A stretch of 64,000 bases of DNA from Aurantibacter crassamenti (GTDB lineage Bacteria > Bacteroidota > Bacteroidia > Flavobacteriales > Flavobacteriaceae). The notes under the pieces were generated by a model. It saw only the letters and a list, made by a program, of their open reading frames with translations. It was not told the DNA's origin and did no database searches. Location of the stretch: contig NZ_JAFBGM010000002.1 in NCBI RefSeq assembly GCF_016811105.1, forward strand, positions 62,001 to 126,000, given 5' to 3'. Shown one piece after another: positions 1 to 64,000 of this stretch. Made by a program: the position numbers and the translations under genes. Every line of letters starts with the position of its first letter. The first letter of the stretch is position 1.

Positions 1-633
1 ATCTTTATTTACTAAAAAAGCAGTTTGACTGATGGTTCTTAAGCTTGAAAAAGGCACTCCTTTTTGTAATAGCTTAACAACTTCTCGCAAAGGTTGTTCT
101 CCCATTCCATAAACTAACATGTCTGCCTTTGAAGTCTCTAAAATACTTGGCAATAGTTTATCACTCCAATAATCGTAATGCGTTACTCTACGCAGAGAAG
201 CTTCGATACCCCCAATTAAAACTGGAACATCTGGGAATTTATCTTTTAAAATGTTAGAATAAACTGATGTAGCGTAATCGGGTCGAAAACCTTTATCACC
301 ATTTGGTGTATAGGCATCTTTATCTCTACGTTTTTTGCTGGCCGTATAATTACTCACCATGGGATCCATACAACCTCCAGTAACTCCAAAAAATAATTTT
401 GGCGTACCTAATTTTGTAAAATCCTGCAAATCATCAGTAACACTTGGTTGCGGAACAATAGCCACTTTTAAGCCATAACTTTCTAGAATACGACCAATAA
501 CAGCTGGTCCAAAGGAAGGATGATCCACATAAGCGTCACCGCTAAATAGAATAACATCTAATTCCTCCCAACCCCGAATTCTTACTTCTTTGTTCGTTGT
601 TGGCAGCCAATCTGTAAGTTTGTTGATTTGCAT
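1..633 (-). CDS. ygiQ: YgiQ family radical SAM protein (partial, N-terminal 211 residues)
   Basis: The reading frame opens at the ATG complementary to 631-633 and runs off the left edge, so only the N-terminal third is present. The translation shows the hallmark YgiQ start: a W-L-P-T-T segment, then LFSGDAYVDHPSFG, the GVTGGCMDPMVSNYTA stretch and PVLIGGIEASLRR. In this family the radical SAM cysteine cluster lies further downstream and is outside the window. Function is not settled; the family is predicted to be a cytoplasmic Fe-S radical SAM enzyme. A TAnnTTTG promoter box sits just upstream. This conserved gene marks the left border of the accessory region. Confidence 0.9.
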   Translation of the reverse strand, partial: MQINKLTDWLPTTNKEVRIRGWEELDVILFSGDAYVDHPSFGPAVIGRILESYGLKVAIVPQPSVTDDLQDFTKLGTPKLFFGVTGGCMDPMVSNYTASKKRRDKDAYTPNGDKGFRPDYATSVYSNILKDKFPDVPVLIGGIEASLRRVTHYDYWSDKLLPSILETSKADMLVYGMGEQPLREVVKLLQKGVPFSSLRTISQTAFLVNKD

Positions 634-640
634 ATTACTG

Positions 641-648
641 CAAAGGTA
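641..648 (-). promoter_or_regulatory. Bacteroidota -7 promoter box for ygiQ
   Basis: On the minus strand these bases read TACCTTTG, an exact match to the Bacteroidota -7 consensus TAnnTTTG. They lie 8 bases upstream of the ygiQ ATG, implying a very short leader. No clear -33 TTTG partner was identified. Confidence 0.5.
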
Positions 649-886
649 AGGCTAAATTCGTTTTACAAGCCTACGCTAAAGTCCATCTACACACCAGTTT
701 GGCATAATATCGACCTATTACATCGTATTAAGAACGCATTTTGTGAAAAGGTTAGGTATTCGGGTGGTGCATCTGCCAAAAATTGTAACGTAGTTCACTT
801 CTGAATTAGTACCGATAGTTATATAGTGGGTTAACAATGCGCAGCAAACGAATAAACTGGTACAGTACTGGCCATAAGGCGTTTTA

Positions 887-1666
887 CTAATTTTTAGATT
901 TAGGTGAATGCTTCTCCTTATTCTTTACAAAGATCAATTTGTTTTTGCTTTTAGGGTTTACTCTTTGTTCAATTTCAAAGTTTCCAATTGATTTAATTAA
1001 TGGAGTTAACTTTTCAAATCCATAATTTCTTGAATCAAAGTTGGGTTGTTTTTTTTGAAGTAGACTACCAACATCTCCAAGAAAAGCCCAGCCTTCTTCG
1101 TCTGATAAATCAGATATAGTCGTAGAAATAAGCAAAATAACTTTTGGTGTAATATTATCGATACTCACTTTTACATTATCTTTTTGACTAAGGTTTTCCT
1201 TCTTTTCAGTTTGCTTTCTAATTATTTCAATATATATGAATTTGTCACAAGCAACAATAAATGGGTTTGGTGTTTTTTTCTCACCTATTCCGATAACTTG
1301 CATACCAGCTTCTCGCAATCTGGTAGCTAGTTTTGTGAAATCACTGTCACTTGAAACAAGACAAAATCCATTTACTTTTTCAGAGTATAGAATGTCCATT
1401 GCATCGATAATCATAGCGGAGTCCGTTGCATTTTTGCCAGTAGTATATGCATATTGTTGAATTGGAGTTATTGCGTTTTCGAGCAATAGGTTTTTCCATT
1501 TAGACAAATGAGGACTAGTCCAATCACCATAAATTCTTTTAATGGTAGGGTTTCCATACTTAGCTATTTCCTCCATCATTTCTTTTACATGAGCAGATGG
1601 AATATTGTCGCCGTCTATTAATACAGCCAAGTTTGAATTTGTATTCATATTTAAGGTATTACTCAT
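887..1666 (-). CDS. NYN domain / OST-HTH (LOTUS) protein
   Basis: A 259-residue protein of the LabA/DUF88 type. The N-terminal half (about residues 12-145) is a PIN-like NYN domain: the LIDGDNI motif gives D18 and D20, KNATDSA gives D82, and VSSDSDF gives D107 and D109, so the acidic metal-binding set expected of a nuclease is intact. The C-terminal part (about 170-245) matches an OST-HTH/LOTUS fold with the typical GWAFLGDVGSLL and FDSRNYGFEKL segments. NYN plus LOTUS proteins are thought to act on RNA in the cytoplasm; the target is unknown. It stands alone, followed by 250 bases without a gene. Confidence 0.85.
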   Translation of the reverse strand: MSNTLNMNTNSNLAVLIDGDNIPSAHVKEMMEEIAKYGNPTIKRIYGDWTSPHLSKWKNLLLENAITPIQQYAYTTGKNATDSAMIIDAMDILYSEKVNGFCLVSSDSDFTKLATRLREAGMQVIGIGEKKTPNPFIVACDKFIYIEIIRKQTEKKENLSQKDNVKVSIDNITPKVILLISTTISDLSDEEGWAFLGDVGSLLQKKQPNFDSRNYGFEKLTPLIKSIGNFEIEQRVNPKSKNKLIFVKNKEKHSPKSKN

Positions 1667-1682
1667 AGCTATATTTTAATTA

Positions 1683-1800
1683 TTTAAAACGGTTTAACTA
1701 AGTATCGCATGGAGGCGAGAAAACTCGTCAGCTCTTGTGCGAAGTTATTCTTTTGCTTTTTAAAAATACGCAAACCCTAAAGATGTATTAATTTCTTAAA
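1683..1800 (-). repeat. Intergenic repeat, cassette-type, copy 1
   Basis: Read on the minus strand this gap holds the family core GGTTTGCGTATTTTTA (1763-1778) followed by a small hairpin with GACGAG and CTCGCC arms. The core is shared with the gaps near 3.1, 5.7, 7.8, 16.0, 19.8 and 20.9 kb. Confidence 0.45.
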
Positions 1801-1817
1801 ATTTGTAAAACACATTT

Positions 1818-2324
1818 TTACTCGCGTACAGGAATCATATTTGAAGTGTCTACTGGAAAACTATCATACTTGTTGTATAGCTTTAAATATTTCTCTGGAT
1901 TGATGGGTACTTCGTTCAGTGTTTCATGCAAACCACTAAAAAAACCTTCTCTTTTTGATGATGGATTAAATATGAGCATGAGCTTAACTTCTTCGTTGGT
2001 ATCATTTCTAAATCCATGCGGTGAAAATCGTGGTGCGTATGCTACAGCACCTTCTTCAGCCTGAAATTCGCCATCAGCGGTTTCAAAAGTTAATACACCC
2101 TTGATTACAATAAAGGTTTCATCCATGAATCTATGGTAATGCAATTTCGCACCAATTGACATGGGTGCCAAAACAATTTCATAAACACCTAATTGGTCGT
2201 TTGAGATTTCACTTGTGATTTTAAAAGTAAATGAGTTGCTGCCAATTTCATAGCGTTTTCCTTCAGTAGGTTTTACCAAAAGTGCCTTGTTTTCTAATTG
2301 GTCATTGAAATAATCTGTTTTCAT
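1818..2324 (-). CDS. Cupin domain protein
   Basis: A 168-residue single-domain cupin. The conserved motif 1 appears as LHYHRFMDETFIVIKG (HxH, then E and G at family spacing), and motif 2 as a P-H-G-F-R-N segment; together these give the metal-binding histidines and glutamate. No signal peptide is seen, so it should be cytosolic. Many such proteins are annotated only as cupins because the fold covers dioxygenases, isomerases and binding proteins; the substrate cannot be read here. A Crp-type regulator is encoded 73 bases downstream on the same strand, and the two may be co-transcribed. A GTTGACA with an AATCTTTG segment upstream could be its promoter. Confidence 0.8.
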   Translation of the reverse strand: MKTDYFNDQLENKALLVKPTEGKRYEIGSNSFTFKITSEISNDQLGVYEIVLAPMSIGAKLHYHRFMDETFIVIKGVLTFETADGEFQAEEGAVAYAPRFSPHGFRNDTNEEVKLMLIFNPSSKREGFFSGLHETLNEVPINPEKYLKLYNKYDSFPVDTSNMIPVRE

Positions 2325-2397
2325 GTTGCTACTTTTTAAATATTAGCTACAAAGATTATTTTTATGTCAACGCTGTACATTTACATATGTTGATAAA

Positions 2398-2973
2398 CTA
2401 CCCTTTAGCTAATTCACCTCGAATTCTACTCAATTGCGTGGGTGTAATTCCTAAGTAAGAAGCAATATGATATTGGGGAATATGTTGTTCGATATTGGGG
2501 AACTCTTCTTTAAAAATTTGATATCGTTTAGTAGCATTTAAAAGTACAATTTCAACCTCTCGTTGTTCCTTTTTTACAAATTGATATTCAGCATATATGC
2601 GCATCATTCGTTCTAAATCAGGGTGTTTATCATATCGCTCGGTTAAACATTCGTAATCTATCTCCCAAACGATGCAATCAGTTAATGCTTGTTGAATAAT
2701 CTGATTCGTTTTTCCTGAAATCAAAGAAGAATATGCACCAATAAAACAAGGCCCAATAAAAAAGTGTTTGTTATATTCTTGGCCTTCTTCATTTCTATAA
2801 AAGGCTCTTACAATTCCAGTTTCGATAAAACCAATTTTTTGAGCTACAATACCAGCTTTAATAAAATTCTCATTTTTTTTAAGTTTTTTCAACTTAAAAA
2901 GTGGTTCGAGAACTTTTACTATTTCAACACTTAATGGCGAAATGGTATTGATATAGTTAAATATTTCTTTCAC
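2398..2973 (-). CDS. Crp/Fnr family transcriptional regulator
   Basis: A 191-residue protein with an N-terminal cyclic-nucleotide-binding fold (about residues 20-140, including the GxVRAFY and NKHFFIGPCFIGAY strands) and a short C-terminal helix-turn-helix, IASYLGITPTQLSRIRGEL. This compact form is common in Bacteroidota. The start codon appears to be GTG at 2971-2973, as no in-frame ATG lies near. The conserved arginine of the cAMP pocket is not evident, so the ligand may differ or be absent. It follows the cupin gene on the same strand. A second, distinct Crp-like regulator lies at 23.8-24.4 kb. Confidence 0.85.
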   Translation of the reverse strand: MKEIFNYINTISPLSVEIVKVLEPLFKLKKLKKNENFIKAGIVAQKIGFIETGIVRAFYRNEEGQEYNKHFFIGPCFIGAYSSLISGKTNQIIQQALTDCIVWEIDYECLTERYDKHPDLERMMRIYAEYQFVKKEQREVEIVLLNATKRYQIFKEEFPNIEQHIPQYHIASYLGITPTQLSRIRGELAKG

Positions 2974-2994
2974 GTAATTTTAAATTGATCTAGG

Positions 2995-3135
2995 CCTAAG
3001 CGTTATATAATACCTTAACAAATGAGCATTTGCTTTTAATCACGAATCGCCAAAGGTTTTTGTTTTATATTATTAATCAGGATTCTAAAAATACATAAAC
3101 CTAGTGAATAGGAGCGAGGCTAATGATTCATTGAT
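2995..3135 (-). repeat. Intergenic repeat, cassette-type, copy 2
   Basis: The minus strand carries CTCCTATTC followed by AGGTTTATGTATTTTTAGAA (3082-3115), nearly the same words as the gaps at 5.7 and 7.8 kb. The far end, on the side of the next gene, reads AACGCTTAGGCC. Confidence 0.55.
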
Positions 3136-3151
3136 TTTAAACCTATAATTT

Positions 3152-4291
3152 TCATTTTGTATAGGCATTTAAAAGTGCATTGATTTTAGCATCGTTTAGT
3201 TCTAAACTTATTAAAAATACATATGCCTTATTCGAAATATACTTGTTTTTGTTTTCAAGAATACCGGCAACGGCAGTATATGTTTTCGCGTCATTTACAC
3301 TGTGTTTCGTATACAATTGTAACAAATCATCTAATTGCTGCCCATTTAAATTCGGCAATAAAGTCCTAGATGTTTGTATAACTTCGACACTCAAAAATGG
3401 AGACTCTTTCAACTTTTTAATTATTGCAGATTGAATACTATGATTTGCATTCTCGTAGCTAGCAAACAATCCGTTTTGTAAGGAAGCAGATTTTAAATGA
3501 TTCGTGATTATCCCATTGATAGCCGTATAGGATAGATAAAAATCATCTCCTGCAACGAATTCCAATAGCCTTGTCTCTAATGCTGGAGTTAATTCTTTTA
3601 ACTTATCTATTCTTTGTAAGGCCCATTCTTTATCAGTAACATCTACGCTGTTTAAAATTCGATTTAGTAAAGAAGGTGTTACTTGTTTTTCTGTAAATTC
3701 TGAAACAAGATCCATAGTAGATCCATTTACGGTATTCCATAATTTATATGTAGTGAAGGCTGCACCTTTTACAACCATATTTGCAATATTTTTAGAAGTA
3801 GCACCAGAATGGGCATCTACATTTTTGGAATTTTCAGGTTGTTCTAGTAATTTTTCAAAAGACACTTTATCTAATGGTAATGACTCATCAGCCAATATCG
3901 AATGTAATTTTTGATACTCAGATTCAGAAAAAGGGTCGTGATCATATTTACTTAAAAATTCACCTTTAGGCAATTCAAACCCTAAATAGCGCCCTGTAAT
4001 ATTCCAATAAACGATAATATCTAAAAGTCTACAAGCATCATCATCACAGACTTCACCTTTCACTTGTTTGTAATACTGTAGCGGTACAGCATCATTTGAT
4101 TGGCGTAAAAAAATAATTTCTTGGTTACTAGAATCTTTAAACGAAACAACCCTAGTAGGTTCGTCTGCAGCACTTGATTCAATGGTTGCAACTTGCATAT
4201 ATTTTATGTGCTTTTTTTCTTTTAAAAAAGAAGTCAGCACAAGCGATAATAAGCCAATAGCTACAAAACGAAAAAAATGAATCTTACTCAT
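3152..4291 (-). CDS. Exported protein with flavinylation motif (DxxSGAT)
   Basis: A 379-residue protein with an N-terminal hydrophobic segment (about 6-23) suggesting export or membrane anchoring. Residues 82 and 87 are cysteines in VCDDDAC. At 157-166 it reads NVDAHSGATS: D159-x-x-S-G-A-T165 matches the ApbE-type flavin transferase motif, in which FMN is attached through the final Thr/Ser. The surrounding AANMVVKGAAFTTYKLW-like helix also recalls FMN-binding domains. The C-terminal half (about 190-375) looks all-helical, possibly HEAT-like. The gene lies 11 bases downstream of the stop-to-start direction of an exported FAD oxidoreductase, with which it probably forms a redox pair. Covalent flavin attachment is inferred from the motif only; I do not recognise the whole family. 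Confidence 0.65.
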   Translation of the reverse strand: MSKIHFFRFVAIGLLSLVLTSFLKEKKHIKYMQVATIESSAADEPTRVVSFKDSSNQEIIFLRQSNDAVPLQYYKQVKGEVCDDDACRLLDIIVYWNITGRYLGFELPKGEFLSKYDHDPFSESEYQKLHSILADESLPLDKVSFEKLLEQPENSKNVDAHSGATSKNIANMVVKGAAFTTYKLWNTVNGSTMDLVSEFTEKQVTPSLLNRILNSVDVTDKEWALQRIDKLKELTPALETRLLEFVAGDDFYLSYTAINGIITNHLKSASLQNGLFASYENANHSIQSAIIKKLKESPFLSVEVIQTSRTLLPNLNGQQLDDLLQLYTKHSVNDAKTYTAVAGILENKNKYISNKAYVFLISLELNDAKINALLNAYTK

Positions 4292-4302
4292 TCTTAATTT
4301 TT

Positions 4303-5658
4303 CTAAGCGTGAGTAGGAATAATGGCGCCATGCTTTTTCAATACATCTTTCACTTCATTGTAATCTAAATCCGCTGGTGAAATTCCTTTTTTATTGGCCA
4401 ATACTGCCGCAACTGCAGCAGCCTGACCCATACCCATACAAGACGCCTGTACACGTAGTGCAGAATTTGCCAATCGGTCACTACTCACACAGCGCCCAGC
4501 AACCAAAAAGTTTTGACTTTTTTTCGGAATTAAAGCACGTAACGGAATACTTGCCACCACATCTGGCTTTAAAAATTCTTGATAAATAGATTTGCCATTT
4601 CTATGCAAATCGATTGGGTAAAAAGAATGCGAAATTGCATCTTCAAATACTTTTCCAGAGGTATAATCATCCTTATTCATTTTATATAAGCCATCTATTC
4701 GATAGGTTTCACGTACGGCAGTTTCTGTTTTTAAATCTACTAGTGTTAAATTTTCACAACCTGGTAAAACTTTTAACTCGCGCACCAATTTCAGTAGTGT
4801 GTTTCTACCTTCATTATTGGCTATTGTATGTGTTGCCGACGTAGTAGAATCTGCGCCCGGAACATACACATAACTATAGGGTACATAGGTATGTTCGCTA
4901 CTTGTTCTTTTAGAATTTTCGAGCATGTTTTGTCGTAAAACTCTATGGTATTTTTTCGGAATCTTGGTCATATCCAACGAATTGTAATCATAACCACCCA
5001 ATCTAAAAATCAATGATCCCGGTTGGGTATCATCTTCTCGTAACACATCATACCCAGCCATAGAGGCAATTAAAGCATTACCCGTACAATCAATTATTTG
5101 ATTGCAAATTATGGTTGTTTTGGTTCCTTTACCAACACTTTCAACTATCCATTTTCCATCGTTAAATTCAATGCGTGTTGGCGATTCATAATACCGAATA
5201 TCCACTCCGGCTTCACGACATTTTTCTTCAGCCAATAAGGTATATAAAGAAGCATTTATGGTAACCTGATGTTTCCAATGACTATCCGGAATTTTAGAGA
5301 AATTAGGTAATTTATCCCCATTCAGTTCCACACAATCCATCACCAATTCCCAACCAATTCCACCTATAATTTGTTTTCCCCAAGCATGAAATATCCCAGG
5401 AAAAGAAACACCCCCCGTAGTTGTTGTACCACCTAACTGACTACCGCTTTCAATTAAAATAGTTGCTGCACCAGCCCTGCCTGCCTGAATTGCTGCAATA
5501 CTACCAGCAGAACCACCACCAACTACTAAAATATCTGTAGTGATACGTTCTTCTTTTACGGTATAAGGTGCTACTAGTGATTCTCCTTTAGCTAAAGCTG
5601 GGGTTACCATTCCAAGGGAAACTGCGCCCATGGATTTCAACATTAATCGTCTCTTCAT
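4303..5658 (-). CDS. Exported FAD-dependent oxidoreductase
   Basis: A 451-residue flavoprotein of the FAD_oxidored type. The N-terminus starts MKRRLMLKSMG with paired arginines and a hydrophobic stretch ending in A-x-A, which resembles a Tat signal. A Rossmann dinucleotide motif follows (DILVVGGGSAGS, about residues 42-53) ending in an acidic IESG. Later segments DCTGNA and VAGRCVSSDRLANSALR are typical of the family's second FAD contacts. Substrate is unknown. It is the upstream gene of a two-gene unit with the flavinylation-motif protein 11 bases on, suggesting that electrons pass between the two outside the cytoplasm. Confidence 0.85.
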   Translation of the reverse strand: MKRRLMLKSMGAVSLGMVTPALAKGESLVAPYTVKEERITTDILVVGGGSAGSIAAIQAGRAGAATILIESGSQLGGTTTTGGVSFPGIFHAWGKQIIGGIGWELVMDCVELNGDKLPNFSKIPDSHWKHQVTINASLYTLLAEEKCREAGVDIRYYESPTRIEFNDGKWIVESVGKGTKTTIICNQIIDCTGNALIASMAGYDVLREDDTQPGSLIFRLGGYDYNSLDMTKIPKKYHRVLRQNMLENSKRTSSEHTYVPYSYVYVPGADSTTSATHTIANNEGRNTLLKLVRELKVLPGCENLTLVDLKTETAVRETYRIDGLYKMNKDDYTSGKVFEDAISHSFYPIDLHRNGKSIYQEFLKPDVVASIPLRALIPKKSQNFLVAGRCVSSDRLANSALRVQASCMGMGQAAAVAAVLANKKGISPADLDYNEVKDVLKKHGAIIPTHA

Positions 5659-5699
5659 GTAAAAATTTAAATTTATTAGTTCTGAAGAATTAGAAATAC

Positions 5700-5785
5700 A
5701 TTGAACCCCTTTTTCTTCAGATTCCTAAAAATACGAATACCCAGCGAATAGGAGTGTAGCTTGAATTATATCTTAGCCTTAAATC
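5700..5785 (-). repeat. Intergenic repeat, cassette-type, copy 3
   Basis: The minus strand shows CACTCCTATTCGCTGGGTA and CGTATTTTTAGGAATC (5721-5760), matching copies 2 and 4 almost word for word. Confidence 0.55.
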
Positions 5786-5796
5786 ACCTACTTTTA

Positions 5797-6483
5797 TTAT
5801 TCAGCTTCTATTGAACTATAAATTTTACCTTTCCAAAAGAGCTTTTTTGAAGACTCAACGGTATTATCAAAATTAAAATCAAAAACTGCTTTTAACGTTC
5901 CTGTTTCAAATAATTTTTTATCAATTTTAATAGTACCCTTTTCAAGTGGAAAAACATGATGAACTAAATCTCTAATACTATTAAAATCAACCCAAACAGA
6001 ACAAGAATCATTTTGTATTTCAAGAAGTAGACTACTATTTGTAGAAACATTATTTGCCGATTTCCCCTTAATAATTCCACCACTAGTTCTCTTAAATTCT
6101 ATAAAATCTGTTCCCGAATATTCATACATTTTGTTTACAGAATGTAGCGAGTGAAATACATGAGTGGTATCAATTATGGAATAGAATGCTTGTAATGAAT
6201 CTTCATAAATTTTACCCGATTCATCTTTCATTTGGTCAATAACTGTTGGACAATCGCCATCACAACTTAATTGTCCATGTGCGTTTCTGTAAATAAATTC
6301 CGGATAACTCCATGTATCCTTGAAAGAAAAATCACCTTCCAAATTCTCAAGCCACTCAATCTTTAGTTTCCGATTTGCGTCTGTCTCCTTTACCGTTGTT
6401 TTGCAAGAAAGTCCTGTGAGGACTAAAAACAATAGTATTACAAATTTAATTTTCGTTGAGTTAGCAGGGAAGCCAATTTTCAT
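5797..6483 (-). CDS. Uncharacterised lipoprotein
   Basis: A 228-residue protein with a lipoprotein signal: hydrophobic segment about 13-25, then the lipobox L-T-G-L-S-C with Cys27 as the expected acylated residue. The mature part has a G-D-C-P-T segment and alternating beta-like stretches but no family I recognise. Two further cysteines (in SCDGDC) might pair. It probably sits in the periplasm or at the outer membrane. The downstream gene on the same strand is a methionine aminopeptidase paralogue only 31 bases away, but no functional link is apparent. Confidence 0.6.
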   Translation of the reverse strand: MKIGFPANSTKIKFVILLFLVLTGLSCKTTVKETDANRKLKIEWLENLEGDFSFKDTWSYPEFIYRNAHGQLSCDGDCPTVIDQMKDESGKIYEDSLQAFYSIIDTTHVFHSLHSVNKMYEYSGTDFIEFKRTSGGIIKGKSANNVSTNSSLLLEIQNDSCSVWVDFNSIRDLVHHVFPLEKGTIKIDKKLFETGTLKAVFDFNFDNTVESSKKLFWKGKIYSSIEAE

Positions 6484-6514
6484 AGTGTTTTAATCAGTAA
6501 AAGTAACCCGAAAT

Positions 6515-7279
6515 TTAATTCCAGATTTCATTAGATTCGGTTAAAACAATGGGAGCTTTATCTGTGACTAATATTGTATGTTCATGCTGGGTTACATATC
6601 CGCCTTTATTACCAACAAGCGTCCAACCATCATTCAATTCTACAGCAACAGTTGAGTTTGTTGCAATAAAAGTTTCAATTGCAACTGTGGTATTTTTCTT
6701 AAATCGTTCGCTGTTACTTCTAACTTTGTAGTTTAAAATATTTTCAGGTGCCTCGTGCAAACTTCTACCAACACCATGACCAGCCAAATTCCGAATAACT
6801 TTAAATCCTGATTTTTTAGCTTCGGTTTCTATTAAATATCCTATTTCAGAAATTTTCACTCCGCCTTTGATATTGCTAATTGCTTTGCGTAAAATATTTT
6901 TAGACGCATCTACAAGCGGTTGATGTTTATGTATATCATTACCAAGCACAAAAGAACCCCCATTATCAGACCAAAAACCATTTAATTCTGCAGAAACATC
7001 TATATTAATTAAATCGCCTTCTTTCAATATTTTATGTTCTGAAGGTATACCATGAGCTGCTTCCTCATTTACACTAATACAAGAATAACCAGGAAAACCA
7101 TAGGTTTCGTACGGCGCAGATTTAGCGCCATAGCTTTTTAAAATAGCCCCTCCGTAGGTATCCAACTCTTTAGTTGACATACCAACTTTAGCATATTCTC
7201 GCATCAATTTCAATGTTATTGCAACAACTTCACTGATTTTTTTCATTCCGATTAATTCGGACTCTTTTGTTATTGACAT
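6515..7279 (-). CDS. map: Type I methionine aminopeptidase
   Basis: A 254-residue protein that removes N-terminal methionine from nascent proteins. The dinuclear metal ligands of the pita-bread fold are all recognisable: D94 and D105 (IDVSAELNGFWSDNG), H167 (AGHGVGRSLHEAP), E201 (AIETF) and E232 (QHEHTILVT); H76 in AAHGIP fits the substrate-binding histidine. Length is normal for the type I enzyme. It is not in the usual ribosomal-protein/secY context, so it may be a second copy acquired with the accessory region. It follows a small membrane protein gene by 17 bases. Confidence 0.93.
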   Translation of the reverse strand: MSITKESELIGMKKISEVVAITLKLMREYAKVGMSTKELDTYGGAILKSYGAKSAPYETYGFPGYSCISVNEEAAHGIPSEHKILKEGDLINIDVSAELNGFWSDNGGSFVLGNDIHKHQPLVDASKNILRKAISNIKGGVKISEIGYLIETEAKKSGFKVIRNLAGHGVGRSLHEAPENILNYKVRSNSERFKKNTTVAIETFIATNSTVAVELNDGWTLVGNKGGYVTQHEHTILVTDKAPIVLTESNEIWN

Positions 7280-7296
7280 TTGTATATTTTATCTAA

Positions 7297-7704
7297 TTAA
7301 TTATTAGTTACGTTAGCTTTTGGTTTTTCGTTCCGTAGAATTATCCAAATTAAGACTGAAAAAGCTACTGTTACTAGTGTGAAGAATTTCTCAAAATTGG
7401 TTTTAGCAAAGATGTTACCGATAGTATTCAGTACAAATAAACCAAAGAATAGCCATAAAATAATATTCACTAGTTTCATGGATATAAATGCTTTTACAAA
7501 CGTTCCTTTGATTAAAAGGATAGCCATCAAAAATAGATTTACGAGTACAGAAATAGTTTCAAAAACATACATTTCCGAATCACTTTTTAATCGGCCACCC
7601 CAAGTATTTTCATAGGGTACTATTTTTAGTAGAATACACACATGAAAAAGAAATACCGCTACCAAAAGATAGAGCATGATTTTTATTGCAGTTTTTGGAT
7701 TCAT
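7297..7704 (-). CDS. Small integral membrane protein, unknown
   Basis: About 135 residues from the ATG at 7702-7704 (MNPKTAIKIM). Four hydrophobic segments are visible, so it should be a polytopic inner-membrane protein. A longer frame opens 24 codons upstream at 7776, but that extension reads through an intergenic repeat and begins in its conserved CTAACAACAACGC end, so I prefer the internal start. No family recognised. Ends 17 bases before the map gene on the same strand. Confidence 0.55.
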   Translation of the reverse strand: MNPKTAIKIMLYLLVAVFLFHVCILLKIVPYENTWGGRLKSDSEMYVFETISVLVNLFLMAILLIKGTFVKAFISMKLVNIILWLFFGLFVLNTIGNIFAKTNFEKFFTLVTVAFSVLIWIILRNEKPKANVTNN

Positions 7705-7739
7705 TCTTTTTTTAGGATTTTGTATTGAAGCACAAAAGG

Positions 7740-7875
7740 AAAGATAAGTTAATAAATCTTGCGTTGTTGTTAGCACATTTATGAGTGACTAATTTTCTTT
7801 AAAGCTTCTAAAAATAAGCAATCTTAGCGAATAGGAGTAGGGCATGTAAAAGTATTAGGCCTTAGTAATTTCAAT
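7740..7875 (-). repeat. Intergenic repeat, cassette-type, copy 4
   Basis: The minus strand reads TACTCCTATTCGCTAAGATT then GCTTATTTTTAGAAGC (7804-7841), parallel to copies 2 and 3, and further on TGCTAACAACAACGC, which resembles the end word of the 30.1 kb copy. Confidence 0.55.
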
Positions 7876-7881
7876 AATAGT

Positions 7882-9273
7882 TTAAAATTCATACTCGGGG
7901 TTAAGCTTTCTTGGAATTGGTGCATTTGTTTCCTCCCACCATTTTTTAAGATGTCGCAATAGTTCTTTCGTTTTCTCAGGTTCATTTGTAGCAAGATTAT
8001 TTCGTTCACCAATATCTTGCGTTAAGTCATAAAGTTCAACTTCATCATTTTCAAAATAATAGTGTAGCTTCCAATTTTTATACCGCACCACAGAACCAGG
8101 GCGTGTTCTAAATAACGAATCACGGTTTTCATTATCATGCACATTATAAGCTTCTAAATAAATCGGAAAATGCCAAAACAATGGGCGGTCTAATGTACTT
8201 TCTTTTTCTTCTAAAATTGGTGAAAGACTCGTTCCATCCAATTGTAGTTGATTTATAGGAATTCCGGCAACTTCTAAGATTGTCGGAAAAATATCCAAAT
8301 TAGTAATAGGCACATCACTTGTAGCATTTACACGTATCTTTTTATGCATTACAAAGAAAAAAGGTTCACGAATACCACCTTCATAATAACTACCCTTACC
8401 CGCTCTTAAAGGCTGTTGTTTGGTGATACCATAAAGGCCACCATTATCTGAAGTAAAAACAAGAAACGTATTTTCGAACATTCGCTTTTCTTTTAATTTG
8501 GATATCAACAAACCAATGTTTCTATCAAGATTTTCTACCATAGTGGCATATGCTTTATTTTCTTGTCCATTCCAACTCGGTTTTTGCTCGTATTTTTCTG
8601 ATAACTCATGTACAGGTTGTATCGGGGTATGTACAGCATAAGGCGCGTAATACAAAAAGAATGGATTTTGAACAGTATCTACCACGGCCAATGTTTTCTC
8701 CATGATTATATCTGTTAGATGCTGATTTGTTGCACCTTCAATTGAAACATTTTTATAGGGCGGATAGTAACTTTGCGGATGACCATTATGGCCGCCACCA
8801 ATATTTATTTGAAAGCCAAAATCTAAAGGGCTTTCACTCAAATGCCATTTACCAGCGTGACAGGTTATGTAACCATTCTGCTGTAATATTTCAGGAATTA
8901 CCGTATGTTCTTTCGCTAATGTAATGGTGTTTTTGGTAGGAATAATTTTCCGATGTTTTGAAGCACCTCTTTCTGATGAATTCACTGTATAAATTCCATG
9001 ACGGGGTGTCCACTTGCCTGTTAGCAGAGAAGCTCTACTTGGGGCGCAATTTGCAGAAGCTGCATAACCATTGGTAAACACCATACCCAAGCTGGCTAAA
9101 TAATCAATATTGGGTGTCTCATAATATTCACTACCCATAAAGCCAACATCTTTCCAGCCCATATCATCAACGTTTATGATGACAATGTTGGGTTTGCTTG
9201 CTACTGTAGTTTTGGTGCTACAAGAACCAAGTAAAAGTAGCAGCACAGTATGAATTAAAATTTCGAATTTCAT
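7882..9273 (-). CDS. Arylsulfatase-type sulfatase, lipoprotein
   Basis: A 463-residue sulfatase of the S1 (formylglycine) class. The signal ends in a lipobox L-L-G-S-C18, so it is predicted to be lipid-anchored outside the inner membrane. The active-site sequence C76-A-P-S-R80 within ANCAPSRASLLTG is the canonical CxPSR site whose cysteine is converted to formylglycine; D36-D37 give the calcium ligands, and later FTSDNGG and AGKWHLS segments complete the family pattern. The substrate is not readable, but such enzymes in marine flavobacteria often act on sulfated algal glycans. No SusCD pair or glycoside hydrolase lies beside it, and an anaerobic maturase or FGE is not seen in the window. Confidence 0.93.
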   Translation of the reverse strand: MKFEILIHTVLLLLLGSCSTKTTVASKPNIVIINVDDMGWKDVGFMGSEYYETPNIDYLASLGMVFTNGYAASANCAPSRASLLTGKWTPRHGIYTVNSSERGASKHRKIIPTKNTITLAKEHTVIPEILQQNGYITCHAGKWHLSESPLDFGFQINIGGGHNGHPQSYYPPYKNVSIEGATNQHLTDIIMEKTLAVVDTVQNPFFLYYAPYAVHTPIQPVHELSEKYEQKPSWNGQENKAYATMVENLDRNIGLLISKLKEKRMFENTFLVFTSDNGGLYGITKQQPLRAGKGSYYEGGIREPFFFVMHKKIRVNATSDVPITNLDIFPTILEVAGIPINQLQLDGTSLSPILEEKESTLDRPLFWHFPIYLEAYNVHDNENRDSLFRTRPGSVVRYKNWKLHYYFENDEVELYDLTQDIGERNNLATNEPEKTKELLRHLKKWWEETNAPIPRKLNPEYEF

Positions 9274-9345
9274 GGCTGTGCTGTATACTTTTTTTTAATT
9301 GAATACTTTTCAAAATTACTACCTGCGATTGAGTACTAAGATAAT

Positions 9346-10047
9346 TTATGTACTACTAATAACCATCTTTTTTTTCCTAACTCCAACTATTAATAGCCAG
9401 AGGCATATTCCTATTTCACCAATACTACCTGGTTTTGTGATATAATCAGAAATAATAGTGGTACCATATTCTGGGTAAAGTAATGAGCCTACAAAATTTA
9501 TTACATATCCAACACACCCAAACATTAATAGTGCACCTAATATTTTTGGTAAAAAACCTGATTTATATACCAAATAACCAAATGGGAATAGCCACAATCC
9601 CCAAAAAATTGCTGCTATTTGATTTCCTGCATTATACGTTTGTAAATAGACTAAAACCTGCTCTTGTATGTTTTGCAAGTTTGCGCCATCAATATTTTTA
9701 GCCTTATCCAATAATTTTAAAACTAAGAACTTGTTGTTAAAATTCAATAATGATATAGGCACGCTTACAACGGATAAAATAACCATAAGACCTGCAATAT
9801 TCTTATTAATTGTATTCAATAATTTGTACAGTGCAAATGGTAATAAAAGAAAAGCCGTGTAGCATAGTAGTCCACTTAAAATACCAAAACGGAATAAAGT
9901 TTCATTTGCAGAAATATTGTTAAATGTTATTGCTGCGCTTTTCCAATCAATAAGTTTTGAGGGTATATATGCCAAATTTATAATACCTGTTACCACAACA
10001 ATTAAATATAAAAACCCTGCTAATCTTGCTTTTTTTACACTAGTCAT
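9346..10047 (-). CDS. DUF4386 family membrane protein
   Basis: A 233-residue polytopic protein starting MTSVKKARLAGFLYLIVVVTG, the characteristic opening of DUF4386 proteins. About six hydrophobic segments span the length, with the conserved WGLWLFPFGYLVYKSGFLPKILG stretch in the last third. Role unknown; located in the cytoplasmic membrane. It lies 33 bases downstream of another small membrane protein on the same strand, so the two may share a transcript. Confidence 0.85.
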   Translation of the reverse strand: MTSVKKARLAGFLYLIVVVTGIINLAYIPSKLIDWKSAAITFNNISANETLFRFGILSGLLCYTAFLLLPFALYKLLNTINKNIAGLMVILSVVSVPISLLNFNNKFLVLKLLDKAKNIDGANLQNIQEQVLVYLQTYNAGNQIAAIFWGLWLFPFGYLVYKSGFLPKILGALLMFGCVGYVINFVGSLLYPEYGTTIISDYITKPGSIGEIGICLWLLIVGVRKKKMVISST

Positions 10048-10080
10048 TTTAAAATTGTATTTGGTATTAGTTTATTTTCA

Positions 10081-10512
10081 TTAGCTATTTTTTGGCCATT
10101 TAAAGGCTTTCCACACTATAATTGAGGTGATTATACTTTCTACAATAGCAAGAAAAACATAAAATGATTTCCAATAGGATAAAGATGTAAATGCTATCAA
10201 CAACATAATTAATGTATACACAACTCCGAAAACCATATTTAAAACTCTATTAACTTTTGGCTTTAATAAAACTGATAAACAAACCATTAAGGCCGGAATA
10301 ACTAAGACTAAGGTTGCTGTAAATAGTTTGAAAGGTGTGTTCAGGTTGTTTTCGCCACTTATAAGGCCTTCTACTTTATTTGGTGCATAAAGTAAAAAGT
10401 AGTCGCCATAAACGTAGCAGAACATTAAAGATGTCCATAGAAAGGCAAGTTTTATTTTAATATTGATTTTGAAATCAACAAAGTCTGTAGGGTCAGATAT
10501 TCCGTTTTTCAT
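10081..10512 (-). CDS. Small integral membrane protein, unknown
   Basis: A 143-residue protein with four predicted transmembrane segments. The N-terminus has a short polar lead with DFVDFKINIKIKLAFLWT, after which membrane helices begin. A degenerate copy of exactly this N-terminal stretch is found at 11755-11835, so the gene belongs to a family that has been duplicated locally. It precedes the DUF4386 gene by 33 bases on the same strand. Function not known. Confidence 0.6.
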   Translation of the reverse strand: MKNGISDPTDFVDFKINIKIKLAFLWTSLMFCYVYGDYFLLYAPNKVEGLISGENNLNTPFKLFTATLVLVIPALMVCLSVLLKPKVNRVLNMVFGVVYTLIMLLIAFTSLSYWKSFYVFLAIVESIITSIIVWKAFKWPKNS

Positions 10513-10710
10513 TTCTAATCTTTTTCTACTAGACGATTATTAGAAAGAAGTGTTACGGTTAGGTATCGTTTTTTTAAGTCTTATACCAAAATATGGCATA
10601 GATTTAAATAGAAATTAATTTAGGTTTAGTTCAGACTGGGGTAATTTCTAGTAGATCCGGAAGTAGTTGATTCCACTAAAATTGCGGTTATTAAATATTG
10701 TTCAGATTTT

Positions 10711-11007
10711 TTAATTCAGCCATAAAAGAATTCCAATAAAAGAAATCATTGCGAAAAGGATTAAAACCCCGTAAATAATTCGTTCTCTTTTACGTTCAGC
10801 TTTAGTAGTCTCACGAATCAGCTTTCTAAATTTGCTTAGTTCTTTTTCAGGAACAGTTTTAAAATTTGGCTTTTCTGGTTTTTTCTCAGTCGAGTAAATA
10901 CCTTCACGATTATTTTCTTTGAATTTCGCTCTTTTAGATGGACGTTGTGCTCGGTTTTGTTTCAACCGATTATTCATATCCTGAACGTGTCCTGCTCCAA
11001 ATGCCAT
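10711..11007 (-). CDS. Small basic protein with C-terminal membrane anchor
   Basis: A 98-residue protein. Residues 1-70 are highly charged and rich in Lys, Arg and Asn; residues about 77-96 form one hydrophobic helix (YGVLILFAMISFIGILLW), giving a tail-anchored topology with a basic cytoplasmic domain. Similar short proteins occur in other Flavobacteriia, but I know no function. A short inverted repeat (TTGAGTTTCGATACTCAA) lies upstream of the gene, around 11022-11040. Confidence 0.6.
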   Translation of the reverse strand: MAFGAGHVQDMNNRLKQNRAQRPSKRAKFKENNREGIYSTEKKPEKPNFKTVPEKELSKFRKLIRETTKAERKRERIIYGVLILFAMISFIGILLWLN

Positions 11008-11205
11008 AGTATATATTTTTTAAATTGAGTTTCGATACTCAACTAGCGTACATAAAGCCTTGTTTAACCCTTAGTTATAGTATTAAAGTTAATAAATTTT
11101 TGGTTAAGTACAAGTCTATGTAAGTACCAATGGATTCAGTAAACCTGATTTTTTTATCAGTCCGTTTACAAATTGAAGTTTAACCTGCTATTTCTCTGTT
11201 TAGGC

Positions 11206-11688
11206 TTACTTTCTTTTCAATTCGTAAATGTAACAAGCCGTTTGATTAAAAAGTCTTTCTTCAATAAATTCAAATCCTAATCTTTCGTAAAACCTGTGTG
11301 CCTTTACATTTGTTTTTAAAGGGTCAATTAAAATTCCGTCAATCATTGAATTGTCAAAACATTTTTTGATGGCAAGTTTCATCATTACCGTTCCGTATCC
11401 TTTGTTCAGATTCCGCTCTTCCCCAATCCAAATGTCTATTGCCCTTTTGTTAGGCTCAACCTTTCCCCAATACTTCGTTTCTTCCAAATACGGGTCAATT
11501 ATTTGTATAAAACCTATCGGAATTCCATCTAATTCAGCCATCAATTGCGCTCTCCAATTGGGGTTTCGCTTAAGCTCAATTTCCCAATTCCATTCATCAT
11601 CTGGGTCACAATCAATAACATGTTGTTTTGTATCCCAATACCTTAATAATGCAAGGTCATTTATGTCAGCCGGTCTTAATTTTATCAC
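11206..11688 (-). CDS. GNAT acetyltransferase, AAC(6')-like
   Basis: A 160-residue GCN5-related N-acetyltransferase. The acetyl-CoA loop is visible as EERNLNKGYGTVMMKLA (Q/RxxGxG/A-like), followed by the strand and helix ILIDPLKTNVKAHRFYERLGF, which is the arrangement seen in aminoglycoside 6'-acetyltransferases and related enzymes. The D-I-W-I-G-E strand before the loop also fits that group. Whether it confers resistance cannot be told from sequence alone. The start seems to be GTG at 11686-11688, since the nearest ATG upstream is out of frame. It is a lone gene, typical of cassette cargo. Confidence 0.8.
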   Translation of the reverse strand: MIKLRPADINDLALLRYWDTKQHVIDCDPDDEWNWEIELKRNPNWRAQLMAELDGIPIGFIQIIDPYLEETKYWGKVEPNKRAIDIWIGEERNLNKGYGTVMMKLAIKKCFDNSMIDGILIDPLKTNVKAHRFYERLGFEFIEERLFNQTACYIYELKRK

Positions 11689-11754
11689 AGCATCAGTTTT
11701 TTAGCTTTCTTAGGTATAACTATCAGTTCTAAAATTCTGAAATCTATAAATATT

Positions 11755-11835
11755 GCAGAACAATGCGAATGTCCATAGAAAAGCTAGTTTAATTTTTATA
11801 TTGAAATCAACAAAAATATATACAGAACTTGATAT
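11755..11835 (-). pseudogene. Remnant of the 10.1-10.5 kb membrane protein gene
   Basis: On the minus strand this stretch encodes FVDFNIKIKLAFLWT, against FVDFKINIKIKLAFLWT at the N-terminus of the gene at 10081-10512. The DNA match continues on both sides (GTCCATAG, GAAATCAACAAA, GATAT). The fragment lacks a start codon, is followed within 20 codons by a stop and has no transmembrane remainder, so it is a broken duplicate. Confidence 0.7.
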
Positions 11836-11871
11836 AAAATCTACACGTTCGTAATTATAATTGGAAGTAGT

Positions 11872-12300
11872 TTATTCTCTTTTTTCAAAGGGAATTATTT
11901 TTCCACTCTCAACATAATTTTTTAATCCATTAAGTAACATGGCCCAGCAAAATGATGATCTTTTATAATGTGTATTACATTCTGGCCATCCTATATGCCA
12001 AAACTGAATATGAATTTTACCCTTTTTTTGCTCCAAATCGAAGCCAAAAGAAGTAGGATTCCAATCAGCATCAGATTCTGTCATTTTGATATGAAAAGAT
12101 TTATTTTGATTGACTTTAATAACTTTTCCATACCAATTGTAGTCTGGTGTAAAGTAAAAATTGTACACCTCATTTTCTTTTGGAATTCCTGTGCATCTAT
12201 TTGGCCACCAATTAATTAGATGTTCTGGTTCGGTTATGGCCTGAAATACCTTATCGATAGATTCGTTAATTTCCAAATCATGATATATAGAATAGCTCAT
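11872..12300 (-). CDS. SRPBCC (AHSA1-like) domain protein
   Basis: A 142-residue START-like protein of the AHSA1/CalC type. The opening strand (YDLEINESIDKVFQAITEPEHLINWWP) and the central beta stretch (VYNFYFTPDYNWYGKVIKV) are characteristic, as is the long C-terminal helix (SFCWAMLLNGLKNYVESGK). Such proteins bind small hydrophobic ligands or act as stress-related co-factors in the cytosol; the ligand here is unknown. Single gene flanked by repeat-bearing spacers. Confidence 0.85.
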   Translation of the reverse strand: MSYSIYHDLEINESIDKVFQAITEPEHLINWWPNRCTGIPKENEVYNFYFTPDYNWYGKVIKVNQNKSFHIKMTESDADWNPTSFGFDLEQKKGKIHIQFWHIGWPECNTHYKRSSFCWAMLLNGLKNYVESGKIIPFEKRE

Positions 12301-12346
12301 GCGCTTGGTTTTTTAATGCCTAAGATTAAATATTTTTCAAAAGTAC

Positions 12347-12480
12347 TTCTAACACCCTTGCATATTATTAGTTACGTTTGGTACTCTAAAATAGTAAAAG
12401 AAATCGAGCCAGTAGGAAATCCACTAAGGTGGTCCGAGTTCACACAAAGCAAGCAATTAATACTGCAGGGTATTGTGCTT
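12347..12480 (-). repeat. attC-like repeat, copy at 12.4 kb
   Basis: Minus-strand landmarks match the copy at 30.0 kb: ATTAATTGCTTGC near its start, TAGTGGATTTCCTA in the middle, and AACTAATAATATGCAAG then GTTAGAA at its end (12347-12353). Confidence 0.5.
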
Positions 12481-12483
12481 TGG

Positions 12484-13248
12484 CTAATTACACTTTTTGT
12501 CTTTTAATAGTTCTATAGGTTCTTGTATTTCTTGCTTTAAATTAGAAAAATGATGTTTCTGCCTAATTTGCATACCCAAAATAAAAACTAGATTATCTTG
12601 AAATTTTATGAATATCGGGTGAGTAGGGTCGTTTGACCAATTAATTTTCGGCAATAAGGCAATATGTTCATCATCAAGTTCTCGCTTTACATATTCAATA
12701 TCTTGATACCCTAATTCAGTTATATACTCATAATCTGTATATCTTTTAACAATTTCATTCCTATTTTCTTTTAGTAAATTTAAAGTGGTGTTCAAAAATG
12801 TACTGTGTTCAATCAGTCTGTTCTTTAATTTAATATCTGTTAACAGTTTTAATTGTCCCGAAGATGTTAAATCTTCAAAAGTAATGTTACTAGGTACAGA
12901 AACATCTTGTCTTAAAGCAAATACAAATTTATTCAGGATTTTACTTCTATCATTTGGTATGTTGTTTAAATCTTTTATAAGCTCTTTGGTGAGTTTTATT
13001 CTATTGGATGTCAGCTCATAATTTTCATCAATTAACTTCTCATTGAGTTCAAAGTCATCTAAAATTCTACAGTAATAATCAGCTTCAGTATTCTTATTTT
13101 TCCTGTTTTCATTCCAATTACTAATTGATAGTGCGATTAAAATTCCAATAACGACAAGTACAATTTCTCCGAGTGCATATATTAGATACTTACTGAATTT
13201 ATTTTCAGAGAGCAGTCGTTGTCTTATATGTCTAAAGAATTTTATCAT
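12484..13248 (-). CDS. DUF6090 family membrane protein
   Basis: A 254-residue protein with the family's fixed N-terminus (FFRHIRQRLLSENKFSKYL) followed by one transmembrane helix (about 24-44, GEIVLVVIGILIALSI) and an N-W-N-E-N-R exit. The remainder is a helical extracytoplasmic or cytoplasmic domain with ends of unknown role. A paralogue lies at 25799-26566; the two share the N-terminal 60 or so residues closely and diverge after that. Function of the family is unknown. Repeat elements flank the gene on both sides. Confidence 0.85.
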   Translation of the reverse strand: MIKFFRHIRQRLLSENKFSKYLIYALGEIVLVVIGILIALSISNWNENRKNKNTEADYYCRILDDFELNEKLIDENYELTSNRIKLTKELIKDLNNIPNDRSKILNKFVFALRQDVSVPSNITFEDLTSSGQLKLLTDIKLKNRLIEHSTFLNTTLNLLKENRNEIVKRYTDYEYITELGYQDIEYVKRELDDEHIALLPKINWSNDPTHPIFIKFQDNLVFILGMQIRQKHHFSNLKQEIQEPIELLKDKKCN

Positions 13249-13272
13249 TAGGTTATTGGTTGGTCACGTTGT

Positions 13273-13405
13273 AGGTAACGCGATTGTCTATGGCTAATCG
13301 CGTAACTTAGCAACTAAATTAGCAAAGAAATCACAGATAGAGAATTTCAGCGGAATTTTCCCAAATTGGCAGTAAGCCAGCAACTTAGTAAATACGTCTT
13401 AAGTT
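13273..13405 (-). repeat. attC-like repeat, copy at 13.3 kb
   Basis: Minus strand: AAAATTCCGCTGAAATTCTC, then TTTGCTAATTTAGT, then ACGCGATTAGCC with GTTACCT at the end (13273-13279). The order of words is the same as in the 28.7 and 30.0 kb copies. Confidence 0.55.
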
Positions 13406-13422
13406 TGATTCTCTTTAAATTA

Positions 13423-13905
13423 TCACTCTTTTTTTAAATGTCTCTTCCTTAGATTTTCTGCGTATTCAATAAATGAGCCGTCAAAAAACTGTTTATTCGG
13501 ACTTTTTAATAATGCTCCAAAACCGGGAGAAAGTACCATACCATTAACTAATGATTTTCTAGATTCCCAATTTTTTTTACTTAACATTTTGTTTTCGTTC
13601 TGTAAAAATAGATTCTCAACGTGCCGTATTTCCGCAGCAAATAAGTGAAAACCATGATTATGTTCTTCTTCCGTTAATGCATCTGGATTTCCTCTGAAAG
13701 TTGAAATAATTCTTGCTGATTCTTTAGAAGAACCTAAACTTAGCAGTATATTAATATCTAAGGCAGCAATCTCATGAAACGTTGAGGCTTGTGTTGCTTT
13801 TGTATTACTCCTAATTTGTAACCCAACAAAAACCAATGAAATAACGACAGCAAATGCTGATATGATTTCAGCAATCAATGCATATTCTTCAAGTATTTCT
13901 TTCAT
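13423..13905 (-). CDS. Membrane-anchored protein, unknown
   Basis: A 160-residue protein with one N-terminal transmembrane helix (about 9-30, AEIISAFAVVISLVFVGLQI) followed by R-S-N-T-K-A and a soluble helical domain. This N-terminal pattern recurs in many unannotated proteins of marine bacteria. Residues 60-140 contain an E-E-E-H-N-H segment and several aromatics but no motif I can assign. Lone gene between spacers. Confidence 0.6.
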   Translation of the reverse strand: MKEILEEYALIAEIISAFAVVISLVFVGLQIRSNTKATQASTFHEIAALDINILLSLGSSKESARIISTFRGNPDALTEEEHNHGFHLFAAEIRHVENLFLQNENKMLSKKNWESRKSLVNGMVLSPGFGALLKSPNKQFFDGSFIEYAENLRKRHLKKE

Positions 13906-14014
13906 ATTTACGCTACTTTAATTCTTTAATTAAAAATCCAATTCATTAATTTTCTGGTGGTAATTTTTTTCAGATTCTTCATTTTAAAATTACCCACACG
14001 GCTTGGCTACTGTT

Positions 14015-14049
14015 GGTTGCTGCGCTTCTTCAGAAGCTTTGGAGCAACC
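14015..14049. other. Strong hairpin in spacer
   Basis: A 35-base structure with outer arms GGTTGCT / AGCAACC and inner arms GCTTCT / AGAAGC. No T-tract follows on either side, so it is not a standard terminator; it lies in the spacer between two cassette-like genes and may be part of a folded recombination site or a remnant element. Confidence 0.45.
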
Positions 14050-14115
14050 GTATCTAAAGATAGCATTTTACTCATAATTTACGTTTAGGAAATCCGCAAG
14101 CACCGAATTTTAAGG

Positions 14116-14775
14116 TTATTCGGGCAAATTGTTTTTATTATTTTTTAAGTACCTATCTAGTTTCATTTCTAAAGTTTCCTCTATCCTTAAAATAAAAACT
14201 ACAGCCCACAACCTGTTTTTTGGAATATTAAAATCAAATTGCGCATGATTTTTCGGGAACCATTCCGCAGAATCGGCCATAAGAGATCCTGCCCCTTCAA
14301 ACTCTTGCTGCAGGAATTTGAAATATGGGTCGTTTTTACCAATTTCCTTTAAATAGTCCATGTATTTGCTATTAGACTTTACATTCAACATTTTAAAATT
14401 ATCAAGATTTCGATAGATTGTGTCACCCGTATTTATCATACTCATCTTATAGCCAAATCTCCAAATAGTTGCGAATTGAATCGGATTAAGACTTTCTAAG
14501 AATTCATATTTTTCAATATCTCCAAATGGAATTATATATGCTTTAGATCTTGCTATTTCCTCAAAAAATAGGTGGTAGGCTTTATTAGTATCTGTTATAT
14601 TCTTTCGGTTTAAAACCATGTTGTCCACATAAGATATCATTGATTCCAACCCTTTAATTTCGGTTACATTAAAAAATTTGACTAAATATTCATCACTCGT
14701 TAAGTCAATATTTTTTTGACTCCAAAGTTGGGATGAAACCAATATAAATGAGATGATAACTATAAATTTATTCAT
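14116..14775 (-). CDS. Secreted protein, unknown
   Basis: A 219-residue protein with a clear Sec signal peptide (MNKFIVIISFILVSSQLWSQ, cleavage likely after the W-S). The mature part is mainly helical, with many Lys/Asn residues and no cysteine, and contains an F-K-F-L-Q-Q-E-F segment near the middle. No family recognised. Expected in the periplasm. Confidence 0.6.
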   Translation of the reverse strand: MNKFIVIISFILVSSQLWSQKNIDLTSDEYLVKFFNVTEIKGLESMISYVDNMVLNRKNITDTNKAYHLFFEEIARSKAYIIPFGDIEKYEFLESLNPIQFATIWRFGYKMSMINTGDTIYRNLDNFKMLNVKSNSKYMDYLKEIGKNDPYFKFLQQEFEGAGSLMADSAEWFPKNHAQFDFNIPKNRLWAVVFILRIEETLEMKLDRYLKNNKNNLPE

Positions 14776-14866
14776 GGTTTTAGTTTTATGCGAATTTATT
14801 ACAACGGTTCAGCTTGTATCTTAATTTCTTAAGTTGAAGATAATATATTTAGAATAATCAATTCAT

Positions 14867-15319
14867 CTAATCCATTCTCTTATAAACATTCCGATTATGT
14901 TTTTCCATATAAAATTCAGGATTAGCTAATGCAGTAAATCCAAACTTTTTATAAAGCCATTCAGCGGTATCAGTTAATAAAATCCATCGTCGTAATCCTT
15001 GTAGATTAGGGTGCTCCATTATTTCATGCATCAACCATTTACTTAATCCCTTTCCTCTATATTCCTTTAGCACATAAACATCTCCTAAATATGCAATAGT
15101 TGAATAGTCCGAAATTATTCTAGCAAAGCCAATTTGTTTGTCTTTGTAATAAAGTCCGAAATTCAATGAGTTTTCAATAGATGTTTTCAACGTATCCAAT
15201 GGAATACCATTAGCCCAATCAGTTTCATTAGCAAGGAAATTGTGAATGCTCGTAATATCTAATTTATTCGTGTCCGTTGAAATGGTGTACTCATTTCTAT
15301 GTGCTTCTCTTATTTTCAA
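14867..15319 (-). CDS. GNAT family N-acetyltransferase
   Basis: A 150-residue GNAT protein. The acetyl-CoA binding loop reads VLKEYRGKGLSKWLMHEIM (RGKGLS), and the C-terminal strand-helix is LLTDTAEWLYKKFGFTAL, both diagnostic. A start upstream of residue 1 is not available with ATG; TTG at 15317-15319 with AGGAGC about 35 bases before it is the best candidate. Substrate unknown. Second acetyltransferase in the accessory region. Confidence 0.8.
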   Translation of the reverse strand: MKIREAHRNEYTISTDTNKLDITSIHNFLANETDWANGIPLDTLKTSIENSLNFGLYYKDKQIGFARIISDYSTIAYLGDVYVLKEYRGKGLSKWLMHEIMEHPNLQGLRRWILLTDTAEWLYKKFGFTALANPEFYMEKHNRNVYKRMD

Positions 15320-15369
15320 TTCAGTTTTCTTAATTAATACTAAGTATTTAGCTCCTGGAATTTCACATT

Positions 15370-15861
15370 TTAATGCAGACTAATGACCCGCGTTACAGTC
15401 CAATTATCATCCGTTTTTTTCCAAATCATAATAAATCTACTTCCTTTTGATTTATTTTCTGGTGTTTTTTTGTCATTAAAAGTATGATACCCTATTTCAA
15501 CAGCTCCGTAATCTTTTATAGGATAAACCTCGATACTACCTTCAATTAATGTTCTAGTAACTTTTTGGCAAATATTTTCTTTTAGGGCTATTAAAAGTTT
15601 TTCTTTTGAAGTAGAAAGTCCTCCTTTATCATGAAAAAACTCTAAATCTTCCGAATACAGAGCAGTTTGTGTATCCATATCACAGGAATTGTAAGCGTCA
15701 AATAGTTTTTTATCCAATGCTAAAATCGTTTCATACAATTCTTGATCGGCGGGCACATAGGTTCTTCCTAATATATCATTATACGTTTCTTGTGAATATG
15801 CCAGTGAAGTGTGAAATAGCATTATTGAGAAAAAAAACAAGCTTACTTTTTTAAAAATCAT
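15370..15861 (-). CDS. Secreted DUF4440 / NTF2-like protein
   Basis: A 163-residue protein with an N-terminal signal peptide (about 1-23). The mature domain is an NTF2/SnoaL-like cone: ALDKKLFDAYNSCDMDTQTALYSEDLEFFHDKGG is the typical DUF4440 opening helix, and the closing strands GSRFIMIWKKTDDNWTVTRVISLH are also typical. Likely periplasmic; ligand or reaction unknown. Its stop is about 50 bases before the acetyltransferase gene on the same strand. Confidence 0.8.
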   Translation of the reverse strand: MIFKKVSLFFFSIMLFHTSLAYSQETYNDILGRTYVPADQELYETILALDKKLFDAYNSCDMDTQTALYSEDLEFFHDKGGLSTSKEKLLIALKENICQKVTRTLIEGSIEVYPIKDYGAVEIGYHTFNDKKTPENKSKGSRFIMIWKKTDDNWTVTRVISLH

Positions 15862-15884
15862 ATCATTTTTAATTTAGGTTAATG

Positions 15885-16060
15885 GTTACTTATTCGTGCA
15901 GCTAAGGGTAGTGGGAGTGAAGAAGCACTAACTTTTGTACAATGCACTTAGCAAAAACTTCAGGTTTACTATTTTTCTCGATTAATTTAAAACCAAAATC
16001 GGAAAGATTTTGCAACAATCTAAAAATACATAAACCTTTCGAGTAAGCGCGATGTTGATA
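15885..16060 (-). repeat. Intergenic repeat, long form, copy at 16.0 kb
   Basis: Contains the family core (minus strand TTACTCGAAAGGTTTATG then TATTTTTAGATTG, 16016-16045) and a second block at 15890-15960 (plus strand GCTAAGGGTAGTG, GGAGTGAAGAAGCA, ACTTTTG) also present at 20.7 kb. Confidence 0.6.
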
Positions 16061-16142
16061 TTATTCATAAATTGTGCTACAGCTATCAAAATGCAAATAA
16101 GTAATGCATATATAATTTCGCTATCTTGAATAAAAATAAAAA

Positions 16143-17456
16143 ATGACAATAAACTCGAATGCCGGCTATAAAGCAATTCAACTATTAATGTTTTTTTGCT
16201 TTACGTTTATCAGCTCACAAACCAGTGCCCAAGATAGTGAAGCAAAAAGCATAAATGAAAAGCTTGAAGTGATCCGCAACTATCCATTTGATATGCCGTT
16301 TGAGCGAAGTGATATCAATCTCCTTAACTGGCAGTATTGGCCTTATAGCCGTTATGCAAGTCATCACCCACGAGAGTTTATACCCATGGTTACCATCCAC
16401 GCTGATCCTGAAGCAGCAGCACTTGAAGAAATAAAAAATGACCCCTTCAATCTTATGGCGCTAAAAGTTTCTGTTCCTACGGACAAAGATGTGTTAGTAC
16501 CAGATCTTCTGAAGTCAATAAACATGAAAGGTTTTGCAGTGATGCATAAGGGAAAACTAGTTTTTGAAACCTACGGTCAAGGCATGCAACCACATGATAT
16601 TCAAATTTTACAATCTACTTCTAAAACATTCACCGGCATGTTAATCCATAAGTTAGCAAGCGAGGGCCTATTAGATTTAAGTGCTAATGTGGACGAATAT
16701 TTACCTGACTTGAATGCTGATGTTTTTAAGGGTTCTACGCTGCAAAATATGCTTGATATGGAAGTGGGGTTTCCTGACTTTGGTAACTATTACAAGACAG
16801 AAGATTTTGGCTTTATGAGTGAAGTTCATATGGGGCTGAAGCCAAAGGTGCTAGGCGTTGAACATCGTTCAACCTTATTATTTATTCAACAGTTTCAAAA
16901 ACCAGCGTTCGCAGCTGGTAGCAAATTTTCATATAATGATATGAATACTCAGGTGTTGACCATGGTTGCTGAGCAGGTTACAGGTAAGCCATATGCACAG
17001 CTGATGGAAGAAAATTTCTGGCACCCCTTACAAGCCCGCTATGACGCAGCTATTTCAATTGATGAAGACGGCAATGCAGGCGCTAGCTGGGGTATGGCAA
17101 TAACACTAAGGGATGCTGCTCGATTTGGCCAAATGATGTTAAATAGAGGCAGTTTTAATGGTAAAAGGATAATCCCCGAGAGTTACTTTGAAGCAACATA
17201 TGACCAACCCCCTACAGAACCCTTATCGCCTTATTTCGTACTTGAACAACATGAGGATTACAGAAACCAAGTCTGGATGCTACGAGACGATGGTTTGATG
17301 CATACGATAGGTTCATTTGGCCAGTATATTTTTGCGGATTACAAGAACGAAATTGCCATAGTTTTCATGGCAAATTGGAAGCATACGAGTCACCTAGAAA
17401 GCAAAGAGCATTTGATCCGAATTGTCAGAGCAGTAGGCAAACAAATTAATCGTTAA
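16143..17456 (+). CDS. Serine hydrolase (class C beta-lactamase fold), likely acquired
   Basis: A 437-residue exported enzyme of the beta-lactamase/transpeptidase-like family. A signal peptide covers about residues 8-30 (A-Q-D cleavage region). The nucleophile motif S158-T-S-K161 (SxxK) lies in ILQSTSKTFTG, and a tyrosine in FSYNDMN fits the second motif. Closing segments GMAITLRDAARFGQMMLNRG and HTIGSFGQYIF are family-typical. It could be an esterase, amidase or peptidase; no specific substrate is readable. It runs against the strand of all neighbours, and 60-base lines within it are 40-52% G+C against about 27% in the adjoining LysR gene, which suggests a donor outside Bacteroidota. Confidence 0.87.
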   Translation: MTINSNAGYKAIQLLMFFCFTFISSQTSAQDSEAKSINEKLEVIRNYPFDMPFERSDINLLNWQYWPYSRYASHHPREFIPMVTIHADPEAAALEEIKNDPFNLMALKVSVPTDKDVLVPDLLKSINMKGFAVMHKGKLVFETYGQGMQPHDIQILQSTSKTFTGMLIHKLASEGLLDLSANVDEYLPDLNADVFKGSTLQNMLDMEVGFPDFGNYYKTEDFGFMSEVHMGLKPKVLGVEHRSTLLFIQQFQKPAFAAGSKFSYNDMNTQVLTMVAEQVTGKPYAQLMEENFWHPLQARYDAAISIDEDGNAGASWGMAITLRDAARFGQMMLNRGSFNGKRIIPESYFEATYDQPPTEPLSPYFVLEQHEDYRNQVWMLRDDGLMHTIGSFGQYIFADYKNEIAIVFMANWKHTSHLESKEHLIRIVRAVGKQINR

Positions 17457-17539
17457 CTACGCTATTACAGGGTTCGTCACCGCTTTATTCAGTGCTGTTT
17501 TTTTCTTTGTTCTGAATTATACACAGTGCAATACTGCGT

Positions 17540-18442
17540 TTATTTCATTTTTGATGTAAATATATCTTTAATTGTATTTAATTCTTTTTTGTATTTCAAA
17601 TCTGTTCGTGATGCAAAATATAAGGTGTTTTCCGTTTTTACTTTTCCTTCCCAAACTAAACTTATTTCGTTTTTTAGAATTTGCTCTTGACATAAAAAAT
17701 CTGGAACTAATGCAAGTCCGTTTCCATTGTTTAAACATCTTATAATAGAAGTAATATTTGGTAAAATATAGTTTGGTTTAAAAGCAGGTTTTTTATTAAA
17801 ATTCTCAAACCAAAAACGTCTAAAATGTTCCATTTCGTTTGATGAACTATACCAGACATTTTGAAGTAGTTCGTCTTCTAACTCGTTTAAGTTGTTAGAT
17901 TTTAGGTGTTTTTGTATTGTCGTAAAATTCGTTTTATTTCCTGCGATTAAAACGATTCTTTCTTTAGAAAACGGAATATACTCAACTAATGATTTTTTTT
18001 CATTCTGTATTTTAGGTGTGATTACTAAATCTAAAATGCCGTTGTTTAGATCTTTTATTAAATCTGTATGTGATCCAAATCTAGCTACTAGGTCAAAGTC
18101 TAGTTTCGGAATTTCGGGTTCAATAATTAGTTGAAACATTTCTGAACACATTCCAATATTTAGCGATGGATTTTTTTCTTGCGTTGTTCTTTTAAAATGC
18201 TGTTCAGCTATTTCAAGTTTTTTTAAAGATTCAATGATATATTCATATAAAAATTTCCCATCCTCTGTTGGAATCATTTTTCTCGAAGTACGTTCAAATA
18301 GTTTTTTGCCCACATAAGCCTCTAAAGCATTTAAGTGTACACTAACGCCGGGTTGAGAAGCATATAAAGCAATCGAAGCTTTCGTTAAAGTTCCGTTTTC
18401 ATATATTTCTTTAAATGTTCTATACCATTCTAAATTCACCAT
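17540..18442 (-). CDS. LysR family transcriptional regulator
   Basis: A 300-residue LysR-type regulator. The N-terminal winged helix-turn-helix (about 5-62) reads FKEIYENGTLTKASIALYASQPGVSVHLNALEAYVGKKLFERTS, a near-consensus LTTR domain; the remainder is the periplasmic-binding-type effector domain. It is transcribed divergently from the mdaB-like quinone reductase gene with about 90 bases between, which is the classic arrangement for a LysR protein controlling its neighbour. The inducer might be a quinone or an electrophile, by analogy only. Confidence 0.92.
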   Translation of the reverse strand: MVNLEWYRTFKEIYENGTLTKASIALYASQPGVSVHLNALEAYVGKKLFERTSRKMIPTEDGKFLYEYIIESLKKLEIAEQHFKRTTQEKNPSLNIGMCSEMFQLIIEPEIPKLDFDLVARFGSHTDLIKDLNNGILDLVITPKIQNEKKSLVEYIPFSKERIVLIAGNKTNFTTIQKHLKSNNLNELEDELLQNVWYSSSNEMEHFRRFWFENFNKKPAFKPNYILPNITSIIRCLNNGNGLALVPDFLCQEQILKNEISLVWEGKVKTENTLYFASRTDLKYKKELNTIKDIFTSKMK

Positions 18443-18461
18443 AACTATTAAAATATTTATA

Positions 18462-18469
18462 CAAAGGTA
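18462..18469 (-). promoter_or_regulatory. -7 promoter box for the LysR gene
   Basis: The minus strand reads TACCTTTG, matching TAnnTTTG, 19 bases upstream of the LysR start codon. Confidence 0.55.
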
Positions 18470-18505
18470 TGATTTGTATTATTTTTACAATAATAAGTAT
18501 TGCTA

Positions 18506-18513
18506 TAATTTTG
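18506..18513 (+). promoter_or_regulatory. -7 promoter box for mdaB-like gene
   Basis: Plus strand TAATTTTG matches TAnnTTTG, 21 bases before the ATG at 18535. Its position shows that the in-frame ATG at 18469 lies upstream of the transcript and should not be used. Confidence 0.55.
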
Positions 18514-18534
18514 CCTCAAATAAAAAAGAGACAA

Positions 18535-19131
18535 ATGAAAAATATATTTATAATTAATGGCGGTCATCCATTTGCACATTCTGGCGGAAGATTTAACGAA
18601 ACACTTTTCAATACTACTATTTCATATTTTGATACGCTTGAACAATTTGAAGTGAAGTCTACTCAAGTAGGCGAAAATTATAAGGTAAAAGAAGAAGTTG
18701 AAAAATTTAAGTGGGCAGATATAGTAATTTATCATACGCCAATTTGGTGGTTTCAAATACCGTTTGGATTCAAAAAATATATAGATGAAGTTTTTACGGA
18801 AGGTCATCAAAACGGAATTTATGTAAGTGATGGAAGAAGTAGAAAAAATCCAGACATCAATTACGGTACAGGTGGTTTAATGCACGGAAAAAAATACATA
18901 CTTACGACAAGTTGGAATGCACCTAAAACCGCATTTACGTTAGAAAATGAGTTTTTTAATCAAAAAAGTGTAGATGAAGGTGCTATGTTTGGGTTTCACA
19001 GAATGAATGCTTTTACAGGAATGGAATTATTAGCAACACATCATTTTCACGATATGGAAAAAAATGCAGATGTTCCTTTTGAGTTGAATAATTACAGTAC
19101 TTTTTTAAATGATTTAATGACTAATTTGTAA
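18535..19131 (+). CDS. mdaB: NAD(P)H:quinone oxidoreductase, MdaB-like
   Basis: A 198-residue flavodoxin-fold enzyme when started at the ATG at 18535 (MKNIFIINGGHPFAHSGG). The sequence follows E. coli MdaB closely: FAHS-G start, KWADIVIYHTPIWWFQIPF for the FMN/quinone site, KKYIDEVFTEGHQNGIYVSDGRSRKNP, GSGGL-like GTGGLMHGKKY, and TSWNAPKTAF. It reduces quinones by two electrons using NAD(P)H and FAD in the cytoplasm, protecting against redox stress. The frame extends 22 codons further upstream, but a promoter box lies inside that extension. It is divergent from the LysR regulator. Confidence 0.9.
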   Translation: MKNIFIINGGHPFAHSGGRFNETLFNTTISYFDTLEQFEVKSTQVGENYKVKEEVEKFKWADIVIYHTPIWWFQIPFGFKKYIDEVFTEGHQNGIYVSDGRSRKNPDINYGTGGLMHGKKYILTTSWNAPKTAFTLENEFFNQKSVDEGAMFGFHRMNAFTGMELLATHHFHDMEKNADVPFELNNYSTFLNDLMTNL

Positions 19132-19243
19132 TTATCTGGTTTGGCATCGAGAAGGCGGTATAACTGTCTTGAATAATAAAAGTAGGGTAGTTGTAATCAA
19201 TAACTTTTCGGCTTAAGCCAAAGCCAAATTTCTATTTTTTTAT

Positions 19244-19612
19244 TTAATACCATCCCAATAATGTCATCAGTCCGATAAGGATAAGTCCGATCGTAAATAT
19301 TATCTGCAATACTAAAATGGTCAAGAGCGATGCTCTTAAATATTTTTTCTTGTATGGAAGTCCTTTGAACGGAAATAATGCCACCAAAGTCCCAAGTATA
19401 AAACCAAGAATATTATACCCGATTAAGTTAGCATTTAAGGCAGTCAGAAAATAATCAGTCGTACTTTTTGGTCCTTTTATTAATAGTCCGAATAGAATGG
19501 CATTTACTACTATTAGTATTAAAATTCGAATGAGAAATTTTTTTATGTCCGTTTTCAGACTTTCATCAAAGTTCTCTGTAAGTCCTGCGTATAAGGTTTC
19601 TGGGTTTTCCAT
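19244..19612 (-). CDS. Small integral membrane protein, unknown
   Basis: About 122 residues from the ATG at 19610-19612 (MENPETLYAGLTENFDESLK). Three hydrophobic helices are visible (about 27-45, 60-80 and 95-118) separated by a Lys-rich turn (KGLPYKKKYLRA). An earlier in-frame ATG at 19636 would add eight residues that lie within the end of the adjoining repeat, so the later start is preferred. No family recognised. Confidence 0.55.
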   Translation of the reverse strand: MENPETLYAGLTENFDESLKTDIKKFLIRILILIVVNAILFGLLIKGPKSTTDYFLTALNANLIGYNILGFILGTLVALFPFKGLPYKKKYLRASLLTILVLQIIFTIGLILIGLMTLLGWY

Positions 19613-19630
19613 TTTGTCTTTTTCTAATTG

Positions 19631-19858
19631 ACACAACGATCTTGTAAAGGGCTCGTAGTGTGTAAATTATAAAATAATTTTTAGAATATCACTGAACAGA
19701 ATTTTTATATTTTGGTTTTTCTTTTTTTTTTGAGCAAGAATTGAATATTTCGCTGACACGTAATTTTCAATTTTGCAGACCTGCCGGCCGGCTTCATAAA
19801 AATACACAAACCTTTCGATTAAGCCCTGAGCTCGAATTGTTTATAGATTGTGTTATGC
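19631..19858 (-). repeat. attC-like repeat, copy at 19.7 kb
   Basis: About 228 bases bounded on the minus strand by GCATAAC (19852-19858) and GTTGTGT (19631-19637), an inverted pair. Inside are the core CGAAAGGTTTGTGTATTTTT (19799-19818) and, at the far end, TTTTATAATTTACACAC, which is shared with the 26.6 kb copy. Confidence 0.6.
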
Positions 19859-19869
19859 TTAGACTTTTT

Positions 19870-20694
19870 TCAGTATGCTATTTCAACATTAATTGAAGCA
19901 CCTCCGTTTAGTTTCTCCCAAGTTCCCAAGCTACTTTCTCTTCTATATCCCTTTCCTTTAGTCAAGATACCGCCTAAATCCACTATAGTTGGATTGTTGA
20001 AATTAGGTATGAATTCTATTCCGATGAAAAAGTCTTGTGTAATATAAATGTCGCTGTTATTCAAATCAATTCGTATCCAATCTGATTCTCTTTCAGTTGG
20101 TATTTCTTGTATAATATTTTTTTGTATTATTTTTTTACTAGGGTAATTGTCAACGTTTTCATAAAAGTTTATTCTAACCTTAACTCCGTCCACTTTTGAC
20201 CATTTCCTGATATTGAAATTTACAGCTTTAACTTTTGCTTCTTCAGTCGGCACTTTAATGAGTTGAGCTAACTCAATAATATCGGTACTTTTTGAGGTCA
20301 CTCGCGTTGAAAGTAGTCTGTTGTATGACTTAACACCTATTTTTCTATTTTTAATTTTTTTATTGGAAACAACTACTTCGGAAAGTACTGTAGTTTTTGG
20401 TTCTAAGAGTATAGTCTGATTTTTAAGGTTTTGAGCTAGAATTTTAACCGAATAATAGTTTATGTGGCTTACCGTGACACTATCGGTTTTATATTCTTTT
20501 GGAAGTCTCAAATTGAATTTTCCATTCGAGTTTGTAATTGTCCCTTGATTTTTATTTTGGACACCTATATTAACAAATTCGATAGGCTCTTGATTTTCAG
20601 AATCGATAACAATTCCGTTCATTACAATTTCCTGAGAAAACGCTTTAGAACTAAATAGTTGAAAAATTATAAGAATATAAAAAATTGTTCGCAT
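19870..20694 (-). CDS. Secreted protein with carboxypeptidase-regulatory-like domain
   Basis: About 274 residues from the ATG at 20692-20694 (MRTIFYILII); the codon two before it is TTG. A signal peptide ends near S-Q-E. Residues about 22-95 form a CarboxypepD_reg-like beta-sandwich (MNGIVIDSENQEPIEFVNIGV, TNSNGKFNLRLP, LSEVVVS) of the type that caps TonB-dependent receptors, but no plug or barrel follows. The rest is a beta-rich domain without a known name. Likely periplasmic or surface-exposed; function unknown. Confidence 0.75.
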   Translation of the reverse strand: MRTIFYILIIFQLFSSKAFSQEIVMNGIVIDSENQEPIEFVNIGVQNKNQGTITNSNGKFNLRLPKEYKTDSVTVSHINYYSVKILAQNLKNQTILLEPKTTVLSEVVVSNKKIKNRKIGVKSYNRLLSTRVTSKSTDIIELAQLIKVPTEEAKVKAVNFNIRKWSKVDGVKVRINFYENVDNYPSKKIIQKNIIQEIPTERESDWIRIDLNNSDIYITQDFFIGIEFIPNFNNPTIVDLGGILTKGKGYRRESSLGTWEKLNGGASINVEIAY

Positions 20695-20703
20695 TTTCAA
20701 GTT

Positions 20704-20960
20704 TAAGCATCACGCTCGAGCTAAGAGTAGTGCAGGAGTGAAGTAGCATTTACTTTTCCAAAAGGCACTGCGCAAAAGCTTTGCGTTTTTTTTTATTTAT
20801 TGTTTCAAAAGCAACCCCGACGCTTCGGGGCCAAAGATTTTGCTGACCTGCCTGCCGGCAGACTTCATAAAAATACACAAACCTATCGATTAAGCCCGAA
20901 GCCCGTATTGTTTATAGGTTGAGTTGGTAGTAAATTTTATTTCCACATATGCTCAAAGTC
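20704..20960 (-). repeat. Intergenic repeat, long form, copy at 20.8 kb
   Basis: Holds the core (minus strand TTAATCGATAGGTTTGTG then TATTTTTATGAAG, 20862-20892), the block shared with 16.0 kb at 20705-20790 (plus strand GCTAAGAGTAGTG, GGAGTGAAGTAGCA, ACTTTTCC), a CCCCGA/TCGGGG hairpin and a CTGCCGGCAG palindrome. Confidence 0.6.
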
Positions 20961-20973
20961 TGTTTGACATTGC

Positions 20974-21810
20974 TTAGTCCTCAAAAAATGCTTTAATGTA
21001 AGCGCTGGTTTCATCTGGATATTGAAAATGCGGAGCGTGGCCAGATTCTGGCATGACAATGAGCCTCAATGTTGGTGCGTTCCCCAGCATTGGATACCAG
21101 TTTTCTAATGCAAATGAAATATCATTATCGCCAGATAGCACCAATATAGGAATGTTACTATTTTGATATGCTGCTCTAAAATTATCTGTGTCTTCCGCAA
21201 TCGCGGTTTTTGAGGCAAAATACCGATTGAACACTTCTTGAGTTGAAGGCACTTTACTCAGGTCAAATCTTGCTGCAATTCGTTGTATAGCATCTTCTGC
21301 CGCGACTTTGCTCTTTTCCGAATTCGATTCAAAAAATAGTACTAGAAAATCGTCATCTGTATTTACTGGTTTTAATGCTCTTTCAAAAAATTCTTTCTTA
21401 AACGGCACTTCATTTTTTCCAATGGGATTAGTACCAATTAGAACAGTATTTACTATTCTTGATGGATGTAGAAACATGGTATACTGTGCTACCCAGCCAC
21501 CATAAGACCATCCTAAAACATGAAATTTTTCTATCTCTAAATAGCCTGCAAGTTTTATAACATCATTTGCTACGTCTTTAATAGCTAAAGGTAATTCTCC
21601 TTCAGAATAACCTATGCCGCAGTAATCAAAGGTAATAACGGTGTGGTGCATAGCTAATAAATCGAGAAATAGGGGGTCCCAAGTGTCTAAAGTTCCTCTA
21701 AATCTATTTAGTAAAATTAGGGGTGCTCCGGCACCAAATTTTCTGTAGGCAATTTGATTGTTATCAATCTTTGCAAACTTCGTTTGAACTGTAAGTGCGC
21801 TTTCTTTCAT
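20974..21810 (-). CDS. Alpha/beta hydrolase
   Basis: About 278 residues from the ATG at 21808-21810 (MKESALTVQTKF). The alpha/beta hydrolase triad is visible: the nucleophile elbow G-W-S-Y-G in VLGWSYGGWVAQ, an aspartate in LSGDNDISF and the histidine in ESGHAPHFQYP. The oxyanion-hole segment before it (PLILLNRFRG) departs from the usual HG motif. An in-frame extension to 21885 crosses two operator palindromes and is unlikely to be translated. It is divergent from the HxlR regulator and probably controlled by it. Substrate unknown. Confidence 0.88.
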   Translation of the reverse strand: MKESALTVQTKFAKIDNNQIAYRKFGAGAPLILLNRFRGTLDTWDPLFLDLLAMHHTVITFDYCGIGYSEGELPLAIKDVANDVIKLAGYLEIEKFHVLGWSYGGWVAQYTMFLHPSRIVNTVLIGTNPIGKNEVPFKKEFFERALKPVNTDDDFLVLFFESNSEKSKVAAEDAIQRIAARFDLSKVPSTQEVFNRYFASKTAIAEDTDNFRAAYQNSNIPILVLSGDNDISFALENWYPMLGNAPTLRLIVMPESGHAPHFQYPDETSAYIKAFFED

Positions 21811-21821
21811 AATTATTCTGC

Positions 21822-21829
21822 TATATTTG
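21822..21829 (+). promoter_or_regulatory. -7 promoter box for the HxlR gene
   Basis: Plus strand TATATTTG fits TAnnTTTG, immediately upstream of the first operator palindrome and about 77 bases before the HxlR start codon. Confidence 0.45.
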
Positions 21830-21834
21830 TAATT

Positions 21835-21853
21835 CACTTGCATTTTACAAGTG
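21835..21853. promoter_or_regulatory. Palindromic operator 1
   Basis: CACTTGCATTTTACAAGTG: half-sites CACTTG and CAAGTG around an AT-rich centre with one imperfect pair. It lies between the divergent hydrolase and HxlR genes. Confidence 0.6.
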
Positions 21854-21870
21854 TAAATATAAATCAATAT

Positions 21871-21887
21871 ACTTGCATTTTGCAAGT
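21871..21887. promoter_or_regulatory. Palindromic operator 2
   Basis: ACTTGCATTTTGCAAGT: perfect 7-base half-sites ACTTGCA and TGCAAGT with a 3-base centre. It is 35 bases centre to centre from operator 1, which suggests two HxlR dimers bound on about the same face of the helix. Confidence 0.65.
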
Positions 21888-21905
21888 GAATATATATTTT
21901 ATTTT

Positions 21906-22316
21906 ATGAAAGCACCAAAAAGAAGGTCTCAATGCCCTATAAGTACGTCACTTGAAGTTTGGGGAGACAAGTGGTCTTTATTGATTATTAGAGACCTAAT
22001 GTTTAATAAAAGATATACCTACGGAGATTTTTTAAAGTCTGAAGAGAAAATTTCTACTAATATTTTAGCGGCTAGATTACTAATGCTTGAAAAGAATGAT
22101 TTGATTGAAAAATTGGAACATCCTGATAGTAAAGCCAAAGTATTATATCAATTAACCCCAAAGGGTATCGATTTAATACCGGTAATTGTAGAAATTAATT
22201 TATGGGCAGAAAAGTACTTTAGTTTAACAGCCGAAAAGAAATCTTTACTAAATGAGATAAAATTAAATAAGGAGAAATTTATAGCAACGACAATGAATAG
22301 TTTGCTTCAACCCTAA
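21906..22316 (+). CDS. HxlR family transcriptional regulator
   Basis: A 136-residue winged-helix regulator started at the ATG at 21906 (MKAPKRRSQCPISTSLEVWGDKW). The HxlR signature is complete: CPIxTSLEVWGDKWSLLIIRDLMF, YGDFLKSEEKISTNILAARLLMLEKNDLIEK and a dimerising C-terminal helix. A cysteine in the R-S-Q-C-P segment is the one that senses redox or electrophiles in some relatives. The longer frame from 21873 begins inside operator 2. It most likely regulates itself and the divergent alpha/beta hydrolase through the two palindromes between them. Confidence 0.92.
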   Translation: MKAPKRRSQCPISTSLEVWGDKWSLLIIRDLMFNKRYTYGDFLKSEEKISTNILAARLLMLEKNDLIEKLEHPDSKAKVLYQLTPKGIDLIPVIVEINLWAEKYFSLTAEKKSLLNEIKLNKEKFIATTMNSLLQP

Positions 22317-22355
22317 ATACGGATTATTATATTACAATTAAATAAATAAAGAAGC

Positions 22356-22381
22356 CATAGACGAGAGCAAACTCATCTATG
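22356..22381. terminator. Bidirectional hairpin between convergent genes
   Basis: CATAGACGAG and CTCATCTATG arms (one mismatch) around a 6-base loop, located between the convergent HxlR and SnoaL-like genes. T-runs are weak, so termination strength is uncertain. Confidence 0.5.
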
Positions 22382-22408
22382 ACTTATGTCCTTAGTTGGA
22401 GTAGTAAT

Positions 22409-22873
22409 TTAATGTATTGCTTCATTAACAGATTTACTATCTACAAACTGCTCAAAACTGACAATCTTGCCATTTTTTAGTTTCCAGATATGGGCAACGC
22501 GTGCTTCAAAATACTTGTTCGTTTTTTTATAGGTGCCAGAATATGTGCCGTAAGCAACTACTTTGTCGTCATTTGCAATATAATCTTCAGGAGCAAATTT
22601 ATAATCAATCCACTCGCTACCTAAGCGCTGAAAAACATTTTCGGTCACACTTTCTAAGCCATTATAAGTTCCTGCATATGGAAAGCCTTTAGCTTCTGTC
22701 CAACTAATATTTTTAGCAACATGTTTGGCCAAGTTTTTACCGTTTTCTTCTGAAGTTTTACCTTCATAAGTACTTTTTATGATTTCTAAATTTGTCATTG
22801 CTTCTTGTTTAAATGAACAACTTGACACTACTAAAAGCAATGCCAAGCTGATAATTATTACAAATCTTACCAT
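22409..22873 (-). CDS. SnoaL-like lipoprotein
   Basis: A 154-residue protein with a lipobox (LLLVVSSC, Cys19). The mature domain is an NTF2/SnoaL-like fold: NLEIIKSTYEGKTSEENGKNLAKHVAKNISWTEAKGFPYAGTYNG followed by a W-x-D-Y strand and VAHIWKLKNGKIVSFEQFVDS, the usual family close. Probably lipid-anchored in the periplasm. Its start overlaps the stop of the upstream metallo-hydrolase gene by 7 bases, so the two are translationally coupled. Confidence 0.85.
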   Translation of the reverse strand: MVRFVIIISLALLLVVSSCSFKQEAMTNLEIIKSTYEGKTSEENGKNLAKHVAKNISWTEAKGFPYAGTYNGLESVTENVFQRLGSEWIDYKFAPEDYIANDDKVVAYGTYSGTYKKTNKYFEARVAHIWKLKNGKIVSFEQFVDSKSVNEAIH

Positions 22874-23757
22874 TTCATTTCTCCTGTGTTCACTTTTGCT
22901 CCTAGTACTAAAGCTGTTTCAAAAGTTAAATTTGGATATTTTGATTTTATCGTTGCCATCAACGCTTCAGAAGTGGAATTACTTTTTAAAGCTTCTTCAT
23001 AAAATTGAATGTAATTCTTGGTATGGTTTACAGCATCAATAGTAAAATCTGAATTTGTATTTGCGTGCGCAGGAATTACTATTTCAGGTTTTAAATCACT
23101 TATTGTATTTAAAATTGAAATCCAGTTACTACGTGCCTCTGTTGTTTGTGCATCTGCCATCCATACATTAAATGTTGTGCCAAAAACATTAATACCACCT
23201 AAAGCTGTTTTTATTGATGGAATCCATACAAAGGTTCTTTTTGGGAAATCATCTAACCCAATGATTTTCAATTTTTCACCTTCTAATTCAATAGAATTTC
23301 CTTTTAGAACTTGGGGTAAAATAACGTTAGATGTAATTTTATCGCCTAATTTTTCGCCCCAAACCTCCAATTTCTTTTGAGCTGTTGCTTTAATATGTTC
23401 TACTGTTGCAGGCGATGCATAGGCCGTAACCTCTGGAAAATATTTTTTGAATACTTCTAATCCGAAATAAAAATCAGGGTCGCCATGAGACACGTAAATA
23501 GTAGTTAAGGTTTTACCTGAGTTTTTAATTTCTTGAGCAACCTTTTCGGCTTCTGCCAATGTAAATTGTGCATCTATTAATACGGCATCGTTTTTACCGG
23601 AAATAATTACTGATGCCACACCAAAACTATTTTCTGATGCGTTGTAAACTTGAAGTTTAAATTTGTTTGTTTGTATTGTTTTAAAACTTTGTTCTTGTGC
23701 GTTCATTTTGAATAAAATTAAAATTGTGAATAATGCTGTTGAAATAATCGATTTCAT
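22867..23757 (-). CDS. MBL-fold metallo-hydrolase, exported
   Basis: About 296 residues from the ATG at 23755-23757 (MKSIISTALFTILILF), giving a clean signal peptide that ends near N-A-Q-E; an in-frame ATG ten codons further up would bury it. The fold is metallo-beta-lactamase: ENSFGVASVIISGKNDAVLIDAQFTLAEAEKV, then the metal motif region, then IPAHANTNSDF. The canonical HxHxDH reads S-H-G-D-P-D-F, so the second and last histidines are replaced by Asp and Phe, a form I have also seen in a subgroup of the family. Substrate unknown. It is coupled to the SnoaL-like lipoprotein gene. Confidence 0.85.
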   Translation of the reverse strand: MKSIISTALFTILILFKMNAQEQSFKTIQTNKFKLQVYNASENSFGVASVIISGKNDAVLIDAQFTLAEAEKVAQEIKNSGKTLTTIYVSHGDPDFYFGLEVFKKYFPEVTAYASPATVEHIKATAQKKLEVWGEKLGDKITSNVILPQVLKGNSIELEGEKLKIIGLDDFPKRTFVWIPSIKTALGGINVFGTTFNVWMADAQTTEARSNWISILNTISDLKPEIVIPAHANTNSDFTIDAVNHTKNYIQFYEEALKSNSTSEALMATIKSKYPNLTFETALVLGAKVNTGEMKW

Positions 23758-23844
23758 TTTTCTGTCTTGTTTTAAATGATGATACAAAGGTGCAATGGAT
23801 ACCTATCACAAAACATTGAACTAGTTCAATAAATGAATTTTCAA

Positions 23845-24426
23845 CTATTTTTTACTAGCGATTTTTCGTCTAATTTTACTCAGAAACTCATGGCTTATGC
23901 CTAAGTAAGCGGCAATCTGCACGTTGGTTAATCGTTGAAAGAGGTTGGGGTATTTTTCAATAAAATCTATATAGCGTTGGTCAGCAGTTTTGCTCAAATT
24001 ATCTATAATTCTTCGTTGTAACGCGATATGCGTTTTTTGAGTCATGACTCTAAACAGTTTTTCTATTTTGGGAATGTTATTATAAGCAAACTCTTTATCT
24101 TTTTTTGAAATTAATAATACTTCACTATCCTCTAATGCTTGAATATAAAGTTGTGAAGGTTTTTCATTAGTGAAACTGTCTATATCAGTAATCCACCAAC
24201 TTTCTTGAGCAAAATAGAGTACTTGTTCAAAGCCATTACTATCTATATGATATACTCTGAAAAGTCCTTTTGTAACAAAGCCTTCAAACTTGCAAATCTC
24301 TCCTTCTCGCAGAAGGAAATGCTTTTTTAGAACTTCCTTATTGTTAAATAAGTTGCAAAAATTTTCTAGCTTTTTGTTAGAAAGCGTAATATGGTTTAAA
24401 ATATTTCGTGTTAATAACTCTGTCAT
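23845..24426 (-). CDS. Crp/Fnr family transcriptional regulator
   Basis: A 193-residue regulator with an N-terminal cNMP-type beta-barrel (about 20-140, including FVTKGLFRVYHIDSNGFEQVLYFAQESWW) and a C-terminal helix-turn-helix (NVQIAAYLGISHEFLSKIRRKI). The phosphate-binding cassette arginine is not evident. It is distinct from the Crp-like protein at 2.4 kb. It lies upstream of the MBL/SnoaL pair on the same strand, 87 bases away, and could control it, as such regulators often sit next to their targets in flavobacteria. Confidence 0.87.
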   Translation of the reverse strand: MTELLTRNILNHITLSNKKLENFCNLFNNKEVLKKHFLLREGEICKFEGFVTKGLFRVYHIDSNGFEQVLYFAQESWWITDIDSFTNEKPSQLYIQALEDSEVLLISKKDKEFAYNNIPKIEKLFRVMTQKTHIALQRRIIDNLSKTADQRYIDFIEKYPNLFQRLTNVQIAAYLGISHEFLSKIRRKIASKK

Positions 24427-24485
24427 TTACAGTGTTTTGCTATAATTTGAGCTAAATAAAATACATTCATCTTAAATTTTAAAAA

Positions 24486-25499
24486 TCAATTTTTATTTTT
24501 CAATAGTGGAGCAATTGTATTGCCAATTAATTCAATAGATTTCATTAAATGCATATGCTCTGAAACAGCGTCCATTTGAAAAGTAACTCTTTTTAAACCT
24601 CCTAAAGATTCGCTATGTCTCCATATTTTTTCTGCTATCTCATTTGGTTCGCCAACCATTAGTGCCCCTGTTGGCCCGTTTTGAGCATCGAAACCGGCTT
24701 TTGATACAGGAGGAAAGCCTCTTTCTTTACCTATTTTATCAAACATTTCTTTGTAGCTAGGGTAAAATGTTGAAATAGCATCTTGTTTTGTTTTTCCAAT
24801 AAAACCAATAGAATGCATTCCTACTTTTAACTCACTTTCGGTAAAACCTGCATTTCTTCCTGCTTCTTTATAAATATCAATCAATGGTTTAAACCGGTGA
24901 GTTTCGCCGCCAATAATCGCTACCATTAAAGGTAAACCTAACTTACCAGCTCTTGCAAAAGAAGCCGGAGTACCACCAACGCCGACCCAAATGGGTAATT
25001 TTTTCTGTAATGGCCTAGGATAAATTGCTTGGTTATTTAGTGCTGGTCTAAATTTTCCTGACCAATTTACTATTTCATTTTCTCTTATTTTTAAGAGCAA
25101 ATCTAGTTTTTCCTCAAATAACTCATTATAGTCTTGTAGGTTTAACCCAAATAGAGGAAAAGCATCTGTAAAAGAACCCCTACCAGCAACTATCTCAGCT
25201 CTTCCTCCCGAAATTAAATCTAGTGTAGCATAATTTTGAAATACTCTAACAGGGTCAGAAGCACTTAATACAGTTACAGCACTACCTAACCGAATATTTT
25301 TGGTTTTAGCTGCAGCTGCTGCTAAAATTATAGCGGGAGCTGAATCTAAAAAGTCTTTTCGATGGTGTTCACCTATCCCAAAATAGTTTAAGCCTACTTG
25401 GTCTGCTAATTCTATTCGCTCTAGTAATTGCTGTATTGCTTTTGCTTCACCCATCTTATTATTAGGTGAAGCTGCAAAACTATCTATTCCTATCTCCAT
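24486..25499 (-). CDS. LLM class flavin-dependent oxidoreductase
   Basis: A 337-residue luciferase-like monooxygenase (TIM barrel). The N-terminal MEIGIDSFAASPNN and ELADQVGLNYFGIGEHHRKDF segments, SAVTVLSASDPVRVFQNYATLDLISGGRAEIVAGRGS, and PIWVGVGGTPASFARAGKLGLPL are family landmarks; the H-H of GEHHR is usual in this subgroup. It uses reduced FMN or F420-like flavin; in this lineage FMN is expected. Cytosolic; substrate unknown. A 60-base gap separates it from the Crp-type regulator downstream. Confidence 0.9.
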   Translation of the reverse strand: MEIGIDSFAASPNNKMGEAKAIQQLLERIELADQVGLNYFGIGEHHRKDFLDSAPAIILAAAAAKTKNIRLGSAVTVLSASDPVRVFQNYATLDLISGGRAEIVAGRGSFTDAFPLFGLNLQDYNELFEEKLDLLLKIRENEIVNWSGKFRPALNNQAIYPRPLQKKLPIWVGVGGTPASFARAGKLGLPLMVAIIGGETHRFKPLIDIYKEAGRNAGFTESELKVGMHSIGFIGKTKQDAISTFYPSYKEMFDKIGKERGFPPVSKAGFDAQNGPTGALMVGEPNEIAEKIWRHSESLGGLKRVTFQMDAVSEHMHLMKSIELIGNTIAPLLKNKN

Positions 25500-25798
25500 G
25501 TTCTATTTTATTTAATAAAAGGCCTATTATTTTAAATATGCTGTGTAAACAACTGGCTTTTAATAGTCAATTTTAATCTCTAGTTATCGTTATACATTCT
25601 TGGCTTTCGTTTGACCCATTCCCTTATAAACATTTGGGTTATGCAATCTGCAATAGCAGTTGGCGTGTGGGTCCATTACCAACTATACACGAAGCTAAAG
25701 CTTACTGTTTTGCTTTTCCTAATCTACGCGAAGATTCGGAACACGAAAATTTATGTAAAAGTAGGCTAGAGGCAATTAATTTCGGTGTGGTGCTCTCG
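25500..25798 (-). other. 299-base spacer with partial repeat
   Basis: No coding potential seen. On the minus strand the first 110 bases (25798 down to about 25690) carry AAATTAATTGCCTCTAGCCT, matching the start of the 28.8 and 30.1 kb repeat copies; later CGTGTATAGTTGG is another word typical of such spacers. The rest shows nothing I can assign. Confidence 0.4.
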
Positions 25799-26566
25799 TT
25801 ATTTCTCTAGTTCTTGTTCAATTTCCTTTAGTATGGTTTCTATTTCCGTCTTAATGCGACCAAAAAACCGCGGTCCATTCGTGGCATTAGCGATCAATCG
25901 ATAACCCAAAAGGTAATTTTCAAATTCAATTGATTCGAACAACAGCTTGTTATTTAGCTTTTCGGAAATCGACTCGTGCTCAAAATCCATAAATCCGATA
26001 TCCAATACAAATTTCCGTATACTTCCCTTTTCATAAAGAATAGTGCGTAATTTTTTGTCTGTGAATTCTGCACCATTGATCTGGTTGTTTAAAAAATCTA
26101 ATGAACTATCAAAAGAAGCTAAGTTTTGTCGTAAGCTTTTATTCAAAATAATATTGAGCTTACCTGAACTAATGATGTCATTTAAAACGCCTGTTGCCGG
26201 TACATAGCTAATTTCACTACCGACAATAGGGGCGAACTTTTGAGAAATTAGTTGACTATTGACAGTGTCAAGCACATTTTTGTCAAATAAAGTCAATAGA
26301 TAATCAAGTGATGCTATTCGATTTTTATTTTCTTGAATAGAGGCATCTATTTTATGTAGGTTCGTTTCAAATTCTGATTGTAGCGATACTAAATATTCCT
26401 TTTCTAGACTTCTTTGTTCGTTAAAATTATTTCTATTATTAATCTGTAAAGCGATTAATATTCCAATCACAACAAGTATAATTTCTCCAATTGCGTAAAG
26501 CAGATATTGACTAAATTTATTTTCAGAGAGCAGTCGCTGTCGTATACGTCTAAAGAATTTCAGCAT
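25799..26566 (-). CDS. DUF6090 family membrane protein, paralogue 2
   Basis: A 255-residue protein with the family N-terminus (FFRRIRQRLLSENKFSQYL) and a single transmembrane helix (about 24-43, GEIILVVIGILIALQI) followed by N-N-R-N. The large C-terminal domain is helical and differs from that of the paralogue at 12484-13248, while the first 50 codons are also alike at the DNA level. Function unknown. Its upstream side abuts a long repeat element. Confidence 0.85.
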   Translation of the reverse strand: MLKFFRRIRQRLLSENKFSQYLLYAIGEIILVVIGILIALQINNRNNFNEQRSLEKEYLVSLQSEFETNLHKIDASIQENKNRIASLDYLLTLFDKNVLDTVNSQLISQKFAPIVGSEISYVPATGVLNDIISSGKLNIILNKSLRQNLASFDSSLDFLNNQINGAEFTDKKLRTILYEKGSIRKFVLDIGFMDFEHESISEKLNNKLLFESIEFENYLLGYRLIANATNGPRFFGRIKTEIETILKEIEQELEK

Positions 26567-26590
26567 TGGTTAATGGTTGGTTATAATGAA

Positions 26591-26787
26591 GCACAATGGT
26601 CTTGTATATGGTTTGTTGCGTGTAAATTATAAAATTATTTTCGGTTAAACACAAGCCGAATTTTTAAATTTTACTTATTATCTTTTTTAATTTAAAAGCC
26701 AAATCAAAAGATTTGGCAGACTTTGCAAAAACACCTATCCATTAGTGTTAGCAACCACTTGTGCAATTTTTATAAACATTGTTAACC
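26591..26787 (-). repeat. attC-like repeat, copy at 26.7 kb
   Basis: About 197 bases bounded on the minus strand by GGTTAAC (26781-26787) and ATTGTGC (26591-26597). It includes TTTATAAAAATTGCAC at the start, an AAATC/GATTT hairpin in the middle and TTTTATAATTTACACGC at the end, the last shared with the 19.7 kb copy. Confidence 0.6.
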
Positions 26788-26791
26788 GACG

Positions 26792-27505
26792 TTATTTTTT
26801 TTCAGTTTCCTTTATTTGATTTAATTCGGACTCTTTTATAGTGTCTTTAACTTTAAATTTTGATTCAATAACAATTTCGGTCTTCGGTTTATTTTCTACT
26901 TTATTATTTCTAAATGACATATTAATAGTCGAAATGAAAAAAAGCACGAAGAATATTAAGCCATTTCGAATCAATATAAATGAAGCAAATGTAAAGTTTG
27001 ATATTTTTATATTTATTAAATCGTTTAAAGACTTACTTTTTATTAATTCTCTTAATAGGAGAGAAGGTTTTTTTTCTTTTTTAATAACAAACTTATTTTC
27101 TTGAAATTCAATAATGGTTTGATGAATATTAAATTCTTTAATATTTAAAGTTTGAAGAGCACGAATACCACTTATTACAAAATGGATAATACTTAAAACT
27201 ATAAATATTATCGGCAATATATGATGAGTATTTTCTTTTATATAACTCAGAGAAAAAGTTATAATTGTTATCGCTAATGTTATAATAAATAATAAAGATT
27301 TTGCTTTATCTTCCAATTTGATTTTTCGTTCAATTTGTTTCTCAATTTCTGTTTTTAATTTTAAAATATATTCATCCTTTTCTTCCTTAATTTCTGAAAT
27401 ATCAATTTGTGCTTTTTCTTGTTTATGATAGATTTCAGAAACCTTTTTATTACAATAATCAGCATAAAAACCTGGAATTATTTGATGTTTTATAAATTTC
27501 ACCAT
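26792..27505 (-). CDS. Three-helix membrane protein of the graspetide-like locus
   Basis: A 237-residue protein. Residues about 20-68 are a charged coiled-coil-like helix (EKAQIDISEIKEEKDEYILKLK), followed by membrane helices near 70-90 and 96-117 and a third near 172-195, then a Lys/Glu-rich tail. No enzymatic motif is visible. It starts 2 bases from the stop of the ATP-grasp ligase gene, so it is very likely in the same operon. It might export or sense the modified peptide, or be its target or immunity protein; none of these can be shown from sequence. Confidence 0.6.
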   Translation of the reverse strand: MVKFIKHQIIPGFYADYCNKKVSEIYHKQEKAQIDISEIKEEKDEYILKLKTEIEKQIERKIKLEDKAKSLLFIITLAITIITFSLSYIKENTHHILPIIFIVLSIIHFVISGIRALQTLNIKEFNIHQTIIEFQENKFVIKKEKKPSLLLRELIKSKSLNDLINIKISNFTFASFILIRNGLIFFVLFFISTINMSFRNNKVENKPKTEIVIESKFKVKDTIKESELNQIKETEKK

Positions 27506-27507
27506 AT

Positions 27508-28455
27508 CTAATTCTTATTCAAGGAATTAACAATTAATTCATCAATTTTAAATCCAGTGTTTTGTTGAAGCCAAGACCATTCGCCTGTTGGGTTAATTTC
27601 AATAAAATAATAATCATTGTTGTGGTAAATCAAATCGATGCCCCCAAATTTCAGATTGAATTCTTTTAAAAATTGAGAACACAATTGTTTAATTTTTTTA
27701 GGTAATTCTATTATTTCATAGCTTAATTCATTCTTATATCTTCTCCAATCAATATCAATATTTTCATTATCTTTTTTAAAAATTTTTACGGCAATAACCT
27801 TGTCTTCAATAACTGTAACTCTAATGTCTGTTTTCGGCACTAAACCTTGTTGAGTGAAAAATGGTGATAAAAACTTATTTTCTTGAAGTTTCTTTGTTTC
27901 ATATAATTCGGTATAAACAAAACCTTCTTTTTCGTCCAAATTTATTATTGCTGTATCAATAGATTTAACCGCAATGTATTTTGTGTCTAATTTTTTAGTC
28001 AGGTTTGAAATCAATGTTTGCGGCACTTTAAAGCCTATTTTATTCGCAATAAAAAGTTGGTATGGTTTTATTTCAGCTTTGTAAATATCTACGGGATTGT
28101 TTAACCAATTTATATTTTCGAAAACGCAAATTGAACGAACAAATGCAGTCCATTGACTCCTTATTAATTGTTCTTCATCGCTTATATTATCTTGAAATAT
28201 ATCTCTTAAAAAAGTAGGTGCTCTATAGTATACAGATTTTAAATTTTCATAGGAGATAGTAAATTCAATATCTTTAAAACTGCCTTTAATAATTGGAATG
28301 ATTGGGTTGAATTCAATTGTGTAATCTTTTAATTCATCCCTATTGATTCTTAAATATGGAATCTTTTGCTTATTTAACTCAACTGAAATAAAATCACTCG
28401 AAAAGTCATACCTATTGGATATTATTAATACTTTCGGAAATAGGCTTTGTTTCAT
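27508..28455 (-). CDS. ATP-grasp ligase, MvdC/MvdD-like (graspetide maturase)
   Basis: A 315-residue ATP-grasp enzyme of the kind that makes omega-ester or omega-amide links in graspetides (microviridin-type RiPPs). Landmarks in order: WLNNP (117-121) and K130 with GFKVPQTLIS (141-150) before the grasp domain; K209-T-D210-I-R212 followed by a strand; and EINPTGEWSWLQ (286-297), where E286 and N288 are metal ligands. The E-I-N-P-x-G-x-W form is characteristic of the MvdC/MvdD group rather than of RimK or D-Ala ligase. A 67-residue candidate precursor ends 2 bases before its start. Cytosolic. Confidence 0.82.
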   Translation of the reverse strand: MKQSLFPKVLIISNRYDFSSDFISVELNKQKIPYLRINRDELKDYTIEFNPIIPIIKGSFKDIEFTISYENLKSVYYRAPTFLRDIFQDNISDEEQLIRSQWTAFVRSICVFENINWLNNPVDIYKAEIKPYQLFIANKIGFKVPQTLISNLTKKLDTKYIAVKSIDTAIINLDEKEGFVYTELYETKKLQENKFLSPFFTQQGLVPKTDIRVTVIEDKVIAVKIFKKDNENIDIDWRRYKNELSYEIIELPKKIKQLCSQFLKEFNLKFGGIDLIYHNNDYYFIEINPTGEWSWLQQNTGFKIDELIVNSLNKN

Positions 28456-28457
28456 AC

Positions 28458-28661
28458 TTATTGACCCTTGTTATCCTCACCAGTTTCTATGTCCAATTTT
28501 TTTGTTGCTTGTGCTTTAAAATCCTTGGAGTTAATTAAAAGTAAATTGTTTAATTTACTCTTCCATGCTCCAAGAATATAATCGTATTCATAATCCTTTG
28601 GAGGTGTTATTTCTTTTCTTTTTTTATAAACTAATGCTTTTTGAAATAATATATGTTTCAT
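28458..28661 (-). CDS. Candidate graspetide precursor peptide
   Basis: A 67-residue peptide. The first 50 residues look like a leader (P-P-K-D-Y-E-Y-D-Y then LGAWKSKLNNLLLINSKDF), and the C-terminal tail reads ATKKLDIETGEDNKGQ (52-67): Thr53, Lys54, Lys55, Asp57, Glu59, Thr60, Glu62, Asp63 and Lys65 offer hydroxyl or amine donors close to carboxylates, as needed for ester or amide macrocycles. It is immediately followed by the MvdD-like ligase, 2 bases apart. No double-glycine or other protease site is evident. The precursor role is inferred from context and composition; cross-link positions are unknown. Confidence 0.6.
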   Translation of the reverse strand: MKHILFQKALVYKKRKEITPPKDYEYDYILGAWKSKLNNLLLINSKDFKAQATKKLDIETGEDNKGQ

Positions 28662-28699
28662 TTTTCTTCATTTTTCAAATGTACTACAAAGGTCTCGGC

Positions 28700-28814
28700 A
28701 ATGAGTAATTAAATGGGTTAGCACACAACTTTGCAAATACACACCAAGTTGGAAGTTCCGCAGGAATTTCTATAGTAGGCGAGTACTAGCAATGAATTAT
28801 ACACCGTGTTATGT
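28700..28814 (-). repeat. attC-like repeat, copy at 28.8 kb
   Basis: Minus strand begins ACATAAC (28808-28814) and GTGTATAATTCATTGCTAGT, runs through TTCCTGCGGAA and GTGTATTTGCAAAGTT, and leads into the precursor gene. Strong match in word order to the 30.0 kb copy. Confidence 0.6.
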
Positions 28815-28822
28815 AGCGTTTT

Positions 28823-29050
28823 TTAGATTGTTGTTATTCTAATTCGGTTATCCCAATCGTGGTCGTCAGACTTAACTAATTCCGCAAACAAATAAACGTC
28901 TTCTAGTCTATTCCCATCTTTATCAACCCAACGACATTTCAATTCATAGGTTTCAGGTTGCTTTCCGACAACAATCATTTTAATTCTAGTATTTGATTTA
29001 TGGTAAACTCCTTGACCAATTTCAAAATCTTCAAATTTGTATTCTCTCAT
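28823..29050 (-). CDS. Small YodC-like (DUF2158-type) protein
   Basis: A 75-residue protein. FEIGQGVYHKSNTRIKMIVVGK then YELKCRWVDKDGNRLEDVYLFAELV follows the DUF2158/YodC pattern (G-D-x-V-x-L-K-S-G-G, M-x-V, C-x-W, F-x-x-x-x-L) in a relaxed form. Such small beta-barrel proteins have no known function. It starts 9 bases after the stop of the TIR-like gene on the same strand and is probably co-expressed, suggesting a two-gene cassette. Confidence 0.6.
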   Translation of the reverse strand: MREYKFEDFEIGQGVYHKSNTRIKMIVVGKQPETYELKCRWVDKDGNRLEDVYLFAELVKSDDHDWDNRIRITTI

Positions 29051-29059
29051 AATTACATT

Positions 29060-29929
29060 TTATAAAATTTTATTAGCATCAACATCGTATCCAGCTGCTA
29101 TAAGTTCTTTTACAAGCTTGAATTTCCACATTTTTCCATCATCGATTAAATTGTATAAAACTCCGTGCAAGTCGCTTGGTAACTCTACACCACTTTCGTA
29201 AAGCGGGAAGACACTACTTCTGCCTAATTTCCCAATAAAGTAACCCATTTCTAAAATCACATTTTGTCTGGCTCTATACTTATCTTTTTCTTCTGTCTTA
29301 ACTTTACCTAAATCATCAGCTGTTAATAAAATCACTGCAAATCCGACATCCGAATGCATTTCAAATTTTTCAATTATAGTTTGTCCTTGATTTGGTTGCT
29401 CCGATAGAATGATTGGATTTAGTCCAAGTTTTTCTATAGTTCTCGCAAGGTCAGTTTTAGTGTGTTCATCGTGACCGTGTACAATAAATATATTATTTGT
29501 TTGTGTCTCTTCAGTTTTTTCAGCCATTTCAGTTGGTTCTTCTAATGTGGATTTTAGTAAATCTGACTTGCCTAATAGTTTTTTTAGATTAGTCAATTTA
29601 ACGTCAACACTTTCTTTAAAGTTGTCTAATTTACCTTTTGGTCCTTGAGCTCTTTTACCAAAACCAATGAACATCGCACATTTGTCGTATCTGTCTTTAT
29701 ATTCGTTATATTCATTATTAAATGACTGTTTTAGATATTCGGAATTATAGTCATTCCAATGATTAAAATGTTCACGATTTTTATCGAAATCCGATTGTGT
29801 TTTGACTTCAAAGTTTAAGATTTCTTGACCTTCTGCAATTCTTTCTTCAAGTTTAGAAATAAAGTCTTTCCTGTGAATGATTAGTTCTGTTGGTGGTGGT
29901 GGTGTATATTTTGCAGTTCGTTTTGCCAT
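29060..29929 (-). CDS. TIR-like nucleotide-binding domain protein (CAP12/PycTIR type)
   Basis: About 289 residues from the ATG at 29927-29929 (MAKRTAKYTPPPPTEL); an earlier in-frame ATG at 29983 lies inside a repeat element. Residues about 1-150 are a charged helical region. The C-terminal 140 residues match the TIR-like fold of PF10137: NIFIVHGHDEHTKTDLARTIEKLGLNPIILSEQPNQGQTIIEKFE, then AVILLTADDLG, then RARQNVILEMGYFIGKLGR. The glutamate in VILEMGYF aligns with the position expected for NAD-cleaving activity. In CBASS and Pycsar such domains act as effectors, but no nucleotide cyclase is present nearby, so the role is a hypothesis. Cytosolic. Confidence 0.8.
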   Translation of the reverse strand: MAKRTAKYTPPPPTELIIHRKDFISKLEERIAEGQEILNFEVKTQSDFDKNREHFNHWNDYNSEYLKQSFNNEYNEYKDRYDKCAMFIGFGKRAQGPKGKLDNFKESVDVKLTNLKKLLGKSDLLKSTLEEPTEMAEKTEETQTNNIFIVHGHDEHTKTDLARTIEKLGLNPIILSEQPNQGQTIIEKFEMHSDVGFAVILLTADDLGKVKTEEKDKYRARQNVILEMGYFIGKLGRSSVFPLYESGVELPSDLHGVLYNLIDDGKMWKFKLVKELIAAGYDVDANKIL

Positions 29930-29966
29930 ATTGTTTAAATATTGTTCAGTGTTTTTCTCAAATGCC

Positions 29967-30098
29967 ACATAACGTGTTTGCATAAGATTAGTTGCGTGAT
30001 TTATTCACTAAACTTAGCAAATACAAACCGAATAGAAAATCCGCTAGAATTTTCGTAAGTAGGCTTGCACTAGCAATTAATTTTATACGTTGTTAGCC
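29967..30098 (-). repeat. attC-like repeat, reference copy
   Basis: 132 bases with GGCTAAC (30092-30098) and GTTATGT (29967-29973) at the ends. Between them on the minus strand are ATTAATTGCTAGTG, GCGGATTTTCTATTCGG, TTTGTATTTGCTAAGTT and CACGCAACTAATC. This is the clearest member of the family and the template I compared others with. Confidence 0.65.
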
Positions 30099-30105
30099 AC
30101 AGTTT

Positions 30106-30915
30106 TTAGTACGTTGTGTTTCTAAAGTCCAACCATCTTTTTAATTCAGATTCCTTTAAAGGATGATTTTCAGAATATTTTGAAATCATACTTTTATACT
30201 TCGCAAATTGAAAAGAATCAAGTCTCGGATTTGCAATAATATCAAATTTTAAATCCTTTAATTCGGGTAAAATAAATTTTAGTCCTGATAAGTCTAAAAT
30301 TTCTTTCATAAACCCTACAATTCTGTATTCTGTTTCGTGTTTAAATGCGATGTGTTTTCTAAATGCCGAAAATTTTAATAAAGATTCCTTTTCTTTAAAA
30401 AGCATCTTATCATAATTTTGATATTGTACTGTTCCTGCAATTAGTAAATCGATTTTTGCGGTTTGGTCTTTTTGTAATTTTATCGATTCTTTTATTAGTT
30501 TTTGAAAATATTCTTGTTCAAACCTTAAAACGAATCCTGATTTTCCATAAATATCCCACATTGCAAATGATTCAACGTCATTTAAAATCCAACAACTAAC
30601 AAATCTGTGTTTCTGCTTTTGGTCAAGAGATTTTTGTAGATGTCTTAAAGCTAATATGTTATTCCTAATCATCTCGTCCCATTGACTATCGGAAATTTCT
30701 GGGTTTGCATCATCAGGTTTTGAAAGCGTTTCACTTCTGACTTTTAACTCATTAATATCGTAAGGTTCAATATTTTCAAGGTTGTCTTCGAATTTGTCTA
30801 AACGAGCAAGATAGATGCTGTTAGTTTCAAGAAAATCAACAAGTTTTTCAATTGTTAAGTATCTATAAACATACTTTTCTTTAATCTCTTTTGTATGATA
30901 AGTATCCCATTTCAT
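30106..30915 (-). CDS. DUF2971 family protein
   Basis: About 269 residues from the ATG at 30913-30915 (MKWDTYHTKEIKEKYVYRYLT); the codon at 30937-30939 is TTG. The KYVYRYLTIEKLVDFLETNSIYLARLDKFEDNLE opening, the W-x-x-x-x-E-S-F-A-M-W segment (CWILNDVESFAMWDIYG) and FKHETEYRIVGF are typical of DUF2971. Proteins with this domain are often encoded in mobile or defence regions, but their reaction is not known. Upstream on the minus strand is GTTGGGC (about 30951-30957), a good simple-site match, marking the right-hand end of the cassette-like array. Confidence 0.8.
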   Translation of the reverse strand: MKWDTYHTKEIKEKYVYRYLTIEKLVDFLETNSIYLARLDKFEDNLENIEPYDINELKVRSETLSKPDDANPEISDSQWDEMIRNNILALRHLQKSLDQKQKHRFVSCWILNDVESFAMWDIYGKSGFVLRFEQEYFQKLIKESIKLQKDQTAKIDLLIAGTVQYQNYDKMLFKEKESLLKFSAFRKHIAFKHETEYRIVGFMKEILDLSGLKFILPELKDLKFDIIANPRLDSFQFAKYKSMISKYSENHPLKESELKRWLDFRNTTY

Positions 30916-31259
30916 TCGATTGCAGTCGGTTTTTGTCAAATTGTGCCCAACAATAGGCTAAACGTACTATTCCATTTAGCTATTTTGTAGTCCTCCTACA
31001 AATCTAATGCTTTTCCGTTTCTAAAAAAACCTACTTATCAGCAGTTATAAACAGGCGCAGCGCAGCTCAAATGCCTAAATACGAATTTCTAATATTTAAC
31101 TTTTCTTAAGATAGTTTAAGGTGTTAAACCTACTTTTCTGGTTAATTTTGCAGCCCAAATAGGGGCCACAAAAAATAAAAAGCAATACAGATGCAACCCT
31201 TGGTTTTTTGAGCTGTCTATAAGCAGACAATCATTAAACAAACATTCAAAAAACAATCA
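30916..31259. other. 344-base spacer, right border of the accessory region
   Basis: No gene seen. It joins the cassette-like array to the conserved TonB receptor operon. It contains GCAGCGCAGC-type sequence near 31055, the promoter box of the receptor gene and a leader of about 100 bases rich in A with no evident structure. Confidence 0.4.
31143..31150 (+). promoter_or_regulatory. -7 promoter box for the TonB receptor operon
   Basis: TAATTTTG, an exact TAnnTTTG match, 110 bases upstream of the receptor start codon. Confidence 0.6.
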
Positions 31260-33653
31260 ATGCAAAAACAATCAAAAATTTTAAAGCTATTGGCCCTTGG
31301 CTTTTGGCTATTGGCTTTTTCTTTTTCCAGCTACGGTCAAAAAGACTACACCCTTAGCGGTACCATTACTGATAAAAGCAACGGAGAGACCTTATTTGGG
31401 GCCTCTATTTTTTTACAGGGTACTACCATTGGGGTAATTACCAATGAATATGGGTTTTATTCACTAACGGCGCCTGAAGGTTCATATACCCTAAACATTT
31501 CTTATTTGGGTTTTGATGAAATTAGTCAGGCCATTACCTTAAATCAAAATCAAAAATTAGACTTTGAAATTTCAGAGTTCTCTACCACTTTAGAAGAAGT
31601 GGTGGTTACGGCTGAAGAACCTGAGCGTGCACTGCTACGCAAACCAGAAATGAGCGTTGCCAAAATGAATATTGGTACCGTAAAACAAATGCCCGTAGTA
31701 TTGGGCGAGGTTGATATTTTAAAGTCCCTACAAATGCTTCCGGGGGTGACCAACAATGGCGAAGGTACCGGTGGTTTTCATGTACGGGGTGGCGCTGGTG
31801 ATCAAAACTTAGTCTTGCTAGATGAGGCTATTATTTACAATACCTCACATATGTTTGGTTTCTTTTCGGTGTTTAATGCAGATGCCATAAAAGATGTAAA
31901 ACTATACAAAGGTGGTATACCTGCTCGTTTTGGCGGTCGTGTATCTTCGGTATTAGATGTGCGCCAAAAAGATGGTAACAACAAACGTTTTGAAGCTACA
32001 GGCGGTATTGGTATTATTTCTAGTCGTTTGGCATTAGAAGGTCCGCTATTTAAAGAAAAAGGTTCTTTTTTAATTGCGGGCAGACGTTCGTATGCCGACT
32101 TACTATTAAAGGCTGCAGGTGAAGACAATAGTGTAAGTTTTTATGACCTGAACTTAAAAACCAATTACAATATAAACGCTAACAACAAATTATACCTGTC
32201 TGGGTATTTTGGTAGAGATGCCTTTGAATTGGGAGATAATTTTTCGAGCAGTTATGGTAACTCCACCGGTAACCTGCGTTGGAATCATATTTTTAATGAG
32301 AAACTGTTTTCAAATTTATCGGCGGTTGTTAGTAAATACGATTATGATTTAGGTATTACCGCTGCAGAATTTGATTGGATATCTTCCATCAGTAATTACA
32401 ATTTAAAGTATGATTTAAAATATTATTTCAGCAACAATTTTAAGTTGGACTTTGGTGCGAGTGGTATTTATTATGATTTTAACCCAGGGCAAATTATTCC
32501 GACTTCAGATACATCCGAAGTGAATCCGTTACTTTTAGATAGTAAAAAAGCTTTTGAAAGTGGCGTGTATGTAAATGCGGAACACAAACTTTCAGAAAAT
32601 TTAACCGCACAGTACGGTTTGCGTTATAGTGGGTTTTCAAGATTGGGCGGCCAAGCTATGGTAGATTATGCCAATGACCAACCCGTAGTGTACAATTCAG
32701 CATTGGGTATTTATGAGCGTGGCACCGCAGTAGGCGAGACCAACTATGAAAAAGGTGATGCGATAAAAACCTTCGGAAATTTTGAACCCCGCGTTTCATT
32801 GGCCTATACCTTGAATGAAAATTCATCATTGAAATTGGGCTTTTCTAGAGCGGCACAATACATCCATTTATTATCGAATACTTCTTCGGCAACGCCTCTA
32901 GATGTATGGACGCCCAGTGGAGAATATGTTAAACCGCAATTATCAAATCAGTATGCCTTCGGATATTTCAGAAATTTCAAGGATCAAGTATATTCTATGG
33001 AAGCCGAAGTGTATTATAAAAACACCGACAATAGAATTGACTACATAGATGGTTCTGAGTTAATAGGACAGAATACGATTGAAACGGAAATCTTAAATGG
33101 TGAATCGCGTGCTTACGGATTAGAGCTTTTATTGCGTAAAAATGAAGGTGATTTCACGGGATGGATTGCGTATACCTTATCAAAATCTGAACAACGCACA
33201 CCCGGTGGCAATGCTGGCGGATTGGGTATCAACGATGGCGCTTGGTACAATACACCCTATGATAGAACACATGATATTTCAATTTCTGGAGCTTATAAAT
33301 TGAATGACAAATGGAGTTTTGGTACCAACCTAGTTTTTCAAACTGGACGCCCAGTGACCTACCCGAATGGGCAGTATGAATATGAAGGTTTATCAATTGC
33401 GAGTTATGCGCTTAGAAATTCAGACCGCTTGCCAGCCTATCACCGTTTAGATCTTTCGGTGAATTATAAACCCAATCGAAAACCAGAAAAACGATTTAAA
33501 GGCGAATGGGTTTTGGGTATTTACAATGCCTATAACCGCAAAAATGCGGCTTCCATTTCTTTTGGTCAGAACATAGAGTCGGGTGCTAATGAAGCAACCA
33601 GAACCGCAATTTTCGGAATTGTGCCTTCATTAACCTATAATTTCAAATTTTAA
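31260..33653 (+). CDS. TonB-dependent receptor with carboxypeptidase-like N-domain
   Basis: A 797-residue outer-membrane receptor. A signal peptide (about 1-26) is followed by a CarboxypepD_reg-like domain (about 30-110: YTLSGTITDKSNGETLFGASIFLQGTT, TNEYGFYSL), then a plug domain (about 135-240: LQMLPGVTNNGEGTGGFHVRGGAGDQNLVLLDEAIIYN) and a C-terminal 22-strand barrel ending in YNFKF. It is shorter than SusC proteins and has no SusD partner. With the DUF4249 lipoprotein 4 bases downstream it forms the usual pair for uptake of an unknown ligand, possibly a metal chelate or peptide. Confidence 0.93.
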   Translation: MQKQSKILKLLALGFWLLAFSFSSYGQKDYTLSGTITDKSNGETLFGASIFLQGTTIGVITNEYGFYSLTAPEGSYTLNISYLGFDEISQAITLNQNQKLDFEISEFSTTLEEVVVTAEEPERALLRKPEMSVAKMNIGTVKQMPVVLGEVDILKSLQMLPGVTNNGEGTGGFHVRGGAGDQNLVLLDEAIIYNTSHMFGFFSVFNADAIKDVKLYKGGIPARFGGRVSSVLDVRQKDGNNKRFEATGGIGIISSRLALEGPLFKEKGSFLIAGRRSYADLLLKAAGEDNSVSFYDLNLKTNYNINANNKLYLSGYFGRDAFELGDNFSSSYGNSTGNLRWNHIFNEKLFSNLSAVVSKYDYDLGITAAEFDWISSISNYNLKYDLKYYFSNNFKLDFGASGIYYDFNPGQIIPTSDTSEVNPLLLDSKKAFESGVYVNAEHKLSENLTAQYGLRYSGFSRLGGQAMVDYANDQPVVYNSALGIYERGTAVGETNYEKGDAIKTFGNFEPRVSLAYTLNENSSLKLGFSRAAQYIHLLSNTSSATPLDVWTPSGEYVKPQLSNQYAFGYFRNFKDQVYSMEAEVYYKNTDNRIDYIDGSELIGQNTIETEILNGESRAYGLELLLRKNEGDFTGWIAYTLSKSEQRTPGGNAGGLGINDGAWYNTPYDRTHDISISGAYKLNDKWSFGTNLVFQTGRPVTYPNGQYEYEGLSIASYALRNSDRLPAYHRLDLSVNYKPNRKPEKRFKGEWVLGIYNAYNRKNAASISFGQNIESGANEATRTAIFGIVPSLTYNFKF

Positions 33654-33657
33654 GAAG

Positions 33658-34503
33658 ATGAAAAACTATATAAAACTAACAGTACTATTTGTAGTAGTTG
33701 CGTTCGCATCATGTAGCGATGTTATTGATGTACCCGTACAAACAGCGGAAACCCGATTGGTAATTGAAGCATCTTTAGATTGGGAAAAAGGAACAGCGGG
33801 CAATGATCAAACTATTTCTTTACGCACGTCTACACCATTTTTTGAAACCAACACTAACACGGCCGTTACCGGTGCTACCGTAACCGTAACTAATGATGCT
33901 GACAATTCACAGTTTGTATTTGTTGACCAGAACAATGGCGATTATACCACAGATGAATTTGTGCCGGTTTTGAATCAGTCGTTTACTTTAGAAGTTATTT
34001 ATAACGGAGAAGCTTATACTGCTACCGAAACTTTAAATCCAGTCCCAGAAATTTTGAATATTTATCAGGGCATAGAAGATGGTTTTAGTGATGAGGATAT
34101 AGAATTACATGTTGTTTTTCAAGACCCACCTGAGGAAGGAAATAATGTATTTTTTAAGTTTCAGAATCAAGGTGATTTGCTACCTACATTAGAAATTGGT
34201 GACGATCGATTTGTAAATGGAAATGAAATTGATTGGTGGATCGAACTGTTTGATGATGAAGAAACCGATGAATTAGAATCTTTTCAACCCGGTGATATTG
34301 TGGATGTAGAAATGTCAGCGATTTCAACGCCTTATAAAGACTATTTAGAAATATTGATTGGTCAGATTGGAGGCTCAGGACTATTTGAAGCTACACCTGT
34401 TGCGGTAAAAGGCAATTGCGTGAATCTAACCAACCCTGAAAATTATGCACATGGGTATTTCAGATTAACTGAAGTGAATAAGTTCAGTTATACCTTTGAA
34501 TAA
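33658..34503 (+). CDS. DUF4249 lipoprotein, TonB receptor partner
   Basis: A 281-residue protein with a lipobox (VVAFASC, Cys19). The mature part begins with the conserved ETRLVIEASLDWEKG and contains TVTNDADNSQFVF and a carboxypeptidase-like beta-sandwich, as in DUF4249 proteins. It follows the receptor gene by 4 bases and ends just before a strong terminator, so the two form an operon. It is thought to sit on the outer leaflet at the mouth of the receptor as a binding or capping subunit. Confidence 0.9.
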   Translation: MKNYIKLTVLFVVVAFASCSDVIDVPVQTAETRLVIEASLDWEKGTAGNDQTISLRTSTPFFETNTNTAVTGATVTVTNDADNSQFVFVDQNNGDYTTDEFVPVLNQSFTLEVIYNGEAYTATETLNPVPEILNIYQGIEDGFSDEDIELHVVFQDPPEEGNNVFFKFQNQGDLLPTLEIGDDRFVNGNEIDWWIELFDDEETDELESFQPGDIVDVEMSAISTPYKDYLEILIGQIGGSGLFEATPVAVKGNCVNLTNPENYAHGYFRLTEVNKFSYTFE

Positions 34504-34521
34504 AAATTGATTGTAGTGTTT

Positions 34522-34561
34522 AAAGTGGATTATTTCTTTCGGGGGATAATCCACTTTTTTT
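34522..34561 (+). terminator. Rho-independent terminator after the receptor operon
   Basis: Arms AAAGTGGATTAT / ATAATCCACTTT, loop of 12 bases, then a T-run. The arms and A/T runs also suit the convergent DUF418 gene. Confidence 0.85.
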
Positions 34562-34571
34562 GTGCTACTAT

Positions 34572-35780
34572 TTATTTTTTCATCGGGAAGACTTTGAAAA
34601 AAGTAAGACAACGCCAAAGCCATTCTAACGGACCATAATAAAAATAGCGTAACCATATTTTGCTGCCCCAAACTTGAATTCCGATTAAAACCAATGCAAT
34701 TAAAAAGGTATACAAATTCGTCAGTTTCCCAAGATAACCAAGTCCCCAACCATACAACAAAAAAGTTCCAATAATACTCTGCAGCACATAATTAGTTAAT
34801 GCCATTCTACCGTATGGTGCTAAATTCTCCAATATTTTTTCACCCTTTATTTTTCGGTAAAGCATAACAAATAAGGCTATCCAAATAAAGGTCATGGCCA
34901 TATTTGAAATTTCAAAAGCAGTAAGGCCTAACATAGATAACCAAGTGTTGAATTGTACATTTTCACCCAACATAGAGAATATAAATGCCACTAGCCCGAA
35001 TGAAATTAGCAGAATTACAGAAGCCCAGATAAGTACTTTTTTAGTCAACTTTTTTCGTTCATTAAAGTTTTTAAAGAATTCGCTACGGCCGGTATATAGT
35101 CCGATTAAGAAAAAGGCAAACGTATAATAGCCTCTACCGAAAAATCCGAATTGATATTCAATTTTATTTATATGTCCGCTAATTGAATTTGCCTCAAAAA
35201 CATCTAAAAGCGAACCATTTTTAATAACCTCATAGTATTCCAGAACCCAAGCAGCCCCTGGATCTATAATAAACGGACCACCAAAAATACGATCACCACC
35301 CGTAATAGCAAAAATCACATATCTACCCAAACCTAAAAAAAGTAGCGCAGCCAAACCTAAAATCCATTTGTTTTGAATTTTATAAAACGGAATTAAGAAA
35401 ATACCGAGAAAAGCATAAATGGTTAAAATATCGCCACGATAAAAAAGGCTGTGCACATACCCGATACCTAATAAAATAACAAGTCTCCATAAAAATCGAA
35501 TGCCATAATTACCACCTTTTTTGGCTCCATTATCCATTTGAATAAAGAAACTTAAACCAAACAAAAAGGAAAATAAGGCAATGAATTTTCCGCGAAGAAA
35601 AAAGGAAACGGCACCATCAATAATACTGTCAATAGCAGAACTATTTACCGCAGTTGTAAATTCAGTGGGTTGAATAGAGCCAAAATAGTTTTCAACCATA
35701 TGGCAAATTAAAATTCCGGCTAAGGCAAGCCCTCGTAATGAATCAATAATGGTGATTCTTGGTGTTTTTAGTGTACTCAT
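34572..35780 (-). CDS. DUF418 domain membrane protein
   Basis: A 402-residue polytopic protein. It opens with RITIIDSLRGLALAGILICHMVE, the recognition motif of the DUF418/YeiB family, and shows about ten transmembrane helices; the DUF418 C-terminal domain with GRMALTNYVLQSIIGTFLLYGWGLG is present. Family members resemble acyltransferase-3 membrane proteins and are suggested to modify or transport envelope components; the function is unproven. It is convergent with the receptor operon across the terminator. Confidence 0.9.
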   Translation of the reverse strand: MSTLKTPRITIIDSLRGLALAGILICHMVENYFGSIQPTEFTTAVNSSAIDSIIDGAVSFFLRGKFIALFSFLFGLSFFIQMDNGAKKGGNYGIRFLWRLVILLGIGYVHSLFYRGDILTIYAFLGIFLIPFYKIQNKWILGLAALLFLGLGRYVIFAITGGDRIFGGPFIIDPGAAWVLEYYEVIKNGSLLDVFEANSISGHINKIEYQFGFFGRGYYTFAFFLIGLYTGRSEFFKNFNERKKLTKKVLIWASVILLISFGLVAFIFSMLGENVQFNTWLSMLGLTAFEISNMAMTFIWIALFVMLYRKIKGEKILENLAPYGRMALTNYVLQSIIGTFLLYGWGLGYLGKLTNLYTFLIALVLIGIQVWGSKIWLRYFYYGPLEWLWRCLTFFKVFPMKK

Positions 35781-35876
35781 GCTGTAAGAAATATGAAGAG
35801 GGAACAGCGATTATTTGTTTTTGAAAGATACTAAATAAAAGTTAGTGAAAATTGTTGTTGCTTGTATACCAACGCA

Positions 35877-36695
35877 TTACCACCAAACCACAAAGAACTT
35901 TTCAAAATCAGTAGTTGATTTTTTCATCCACACCATGGGTGCTTTTTTTTGTAGCATTTGAATGGTAATAGCTTCAATTATATTTTTGCGTGAGGTCCAT
36001 TTTGCCTTCTCATGGGGTTGCATAACCCATTCCGATTTAGAAGGAATATAAAATTGAAAAGCTCTGAATTCTTCCCCTTTAAATTCATCTAACCGCAGCC
36101 AATAACCACAAATACAATCTTGATTTAATGGATGCATTGATGTACTAGCAGCACCATACTTTTTAAATACTTGGCCTTTAAAACACGTTTGATGTTCAAT
36201 GTTTGTATGATCGATACCAATTTCTTTTAGTGCATGAGCCCCTTCAACCGAGTGTAGTAATTGATATTGTTTGTTTTTTATTTTTTCCATTTTAGCGAAA
36301 AAGGCATCCCGCTTATTTGGCCCAATTAAACTGTGAATAGGTTCTGTGATATCCGGATTCATGATATAAAATTTATACGTCAACTCTACATGAATAAATT
36401 GTTCAGTACTTACATCCTTTAGTATAAAATCAATTTCACCAAGCGTTTGTTTATCCTTATAAATAGGAAGATTATGTACTAACACCTCATAACGCTTTGA
36501 GTGGTCTAAAAACTGTTTACAGATATATTCAATTTGATGGCCCAAACGGATATTTTGCGGAATAGGAGTAGGGGAGAAATCAGTTAAATCAATAGTAGGA
36601 AACTCAAATTGATGCATGCCAAATTGGTCCTTAGCCCATAGGGGTGGCGTGTTTAAGAATCCGGCACATTGTTTTTCAAGAAAATGGTTTTGCAT
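35877..36695 (-). CDS. DUF1853 family protein
   Basis: About 272 residues from the ATG at 36693-36695 (MQNHFLEKQCAGFLNTPPLW); the earlier frame opening at 36752 lacks family similarity. The pattern G-E-I-D-F-I-L followed by HVELTYKFYIMNPD is the central signature of DUF1853 (a PD-(D/E)xK-like nuclease core: E, D and the E-x-K equivalents are present). Segments KAKWTSRKNIIEAI and VWMKKSTTDFEKFFVV also fit. Activity has not been shown. Lone gene divergent from the VWA-AAA unit. Confidence 0.85.
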   Translation of the reverse strand: MQNHFLEKQCAGFLNTPPLWAKDQFGMHQFEFPTIDLTDFSPTPIPQNIRLGHQIEYICKQFLDHSKRYEVLVHNLPIYKDKQTLGEIDFILKDVSTEQFIHVELTYKFYIMNPDITEPIHSLIGPNKRDAFFAKMEKIKNKQYQLLHSVEGAHALKEIGIDHTNIEHQTCFKGQVFKKYGAASTSMHPLNQDCICGYWLRLDEFKGEEFRAFQFYIPSKSEWVMQPHEKAKWTSRKNIIEAITIQMLQKKAPMVWMKKSTTDFEKFFVVWW

Positions 36696-36823
36696 GTAGT
36701 AAACTGAGTTTGTTAATTTACAGCAATTATACCGACCAAAGCAACTGTACACTACTAAAATGACGAACGTTAAGTTTTCCTAAAAAGGAACTTAGACAAA
36801 TTCAAATGTCTTAATTTTAATGT

Positions 36824-37981
36824 ATGACAATGACAAGACAAGGGTTTCGGTTTACACCTTATGAGGCTCCAGAGCAAACGCCATTCGAAAAACTTTTTGA
36901 TATTTTTCAAGAGTTAATCACACATACATCAGGCGATTTTGATGAGGCCATTGATTGGCTTCGCGAATTAGATAAAGAGTATGAATTAACGACTGATGCC
37001 TATACCATTGATGACTTTATAGAAGAGTTAAAAGAAAAAGGATTTATTCAAGAAGAATTTGAAGATGACCCTGATGGTGCAGGTGAAGATGGGGAAGAAG
37101 GCGACGAAACCAAAAAGGGGGTTATTTCAATTACCGCCAAAATGGAACGCATAATTCGCCAACATGCATTAGATCAAATTTTTGGTAAGCTAAAAAGGAG
37201 TGGTGCCGGGAATCATAAAACAGGAAAATCTGGTCAGGGTGATGAGCATACCGGTGATATGCGCGAATACCGCTATGGCGATGGTCTAGAAAACATATCA
37301 ATGACCGAGAGCTTGAAAAATGCGCAAATTAATCACGGTATTGGTAGTTTTCATTTAGATGAAAATGATCTGGTAGTTGAAGACACGCAGCACAAAGCTC
37401 AGATGAGTACTATTCTGATGATTGACATTAGCCATAGTATGATTTTATATGGTGAAGATCGTATAACGCCAGCGAAAAAAGTTGCCATGGCTTTGGCAGA
37501 ATTAATTACCACGCGCTACCCAAAAGATACTTTAGATATTTTAGTTTTTGGTAACGATGCTTGGCCCATATCTATTAAAGAATTACCGTATTTGAAAGTA
37601 GGTCCGTATCATACCAATACCGTTGCTGGTTTACAATTGGCGATGGATATGTTGCGAAGAAAGCGGAATACCAACAAGCAAATTTTTATGATAACCGATG
37701 GTAAACCCAGTTGTTTGCGATTACCCGATGGTACCTATTATAAAAACAGTGTTGGCTTAGATGATTACATTGTTGAGAAATGTTACAACATGGCGCGGCA
37801 AGCACGAAAGTTACACATACCGATTACGACTTTTATGATTGCGCAAGATCCTTATCTGATGAAATTTATTCGTGAATTTACAGAAGCCAATAAGGGAAAA
37901 GCCTTTTTTACAGGTTTAAAAGGATTGGGCGAAATGATTTTTGAAGATTATGAAAGCAATAGAAGAAAACGATTGAAGTAA
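36824..37981 (+). CDS. VWA domain protein (partner of MoxR-type AAA)
   Basis: A 385-residue cytosolic protein. Residues 1-100 are acidic and helical, with a low-complexity Asp/Glu/Gly stretch near 85-105. The von Willebrand A domain (about 195-360) has an intact MIDAS: D-I-S-H-S in ILMIDISHSM and ITDGKPS. Two genes on is a MoxR-class AAA ATPase, the partner typically used with VWA proteins to load metals or remodel complexes. The small membrane-anchored protein between them may be the target or a tether. The plus-strand TTAATTTTA at 36810 could be its promoter. Confidence 0.87.
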   Translation: MTMTRQGFRFTPYEAPEQTPFEKLFDIFQELITHTSGDFDEAIDWLRELDKEYELTTDAYTIDDFIEELKEKGFIQEEFEDDPDGAGEDGEEGDETKKGVISITAKMERIIRQHALDQIFGKLKRSGAGNHKTGKSGQGDEHTGDMREYRYGDGLENISMTESLKNAQINHGIGSFHLDENDLVVEDTQHKAQMSTILMIDISHSMILYGEDRITPAKKVAMALAELITTRYPKDTLDILVFGNDAWPISIKELPYLKVGPYHTNTVAGLQLAMDMLRRKRNTNKQIFMITDGKPSCLRLPDGTYYKNSVGLDDYIVEKCYNMARQARKLHIPITTFMIAQDPYLMKFIREFTEANKGKAFFTGLKGLGEMIFEDYESNRRKRLK

Positions 37982-38020
37982 CTGAATTAACTATAAGTCT
38001 AAATAGTAGACTAAAACAAA

Positions 38021-38467
38021 ATGGGTACACACAATAGGACTTGGTATCAGAAAAAGCGAACATGGTTTCTATTGGTGTTTTTAATTTGCTTGGGTTTATT
38101 TATTTCAACTTTACCTAAAGAATTACCGCGAAATCTGGCCTATTTGGCAAAGGCATATGCAGAACCCGAAATAGCAGAAGGCGCATTGGCAATTGCTAAA
38201 AAGGACCCTAAAATAATTGCTTTATTGGGCGAGTTAGAACCTATGCACACATTTGATATGATAGAAGGTTCGGTTGGGTATTCTAAAACAGGAGATTCTG
38301 TGGCCATAACCATTGGGGTACGAGGCGATAAAAAAGAGATAAAGATTCGTTCTAATATGGACGTGTTAGCAGAAAAAATAAATGGAAAATGGGAGTATCT
38401 GAATATTCAAGTGCGGGTTAAGAATCCGATAGAACTAAAACAAACAATTCCTATTTTAAAAAAATAA
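38021..38467 (+). CDS. Membrane-anchored protein between VWA and AAA genes
   Basis: A 148-residue protein with an N-terminal transmembrane helix (about 14-30) after a basic stretch (RTWYQKKR). The rest is a small alpha-beta domain with GSVGYSKTGDSVAITIGVRGDKKEIKIRSNMDVLAEKINGKWEYLNIQV, similar in layout to the cytochrome oxidase assembly factor 1 (Coa1)-like fold. It lies 39 bases after the VWA gene and ends 15 bases before the AAA start, so all three are likely one transcript. Role unknown. Confidence 0.7.
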   Translation: MGTHNRTWYQKKRTWFLLVFLICLGLFISTLPKELPRNLAYLAKAYAEPEIAEGALAIAKKDPKIIALLGELEPMHTFDMIEGSVGYSKTGDSVAITIGVRGDKKEIKIRSNMDVLAEKINGKWEYLNIQVRVKNPIELKQTIPILKK

Positions 38468-38482
38468 TTGCAAAAAAAGCTT

Positions 38483-39955
38483 ATGAATTTGAAACATACA
38501 GAGATTACCACATTAAAAGAATTAAAAAAGGCGGGGTATCAAAGCAAGAGCATTAAAGATGAATTGCGTGATAACCTTCGCGAAAATATAAAAGCAGGTA
38601 CAGATAGTTTTAAAGGAGTTTGGGGTTATGAAGACTCCGTAATTCCAGAGCTTGAACGCGCAATTCTTTCACGCCATAATATTAATTTATTAGGATTACG
38701 AGGGCAGGCTAAAACAAGACTTGCACGGTTGATGGTGAATTTGTTGGATGAATATATTCCGGTAGTGGGTGGTTCTGAAATTAACGATGACCCACTGGCA
38801 CCAATGTCACGATATGCAACAGAGTTAATCAAAGAAAAAGGTGATGACACGCCTATTACTTGGCTGCATCGTGATGATCGGTTTTATGAGAAACTAGCGA
38901 CACCTGATGTTACCGTAGCAGATTTAATAGGTGATGTAGATCCGATAAAAGCAGCAAATTTAAAATTGTCATATGCTGATGACCGTGTGATTCACTTCGG
39001 AATGATTCCGCGTGCGAACCGATGTATTTTTGTTATTAATGAACTGCCCGATTTACAGGCAAGAATTCAGGTTTCCTTGTTTAATATTTTAGAAGAAGGT
39101 GATATTCAAATTCGAGGATTTAAATTGAGATTACCACTTGATTTACAATTTGTTTTTACAGCAAACCCAGAAGATTATACCAATAGAGGCAGTATTGTTA
39201 CGCCTTTAAAAGATAGAATTGGATCGCAGATACTAACGCATTACCCTGATGATATTGAAACGGCTCGAAAAATTACAGAACAAGAATCGAAATTAGATCC
39301 GCGACAAACCGATGTGGTATATGTACCAGATTTAGCAAAAGATTTGTTAGAGCAGATTAGTTTTTCGGCTCGTGAAAGTGAATATGTAGATGCTAAAAGT
39401 GGCGTAAGTGCACGAACAAGTATAACAGCATTTGAAAATTTATTGAGCACCGCAGAACGCAGGGCTTTACTAACCGGAGCTGATAAAACCATTGTTCGTT
39501 TAAGTGATTTTATGGGTGTAATACCAGCCATTACAGGTAAAATTGAATTGGTGTACGAAGGTGAGCAAGAAGGTGCTGATGGTGTTGCAGAAATCTTAAT
39601 TGATGATGCGGTGAAAGTATTGTTTCCGTTATATTTTCCACCGATAAATAAATTAGAACGTAAAGATGCGGTAACGCCTTATGACAATTTATTATCCTGG
39701 TTTTTTCAAGAAAGTGAAGGGTTTGAATTGTTAGATGATTTTACCGATGAAGAATACAAACGAGCATTGGATGGTATTCCGGAATTGAGCATTTTAATAA
39801 AAGAGCATCAACCCGATTTTCCGAAAGAAGATATATACTTTTTAAAAGAACTTTTAATTTGGGGCTTAGTTGCTTATAAAAAGTTAAGCAAACAACGATT
39901 TGCAGAAGGCATGCAATTCAATGACTTGTATGGCAATTATATTAGTGGATTGTAA
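38483..39955 (+). CDS. MoxR/ChlI-type AAA ATPase
   Basis: About 490 residues from the ATG at 38483 (MNLKHTEITTLKEL); a TTG five codons earlier is the alternative. The AAA domain has Walker A as GLRGQAKTRLARL (about 70-82), Walker B as CIFVINELPDL (about 180-190) and a sensor segment FTANPEDYTNRG. The C-terminal region with SVSARTSITAFENLLS is typical of MoxR and magnesium-chelatase I proteins, and many databases label this as magnesium chelatase although the organism type has no chlorophyll. It probably acts with the VWA protein two genes upstream as a chaperone-like pair. Confidence 0.9.
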   Translation: MNLKHTEITTLKELKKAGYQSKSIKDELRDNLRENIKAGTDSFKGVWGYEDSVIPELERAILSRHNINLLGLRGQAKTRLARLMVNLLDEYIPVVGGSEINDDPLAPMSRYATELIKEKGDDTPITWLHRDDRFYEKLATPDVTVADLIGDVDPIKAANLKLSYADDRVIHFGMIPRANRCIFVINELPDLQARIQVSLFNILEEGDIQIRGFKLRLPLDLQFVFTANPEDYTNRGSIVTPLKDRIGSQILTHYPDDIETARKITEQESKLDPRQTDVVYVPDLAKDLLEQISFSARESEYVDAKSGVSARTSITAFENLLSTAERRALLTGADKTIVRLSDFMGVIPAITGKIELVYEGEQEGADGVAEILIDDAVKVLFPLYFPPINKLERKDAVTPYDNLLSWFFQESEGFELLDDFTDEEYKRALDGIPELSILIKEHQPDFPKEDIYFLKELLIWGLVAYKKLSKQRFAEGMQFNDLYGNYISGL

Positions 39956-39961
39956 CAAATA

Positions 39962-39996
39962 AAAAAAAGCCCTTCGAATTATCGAAGGGCTTTTTT
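39962..39996. terminator. Bidirectional rho-independent terminator
   Basis: GCCCTTCG / CGAAGGGC arms with an A-run on the left and a T-run on the right, between the convergent AAA and histidine kinase genes. Confidence 0.92.
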
Positions 39997-40014
39997 CATA
40001 GCAATTAATTCCCC

Positions 40015-41511
40015 TTAGGCTTGTTGATAAGATGGAAGGTTGAAAATAAATGAACTTCCTTCTTTTGGTTTACTTAAAACTGTAATGGTGGTATCATGCA
40101 ATTCCATGATTTTCTTTACAATTGCTAGTCCCAGACCCGAACCTTGTTTTTTAGCACTTTTATCAACTTGCTTATAACGGTCGAAAATAAATGGTTGTTC
40201 ATTTACAGGAATTCCGGTACCGGTATCTGTAATGTTTATTTCAATATTCTTTCCTTCTTTTTTTAGGGATAATGTTACTTTACCCTTAGGCTCTGTATAT
40301 TTTAAAGCATTCTCAATCAGATTTTGAAGTGCACGTTCAACAAGGCTAACATCAGCAAATACCATGCAATTTTCTTTAGGATTTTCAAGCTCAAGACTAA
40401 TCTCCTTTTTCTCGGCCAGCACCTTAAATTTTGCAATTAGATCATATGAAAGTTCTGTAATTGAAAAGGGTTCTTTAACCGGTACAACCTGTTCAGCTTC
40501 AAGCTTAGAATACTCAAACAATTGATTGATCAGTTTTGAAAGTCGGTCTACGTTATCATGTGTAATTTGTAAATATTCGTCTTTTTCAGTTTCGGTGAGT
40601 GTATCCCTTTTCATTTGAAGGGTTTCGATATATCCTTTTAAAATAGCCAAAGGCGTACGTAAATCGTGCGACACATTTGCAATTAGTTCTCTACGAAGTA
40701 AATCAACCGATTGCATTTTATCCATATTGCCAACAATAGAATCTGCCATTTCATTAAATGAATTGGCAAAAATGGCGATATCAGATTTATCAGGATTTTC
40801 AATTCTAGCGTTTAAATCACCCTCTTGAAACTTACGAACGGTACTTGTAATTAACCGAAGGTTTTTCGTTAAAAACCAAATAGCCAATAAACCAATAATT
40901 GCTGTAAACAACATGGCAAGAAGGGTTGCGCCTGTACCCAGCTTCGCAAAATACTGTCCCAGTAAATTATCACTTACCTCTTGAAATTTTTTACCCGCAA
41001 GTACGATGTACATAAATCCATTTCTGCCATCAACGGAGTAGGGAGCAGCAGAAAAAATCTTCTGTTCTTTAATATCTCTAGGATCATCACCTAAAACAAA
41101 TTCATTGCCTTTTGTCGCTATAAAAGTTTTAATAGGTTCTAATGATACACTTTTAGTTGGGGCACCTGCATCATGATCCAGTACCACAGAATACAAAATT
41201 TCACCAGTTTCATTGAGCAAATACACTTCGATGCCTTGGTTAACGGCCATCATATCATGCATTAAATCACCAAACAATTCTTTATTTACACTACCATCTT
41301 CTAAAAATGGTGAATCATTCTGAAACTTCTCTGCTATTACATGATTTGCAACATCAGCATTCAAACGCTGTGTTGTTTCTTGATTATGTTTATTTGCAAA
41401 ATAGCTTGCAATAAAAATATAGGAAGCACCCATGAGTAGCACCAAAAGAATAAATGCGGCCCAAAGTTTCTTAATTAATTTGGGTGTTAAAGTTTTTTCT
41501 ACCGAGCTCAT
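40015..41511 (-). CDS. Sensor histidine kinase
   Basis: A 498-residue membrane sensor. Two transmembrane helices (about 15-35 and 195-220) flank a periplasmic sensing region of about 160 residues; then a HAMP domain (about 225-270), a HisKA helix with IANVSHDLRTPLAILKGY (phosphoryl-accepting His) and an HATPase domain with NLIENALKYT, DTGTGIP and GSGLGLAIVKKI. It overlaps the response regulator stop by 4 bases (ATGA), so it is cotranscribed downstream of it. Signal unknown. The pair is divergent from a spondin-domain lipoprotein. Confidence 0.95.
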   Translation of the reverse strand: MSSVEKTLTPKLIKKLWAAFILLVLLMGASYIFIASYFANKHNQETTQRLNADVANHVIAEKFQNDSPFLEDGSVNKELFGDLMHDMMAVNQGIEVYLLNETGEILYSVVLDHDAGAPTKSVSLEPIKTFIATKGNEFVLGDDPRDIKEQKIFSAAPYSVDGRNGFMYIVLAGKKFQEVSDNLLGQYFAKLGTGATLLAMLFTAIIGLLAIWFLTKNLRLITSTVRKFQEGDLNARIENPDKSDIAIFANSFNEMADSIVGNMDKMQSVDLLRRELIANVSHDLRTPLAILKGYIETLQMKRDTLTETEKDEYLQITHDNVDRLSKLINQLFEYSKLEAEQVVPVKEPFSITELSYDLIAKFKVLAEKKEISLELENPKENCMVFADVSLVERALQNLIENALKYTEPKGKVTLSLKKEGKNIEINITDTGTGIPVNEQPFIFDRYKQVDKSAKKQGSGLGLAIVKKIMELHDTTITVLSKPKEGSSFIFNLPSYQQA

Positions 41512-42206
41512 AAAACAATATCTTCATTAAATTTATACCCAACACCCCAAGTGGTTAAAATAAAAGTTGGGTTCGCCATATCAGACTCAATTTTAGCACG
41601 TAAACGGTTTATATGTGAATTAACGGTATGTTCATAACCTTCAAAATTATAACCCCAAATAATATTCAGTAATTCCGTACGTGTATAATTCCGACCAGGG
41701 TTCGAAGCCATCAAAACCAATAATTCAAACTCCTTAGGAGAAAGGTCGATGCGCTGCTCATTTAATAAGACCTTTCTTTTTTCAATATTAATCTTCAAAC
41801 CTTCAACTAAAATGGAAGCAGAATCTTTAATACTTGACTTTTTCACTTCCGTTCTACGCATCACCGCTTTAATTCTAGCCAAAAGCTCTCGAATACTAAA
41901 GGGTTTGGTGATATAATCATCAGCACCAATTTCTAAGCCAAGCACCCGATCTATTTCTTCAGATTTAGCCGTAAGCATAATAATAGGCGTGTTCTTACTT
42001 GCCCTAAGCCGTTTGCAAACTTCAATACCATCCATAGAAGGTAATGTTAAATCAAGAATGATAAGGTCATAGTCATTCTCTAATGCCATATTCAAACCTA
42101 GAGCACCATCTGTAGCTTTAGAAGTGGTATAGATTAAATCAGTCAAGTGAATTTCCAGAAGTTTAATGATTTCTGGATCGTCTTCTATTATAAGTATTTG
42201 CTTCAT
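41508..42206 (-). CDS. OmpR/PhoB family response regulator
   Basis: About 232 residues from the ATG at 42204-42206 (MKQILIIEDDPEIIKLL); an extension upstream to 42242 has no support. The receiver has E9-D-D acid pocket, phospho-acceptor D in LIILDLTLPSMDG, and K in TKPFS; the C-terminal winged helix carries DLSPKEFELLVLMASNPGRNYTRTELLNIIWGYNFEG and NRLRAKIE. It forms an operon with the kinase, with a 4-base overlap. Targets may include the divergent spondin-domain gene. Confidence 0.94.
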   Translation of the reverse strand: MKQILIIEDDPEIIKLLEIHLTDLIYTTSKATDGALGLNMALENDYDLIILDLTLPSMDGIEVCKRLRASKNTPIIMLTAKSEEIDRVLGLEIGADDYITKPFSIRELLARIKAVMRRTEVKKSSIKDSASILVEGLKINIEKRKVLLNEQRIDLSPKEFELLVLMASNPGRNYTRTELLNIIWGYNFEGYEHTVNSHINRLRAKIESDMANPTFILTTWGVGYKFNEDIVL

Positions 42207-42453
42207 AATTAATTGATTACGAAAGAAGTTAAAAAGTATCACATAGGTATCACAAGCATCTCATAAAAGATAAAAGGTACATTATTATAATAAAATCACA
42301 TGCTTTAGGAAGTTAAACTAGTAAAAACACCTGTTTTATAGTCGAGAAGGTCACAAAACCCTAACAAAGCTGCTACAGAAGTTTACTTTTTTGTGACTCA
42401 GACAAGTTCTTAGAGTAGTTAGTTTGTAGAAATAATCTTAAAAACAATTGAAA

Positions 42454-43905
42454 ATGAAAAACTTTAGAACATTTCGAAGCTTACTCGTGATTGCAGTAAT
42501 TGCATTACTTTATTCTTGTGATGAAGATACGCCTATTGAAACTGTCGCAGAAACGCAACAAGTTGAACCGGAAGCAAAAACAGAACCCGAATCCGTTGCT
42601 GAAGAAGAAATTGCAATGGAAACCGAAACAATGTCATTTAACATTACCATTAAAAATGTTGTTCAATATTTAAGTGCCACCGTATTTAATATGGATAATA
42701 CAGCCACCGAACCCGGTCCTGTTCCTGATGCGGGTTGTTTTTTTACTATCGATCTTAAAGCTGCAGCCCCAGGAGGCAGAGTTAGTTTTGCTACCATGTC
42801 AGCAGCATCTAATGATTGGTTTTTTGCGCCAAAAGCCGAGGGAATCGCCTTGTTTGAAAATGGTGCACCCGTAACCGGCGATGTAACAGATCAAGTCTAT
42901 TTGTGGGATGCAGGAGTAGAAAAAGAGGACCCGGCCACTTTTACCACAGCTCCGGATGGCGCTACTGCAGGTGAACCTGACCCAGATAATACGGTACGCA
43001 TTGTAACTACTGATGTAGCCAAATTTATTAGTGTATATCTTTCTTATAATGAAGAAACCATGACATTTTCATTAAAAATTGAGAATGTAAGAGGTAATAA
43101 AGTAGAAACAGATCCTATTATAATTACTCCAGGTATAGCGGTTGTGCATGCACAGGATAATGCTTTATTTGAACCGGGATTTCCTGATGCAGGTCATGGT
43201 CTAGCAGAAATTGCATTAAGAGGAAACCCAACTCATATATATGAGTGGCTAACCGCAACATGTGATTCAGGATCACCTTTACGTTTATCTTCATCATTTA
43301 CTGTATTAGCGCCAGGTATAGTTTATGCATTTAACGATGAATCAGACCCAGTATTTACACAAGGAGAACAAGCTATGGCGGGTAGTGGAATTGAAGAATC
43401 TGCAGAAGATGGTAATACAAGTGTTATGTATGATTACATTACAAATACGTTAGCGCTACCTGCAGCTCAAAGTAATGAAATGATGCCTGTAGGACCAGGC
43501 GGAAGTCTAACTTTTACATTAGAAGCGCCCGTAGGTTCTAAATTAGGTTTTAATACAATGTTTGTATTTAGTAATGACTGGTTTATGGCTACAAATAATG
43601 CAGGCTATCATTTATTTAATGGTGATGGTTCACCAAGAACTGGAACAGAAATTACACAACAGGCCTATTTGTATGATGCGGGTACCGAATATGATCAACC
43701 AGTAGGTTTAGGTATGGATCAAGCACCTTTTCAAGCAGGACCTAATACCGGAGCGGCAGATGATAACAATAGCATTAGAAGAGTAATGGAAATTGATGAT
43801 GTACAATTCGGAAAAGGTAGTATTCAATCTTATGAAGGCGTTGTAGGTCATCCAGATTTAAGAGGCGGTTACAACATAGTAGCGATTAGTATTGAAGTAA
43901 ATTAA
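42454..43905 (+). CDS. Lipoprotein with two spondin_N domains
   Basis: About 483 residues from the ATG at 42454 (MKNFRTFRSLLV); the codon two before it is TTG. The signal ends in a lipobox ending YSC, so the mature protein is lipid-anchored, followed by a Glu/Thr-rich linker. Two spondin_N repeats follow (about 55-250 and 255-480): the first has NITIKNVVQYLSATVFNMDNT, SNDWFFAP, VTDQVYLWDAGVEKED; the second repeats SNDWFMAT, TQQAYLYDAGTEYDQP. The duplicated W-D-A-G / Y-D-A-G motif is clear. Such proteins likely bind surfaces or ligands in the envelope. Divergent from the two-component system. Confidence 0.88.
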   Translation: MKNFRTFRSLLVIAVIALLYSCDEDTPIETVAETQQVEPEAKTEPESVAEEEIAMETETMSFNITIKNVVQYLSATVFNMDNTATEPGPVPDAGCFFTIDLKAAAPGGRVSFATMSAASNDWFFAPKAEGIALFENGAPVTGDVTDQVYLWDAGVEKEDPATFTTAPDGATAGEPDPDNTVRIVTTDVAKFISVYLSYNEETMTFSLKIENVRGNKVETDPIIITPGIAVVHAQDNALFEPGFPDAGHGLAEIALRGNPTHIYEWLTATCDSGSPLRLSSSFTVLAPGIVYAFNDESDPVFTQGEQAMAGSGIEESAEDGNTSVMYDYITNTLALPAAQSNEMMPVGPGGSLTFTLEAPVGSKLGFNTMFVFSNDWFMATNNAGYHLFNGDGSPRTGTEITQQAYLYDAGTEYDQPVGLGMDQAPFQAGPNTGAADDNNSIRRVMEIDDVQFGKGSIQSYEGVVGHPDLRGGYNIVAISIEVN

Positions 43906-43931
43906 TTGAAACATAATTATACTGAACAAAT

Positions 43932-43957
43932 AAGGCCTTGCATGTAGCAAGGCCTTA
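43932..43957. terminator. Terminator after the spondin-domain gene
   Basis: Arms AAGGCCTTGC / GCAAGGCCTT with a 5-base loop, then TATTTATTTT on the plus strand. It lies between convergent genes and may serve both. Confidence 0.85.
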
Positions 43958-43988
43958 TTTATTTTACTAAGAATAGTATTGTTTTTTA

Positions 43989-44468
43989 TTATTCCCAAGA
44001 ATCAATGTGATTCATATCATCAAACTCGTAGGCACCAACCTTATCTTTTCGATATTTAAAAGCAAGCAATGTTAATCCTATTAAGATGATATACAATGTC
44101 AATATTAATAAGCCAACCGGAATAAAGGTTCCTGGTATAACGTGGTTTTCATATTGTCCGTAACTAAATAGTATAGCCAGAGTATCAAAAAATTTGAACA
44201 CATACACCACACAAATAGCGTATAATGCATATTCTAAATTTCGCATTTTGGGATCTGCAATTTCCTCCTCTTTAATTTTAAACCACAATACATATAGAAA
44301 TCCAAAATGAACTAAAGTTAAAGCTGGAAAAATATAGTTGTCAAACTTGAAGAAGTAAAACTGATTGGTGTACAATCCATAAAAATTGAAAACAATTAAT
44401 AATGCCAAGACTGCCAAGGTCATTTTTAATATCCGCTTCCAAGGAAATATACGTAAAATTGAATTCAT
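43989..44468 (-). CDS. Integral membrane protein, unknown
   Basis: A 159-residue protein with four hydrophobic helices (about 13-30, 42-60, 80-100, 115-140) and a basic C-terminal tail ending HIDSWE. No motif recognised; location is the cytoplasmic membrane. It is separated by 168 bases from another small membrane protein on the same strand, so they may not be cotranscribed. Confidence 0.65.
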   Translation of the reverse strand: MNSILRIFPWKRILKMTLAVLALLIVFNFYGLYTNQFYFFKFDNYIFPALTLVHFGFLYVLWFKIKEEEIADPKMRNLEYALYAICVVYVFKFFDTLAILFSYGQYENHVIPGTFIPVGLLILTLYIILIGLTLLAFKYRKDKVGAYEFDDMNHIDSWE

Positions 44469-44635
44469 AGTAATTAAGTTAAGAGGCTTGGGGAACCCTA
44501 TTGTTCAATTTAGAAAACGTGTCCATATTTCGTTTATTTTATTTTTTCGACAAAGCGCATAAATGTAAGATTTCATACTAAAGTAGTACTATTTATCGTC
44601 TGAAGCCTATTAAATAATTAAGTGAAAATTGAAAT

Positions 44636-45076
44636 TTATGTCAACCAATTTTTTGAGTGCGCCAATTTAGCGAATATTACCAATGCTACCGCAAATATTA
44701 AGATAACAATAGGTAACCATAATGCTTCAGACCCATAAATTTCAAAGGTATTACTAAGAAAAGCGATATATACCTGTTGCGCAATTACACCCAATAGCGA
44801 AATCAATATAATAGGTCTAGCAATTTTTTTTCGCAACAATAATAAAATACAACCAAGAACACCACCCCATACAGCAATTGCGTAAGCCGCTGTAACCCAT
44901 GCTGGTCTTGATTCATGAAGTTCACGTTGTGCTTGTGTCATGGCTGTGAGGTCTTCAACTGATATATAGGCATCTGCTAAATAAGCAAAAACACCCATTA
45001 AATTCCATAAAAGCGCTATTACACTGATTACCCAAAACCAAACTGGTGGTCTTATTCGTGAAGTATTTTCCATCAT
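44636..45076 (-). CDS. Small membrane protein, flavobacterial type
   Basis: A 146-residue protein with four hydrophobic helices. The opening PPVWFWVISVIALLWNLMGVFAYLADAYIS, the polar stretch AQRELHESRPAWVTAAYAIAVWGGVLGCILLLLRKK and the C-terminal helix are typical of a family widespread in Bacteroidota that is sometimes labelled sugar transporter without evidence. Function unknown. It is divergent from truA. Confidence 0.7.
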   Translation of the reverse strand: MMENTSRIRPPVWFWVISVIALLWNLMGVFAYLADAYISVEDLTAMTQAQRELHESRPAWVTAAYAIAVWGGVLGCILLLLRKKIARPIILISLLGVIAQQVYIAFLSNTFEIYGSEALWLPIVILIFAVALVIFAKLAHSKNWLT

Positions 45077-45152
45077 TTGGTCTTTAATTTATAATTCTTC
45101 CTACAAAATACAAAAAAAGAATTAGTTTCGATTTTACCCAAATTCAGTTTTT

Positions 45153-45950
45153 ATGAATAAGAAGTACAGTTATTATTTAATTCGAATACAGTTTCTTGGT
45201 TTTCGCTATAGCGGATGGCAAAAGCAGCCAAATCAAAAAACAGTTGAGAGTATGCTTTTAAAAACCTTAAAATTTATCTTACCTGAACGAAAGCTTAAAA
45301 TACTAGGTGCTGGTAGAACAGATGCAAAAGTTTCAGCATTGAATGCTGCTTTTGAACTTTTTTTAGAAGGAGAGCCCCTAACCGATATAGACGCCTTTAA
45401 AACTCTATTCAATTTAAACTTACCATCTGATATAAAGATAATTAGCATAACAGATCGAATTAAAGACTTTAATATTATAAAGGATGTAAAATCAAAAGAA
45501 TATGTATACTTATTTTCTTTTGGAGACAAGAATCATCCTTTTGCAGCACCATTTATTACAAACGTTCAAGAACAGTTAAATCTTGAATTAATGCAGCAAG
45601 CTGCAAAACTCTTTGAAGGTCTAAATGATTTCTCGGCATTCACCGTAAAACAAGGAAAAGAAAAGGATAATATTAGGAAAGTCACTTCTTGCTATATTAT
45701 TGAGAATAATTTATTGAAAGCTAATTTTTTCCCAGATACAAGTTTTGCATTACACATTGAGGCAGAAGGTTTTGTTCGCTATCAAGTACGAATGATTATG
45801 GGCGCATTAATTCAATTGGGAAAAGGTGAAATTGACTTTGCCACAATAGAAGAATCATTATCACAACCAAGCAATGTTCAGTTCACCTATGTTGCACCTG
45901 GATCAGGTCTACTTTTAAATCAATTAGACTTTAAAGACGAGAAAAATTAA
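45153..45950 (+). CDS. truA: tRNA pseudouridine(38-40) synthase TruA-like
   Basis: A 265-residue pseudouridine synthase. The catalytic aspartate lies in the GAGRTDAKVSA motif (about residues 51-61), and RIQFLGFRYSGWQKQPNQKTVE at the N-terminus and GFVRYQVRMIMGALIQLGKG in the second half are the conserved TruA elements. It modifies the anticodon arm of tRNAs in the cytosol. The length is close to the usual. It overlaps the convergent cysM stop by 4 bases (45947-45950). Bacteroidota often have two TruA-like proteins; this may be the divergent second one. Confidence 0.88.
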   Translation: MNKKYSYYLIRIQFLGFRYSGWQKQPNQKTVESMLLKTLKFILPERKLKILGAGRTDAKVSALNAAFELFLEGEPLTDIDAFKTLFNLNLPSDIKIISITDRIKDFNIIKDVKSKEYVYLFSFGDKNHPFAAPFITNVQEQLNLELMQQAAKLFEGLNDFSAFTVKQGKEKDNIRKVTSCYIIENNLLKANFFPDTSFALHIEAEGFVRYQVRMIMGALIQLGKGEIDFATIEESLSQPSNVQFTYVAPGSGLLLNQLDFKDEKN

Positions 45951-46831
45951 TCGAATAGGTTAGAGGAGAGGTAACGATCACCACGGTCGCATACAATAGA
46001 CACAATTGTACCTTCAGTTAATGTTTCTGCCAACCGCAAAGCTGCAGTTGCCGCGCCGCCACTACTCATTCCTGAGAAAATACCTTCTTCAATAGCTAAT
46101 CTTTTCGACATAGCAATTGATTCATCTCTACTAACTTCTAAAACTTGATCTACTTTACTTTTATCAAATATTTTTGGCAAATATTCTTCTGGCCATTTTC
46201 TGATTCCGGGTATGCTACTACCATCTGTAGGTTGTACGCCAACAATTTGCACATTACTATTTTGCTCCTTTAAATAAGTAGAAGTACCCATAATAGTACC
46301 TGTGGTGCCCATTGCTGAAACAAAATGAGTGATTTCACCTTTGGTATCATTCCAAATTTCAGGCCCTGTAGTTTTATAGTGTGCTTTCCAGTTATTATCA
46401 TTCGAAAACTGGTTAATCATATACATACCTTCTTTAGCTACTTTATCCTCTGCATAATCGCGTGCACCCTCAATACCAGCATCTGCTGATGTTAAGGTAA
46501 CTTTTGCACCATATGCTCGCATGGTTTGCACCCGTTCTTTGGTTGCGTTTTCAGGCATTACCAGTTCAATATCTAGTCCGTAAATACCCGCAATCATTGC
46601 TAAAGCAATTCCGGTATTGCCGCTAGTCGCCTCAATCAACTTTGAATTTTTGTCAATTGAACCATCATCGAGTCCGCTTTTAATCATATTAAATGCAGCA
46701 CGATCTTTAACACTACCACCAGGGTTATGTCCTTCTAATTTGAAAAACAATCGAACATTGGGGTTTTTATTCAACACTTTTGATTCAACCAAAGGTGTGT
46801 TTCCTATTAAATCTAATATAGAATTAGGCAT
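45947..46831 (-). CDS. cysM: Cysteine synthase, CysM type
   Basis: A 294-residue PLP enzyme that makes cysteine from O-acetylserine and sulfide or thiosulfate. The PLP lysine is in LEGHNPGGSVKDRAA, the substrate loop in ATSGNTGIALAM, and the cofactor phosphate loop region in VSAMGTTGTIMGTS; the C-terminal GMSSGGAATAALRLA is also conserved. The R-K-W-P-E-E-Y segment and length fit CysM better than CysK. Its start overlaps the serine acetyltransferase stop by 8 bases, so the two final steps of cysteine synthesis are translationally coupled. Confidence 0.93.
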   Translation of the reverse strand: MPNSILDLIGNTPLVESKVLNKNPNVRLFFKLEGHNPGGSVKDRAAFNMIKSGLDDGSIDKNSKLIEATSGNTGIALAMIAGIYGLDIELVMPENATKERVQTMRAYGAKVTLTSADAGIEGARDYAEDKVAKEGMYMINQFSNDNNWKAHYKTTGPEIWNDTKGEITHFVSAMGTTGTIMGTSTYLKEQNSNVQIVGVQPTDGSSIPGIRKWPEEYLPKIFDKSKVDQVLEVSRDESIAMSKRLAIEEGIFSGMSSGGAATAALRLAETLTEGTIVSIVCDRGDRYLSSNLFD

Positions 46832-47615
46832 GCGGCATTGTTTTAATTTTTATTTCTGGCGTATGAAAAACGGTGGAATTAGCTGGTACTGAAGCCGTAA
46901 TCCATGCATTTCCTCCTATAATACTATTTTCACCAATTACAGTTTCACCACCTAAAATAGTAGCATTTGCGTAAATAGTAACGTTATTTTCAATAGTTGG
47001 ATGCCTTTTCGTTTTCTGTAAATGTTTAGCGACATAAAGTCCACCTAAAGTTACACCTTGATAGATTTTTACATTATTCTTGATAATTGCAGTTTCTCCA
47101 ATAACCACACCTGTACCATGGTCAACATGAAATGAACTACCAATTTGAGCACCAGGGTTTATATCAACACCAGTTTGTCTGTGTGCATATTCCGTCATTA
47201 ACCTAGGTACTAATGGAAAACCTGCTAAATATAATTCATGAGCCAATCTATAAATTGCTATTGCGTAAAAGCCAGGATAGGCCATATATACTTCTTCTAT
47301 AGACAAAGAGGCTGGATCACAATTAACCGTGGCTTCTGCATCAAGATTGAGACTTTCAAGTACTTCAGGTAATTTAACAACATAATTCTCCCACAGCTTT
47401 ATACAAGGTTTATCAACCTCCCAGCATGCTAATTGTACAAGAGCATCAAATTCTTCAGCTAACTTATCTAGATTTTCATCAACGGGAGTGTCAATATCAA
47501 AAAGCGTGTAAAAAAGGAGATTCGTAAAAGATTCAACCTTTTCTTTTAGGGCGAAACGCAAATTAGGTTGCTTCTTGTGTTTGTTAATACTATCAATAAC
47601 TGACTGCCGATCCAT
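46824..47615 (-). CDS. cysE: Serine O-acetyltransferase
   Basis: About 263 residues from the ATG at 47613-47615 (MDRQSVIDSINKHKK); a TTG seven codons earlier coincides with the promoter box and is not used. It acetylates serine to O-acetylserine. The left-handed beta-helix hexapeptide repeats are visible at 170-255 (DINPGAQIGSSFHVDHGTGVVIGETAIIKNNVKIYQGVTLGG), with the catalytic H-D-H and R-H-P-T-I segments typical of the family. Its C-terminus ends in an I-K-x-M-P-H-A tail; CysK-binding tails usually end in Ile, so classic complex formation is uncertain. Confidence 0.92.
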   Translation of the reverse strand: MDRQSVIDSINKHKKQPNLRFALKEKVESFTNLLFYTLFDIDTPVDENLDKLAEEFDALVQLACWEVDKPCIKLWENYVVKLPEVLESLNLDAEATVNCDPASLSIEEVYMAYPGFYAIAIYRLAHELYLAGFPLVPRLMTEYAHRQTGVDINPGAQIGSSFHVDHGTGVVIGETAIIKNNVKIYQGVTLGGLYVAKHLQKTKRHPTIENNVTIYANATILGGETVIGENSIIGGNAWITASVPANSTVFHTPEIKIKTMPHA

Positions 47616-47633
47616 AAAATTTATATTGTATTT

Positions 47634-47641
47634 CAAAATTA
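47634..47641 (-). promoter_or_regulatory. -7 promoter box for the cysteine operon
   Basis: The minus strand reads TAATTTTG (TAnnTTTG), 19 bases upstream of the ATG. This decides the start of the serine acetyltransferase at 47615. Confidence 0.6.
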
Positions 47642-47746
47642 ACTATAAATTCAAAACATATCTCTTGAAAAGGTTAACTTTAGCTAAAGAATGCTTTATA
47701 ACAACAAAAAAGCACTAATATCTTATTATAAAATCAGTTTAGACGC

Positions 47747-48427
47747 ATGAATAATACAAGCCTTACGAGTGAAACCTTTAGCTTTTTAAAACAACTTGAA
47801 AAGAACAATAATCGAGATTGGTTTGCTGAGCACAAAGCCGAATTTAAAAGGCATGAAGCAGGTTTTAAAGATTTTATGTCGGGCTTGAATAACAAAATAA
47901 CAGTTCATGATGAAATTGAAAAATTAAAGGTTTTTAGAATTTATAGAGATGTTCGATTTTCTAAAAATAAAGCACCCTACAAAACAAACTTAGCAGGTTC
48001 ATTTACACGAAGCGGAGCCAAGTTAAGAGGCGGGTATTATGTGCATATAGAACCAGGGAAAAGTTTTATTGCAACTGGGTTTTGGCAACCCAATAAGGAA
48101 GATTTATTGCGGATTAGAAAAGAGTTTGAAACCGATGCAGATGAATTTAGAGCCATATTGGCTAACAAAACCTTACAAACACAATGGGGTGACTTAGTTG
48201 GTGATGAAGTAAAAACTGCACCAAAAGGTTTTAATAAAGAACATATAGCAATAGACTTAATTAAAAAGAAACAATACATCTTCACTAAATATTTTAGCGA
48301 TGACGAAGTATTATCAGAACATTTTTTAGAAGATATTAATAGTGCATTTATTGCCATCAGGCCCTTTTTCGACTTAATGAGCAACATTTTAACCACAAAT
48401 TTAAACGGCGAATCTTTACTACGGTAA
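47747..48427 (+). CDS. DUF2461 family protein
   Basis: A 226-residue protein. FLKQLEKNNNRDWFAEHKAEFKRHEAGFKDFM, RIYRDVRFSKNKAPYKTNLAGSF, GGYYVHIEPGKSFIATGFWQP and FTKYFSDDEVLSEHFLEDI are the conserved landmarks of DUF2461 (TIGR02453). Predicted cytosolic; function unknown. Its last 9 bases overlap the convergent gene at 48419-48829. Confidence 0.93.
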   Translation: MNNTSLTSETFSFLKQLEKNNNRDWFAEHKAEFKRHEAGFKDFMSGLNNKITVHDEIEKLKVFRIYRDVRFSKNKAPYKTNLAGSFTRSGAKLRGGYYVHIEPGKSFIATGFWQPNKEDLLRIRKEFETDADEFRAILANKTLQTQWGDLVGDEVKTAPKGFNKEHIAIDLIKKKQYIFTKYFSDDEVLSEHFLEDINSAFIAIRPFFDLMSNILTTNLNGESLLR

Positions 48428-48829
48428 TACTTCTTGAACTTCAAGCAATTGCACTTGATCTTTTAACCGTTCAATGACCATTTGCATCATACGCTTATTT
48501 AATGCTGATGAATTTTGAATGTATATGCTATATTCTTCAACAGTGAATTGACCAATAATCATTCCTTTAATGGCGTTTCTAAATTTGATGTCTTTTTGAA
48601 TAGCATTTTCAATAAATAACAATCGTTTTTCAATTGCTAGTTGGTGAAACGAATTCTTATGCTTTAGTATATAATTTCTAAAAACCGCTACCAATAGCAT
48701 GTTCTGCAATTTAATAACTGGTCTTAAAGTGGAATTCTGAAAATTTTCATCAAATGTCATGGATTCAAATATTTTGACATTTGTAATTTCAGGACGAATA
48801 TTCAGTAAACTTTCGGTTCGATTATTCAT
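48419..48829 (-). CDS. Conserved hypothetical protein (flavobacterial)
   Basis: A 136-residue, mostly helical protein without a signal. NVKIFESMTFDENFQNSTLRPVIKLQNMLLVAVFRNYILKHK then MIIGQFTVEEYSIYIQNSSALNKRMMQMVIERLKDQVQLL are stretches found in related Bacteroidota proteins, sometimes labelled glyoxalase without basis. No active-site pattern is visible. It is convergent with the DUF2461 gene and overlaps it by 9 bases, so no terminator separates them. Confidence 0.75.
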   Translation of the reverse strand: MNNRTESLLNIRPEITNVKIFESMTFDENFQNSTLRPVIKLQNMLLVAVFRNYILKHKNSFHQLAIEKRLLFIENAIQKDIKFRNAIKGMIIGQFTVEEYSIYIQNSSALNKRMMQMVIERLKDQVQLLEVQEVLP

Positions 48830-49116
48830 TTTTGCTGCAGTTTGTTAAAGATACCTAATTCGCTATTTATTTTTAACATCATACCTTTTTGAATTTTAAC
48901 CGAGTTATAAACAATTGGTGCAACTATATGATTTTATGTAGTTTAATAGATTAATTTAAACTATTGATTTAAATATTTATAAGTCAACTAGCCAATATCC
49001 AAAATCTTTAAAAGCGACAATAATTGCATGTTTTGTTTTTAAAAGAATAAGTTACCCACCAATTACACTAAATTTACAAACTCAAATAACAAGTATAATT
49101 TTATAAAGAATACTGC

Positions 49117-49503
49117 ATGAGATTTCACACAAGAAAATGGGTTAAGCCAGAAGATTTAAATGCCAACGGCACTTTATTTGGTGGTAAATTATTAGCATGG
49201 ATAGACGAAGAAGCAGCTCTTTACTGCATTGTTCAGCTTGAAAACAAAAAAATAGTTACCAAATACATGTCAGAAATAAACTTTGTTAGCGCTCCTGTTC
49301 AAGGAGATGTTGTAGAAATAGGCATAGAAATTGTAAAATTTGGCAAAACATCATTGACTTTGAAGTCTGAAGTACGTAACATGATGACCAGAGATACTAT
49401 TCTAATGGTAGATAATATAATTATGGTCAATCTAGACGCTAGTGGAAAACCTGTGCCACACGGCAAAACTAAGGTGGAATTTGTTAAAGACCGTTTAGCT
49501 TAA
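49117..49503 (+). CDS. Acyl-CoA thioesterase, hotdog fold
   Basis: A 128-residue single-hotdog protein. The family motif N-A-N-G-T-L-F-G-G-K-L-L-A-W-I-D-E is present, with the catalytic aspartate in WIDEEAA (about residue 31), then MSEINFVSAPVQGDVVEI and TLKSEVRN. It resembles cytosolic YciA-type thioesterases that hydrolyse a range of acyl-CoAs. Monocistronic in context: 287 bases without a gene upstream and a convergent peptidase gene downstream, 1 base away. Confidence 0.9.
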   Translation: MRFHTRKWVKPEDLNANGTLFGGKLLAWIDEEAALYCIVQLENKKIVTKYMSEINFVSAPVQGDVVEIGIEIVKFGKTSLTLKSEVRNMMTRDTILMVDNIIMVNLDASGKPVPHGKTKVEFVKDRLA

Positions 49504-49504
49504 A

Positions 49505-50806
49505 CTACTGAACCTCTATTTTCGTGGCAACTTCTTGTACATCATCTAAAACTCGCAATAAGTTGCCACCCCAAAGTTTTGCTATTTCAGCTTCAGTATA
49601 ACCACGTTTTACCAGCTCTAGTGTTACATTAAATGTCTCAGAAGCATCTGACCAACCCGCAATACCACCACCACCATCAAAGTCAGAGCTAATACCCACA
49701 AAATCAACGCCAATAAGCTTAACCATATAATCTATATGATTAACTAAATCAACAACACTTACTGCCGGTGGAACATTGGTTTTATTAGCAATTATCTTTT
49801 CCGCAATTTTAGCTACTTTTTGTTGATTATCTATAAATTCTTTGTGCTCAACCTGAGTCAATGAACCAAGTTCTTCACTATCATACCATTCAACACCTAA
49901 TGAATCTGCAACCCGAAGATTCATTGATTTTATGTAGGCAGCGCGTTTATCAATTTTTTCAGAATTTAAATATGCATCTAAAGCAACAGCCTGCACAACA
50001 CCACCATTCTCTTTAATTAATAACAATTGCTCATCATCAAGGTTTCTACTATGATCACAAAGTGCTCTTGCCGAAGAATGAGAGGCAATAATAGGAGCCT
50101 TTGATAATGCTACAATTTGCTTCATTGATTCCTTAGAAACATGTGAAACATCAATCATTATTCCAACTCTATTTAGCTCGTTAACAGCCTTTTTACCTAA
50201 TTTACTTAAACCATTATGTAACCATGAGTTATTTTCTTCACCCGTGTGAGAATCACAAAATTGACTATGTCCATTATGAGAAAGTGAAACATATCTAGCA
50301 CCACGATTGTGATACTCTTCAATGTTTGATAAGTCATCGCCCATTGGGTAAGCATTCTCTACGCCAATCATTGCAACTTTCTTTCCGTTAGCATTTAATT
50401 CTTTTACATCTTTAGAATTCAGTGCTAAGCCAATTTTGTCTGGCGCATATTCTTCACAAAGTCGATGAATTGCATCAAACTTTGCCATTGCGTTTTCTTG
50501 AGCTTTCTGATAACCAGCAGCGTCTAAACTTCCTTGTCCGGTATAAACAATAAACCAAGCAACATCAAGTCCGCCTTCTTGCATTTTTGGTAAATCAACT
50601 TGGGTTTTAAGGCGTTGTGAATAATTAATACTATCCGTAAAATTACTCACATTAATATCTACATGCGTATCAATTGTAATTACTTCATTTTGAACGCGTT
50701 TAGCTATTTCTTCTAAAGTTTCTTTTGCAATGTTGTCTTTAGAATTCTTTCGTTGATTACATGAAACAATTAAAATTAAACAGAAAAATAGTACAGGATA
50801 TCTCAT
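49505..50806 (-). CDS. Membrane dipeptidase (peptidase M19), lipoprotein
   Basis: About 433 residues from the ATG at 50804-50806 (MRYPVLFFCLILIVSC), which gives a normal lipobox with Cys16; the extension to 50869 would destroy the signal. The M19 metal motifs are in place: TIDTHVDI (HxD), the glutamate of IGVENAYPMG, and histidines in DVSHVSKESM and ASHSSARALCDHSRNLDDEQL; DFDGGGGIAGWSDAS is the substrate-side loop. It is predicted to hydrolyse dipeptides in the periplasm. A Cys at the start of the mature chain anchors it to the membrane. Confidence 0.93.
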   Translation of the reverse strand: MRYPVLFFCLILIVSCNQRKNSKDNIAKETLEEIAKRVQNEVITIDTHVDINVSNFTDSINYSQRLKTQVDLPKMQEGGLDVAWFIVYTGQGSLDAAGYQKAQENAMAKFDAIHRLCEEYAPDKIGLALNSKDVKELNANGKKVAMIGVENAYPMGDDLSNIEEYHNRGARYVSLSHNGHSQFCDSHTGEENNSWLHNGLSKLGKKAVNELNRVGIMIDVSHVSKESMKQIVALSKAPIIASHSSARALCDHSRNLDDEQLLLIKENGGVVQAVALDAYLNSEKIDKRAAYIKSMNLRVADSLGVEWYDSEELGSLTQVEHKEFIDNQQKVAKIAEKIIANKTNVPPAVSVVDLVNHIDYMVKLIGVDFVGISSDFDGGGGIAGWSDASETFNVTLELVKRGYTEAEIAKLWGGNLLRVLDDVQEVATKIEVQ

Positions 50807-51005
50807 TTTAACAATTTTAGACCTACAAATAAAGCCAATTGACAACAGAAAACAGGGTATAGGTAACATTTTATTGTTAGTGAGGCATTAAAACGAGATT
50901 TTTGGTAAACACACAAGCTAAACCATCAATGTTTACTATAGGTGAGAGCCACCTAATTAAAAGCAACTATTTTGTTTGTACTAAATTCATTTAATCAAGT
51001 CCCCC

Positions 51006-52754
51006 TTGAAAACTAATAATTTACTTTCTCTGTTGAAGCGAATGGAATCCACATTGGGTGAATTTTCATTCGATGAACTAACCTCACAAGAGGCAACATA
51101 TCTTAAGGATTCATTTCAGTCTTTTAAAAACGATTTACAAAATAAGGTAAATGGTCATGAGTCCATACAAGTTGATGTTTCTGAAAGAGCTGAATCAAAT
51201 GAACCTAATTTCGAGAGTAATTTAATCGCTAACGTTAGTCATGAAATCAGAACACCCCTCAATGGCATTATAGGCTTTACTGACCTTTTAAAAGAAAGTC
51301 AACTTAATACAGAGCAATTACTTAATGTAAATGCAATTCAGAAAGCTTCCAATACTTTACTCGAATTAGTTAATGAATTGCTTGAATATTCTAAACTGGC
51401 TTCAGGGAAAGAGCAATTTCAAGAAATTGATTTCAACATATTCAGTTTGACAAATGATGTTATATTCTTATGCAATACGCTGATAGTCGATAAAAAAGTA
51501 AATCTCACAAGTGCGATTAAAAAAGAGATTCCCAAATTTTTAATAGGAGACCCTTCTAAATTAACCCAAGTATTGCTAAACACCATTGGTAACGCAATAA
51601 AGTTTGTTGATGATGGTGAAGTATCATTGAACATTTCAATTGCAAAGCAGTCTTCTGACAATATTCGGTTACAATTTGAAATACAAGATAATGGCATAGG
51701 CATTTCACAAGATAAAATAAATCAAATATTCAACCCATACGTTCAAGGTGATGCAGACACTTCCGCTAGATATGGTGGAACAGGTTTAGGACTAAATATA
51801 GTGCAACAAATAGTTAAAAATCTTGGTGGCACCATTTGTATTCAAAGTAAACTTGGCATTGGCACAACTGTACAATTTGAGATGCCCTTTAGTATTGGAA
51901 ATCAAAATTTACAGCCAATTGTCCCAAAAAAAACGAAAGTCAATTCTAGCGCATTAGAATCAGTTAGCGGATTAAATATTTTGGTCTTTGAAGATAACGA
52001 GCTGAATAAGCAACTTATGCAAAAGAGACTGGATATATGGAACTGTAATATGCACATAACAGAAAAACCAGAATTTGGAATTAATGTTCTTGAAAACCAC
52101 GCTATTGATTTAATACTAATGGATTTAAGAATGCCAATTATGAGTGGTTTTGAAATTACAAAACTGATAAGAACGCATAACAGCCTTCGAATACGTCAAA
52201 TTCCCATAATAGCAGTTACAGCCGACTACACAATACAAGATCAAGAAAAATGCAACTCGTTTGGCATTAATGATTACTTATTAAAACCATTTAGTCCTGA
52301 AGAATTATTAGCTAAAATGGTAGTGTATAAAAATGGGTATAATATGCCTAAAGAAAATAAGAATAACACACAAATATCTAAACAAAATTTAATTACAACT
52401 GACAAACCAGTTGACCTAACAATATTATACGATCAATGTGATGGCTCTTTAGAATTACTAAAAAATCTTATAAGTATTCTTAAGAATAATGTTATAGAAT
52501 TTAAATCAAAAGCCAAAGCAAGTATACACGATAAAGATATTGCTGCACTTGCTTTTTCAGCACATAAAATAAAAGGAGGGGTGGCTATGATTCAAGCTAA
52601 TATACTATTGAAAACTATTGTTGAAATTCAAAATGGTTGCACTGAATCACCTGATTTCAAACATCTTGAATTCTTGTTATCACGTTTTAACATAGACTAC
52701 ATTGATATTGAAAAGGCCATTGATATGGCTTTTGATAAATTGAACAGCAACTAA
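51006..52754 (+). CDS. Hybrid histidine kinase (HisKA-HATPase-REC-HPt)
   Basis: A 582-residue cytosolic sensor kinase. No transmembrane segment or sensor domain is seen ahead of HisKA. Landmarks: HisKA with NVSHEIRTPLNGIIGF (H79), HATPase with GNAIKFVDDGE, DNGIGIS and GGTGLGLNIV, REC with ILVFEDNELNKQ and LILMDLRMPIMSG, and a C-terminal HPt with SAHKIKGGVAMI. The first 12 codons read as a plausible helix, so I used TTG at 51006; the nearest ATG is at 51042. It heads a six-gene operon and is followed by a receiver-only gene with no spacing. A Bacteroidota -7 box could not be placed with confidence. Confidence 0.9.
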   Translation: MKTNNLLSLLKRMESTLGEFSFDELTSQEATYLKDSFQSFKNDLQNKVNGHESIQVDVSERAESNEPNFESNLIANVSHEIRTPLNGIIGFTDLLKESQLNTEQLLNVNAIQKASNTLLELVNELLEYSKLASGKEQFQEIDFNIFSLTNDVIFLCNTLIVDKKVNLTSAIKKEIPKFLIGDPSKLTQVLLNTIGNAIKFVDDGEVSLNISIAKQSSDNIRLQFEIQDNGIGISQDKINQIFNPYVQGDADTSARYGGTGLGLNIVQQIVKNLGGTICIQSKLGIGTTVQFEMPFSIGNQNLQPIVPKKTKVNSSALESVSGLNILVFEDNELNKQLMQKRLDIWNCNMHITEKPEFGINVLENHAIDLILMDLRMPIMSGFEITKLIRTHNSLRIRQIPIIAVTADYTIQDQEKCNSFGINDYLLKPFSPEELLAKMVVYKNGYNMPKENKNNTQISKQNLITTDKPVDLTILYDQCDGSLELLKNLISILKNNVIEFKSKAKASIHDKDIAALAFSAHKIKGGVAMIQANILLKTIVEIQNGCTESPDFKHLEFLLSRFNIDYIDIEKAIDMAFDKLNSN

Positions 52755-53141
52755 ATGAAAAATCAAAGTAGCGTACTATTAGCCGAAGATGATGAGCTTT
52801 TAGCAACCCTAATAAAACACCGGTTAGAAAAAGGCGGATATCAGGTTATTTTAAATCGTGATGGAAAAGAAGTGAAGGAGCATTTAAATATGTCAATACC
52901 AGACATCATTATTTGTGATATAATGATGCCGTATTTTTCTGGAATGGAACTGATTGACTTTGTACGTAATGAGTTGAATTCAAATGTGCCAATAATTATT
53001 ATTTCATCGGCAGGAAACGAAGAGAATGTGCTAAATGCCTTTGAGTTGGGTGCCAATGATTTTCTTTCAAAACCAATTAGTCCATCTGAGTTATTAGTAC
53101 GTGTAGCTAAAGAATTAAACAAAACCAAAAGAGCTGATTAA
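52755..53141 (+). CDS. Single-domain response regulator
   Basis: A 128-residue CheY-like protein with only a receiver domain. E11-D-D forms the acid pocket, D55 in IIICDIMMPYFSG is the phospho-acceptor, and the conserved Ser/Lys pair sits in IISSAGNEENVL and FLSKPISP. It begins the base after the hybrid kinase stop codon, so it is likely the final phospho-carrier of that relay. With no output domain, it presumably acts by protein contact, perhaps with the HEAT-repeat membrane protein or the glycosyltransferase encoded next. Confidence 0.93.
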   Translation: MKNQSSVLLAEDDELLATLIKHRLEKGGYQVILNRDGKEVKEHLNMSIPDIIICDIMMPYFSGMELIDFVRNELNSNVPIIIISSAGNEENVLNAFELGANDFLSKPISPSELLVRVAKELNKTKRAD

Positions 53142-53163
53142 TTTAGATACATACAATGCATTC

Positions 53164-55737
53164 ATGCTTTTTGTAGCACCCAACGTGCCTACAGACCTTT
53201 TATGGCATTTCACGCTATTCTTTGTAGTACTGTGCGGGCTATACTTTGTGTTTATTTTCTTTTTTCGACGTAAAATATCATTCAATACTAAAAAAGTACA
53301 GCAAAGAAAAAAAGAACTAAGCCCAATGATAGTTGAATTTCTTTTTTATGAAGAAAACGTTTCTATTGCAGAAGACACCAACTACGCCCATCTAAAAAGT
53401 GAAATTCGAAATCTCTTAAACAATCCATTCAATCGAAAGGTTTTAATTGATGTGCTAATGGATTTACGGAAAGACCTTTCTGGTAATACGTTAAATAATC
53501 TATTTGAATTATTTCAGAGTTTAGGTCTTCATCATGATTCGTACAAAAAATTGGAGAGTTGGAAATGGCAGACCGTTTCAAAAGGCATTTTAGAACTAAC
53601 ACAATTACATGTTGAAGACTCATATGTATTCATAGCAAAATTCATTAACGACAAGAGGTCAACAATAAGAAAACAAGCTGAAATCGCCATTATTACGTTA
53701 AAAAACGAGGGAGTAAACTATTTCTTAGACACTACTACATATCGCATATCTGAATGGCAACAGCTTAAAATTCTTGAAGTACTTAAAAACAAAACAAACT
53801 ATTTACCACCCAGCTTCAATCAATGGTTACTGTCGAAAAATAAAGATGTTGTTCTTTTTTCTTTACGATTAATGAAGGTATACAACCAAACCGATGGTAA
53901 TAAAGCTCTAATAGAATTATTGAAACATAAAAACGCTCAAATAAAATTTGCAGCGATTAATTGCATTAGTGAATTTCATGTTGTTTCAGCAATTGAAACA
54001 TTAAAATTAGTATTCTGGAATAGCTCTGTAGATATAAAAATTGCTACGCTAGATGCAATTGCATCATTAGGTTCTTCTGCTGAGATTGAATTTTTTAAAT
54101 CCGTTGGCGTTAAAGAATCGAATTTCAATGTAAAAAGTAAAGCACTGTCGTGCATAAATGTCATTTCACCAATGAGTGTTTTACCTACTTCTGGTGTTCA
54201 ATCAGTTGATAAGTTTAAGATACCTAATGATATTGATAATGAGACATTAACCGAAATAAATATTGATGTAATTGAGCATACTACTCCACAAAATGAAGAC
54301 ATAGTCACTATAAACGAATCGCAAAGTGATACGGCCAAAACAGCATTAAAAAAGCAGACAAATATTGATAAGTCAAGTATTCAAGAAGAGTTGATTTCGG
54401 AAATTCAAGAAGAGTTGGTTTCGGAAGATGTACACTTGAATCAAGACCATATTAACGAGAATGTGGAATTACCCTTAGAAACTAAACCATTTGCTGCGGA
54501 CATTGATTCTGACATAGAAGGTTTCAGTATTGATTTTCTGCCATTAGTATTTACAGACGAAAAAACAGTTAAATCAGAAAAATATATTCCCAATAAAAAC
54601 ATATCCGATTCAAAACAAATTGAATTATCTGAGTTAGAATTAATTTTTGAAGAAGTCTCATCTGAAGAAATTAAGGTTGAAAATGTAAACGAAATTCTAA
54701 TCGATGAAATAGATGTTGCTTTCATTCCGATAGTAATTCCATCACAAGAAGAAATAAATTCTAAACAAAATCAAGAAAATGTTAAACCGCTCAACCCTTT
54801 AAATATCGACGTAATCTATTCAGAAATTATCATTGATATTAAAAAGGAGAATAAAAAACCTGCTGAACCACCTAAAATAAAAGCACAGCAGAAGACATTG
54901 CGCAAAAAGAAAAAAACAGCCCCAAAAGTACCAACCTCAATACAAGATATTACAATGAAAAACATCAAGAATATTGAATGTAATGCTGTTGAAGTAGACT
55001 ACGATAGAAAAGTAACAGAAGAAATTGATAATGATGTTTTTGATTCCGATTTGTCATTAGAGATACCAAGAGAGCTAACTACCATTGAATGGATTTTAGC
55101 AGAAAATGAAGCGCAATCTGAAATGAAACATAAAATCAAAACGATTTTAAACCAACAAGATAAAGCTTCTTTTAAACTTCCAAAACCAAATATATTAAGT
55201 GAGAACAGTATTAGTACAATGGTACTTTTAAATGATATAGAGGCTTTGGGTGATGAACGTGAAATCCCCTTATTAAAAAATTTACTGCTTGATGAGAAAG
55301 AACCGATACTTCGAGAGCAAATAGAATATTTACTCATTAAAATATCGAAAACCGAGGTTCTAAAAAGAGAACCAATAAAACCTGACACCGTGGTTTATAG
55401 CGTTTTTGAAGAATACTTTGGCAGATTAGACATTCAGTCTAAATTAATATTACTAGATGAGATTAGTGCGGTAGGGGATGAAAAAGAAATTCCTTTTTTA
55501 AGGCGAGTAGTTGAATCATCAAAAGCGAAAGTACACTTAAAAGCTCAAAAATGCTTAGAACAATTAATTGCACGATTACTAAAAGAAAAAGAGCAAATAA
55601 ATACAGAAATTTTAAAAAGCAAATCGGTCATAACAGCTAAAACTGAAATTAAAATATCAAAAGAAAATAGTCCAAAAATAAGTGAAAAACCATTCAGCAT
55701 TTTTGAGATTGATTTTGATATTACTAGAGACAATTAG
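53164..55737 (+). CDS. Membrane-anchored HEAT-repeat protein
   Basis: An 857-residue protein with one transmembrane helix (about 12-36) followed by FFRRK, placing the rest in the cytosol. Residues about 60-330 form HEAT-like helical repeats (KFINDKRSTIRKQAEIAIITL, LLKHKNAQIKFAAINCISEF). Residues about 340-640 are acidic, low-complexity and likely disordered, with a Q-E-E-L-I-S-E / Q-E-E-L-V-S-E repeat. Residues about 690-810 are again HEAT-like (LLNDIEALGDEREIPLLKNLL, LLDEISAVGDEKEIPFLRRVV). It could be a scaffold that links the response regulator to the glycosyltransferase encoded 33 bases on. Confidence 0.8.
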   Translation: MLFVAPNVPTDLLWHFTLFFVVLCGLYFVFIFFFRRKISFNTKKVQQRKKELSPMIVEFLFYEENVSIAEDTNYAHLKSEIRNLLNNPFNRKVLIDVLMDLRKDLSGNTLNNLFELFQSLGLHHDSYKKLESWKWQTVSKGILELTQLHVEDSYVFIAKFINDKRSTIRKQAEIAIITLKNEGVNYFLDTTTYRISEWQQLKILEVLKNKTNYLPPSFNQWLLSKNKDVVLFSLRLMKVYNQTDGNKALIELLKHKNAQIKFAAINCISEFHVVSAIETLKLVFWNSSVDIKIATLDAIASLGSSAEIEFFKSVGVKESNFNVKSKALSCINVISPMSVLPTSGVQSVDKFKIPNDIDNETLTEINIDVIEHTTPQNEDIVTINESQSDTAKTALKKQTNIDKSSIQEELISEIQEELVSEDVHLNQDHINENVELPLETKPFAADIDSDIEGFSIDFLPLVFTDEKTVKSEKYIPNKNISDSKQIELSELELIFEEVSSEEIKVENVNEILIDEIDVAFIPIVIPSQEEINSKQNQENVKPLNPLNIDVIYSEIIIDIKKENKKPAEPPKIKAQQKTLRKKKKTAPKVPTSIQDITMKNIKNIECNAVEVDYDRKVTEEIDNDVFDSDLSLEIPRELTTIEWILAENEAQSEMKHKIKTILNQQDKASFKLPKPNILSENSISTMVLLNDIEALGDEREIPLLKNLLLDEKEPILREQIEYLLIKISKTEVLKREPIKPDTVVYSVFEEYFGRLDIQSKLILLDEISAVGDEKEIPFLRRVVESSKAKVHLKAQKCLEQLIARLLKEKEQINTEILKSKSVITAKTEIKISKENSPKISEKPFSIFEIDFDITRDN

Positions 55738-55770
55738 ACTTAATAAAGCAAGGCAAAATATAATTTACAA

Positions 55771-57198
55771 GTGGATAGTGAAGTACTAAATATTTTTCTT
55801 GATTACCTGAACATCGTTTTCTTGGTGTTCACAATCGTGCTATTCACTGGCTATGCGGTAATGTGCTATTTAGCTACTAGAAACTCATTACACTATAAAC
55901 ACAAGAATAGTTTTGGTGACCTATCTAAAGTGATGGCTTCACCACTTGCACCAAGTATTACAATTATTGCACCTGCCTATAACGAGGGATTAACAATTGT
56001 AGACAATATTAGATCCCTTATGTCATTACGTTATGTTGACTATGAAGTAATGGTTGTAAATGATGGCAGCAAGGATGATACACTTCAAAAAATGATTGAT
56101 GCTTATGATTTGGTTCAAATTGAGCAAGAAATTGATCCAGATTGGAAATCTAAGCCTATACGTGGCATCTACAAATCGAAACATCGTTCATTTTCTAAAC
56201 TAACAGTTATTGATAAAGAAAACGGAGGGAAATCAGACGCGCTAAATACCGGAATGCATCTTTCAACTAACCGCTATGTGGGTTGTATTGATGTGGATTG
56301 TTTATTACTACCCGATGCACTTTTACATGTTGTAAAATCATTTTATCAAAGATCAGAAAAACGCGTAATAGCAGTAGGTGGCGTGATTCGTGTAGCAAAT
56401 TCTTGCATTATTGAAGGCGGACAATTAGAAGAAATTAAACTACCTAAAAACTGGTTGGCCAAATTTCAATTGCTTGAATACACTAGATCTTTTTTATTAG
56501 GTAGAATGGCGTGGGGGCGTATTGATAGTTTATTAATTATCTCAGGAGCCTTTGGTTTTTTTGACCGTGAAATTGCACTTGCTGTTGGCGGTTATGATAC
56601 AAATACCGTTGGTGAAGACATGGAAATCATTTTCAAGATGCGTCGTTATATGCATGATGAGCGATTACCTTATACCATAGAATATATTCCTGATCCACTT
56701 TGTTGGACGGAAGTACCAGAAGATCTCAAGATTTTAGTCAACCAAAGAGACCGGTGGACGCGTGGTAACCTAGAAACACTACAAAAGCATAAGGCCATGT
56801 TTTTCAATCCAAAATACGGACGGTTAGGCATGATGAGTTATCCGTATTGGTTTTTTTACGAGTGGCTAGCACCATTGTTAGAATTTACAGGTTTACTCTG
56901 CATCCTGCTTTTTACTTATTTGGGGATAATAAATTGGGAATTCTTTCTTGCGATAACAGCAGCTGTTTGGACCTGTTCAATTATGGTTTCATTCTATGCA
57001 GTTCTATGGGAAGTTTATTCATACAATCAATACAAACGAAAAGATGTGCTCTTACTACTAGTATTTGCAATAATTGAACCCTTAGTGTATCACCCAATAG
57101 TAACATGGTCAGCGGTTCGAGGTAATTATAAAAAATTATTTAAAATAAAATCAGGGTGGGGATCCCAAGTACGTAAAGGTTTTGCCAAAGCAAGTTAA
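55771..57198 (+). CDS. Processive GT2 glycosyltransferase (BcsA/PgaC-like)
   Basis: A 475-residue inner-membrane enzyme starting at GTG. One N-terminal helix (about 12-35), then the GT2 catalytic domain: ITIIAPAYNEG, MVVNDGSKDDT, D174-V-D176, the acid pair E282-D283 in VGEDMEIIFKMRR and the acceptor motif QRDRW (325-329), which marks processive synthases such as those for cellulose, hyaluronan and poly-N-acetylglucosamine. Three or four transmembrane helices follow. It probably polymerises and extrudes a polysaccharide. There is no PilZ domain. It overlaps no gene, but the next start is 2 bases on. Confidence 0.92.
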   Translation: MDSEVLNIFLDYLNIVFLVFTIVLFTGYAVMCYLATRNSLHYKHKNSFGDLSKVMASPLAPSITIIAPAYNEGLTIVDNIRSLMSLRYVDYEVMVVNDGSKDDTLQKMIDAYDLVQIEQEIDPDWKSKPIRGIYKSKHRSFSKLTVIDKENGGKSDALNTGMHLSTNRYVGCIDVDCLLLPDALLHVVKSFYQRSEKRVIAVGGVIRVANSCIIEGGQLEEIKLPKNWLAKFQLLEYTRSFLLGRMAWGRIDSLLIISGAFGFFDREIALAVGGYDTNTVGEDMEIIFKMRRYMHDERLPYTIEYIPDPLCWTEVPEDLKILVNQRDRWTRGNLETLQKHKAMFFNPKYGRLGMMSYPYWFFYEWLAPLLEFTGLLCILLFTYLGIINWEFFLAITAAVWTCSIMVSFYAVLWEVYSYNQYKRKDVLLLLVFAIIEPLVYHPIVTWSAVRGNYKKLFKIKSGWGSQVRKGFAKAS

Positions 57199-57200
57199 AA

Positions 57201-59594
57201 ATGAATACAAGTAATATACCTAGATATAACTTAAAGCAATTCACGCGAGTGATTATTGCCTTTTTTGCATCGTTGGTTATTCTTTCTGCTTTTCAGTATA
57301 CCATACTTTATTTTAAAGATGTTATTGATACTATTTTTACGGTAAGTTTTTTACAAGCCATTGTTCATCATATGGGGTATTCAGCATTGGTTGCCCTTAT
57401 TTTGGTTCCAATATTTAACTTCTTTGAAAATTGGAGACCGCAAGTAGGGTTTAGAATAGTCTCGGGCATACTACTTTCATTGCTAATTATTGAAACCATA
57501 TTGATAAGCTACTATTGTACAACCTTTGTACCTTTAGGTGCCGATTTATTAGAATATAGTTTTGTAGCTATTAAAGAAAGTATTGCTGGTTCCGGCTATA
57601 TTATATTTTTCATTTTAATTAGCATCCTACTGATTGGAAGCTTATTTCATGGCATTTATAGGATAACAAAAAAGGTATATCATCATATTGGTAAGATGTA
57701 TCCTTTTACTATTATACTTTTCACAATGTTCATTGCCACCTTATTTATTGATGGCAAGCCGATAAATGAAAACAAAACACAATTTCTAGTTTTAAACCTA
57801 TACAATTCAAACTTAGAAGCCAATGAATATGTAGCCGATGTGGCATATCCTCTGATAAAAAAACCAAATACTACTGATGTATTAGGTGAATATTTTAACC
57901 TAAAGGATGAAAAACCAAACATCGTATTTGTTATTGTTGAAGGCTTAGGTAGAGGTTTTGTAGGTGAAAACGCTACATACCAAGGTTTTACTCCATTTCT
58001 AGATTCGTTAGCCACACAATCTTTATACTGGGAAAATTGTTTGAGTACTACTGGTGAATCTTTTGGTGTTGTACCCTCATTGTTGGGCTCGCTACCGTTT
58101 GGCAAAAACGGATTCATGGAGCTTGAAAACATACCGAATAAATTAACATTGTTTAGTATTTTAAAAAACAATGGGTATCAAACTTCACATTATCAAGGCA
58201 CAAACAGTGCGTTAAATAATCTAGACAAGTTTTTATTAAGTGAAGATGTAGATTTTGTTTTAGACAGATCCGGCTTTGAAGACACTTATGAACTTCAAGC
58301 AGAAGATGCAGCTGGTAATACCAAAGGCTACCCAGATAAAGAGCTCTATAAAAAAAGCATGCAAATAGATCGATCGAGCAATAAACCCAAAATGGAGGTT
58401 TATTCAACCATGACCGCTAGTGAACCCTACATAGCTCCAAAAAAAGAGTATTATATAAATGAAGTTCAAAAAACACTAAAAACTGGCCGTTATGAGAGTG
58501 ATCAGGTTCAGGTAATTGAGAAGAATAAAAACATATTTGCCACAATTTTATATTCAGATAGCGCCTTAGAATGGTTATTTAAATCTTATAAAAATCAACC
58601 AAACTATGATAATACAATATTCATTGTTACTGCTAATCGTTGTATAACTGGCCTACCTCAAAAAAATGCCCTTAGTCCGTTTCATGTACCACTAATGATT
58701 TATAGTCCTATGTTAACATCAACAAAGAAGATGAGTTCAATCTCGTCTCATTTTGATGTAACACCATCACTTTTGGCATTATTAGATAATCATTATACTT
58801 TTAAAATGCCTACGCAAGTAGCATGGTTGGGTGAGACCTTAGATACGGAAACCGATTTTAGATCTACTAAGAACATCCCCTTAATGCGAAATAAAAATCA
58901 ACTAAAAGAGTTTGTTAGTAATAGTCAATTGTTATCTGGTGGCACTTTATATACAATTGATGAGAACATGAATTTAAGTACATCACAAAACAGCAGTGCT
59001 AAAATAAAGAAACAGCTCGATAATTTTAAGGCCATGAACTTGTACGTAACAAGTGAAAATAAAATTTTACCCGATAGCCTTACAATTTTCACAGATCTGA
59101 AAGAACATTTTGAAGACACTGATATGGTGTGGTTAAATAGTGTTTATAACGGCAAGAATTCAGACAAAGGTTATTTAACGGCAAGAAAGTTAGCCTTTAA
59201 TGAAGAATATGACAGAGCACTTCTTTTATGTAGATACATACTTTCTGAAGTACCAAGTCAAATTGATACAAGAATATTGACCGGTAGAATTAATGCTTGG
59301 AATGGAAATTATGATGAAGCAATAGAAATACTAAAAGGTTGTGCAAAAACAAATCCGAAGTATACTGATGTTTATTCAGCCTTATTAGACGTTTGCTTTT
59401 GGTCAGGAAATAACAAAGTTTCAAAAGAAACCCTAGAATTAATAAAACTGAATAAGGTAGATACAGCAGAACTGAAATCAAAAATAGAGCGAGCTCAGAA
59501 AAATCCTGTTAAGAAAATCGCTCAAGCAATTATCACACAAAGTATTAAAAACAACAAAACAGATCAAGTATCAACAAATTATGAAGATGAGTAA
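57201..59594 (+). CDS. LtaS-like phosphatase-superfamily membrane protein with TPRs
   Basis: A 797-residue protein with five transmembrane helices (about 14-35, 50-72, 88-106, 132-150, 168-184), then an alkaline-phosphatase-superfamily domain (about 238-540) as in lipoteichoic-acid synthase and phosphoglycerol transferases: E247 in VIVEGLG, nucleophile region S282-T-T-G-E, YSDSALEWLFK and H517 in SHFDVTPS. The expected G-D-H metal motif reads T-A-N-R (477-480), so one metal ligand pair is lost. The C-terminus (about 690-780) has TPR-like helices. It may transfer a substituent to the polymer, or be a regulatory pseudoenzyme. The stop overlaps the YaiO start by 14 bases. Confidence 0.82.
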   Translation: MNTSNIPRYNLKQFTRVIIAFFASLVILSAFQYTILYFKDVIDTIFTVSFLQAIVHHMGYSALVALILVPIFNFFENWRPQVGFRIVSGILLSLLIIETILISYYCTTFVPLGADLLEYSFVAIKESIAGSGYIIFFILISILLIGSLFHGIYRITKKVYHHIGKMYPFTIILFTMFIATLFIDGKPINENKTQFLVLNLYNSNLEANEYVADVAYPLIKKPNTTDVLGEYFNLKDEKPNIVFVIVEGLGRGFVGENATYQGFTPFLDSLATQSLYWENCLSTTGESFGVVPSLLGSLPFGKNGFMELENIPNKLTLFSILKNNGYQTSHYQGTNSALNNLDKFLLSEDVDFVLDRSGFEDTYELQAEDAAGNTKGYPDKELYKKSMQIDRSSNKPKMEVYSTMTASEPYIAPKKEYYINEVQKTLKTGRYESDQVQVIEKNKNIFATILYSDSALEWLFKSYKNQPNYDNTIFIVTANRCITGLPQKNALSPFHVPLMIYSPMLTSTKKMSSISSHFDVTPSLLALLDNHYTFKMPTQVAWLGETLDTETDFRSTKNIPLMRNKNQLKEFVSNSQLLSGGTLYTIDENMNLSTSQNSSAKIKKQLDNFKAMNLYVTSENKILPDSLTIFTDLKEHFEDTDMVWLNSVYNGKNSDKGYLTARKLAFNEEYDRALLLCRYILSEVPSQIDTRILTGRINAWNGNYDEAIEILKGCAKTNPKYTDVYSALLDVCFWSGNNKVSKETLELIKLNKVDTAELKSKIERAQKNPVKKIAQAIITQSIKNNKTDQVSTNYEDE

Positions 59595-60819
59595 GCAAAT
59601 TATACTACTACTAGTATTGCTAGCGATGGCTCTACCAATAAGTGCTCAAGAAGTAGCTTATAATGGAGACCCAGACCGCTCATTTTTTGTTGCGAGAGAT
59701 CTTGCCTATGAAGGGCACAGAACAGTTGCGAGAGACACATTGACCAATATTTTAACCAAGTATCCTGATTATTCAGATGTTCGAAGCCTATTAGCCAGTA
59801 CCCATAGTTGGGATGGTAATTATGAAATTGCTAGAGTTCAATTCAATAAAATCACGTCTGTTGACCGTTTAAACAAAGAAGCCTGGTTAGCAGCTATAAA
59901 GAATGAACTTTATGCTGAAGAAAGTTATTTAGCATTAGGTATAGCAAATAAGGCACTTACTTATTTACCAAAAGATCCACATATAGCTGTATTGCGTGAT
60001 CGCGCTTTGAAAGATATCGAATCAAAACAAAACGAGGCAAACGCAAAATTAAAAGAGGCATTAGCAAAGACGAAAGAGACAGATATTTTAAAAAACAAAA
60101 TATCAATAAACAACTCTTTTGATTCATTTGATGTCGTATATGACCCAATGATTTATTCAAGCATAAGCTACGGTCGTAAAACAAAGATTGGTGATTTAAT
60201 TACTTCACTTAATTATTCAAACCGATTTGAGACGCACGGGCTTCAATATGAAGTAGACTTTTATCCAAAGTTCTCTGAAACCTTTTATGCATATACGAAT
60301 TATGGTTATTCAAATTCGGCAATCTATCCTAATCATAGGGTAGGTGCTGAATTATATGCCAACCTACCAAAAGCAATAGAAGCTTCCGCTGGTATCCGTT
60401 ATATAAATTTTGACAATGCCGATGCTTTAATTTATACAATGTCATTAGGCCTTTATAGTGGTAACTATTACTTTTCGTTACGCCCTTACGTAACACCGCA
60501 AGACACTGGTAAATACGGAGTCTCAGGTAGTTTTTTAGCCCGTAAATATTTAAAGAACGCTGACAACTATATTGGCGCATCATTCATAATGGGGTACTCA
60601 CCAGAGTTAGAACAACTACGTGACGGCGAAACCTTATTGGCTGAAACAGTGTTGTATATTGAATCACAACGATTACGCTTAGAATACCAATTTCCTGGTA
60701 AAGTAAGTAGCAATATTTTTAGAACTAATATTGGCTTAACACGGCAAGAGCTCATTTTTGACAGCGATAATTACTACTGGTCATTCTCTGCAGGTTTAAC
60801 ATGTGAAGTGAAGTTTTAA
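59581..60819 (+). CDS. YaiO family outer-membrane beta-barrel protein
   Basis: A 412-residue protein with a signal peptide (about 1-23, cleavage after A-Q-E), a TPR-like helical part (about 30-150: PDYSDVRSLLASTHSWDGNYEIARVQFNKI), a Lys/Ala-rich linker and a C-terminal barrel (about 170-412: YSSISYGRKTKIGDLITSLNYSNRF, ending in VKF). YaiO-type proteins are found with polysaccharide export and the PgaA-like TPR plus barrel layout is similar. It is the last gene of the operon, overlapping the previous one by 14 bases; ATG at 59587 is an alternative start. Confidence 0.88.
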   Translation: MKMSKQIILLLVLLAMALPISAQEVAYNGDPDRSFFVARDLAYEGHRTVARDTLTNILTKYPDYSDVRSLLASTHSWDGNYEIARVQFNKITSVDRLNKEAWLAAIKNELYAEESYLALGIANKALTYLPKDPHIAVLRDRALKDIESKQNEANAKLKEALAKTKETDILKNKISINNSFDSFDVVYDPMIYSSISYGRKTKIGDLITSLNYSNRFETHGLQYEVDFYPKFSETFYAYTNYGYSNSAIYPNHRVGAELYANLPKAIEASAGIRYINFDNADALIYTMSLGLYSGNYYFSLRPYVTPQDTGKYGVSGSFLARKYLKNADNYIGASFIMGYSPELEQLRDGETLLAETVLYIESQRLRLEYQFPGKVSSNIFRTNIGLTRQELIFDSDNYYWSFSAGLTCEVKF

Positions 60820-60941
60820 AATCTGATCCGACGAATTGCAACAATATTCGATGAATTACACAACGTTAAAATACCGTTAAACGTGGCTCCCATAAGATAT
60901 GTGGTTTTCACAACTAAAATTGAGAGGTTGACCACAATTTA

Positions 60942-60972
60942 TTGTTTCGATTGGTGGTTCTTAATATGTTTA
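60942..60972 (+). promoter_or_regulatory. Candidate promoter of the small-protein pair
   Basis: A TTG (60942-60944) and TATGTTTA (60965-60972) separated by 20 bases, close to the Bacteroidota -33/-7 layout, with the last -7 base off-consensus. Upstream lie direct CGTTAAA words near 60864 and 60875. Confidence 0.35.
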
Positions 60973-61037
60973 CTAAACCAAAAACATAGAAACCCAAATC
61001 ATTACCGTTTAGTCGGAAACAAAAACCCTCAATAATT

Positions 61038-61136
61038 ATGCTTTACGATACCTACGGGGAAGAGTACCTAGACTTCCTACAAGAATTAAACGAAATTTTG
61101 AGTATTAACGAATTGGCTGAACTTGACTACATGTAG
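61038..61136 (+). CDS. Small protein 1 of a tandem related pair (32 residues)
   Basis: A 32-codon frame: MLYDTYGEEYLDFLQEL then NEILSINELAELDYM, acidic and predicted to form one amphipathic helix with no signal or membrane segment. Residues 10-31 align without gaps with residues 11-32 of the next small frame: Y-L-D-F-L-Q-E-L-N-E-I-L against Y-L-N-F-I-E-D-L-N-D-I-L. Conservative changes at nearly every position indicate both are translated. No known family. It follows the exopolysaccharide-type operon by 218 bases and has its own candidate promoter. Function unknown. Confidence 0.6.
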   Translation: MLYDTYGEEYLDFLQELNEILSINELAELDYM

Positions 61137-61169
61137 TTAATTTAAGGCCTTCAATCTAAATCAAAAATC

Positions 61170-61271
61170 ATGGCAAATTTGAACCCAGACAACGCAGCTT
61201 ATTTAAACTTCATTGAAGATTTAAATGACATTTTAATTGATTTTAATATCAGTAAATTGAGTTATTCTTAA
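61170..61271 (+). CDS. Small protein 2 of a tandem related pair (33 residues)
   Basis: A 33-codon frame: MANLNPDNAAYLNFIEDL then NDILIDFNISKLSYS. It starts 33 bases after the first small gene and its residues 11-32 align with that one. The composition is acidic with regularly spaced Leu/Ile/Phe, as for a helix with one hydrophobic face. A terminator begins 14 bases after the stop, which supports a short dicistronic transcript. No known family; could be a peptide signal, a regulator or a toxin-like small protein. Confidence 0.6.
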   Translation: MANLNPDNAAYLNFIEDLNDILIDFNISKLSYS

Positions 61272-61285
61272 ATAGAATGAGTTGT

Positions 61286-61329
61286 ACAAATTAAAAAGCC
61301 CCGACACTAGTCGAGGCTTTTTAATTTGT
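61286..61329. terminator. Bidirectional terminator between small proteins and rpoD
   Basis: Long arms ending in AAAAAGCC-C-CGAC / GTCG-A-GGCTTTTT (one mismatch) with the stem extending into ACAAATT / AATTTGT. A- and T-runs flank it on both sides. Confidence 0.9.
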
Positions 61330-61342
61330 ATAGAATTTTATT

Positions 61343-62206
61343 CTATCCTAAATAAGTCTTTAACAATTTGCTACGCGAATTATGACGCAATTTACGAATT
61401 GCCTTTTCTCTAATTTGACGTACTCTTTCACGTGTTAAATCAAAGGTTTGACCAATTTCAGCCAAAGTCATTGATTGTTGGTCTCCAATTCCATAATACA
61501 ACTTCACAACATCAGCCTCACGAGGAGACAACGTCTCTAAAGCCCTATTAATTTCTGTATTTAAAGACTGTTGCATTAACAGCTTATCAGGCTTAGGTGA
61601 TTCACCAGAACGTAAAACGTCATATAAATTTGAATCTTCACCTTCACGAAGTGGTGCATCCATAGAAACGTGACGTCCTGAATTTTTCATTGACTGTTTA
61701 ACTTCACTAACAGTCATTTCTAATTCTTTCGCAATTTCTTCTGCAGAAGGTGGTCTTTCATGTGCTTGTTCTAAATAAGAGAAAGTCTTTTTAATCTTAT
61801 TAATCGAACCAATTTTGTTTAATGGTAAACGTACAACTCTTGATTGCTCAGCTAATGCCTGTAAAATGGATTGTCTGATCCACCATACAGCATACGATAT
61901 AAATTTGAACCCTCTGGTCTCATCAAAGCGTTTTGCGGCCTTAACAAGTCCTAAATTGCCTTCATTTATTAAATCGGGTAGTTTTAATCCTTGGTTTTGA
62001 TACTGTTTGGCAACAGAGACAACAAATCTTAAATTGGCTGTAGTTAATTTCTCGAGAGCTATTTGATCACCAGTACGAATTCGTTGCGCTAATTCAACTT
62101 CTTCACTGGCTGTTATTAAATCAATTTTACTGATATCTTGCAAGTACTTATCGAGTGATTTTGATTCTCTATTGGTTACCTGCTTGATAATCTTTAGTTG
62201 CCTCAT
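61343..62206 (-). CDS. rpoD: Primary sigma factor RpoD (sigma-70, Bacteroidota form)
   Basis: A 287-residue sigma factor of the short form that is normal in Bacteroidota (no long region 1.1). Region 1.2/2: [31 protein letters not shown]; region 2: [68 protein letters not shown]; region 3: [19 protein letters not shown]; region 4: [50 protein letters not shown]. It recognises the TAnnTTTG-type promoters noted elsewhere in this window. Convergent with the small-protein pair. Confidence 0.97.
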
Positions 62207-62391
62207 ATATCTATAGTGTATTAATGTGAATAGTATTAGTTCTCATAATACGTCATTATTGCGTCTTTTCCAAGAAAGAAAGAGTTTTCTTATACATAAA
62301 TTATGATAATATGTATAGATTATATACCGTTCGATATTTATTGACCCCAATCGTTTTTTAATACTATTTTTGAAACCATATTCAAGTACAA

Positions 62392-62901
62392 ATGAGTAAG
62401 AGGGCATTAAAAAAATACTTAACAGAACTTCCAAAAGAGGATCTTGAAGAGCAAATGATGGATCTTTATTTGCGATTTCCGGTTGTAAAAGAGTATTATG
62501 ATTTTGTATTTAATCCGAAGGAAGACAAACTTTTACAGCAAGCTAAAGCCAAAATATCTAACGAGTATTTTCCATTAAAGCGAAGAAAAGCAAAAGCTAG
62601 AAGATCTACAGCACAAAAATTCATCAAACACTTTTTAAAATTAGGGGTAGATACCCATTTAATTGCTGATTTAATGTTATACAACTTAGAAATAGCACAG
62701 ACTTTTGAAATGGAAAAAAATGTAGCTGATTCTTTTTATAAAAGCATGCTGAACTCATTTGAGCAAGCAGTACAGTATATTTCTTTAAATGGTATGATTA
62801 CTGACTACAAAGAACGTATTGCTAAAATTTATACCATAACACAAGAGCGTGAATGGTTATTTTCTGAAGGATTTTCAAAAGCACTTGACATTATTGATTA
62901 A
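62392..62901 (+). CDS. DUF6155 family protein
   Basis: A 169-residue helical, basic, cytosolic protein. MSKRALKKYLTELPKEDLEEQMMDLYLRFPVVKEYYDFVFNPKEDKLL is the recognisable family opening. Nothing is known of its role. It is divergent from rpoD across 185 bases, and 12 bases separate it from the D-2-hydroxyacid dehydrogenase gene, so the two are likely cotranscribed. Confidence 0.88.
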   Translation: MSKRALKKYLTELPKEDLEEQMMDLYLRFPVVKEYYDFVFNPKEDKLLQQAKAKISNEYFPLKRRKAKARRSTAQKFIKHFLKLGVDTHLIADLMLYNLEIAQTFEMEKNVADSFYKSMLNSFEQAVQYISLNGMITDYKERIAKIYTITQEREWLFSEGFSKALDIID

Positions 62902-62913
62902 ACAGATAAATTA

Positions 62914-63843
62914 ATGGCGATAGTAATTATAAGACAAGATAATAAAGAGCAGCTTTGGAAAGATGCCCTATTAGCTGCTGATTCAAAATTAGCAGTATAT
63001 ACCTATAAAGAAGAATATAATCCCGATGATATTGACATGGCTCTTATCTGGAAACACCCAGAAGGTTCATTAGCTGAATTTCCCAATTTAAAATGTATTG
63101 CATCAAACGGGGCAGGGGTTGACTATATTTTTGAAGACGACAAAGCTCCCACTCATTTGCCTATTACTAGGGTAGTAGACAAATTTTTAGCAGCTGATAT
63201 GTCAGAACATGTTTTGGCACTTATTTTAGCTTATTTAAAGAACATAGAACATTATAAAGTTGATCAATTCAATAAAATTTGGAAACCCATTCAATACAAA
63301 CGAATCGCTGATTTTAAGATTGGGATTTTAGGGTTCGGTACCTTAGGACAAGTATTAGCTACTGATTTGATAAAATTCGGGTTTAATGTACAAGGATGGT
63401 CAAATTCTAGAAAATCACTAGATAAAGTACAATCTTTTGCTGGGCAAGATGAGTTATCTGAATTTTTAGCTACAACAGAAGTATTAGTTTGCTTATTACC
63501 GTTAACAGAAGAAACTGCAGGAATACTGAATAAAGAACTATTTCAACAACTTCCAAAAAATGCATATATCATAAATGTAGCACGTGGCGGGCATCTTGTT
63601 GATGCCGATTTAATAGAAATGTTAGATAATGGGCATCTTTCGGGCGCCAGCTTAGATGTATATCATCAAGAACCACTTTCAACAGACCATCCGTTTTGGG
63701 AACATCCTAAAGTACATATGACTCCACATTATGCCAGTGTTTCTGACACCAATTCTGTTATACCTCAGATTCTTGAAAACTACCGCAGACTGCAAAATAA
63801 TGAACCACTTTTGAACTTGGTTTCTAAGACTAAAGGCTACTAA
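62914..63843 (+). CDS. D-2-hydroxyacid dehydrogenase (glyoxylate/hydroxypyruvate reductase A-like)
   Basis: A 309-residue NAD(P)-dependent dehydrogenase. The Rossmann motif is GILGFGTLGQVLA (about 143-155). The catalytic trio is visible: Arg in NVARGGHLVD, Glu in DVYHQEPL and His in MTPHYAS. The short N-terminal domain and the LPLTEETAGILN segment fit the GhrA-like group that reduces glyoxylate or hydroxypyruvate. Cytosolic. Likely cotranscribed with the DUF6155 gene 12 bases upstream. Confidence 0.9.
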   Translation: MAIVIIRQDNKEQLWKDALLAADSKLAVYTYKEEYNPDDIDMALIWKHPEGSLAEFPNLKCIASNGAGVDYIFEDDKAPTHLPITRVVDKFLAADMSEHVLALILAYLKNIEHYKVDQFNKIWKPIQYKRIADFKIGILGFGTLGQVLATDLIKFGFNVQGWSNSRKSLDKVQSFAGQDELSEFLATTEVLVCLLPLTEETAGILNKELFQQLPKNAYIINVARGGHLVDADLIEMLDNGHLSGASLDVYHQEPLSTDHPFWEHPKVHMTPHYASVSDTNSVIPQILENYRRLQNNEPLLNLVSKTKGY

Positions 63844-63889
63844 TTTTCAGATTTCGCAGCGAATCCTTCGTTCAAGCATAAATTTCTTT

Positions 63890-63897
63890 TATTTTTG
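63890..63897 (+). promoter_or_regulatory. -7 promoter box near the right edge
   Basis: TATTTTTG matches TAnnTTTG on the plus strand. It probably serves a gene beyond the window; only a 22-codon frame at 63917 follows it here, which I do not call. Confidence 0.4.
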
Positions 63898-64000
63898 CAA
63901 AATTGTGGCCGTTCCTAAATGTTCATAAGTCCACCTTTAAAAATTAAACCCCATTTGTTACTTGGAGATACAAAAAAATACATCTGAAAAGACATTATAC

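Follow-up and report, generated by a model that had tools for sequence, protein, structure and literature searches.

Three genes that follow one another closely on the minus strand of the window (the whole 64,000-nucleotide stretch of DNA analysed here) raise the question of whether the small peptide encoded by the first is ring-closed by the ligase encoded by the second, and of what part the membrane protein encoded by the third then plays. The region had been proposed as a candidate graspetide locus. Re-reading of the ORFs gave, in the order peptide, ATP-grasp ligase and membrane protein, the three genes with 2-base spacings of the original prediction (the gaps are 28456-28457 and 27506-27507), and both the peptide tail, ATKKLDIETGEDNKGQ, and the ligase motif, EINPTGEWSWLQ, were found as they had been read. 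None of the 7 window proteins scanned against Pfam and NCBIfam matched a radical SAM or protease family, in agreement with the absence of a radical SAM/SPASM partner and of a protease noted earlier. Terminator-like sites in the region numbered 2 by consensus scan, as compared with 0.6 in shuffled sequences. The TIR-domain protein and the 75-aa ORF of the adjoining cassette (Table 1) are a candidate defence pair.

Table 1. Features of the three-gene module and of its surroundings in the window
Feature	Coordinates	Strand	Basis
Candidate precursor peptide, 67 aa; leader 1-52 with the hairpin motif [YF]xxxxxGxW, core TKKLDIETGEDNKGQ at 53-67	28458..28661	-	ORF, conservation, AF2 model
Core region (residues 53-67), best-conserved stretch of the module	28461..28505	-	conservation counts
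ATP-grasp graspetide-type ligase, 315 aa	27508..28455	-	ORF, family and structure-sequence matches
Membrane protein, 237 aa, three hydrophobic helices	26792..27505	-	ORF, hydrophobicity, structure model
Terminator-like hairpin 3' of the membrane gene	26698..26717	-	consensus scan
Repeat element B, 55 bp upstream of the peptide gene, 3' end of the 75-aa gene	28716..28825	.	repeat comparison
Repeat element C, 3' end of the DUF2971 gene	29970..30107	.	repeat comparison
Weaker repeat-like stretch, 3' end of the membrane gene; similar to 19622-19729 and 15965-16048	26600..26790	.	repeat comparison
TIR-domain gene (CAP12-PCTIR_TIR; PDC-S35, E 3.4e-80), upstream of the module	29060-29983		profile match
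75-aa ORF downstream of the TIR gene, adjoining cassette	28823-29050		ORF
DUF2971 gene (defence candidate PDC-S31, E 3.2e-16), upstream of the module	30106-30939		profile match

The ligase matched the NCBIfam models TIGR04187 (E 6e-51), MvdC (E 1.8e-37), MvdD (E 7e-29) and GRASP_w_spasm (E 3.3e-23). The corresponding bit scores of 173.5, 129.2, 101 and 82.5 all lie under the curated cut-offs (350, 425, 475 and 230), and the protein is therefore regarded as a member of the superfamily and of no named subfamily. Among ligases of solved structure it matched AMdnB (5.8e-22, aligned over the ligase length) and CdnC (1.8e-19); a match to the Pfam RimK domain was also obtained (E 8.3e-7).

Relatives were collected by scanning 84,980 species genomes with an alignment of six ligases, and the best 80 of 174 relatives were taken. 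These 80 genome loci, 2 viral contigs, 5 plasmids, 2 Bacteroidota-level genomes and the window make up the 90 loci referred to below, in which near-copies (L040/L075, L088/L089, L119/L129 and others) are counted separately. Viral contigs gave no match to the ligase alone; the 2 viral loci came from a viral scan. A single peptide compared with 299 genomes produced matches at E <= 1 in 76 of them; none except the window's own was better than E 0.0024, and the rest were attributed to chance. The module DNA of Lelliottia had no match in E. coli genomes.

Eight ligase residues (K130, K164, Q202, R212, D236, D274, E286 and N288), which we take to be ATP-grasp catalytic-site positions, were kept in 90/90 family ligases and in 16/16 other ligases; F179 and K208 are marks of the family. 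The MvdC/MvdD-type motif described earlier is present in the window's ligase, but to call it diagnostic was too strong, because GRASP relatives vary it: all 90 family ligases have NPTGEW, and the 16 others have mostly NPNGQW.

A peptide with the tail [TS]KKxDxExG(S)ED was found upstream of the ligase in 90/90 loci located through the ligase, which exceeds what chance would give, and in 41 of these the stop of the peptide and the first ligase start overlap by 4 bases. The peptides of the family are ~61-75 aa long. Each module in the loci read has one ligase; at six loci (L049-L053, L098) two tandem peptide genes, each with a full core, precede it. Among 96 peptides the tail reads ETGED in 91, ERGED in 4 (Bacillaceae) and is of the EPGSED type in 1, and 79 of the 96 have a KGE or KGQ C-terminus. 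The Bacillaceae peptides (L065, L068, L069, L070), with ERGED for ETGED, stop directly after the next Lys, so that the peptide may manage without Thr60 and the final two residues.

Whether the tail is the conserved part of the peptide had been put forward earlier as a test of the graspetide reading. In the 71 peptides (<80% identity) drawn from an alignment of 84 of the 96, mean conservation was 3.63 bits per position at residues 53-67 versus 1.62 at residues 1-52, which, with the tail kept at every locus, answers the test in the affirmative. Residues K54, K55, D57, E59, G61, E62, D63, K65 and W33 were invariant in 71/71 peptides; the leader is mostly variable. Median pairwise identity over 78 of the 90 loci was 82% for the 11-residue core, a value with a floor of ~64% since the pattern used to pick the peptides fixes 7/11 core positions, 40% for the ligase, 24% for the leader and 18% for the membrane protein. 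That pattern ([TS]KK.D.E.GS?ED) was defined after the first loci had been seen, and because it selected the peptides, conservation of the tail is partly by construction; the absence of any tail-less locus is not, no locus having failed.

The leader contains the motif [YF]x(3,5)GxW in 94/96 peptides. The AF2 model of the window's peptide has a helix at 4-8, a hairpin of strands 24-27 and 32-35 and a tail modelled with low confidence, and this predicted structure fits an arrangement of leader plus substrate. The pattern F-x(1,2)-RF, used to detect the PFFARFL of microviridins, was found in 0/96 peptides and Phhx(1,2)h in 8/96; comparison of the peptide with Pfam, NCBIfam and PHROGs gave no meaningful match.

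The family tail was absent from the ORFs examined at 13 more distant ligase loci (L131-L138, L140-L144); L139 carries it and belongs to the family. Six loci (L131-L135, L137) constitute a sister family, with peptides of repeated TKTxxxxExDD-like cores, hosted by plasmids of Pseudomonas, Sinorhizobium, Croceicoccus and Agrobacterium, by a Leptospira phage and by an unverified faecal phage clone; two of them are in phage records. Gene order is the same as in the module and the membrane proteins are homologous (hhalign 98.3%, E 1.6e-14), whereas the sister cores are repeated and variable and the ligase motif is mostly NPNGQW. A different core beside a homologous membrane protein indicates that ligase and membrane protein were paired before the particular core arose. 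The leader pattern YxxxxGxW was detected by regex in L137, and in L132 with Q for G. A further graspetide-like group (L006, L007, L008, L042) has TxTxxxxE..DSDSD-type peptides, an NPNGQW ligase and a two- or three-helix membrane protein homologous to that of the module.

These comparisons bear on the possibility that the peptide is not a substrate at all and is instead a small accessory subunit of a ligase that acts, like RimK, on a different target. The RimK domain match, the scores below all graspetide cut-offs and the predicted fold of the leader could be accommodated in this way. The nearest relatives of the ligase are nevertheless graspetide ligases, the most conserved part of the peptide is the tail and not the folded part, and the sister family appears to keep the leader YxxxxGxW while its tail becomes TKTxxxxExDD repeats, as RiPP logic expects. 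We regard the accessory subunit as very improbable.

The module shares with the microviridin/MvdC-MvdD, TgmA-TgmB and grasp-with-spasm systems an ATP-grasp ligase of the same superfamily and an adjoining small precursor offering Thr/Ser/Lys as donors and Asp/Glu as acceptors. Ligase family, adjoining precursor and donor/acceptor-rich core support, at the level of sequence, what the original prediction had proposed, and the peptide is very probably cross-linked by the ligase. Two points go beyond that proposal: the core barely changes from phylum to phylum, and a membrane protein constantly accompanies it. Both distinguish the module from known graspetide systems, as do its single ligase and the lack of a protease, exporter, SPASM or methyltransferase partner. 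From microviridins it differs further by a leader without PFFARFL and by having one ligase instead of two, and from grasp-with-spasm by the lack of a SPASM radical SAM protein among the 7 window proteins and the 25 top neighbour families. Carter et al. 2026 (PMC13097080) describe 43 graspetide groups, several with unknown proteins, and report Lys-Asp links in a KxxxD motif, evidence that Lys can serve as a donor. The ETGED core was not mentioned in the portions of text of PMC8939145 and PMC13097080 that were covered, and the literature matches to ETGED were off topic among the matches listed.

Downstream of the ligase, the first ORF has hydrophobic segments in 89/90 loci: three at 70/90 loci, two at 12, one at 5 and four at 2. 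At the remaining locus, L123, it has none and an overlapping ORF has two. The description of the window's protein as a three-helix membrane protein was confirmed by its three hydrophobic segments and by the long helices of a confident model (mean pLDDT 89.5; helices 43-89, 96-121 and 147-200, with a hairpin between). The best-kept residues in the alignment of 68 of the 90 membrane proteins were E65, D66, K67 (61/62), N165, N170, R180, N181 and G182; they adjoin the membrane on the predicted cytoplasmic side, a sidedness that we infer. We hold with good confidence that the membrane protein is a functional partner of the other two gene products.

With Foldseek, the membrane-protein model found no counterpart at E <= 0.001 in PDB or BFVD. 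A VIA structural match to a helical surface protein (best Z 9.9) was rejected as unrelated, being within the noise stated for helical bundles. The PADLOC profile RTasSLATT matched 3/68 membrane proteins (best 1.6e-4, weak) and SLATT_5 matched 2/68 (best 0.054); PADLOC matches to Pycsar TM proteins were weak. A search of 345 genomes with RTasSLATT yielded one true RT-associated SLATT protein, for which hhalign against the membrane protein gave 0.1%, equal to the unrelated control, and a SLATT_5 search of 148 genomes yielded 2 weak matches under the cut-off. The membrane protein shares with SLATT and Pycsar TM effectors the membrane helices and a cytosolic helical part, but differs from them by its three hydrophobic segments, by the lack of a significant profile match and by the lack of an adjacent nucleotide-signal enzyme. 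No report pairing graspetides with SLATT was found in the literature. Makarova et al. 2022 (PMC8939145) list two unexplained membrane-protein clusters (18 and 40) frequent at graspetide loci; compared by description only, the module's protein is like them in being uncharacterised and in its position at such loci.

In a tree of 84 of the 90 family rows and 16 other ligases, the 84 formed one clade, with a support of 100/98. The rows represent 14 phylum-level groups, one of them archaeal (a MAG), and these groups are mixed on the tree: 24 changes are needed versus a minimum of 13, with 6 for Pseudomonadota, and the rows nearest to the window include a Burkholderiaceae and a Melioribacteraceae record. 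Many records are MAGs, among which single odd taxa, including the archaeon, may be binning errors. Plasmid and isolate genomes argue for horizontal transfer, though some of the mixing may be due to mis-binned MAGs. The module is sporadic, being detected by the peptide profile in 1/249 genomes of the same family, and ligase and peptide profile searches of the same-genus genome G184 found nothing. Together the comparisons suggest that the module moves between very different microbes.

Two observations support the mobile cassette of the original prediction: repeat elements adjoin the genes, and no match to 26735-29951 was reported in G184 (40 of 152 candidates scored). Repeats of 110-140 bp are located at the 3' ends of the window units. 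One of these repeats is matched at 10 places in the genome, and a 29.5-kb array on the other contig (L157/L158, C1:2998500-3028000) contains 9 copies or part-copies. In G184 such repeats occur in clusters, and the DUF6090 neighbour is far from the other flank. The window region looks like an integron-like cassette array. In the integron attC test the repeats fold no more than usual (z -1.1 to 0.4), and no integrase is next to them, none of the 4 PF00589 matches being adjacent.

Each Pfam family was represented at most 4 times, and each PADLOC family at most 5 times, among the 149 flanking ORFs nearest to the module, which indicates that the module is a self-contained unit. Defence genes were present among them (Gabija-, Septu- and Thoeris-type matches, restriction enzymes), and ordinary metabolic genes also adjoin the module; the PADLOC matches were not cleanly above those of a 64-ORF control, which also had matches and consisted of Flavobacteriaceae-level chance loci, not phylum-matched. 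Of the five plasmid loci, three have AbiE, ABC-three-component or SIR2 neighbours, one has none and one is without annotation; AbiE genes are beside the module on two plasmids, on one of them together with ABC-three-component genes, and SIR2 on a third.

Three tightly packed mobile genes in constant order, with AbiE toxin-antitoxin genes adjoining on two plasmids, could also point to a toxin-antitoxin pair, in which the membrane protein would be toxic and the ringed peptide, formed at the expense of ATP, a short-lived antitoxin. Decayed plasmid copies (L139, L160, L161, L046) showed interruption by IS66/IS630, reduction or a split ORF. One plasmid has an intact-looking membrane gene and only a remnant of the ligase, although its promoter may be lost; another has the peptide and part of the ligase with no membrane gene annotated; in one copy the membrane ORF is split. 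Such copies argue against the membrane protein being simply toxic, though silent ones would be indistinguishable, and suggest that toxin-antitoxin logic does not apply. We consider this explanation improbable.

To our knowledge, most predicted graspetides are without known function. Characterised microviridins are protease inhibitors (PMC13039773), and the module could likewise produce an exported antimicrobial or protease-inhibitor graspetide, with general proteases removing the leader and the membrane protein serving as exporter or immunity protein. A three-helix protein could confer immunity, and Makarova et al. (PMC8939145) proposed a transport role for the cluster 18 protein at transporter-less thuringinin loci. 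The same paper indicates, however, that warfare cores diversify even beside one ligase type, whereas the core described here is nearly invariant over 14 phylum-level groups. Furthermore, the 25 commonest Pfam families in the 149 flanking ORFs included no peptidase or ABC transporter family, and three hydrophobic segments with a large cytosolic part would be unlike known exporters. Export is in our judgement rather unlikely.

Action within the producing cell is the most likely alternative, because no dedicated protease or exporter accompanies the module and the core hardly varies; we favour it by a modest degree. In the mechanism that we propose, the ligase would bind the leader (helix and YD...GxW hairpin) and, with ATP, would join Thr/Ser and Lys side chains to Asp/Glu in TKKxDxETGEDxKG. 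The ringed peptide would then work inside the cell on a constant partner, the operon's own membrane protein, which it may gate or lock. As the least conserved component (18%), this protein is a poor fit to the invariant target of the core, unless a small site binds. The unit may be a mobile conflict cassette, for which a role in defence or addiction is a tentative suggestion: the defence-type neighbours hint at it, without a clear excess over the control, and the decayed copies count against it. On balance we incline to a leader-guided graspetide that acts intracellularly with a membrane partner, perhaps as a conflict cassette; that it is an intracellular conflict system in which a ring-locked peptide, nearly invariant in bacteria and possibly archaea, gates its own membrane effector is the more doubtful form of this reading.

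The core surpasses its own enzyme in conservation, is apparently shared horizontally and is paired with a membrane protein, so that one peptide, one enzyme and one partner provide a sharp handle on the system. Its pattern is a short DNA-level signature with which further members can be found, and the different core of the sister family permits swap experiments. The near-identical tail in distant lineages hints at one common job. Should the ringed peptide control the membrane protein, intracellular immunity or addiction would be linked to RiPP chemistry, and should it do so by gating, a RiPP would act as an intracellular switch instead of a secreted weapon.
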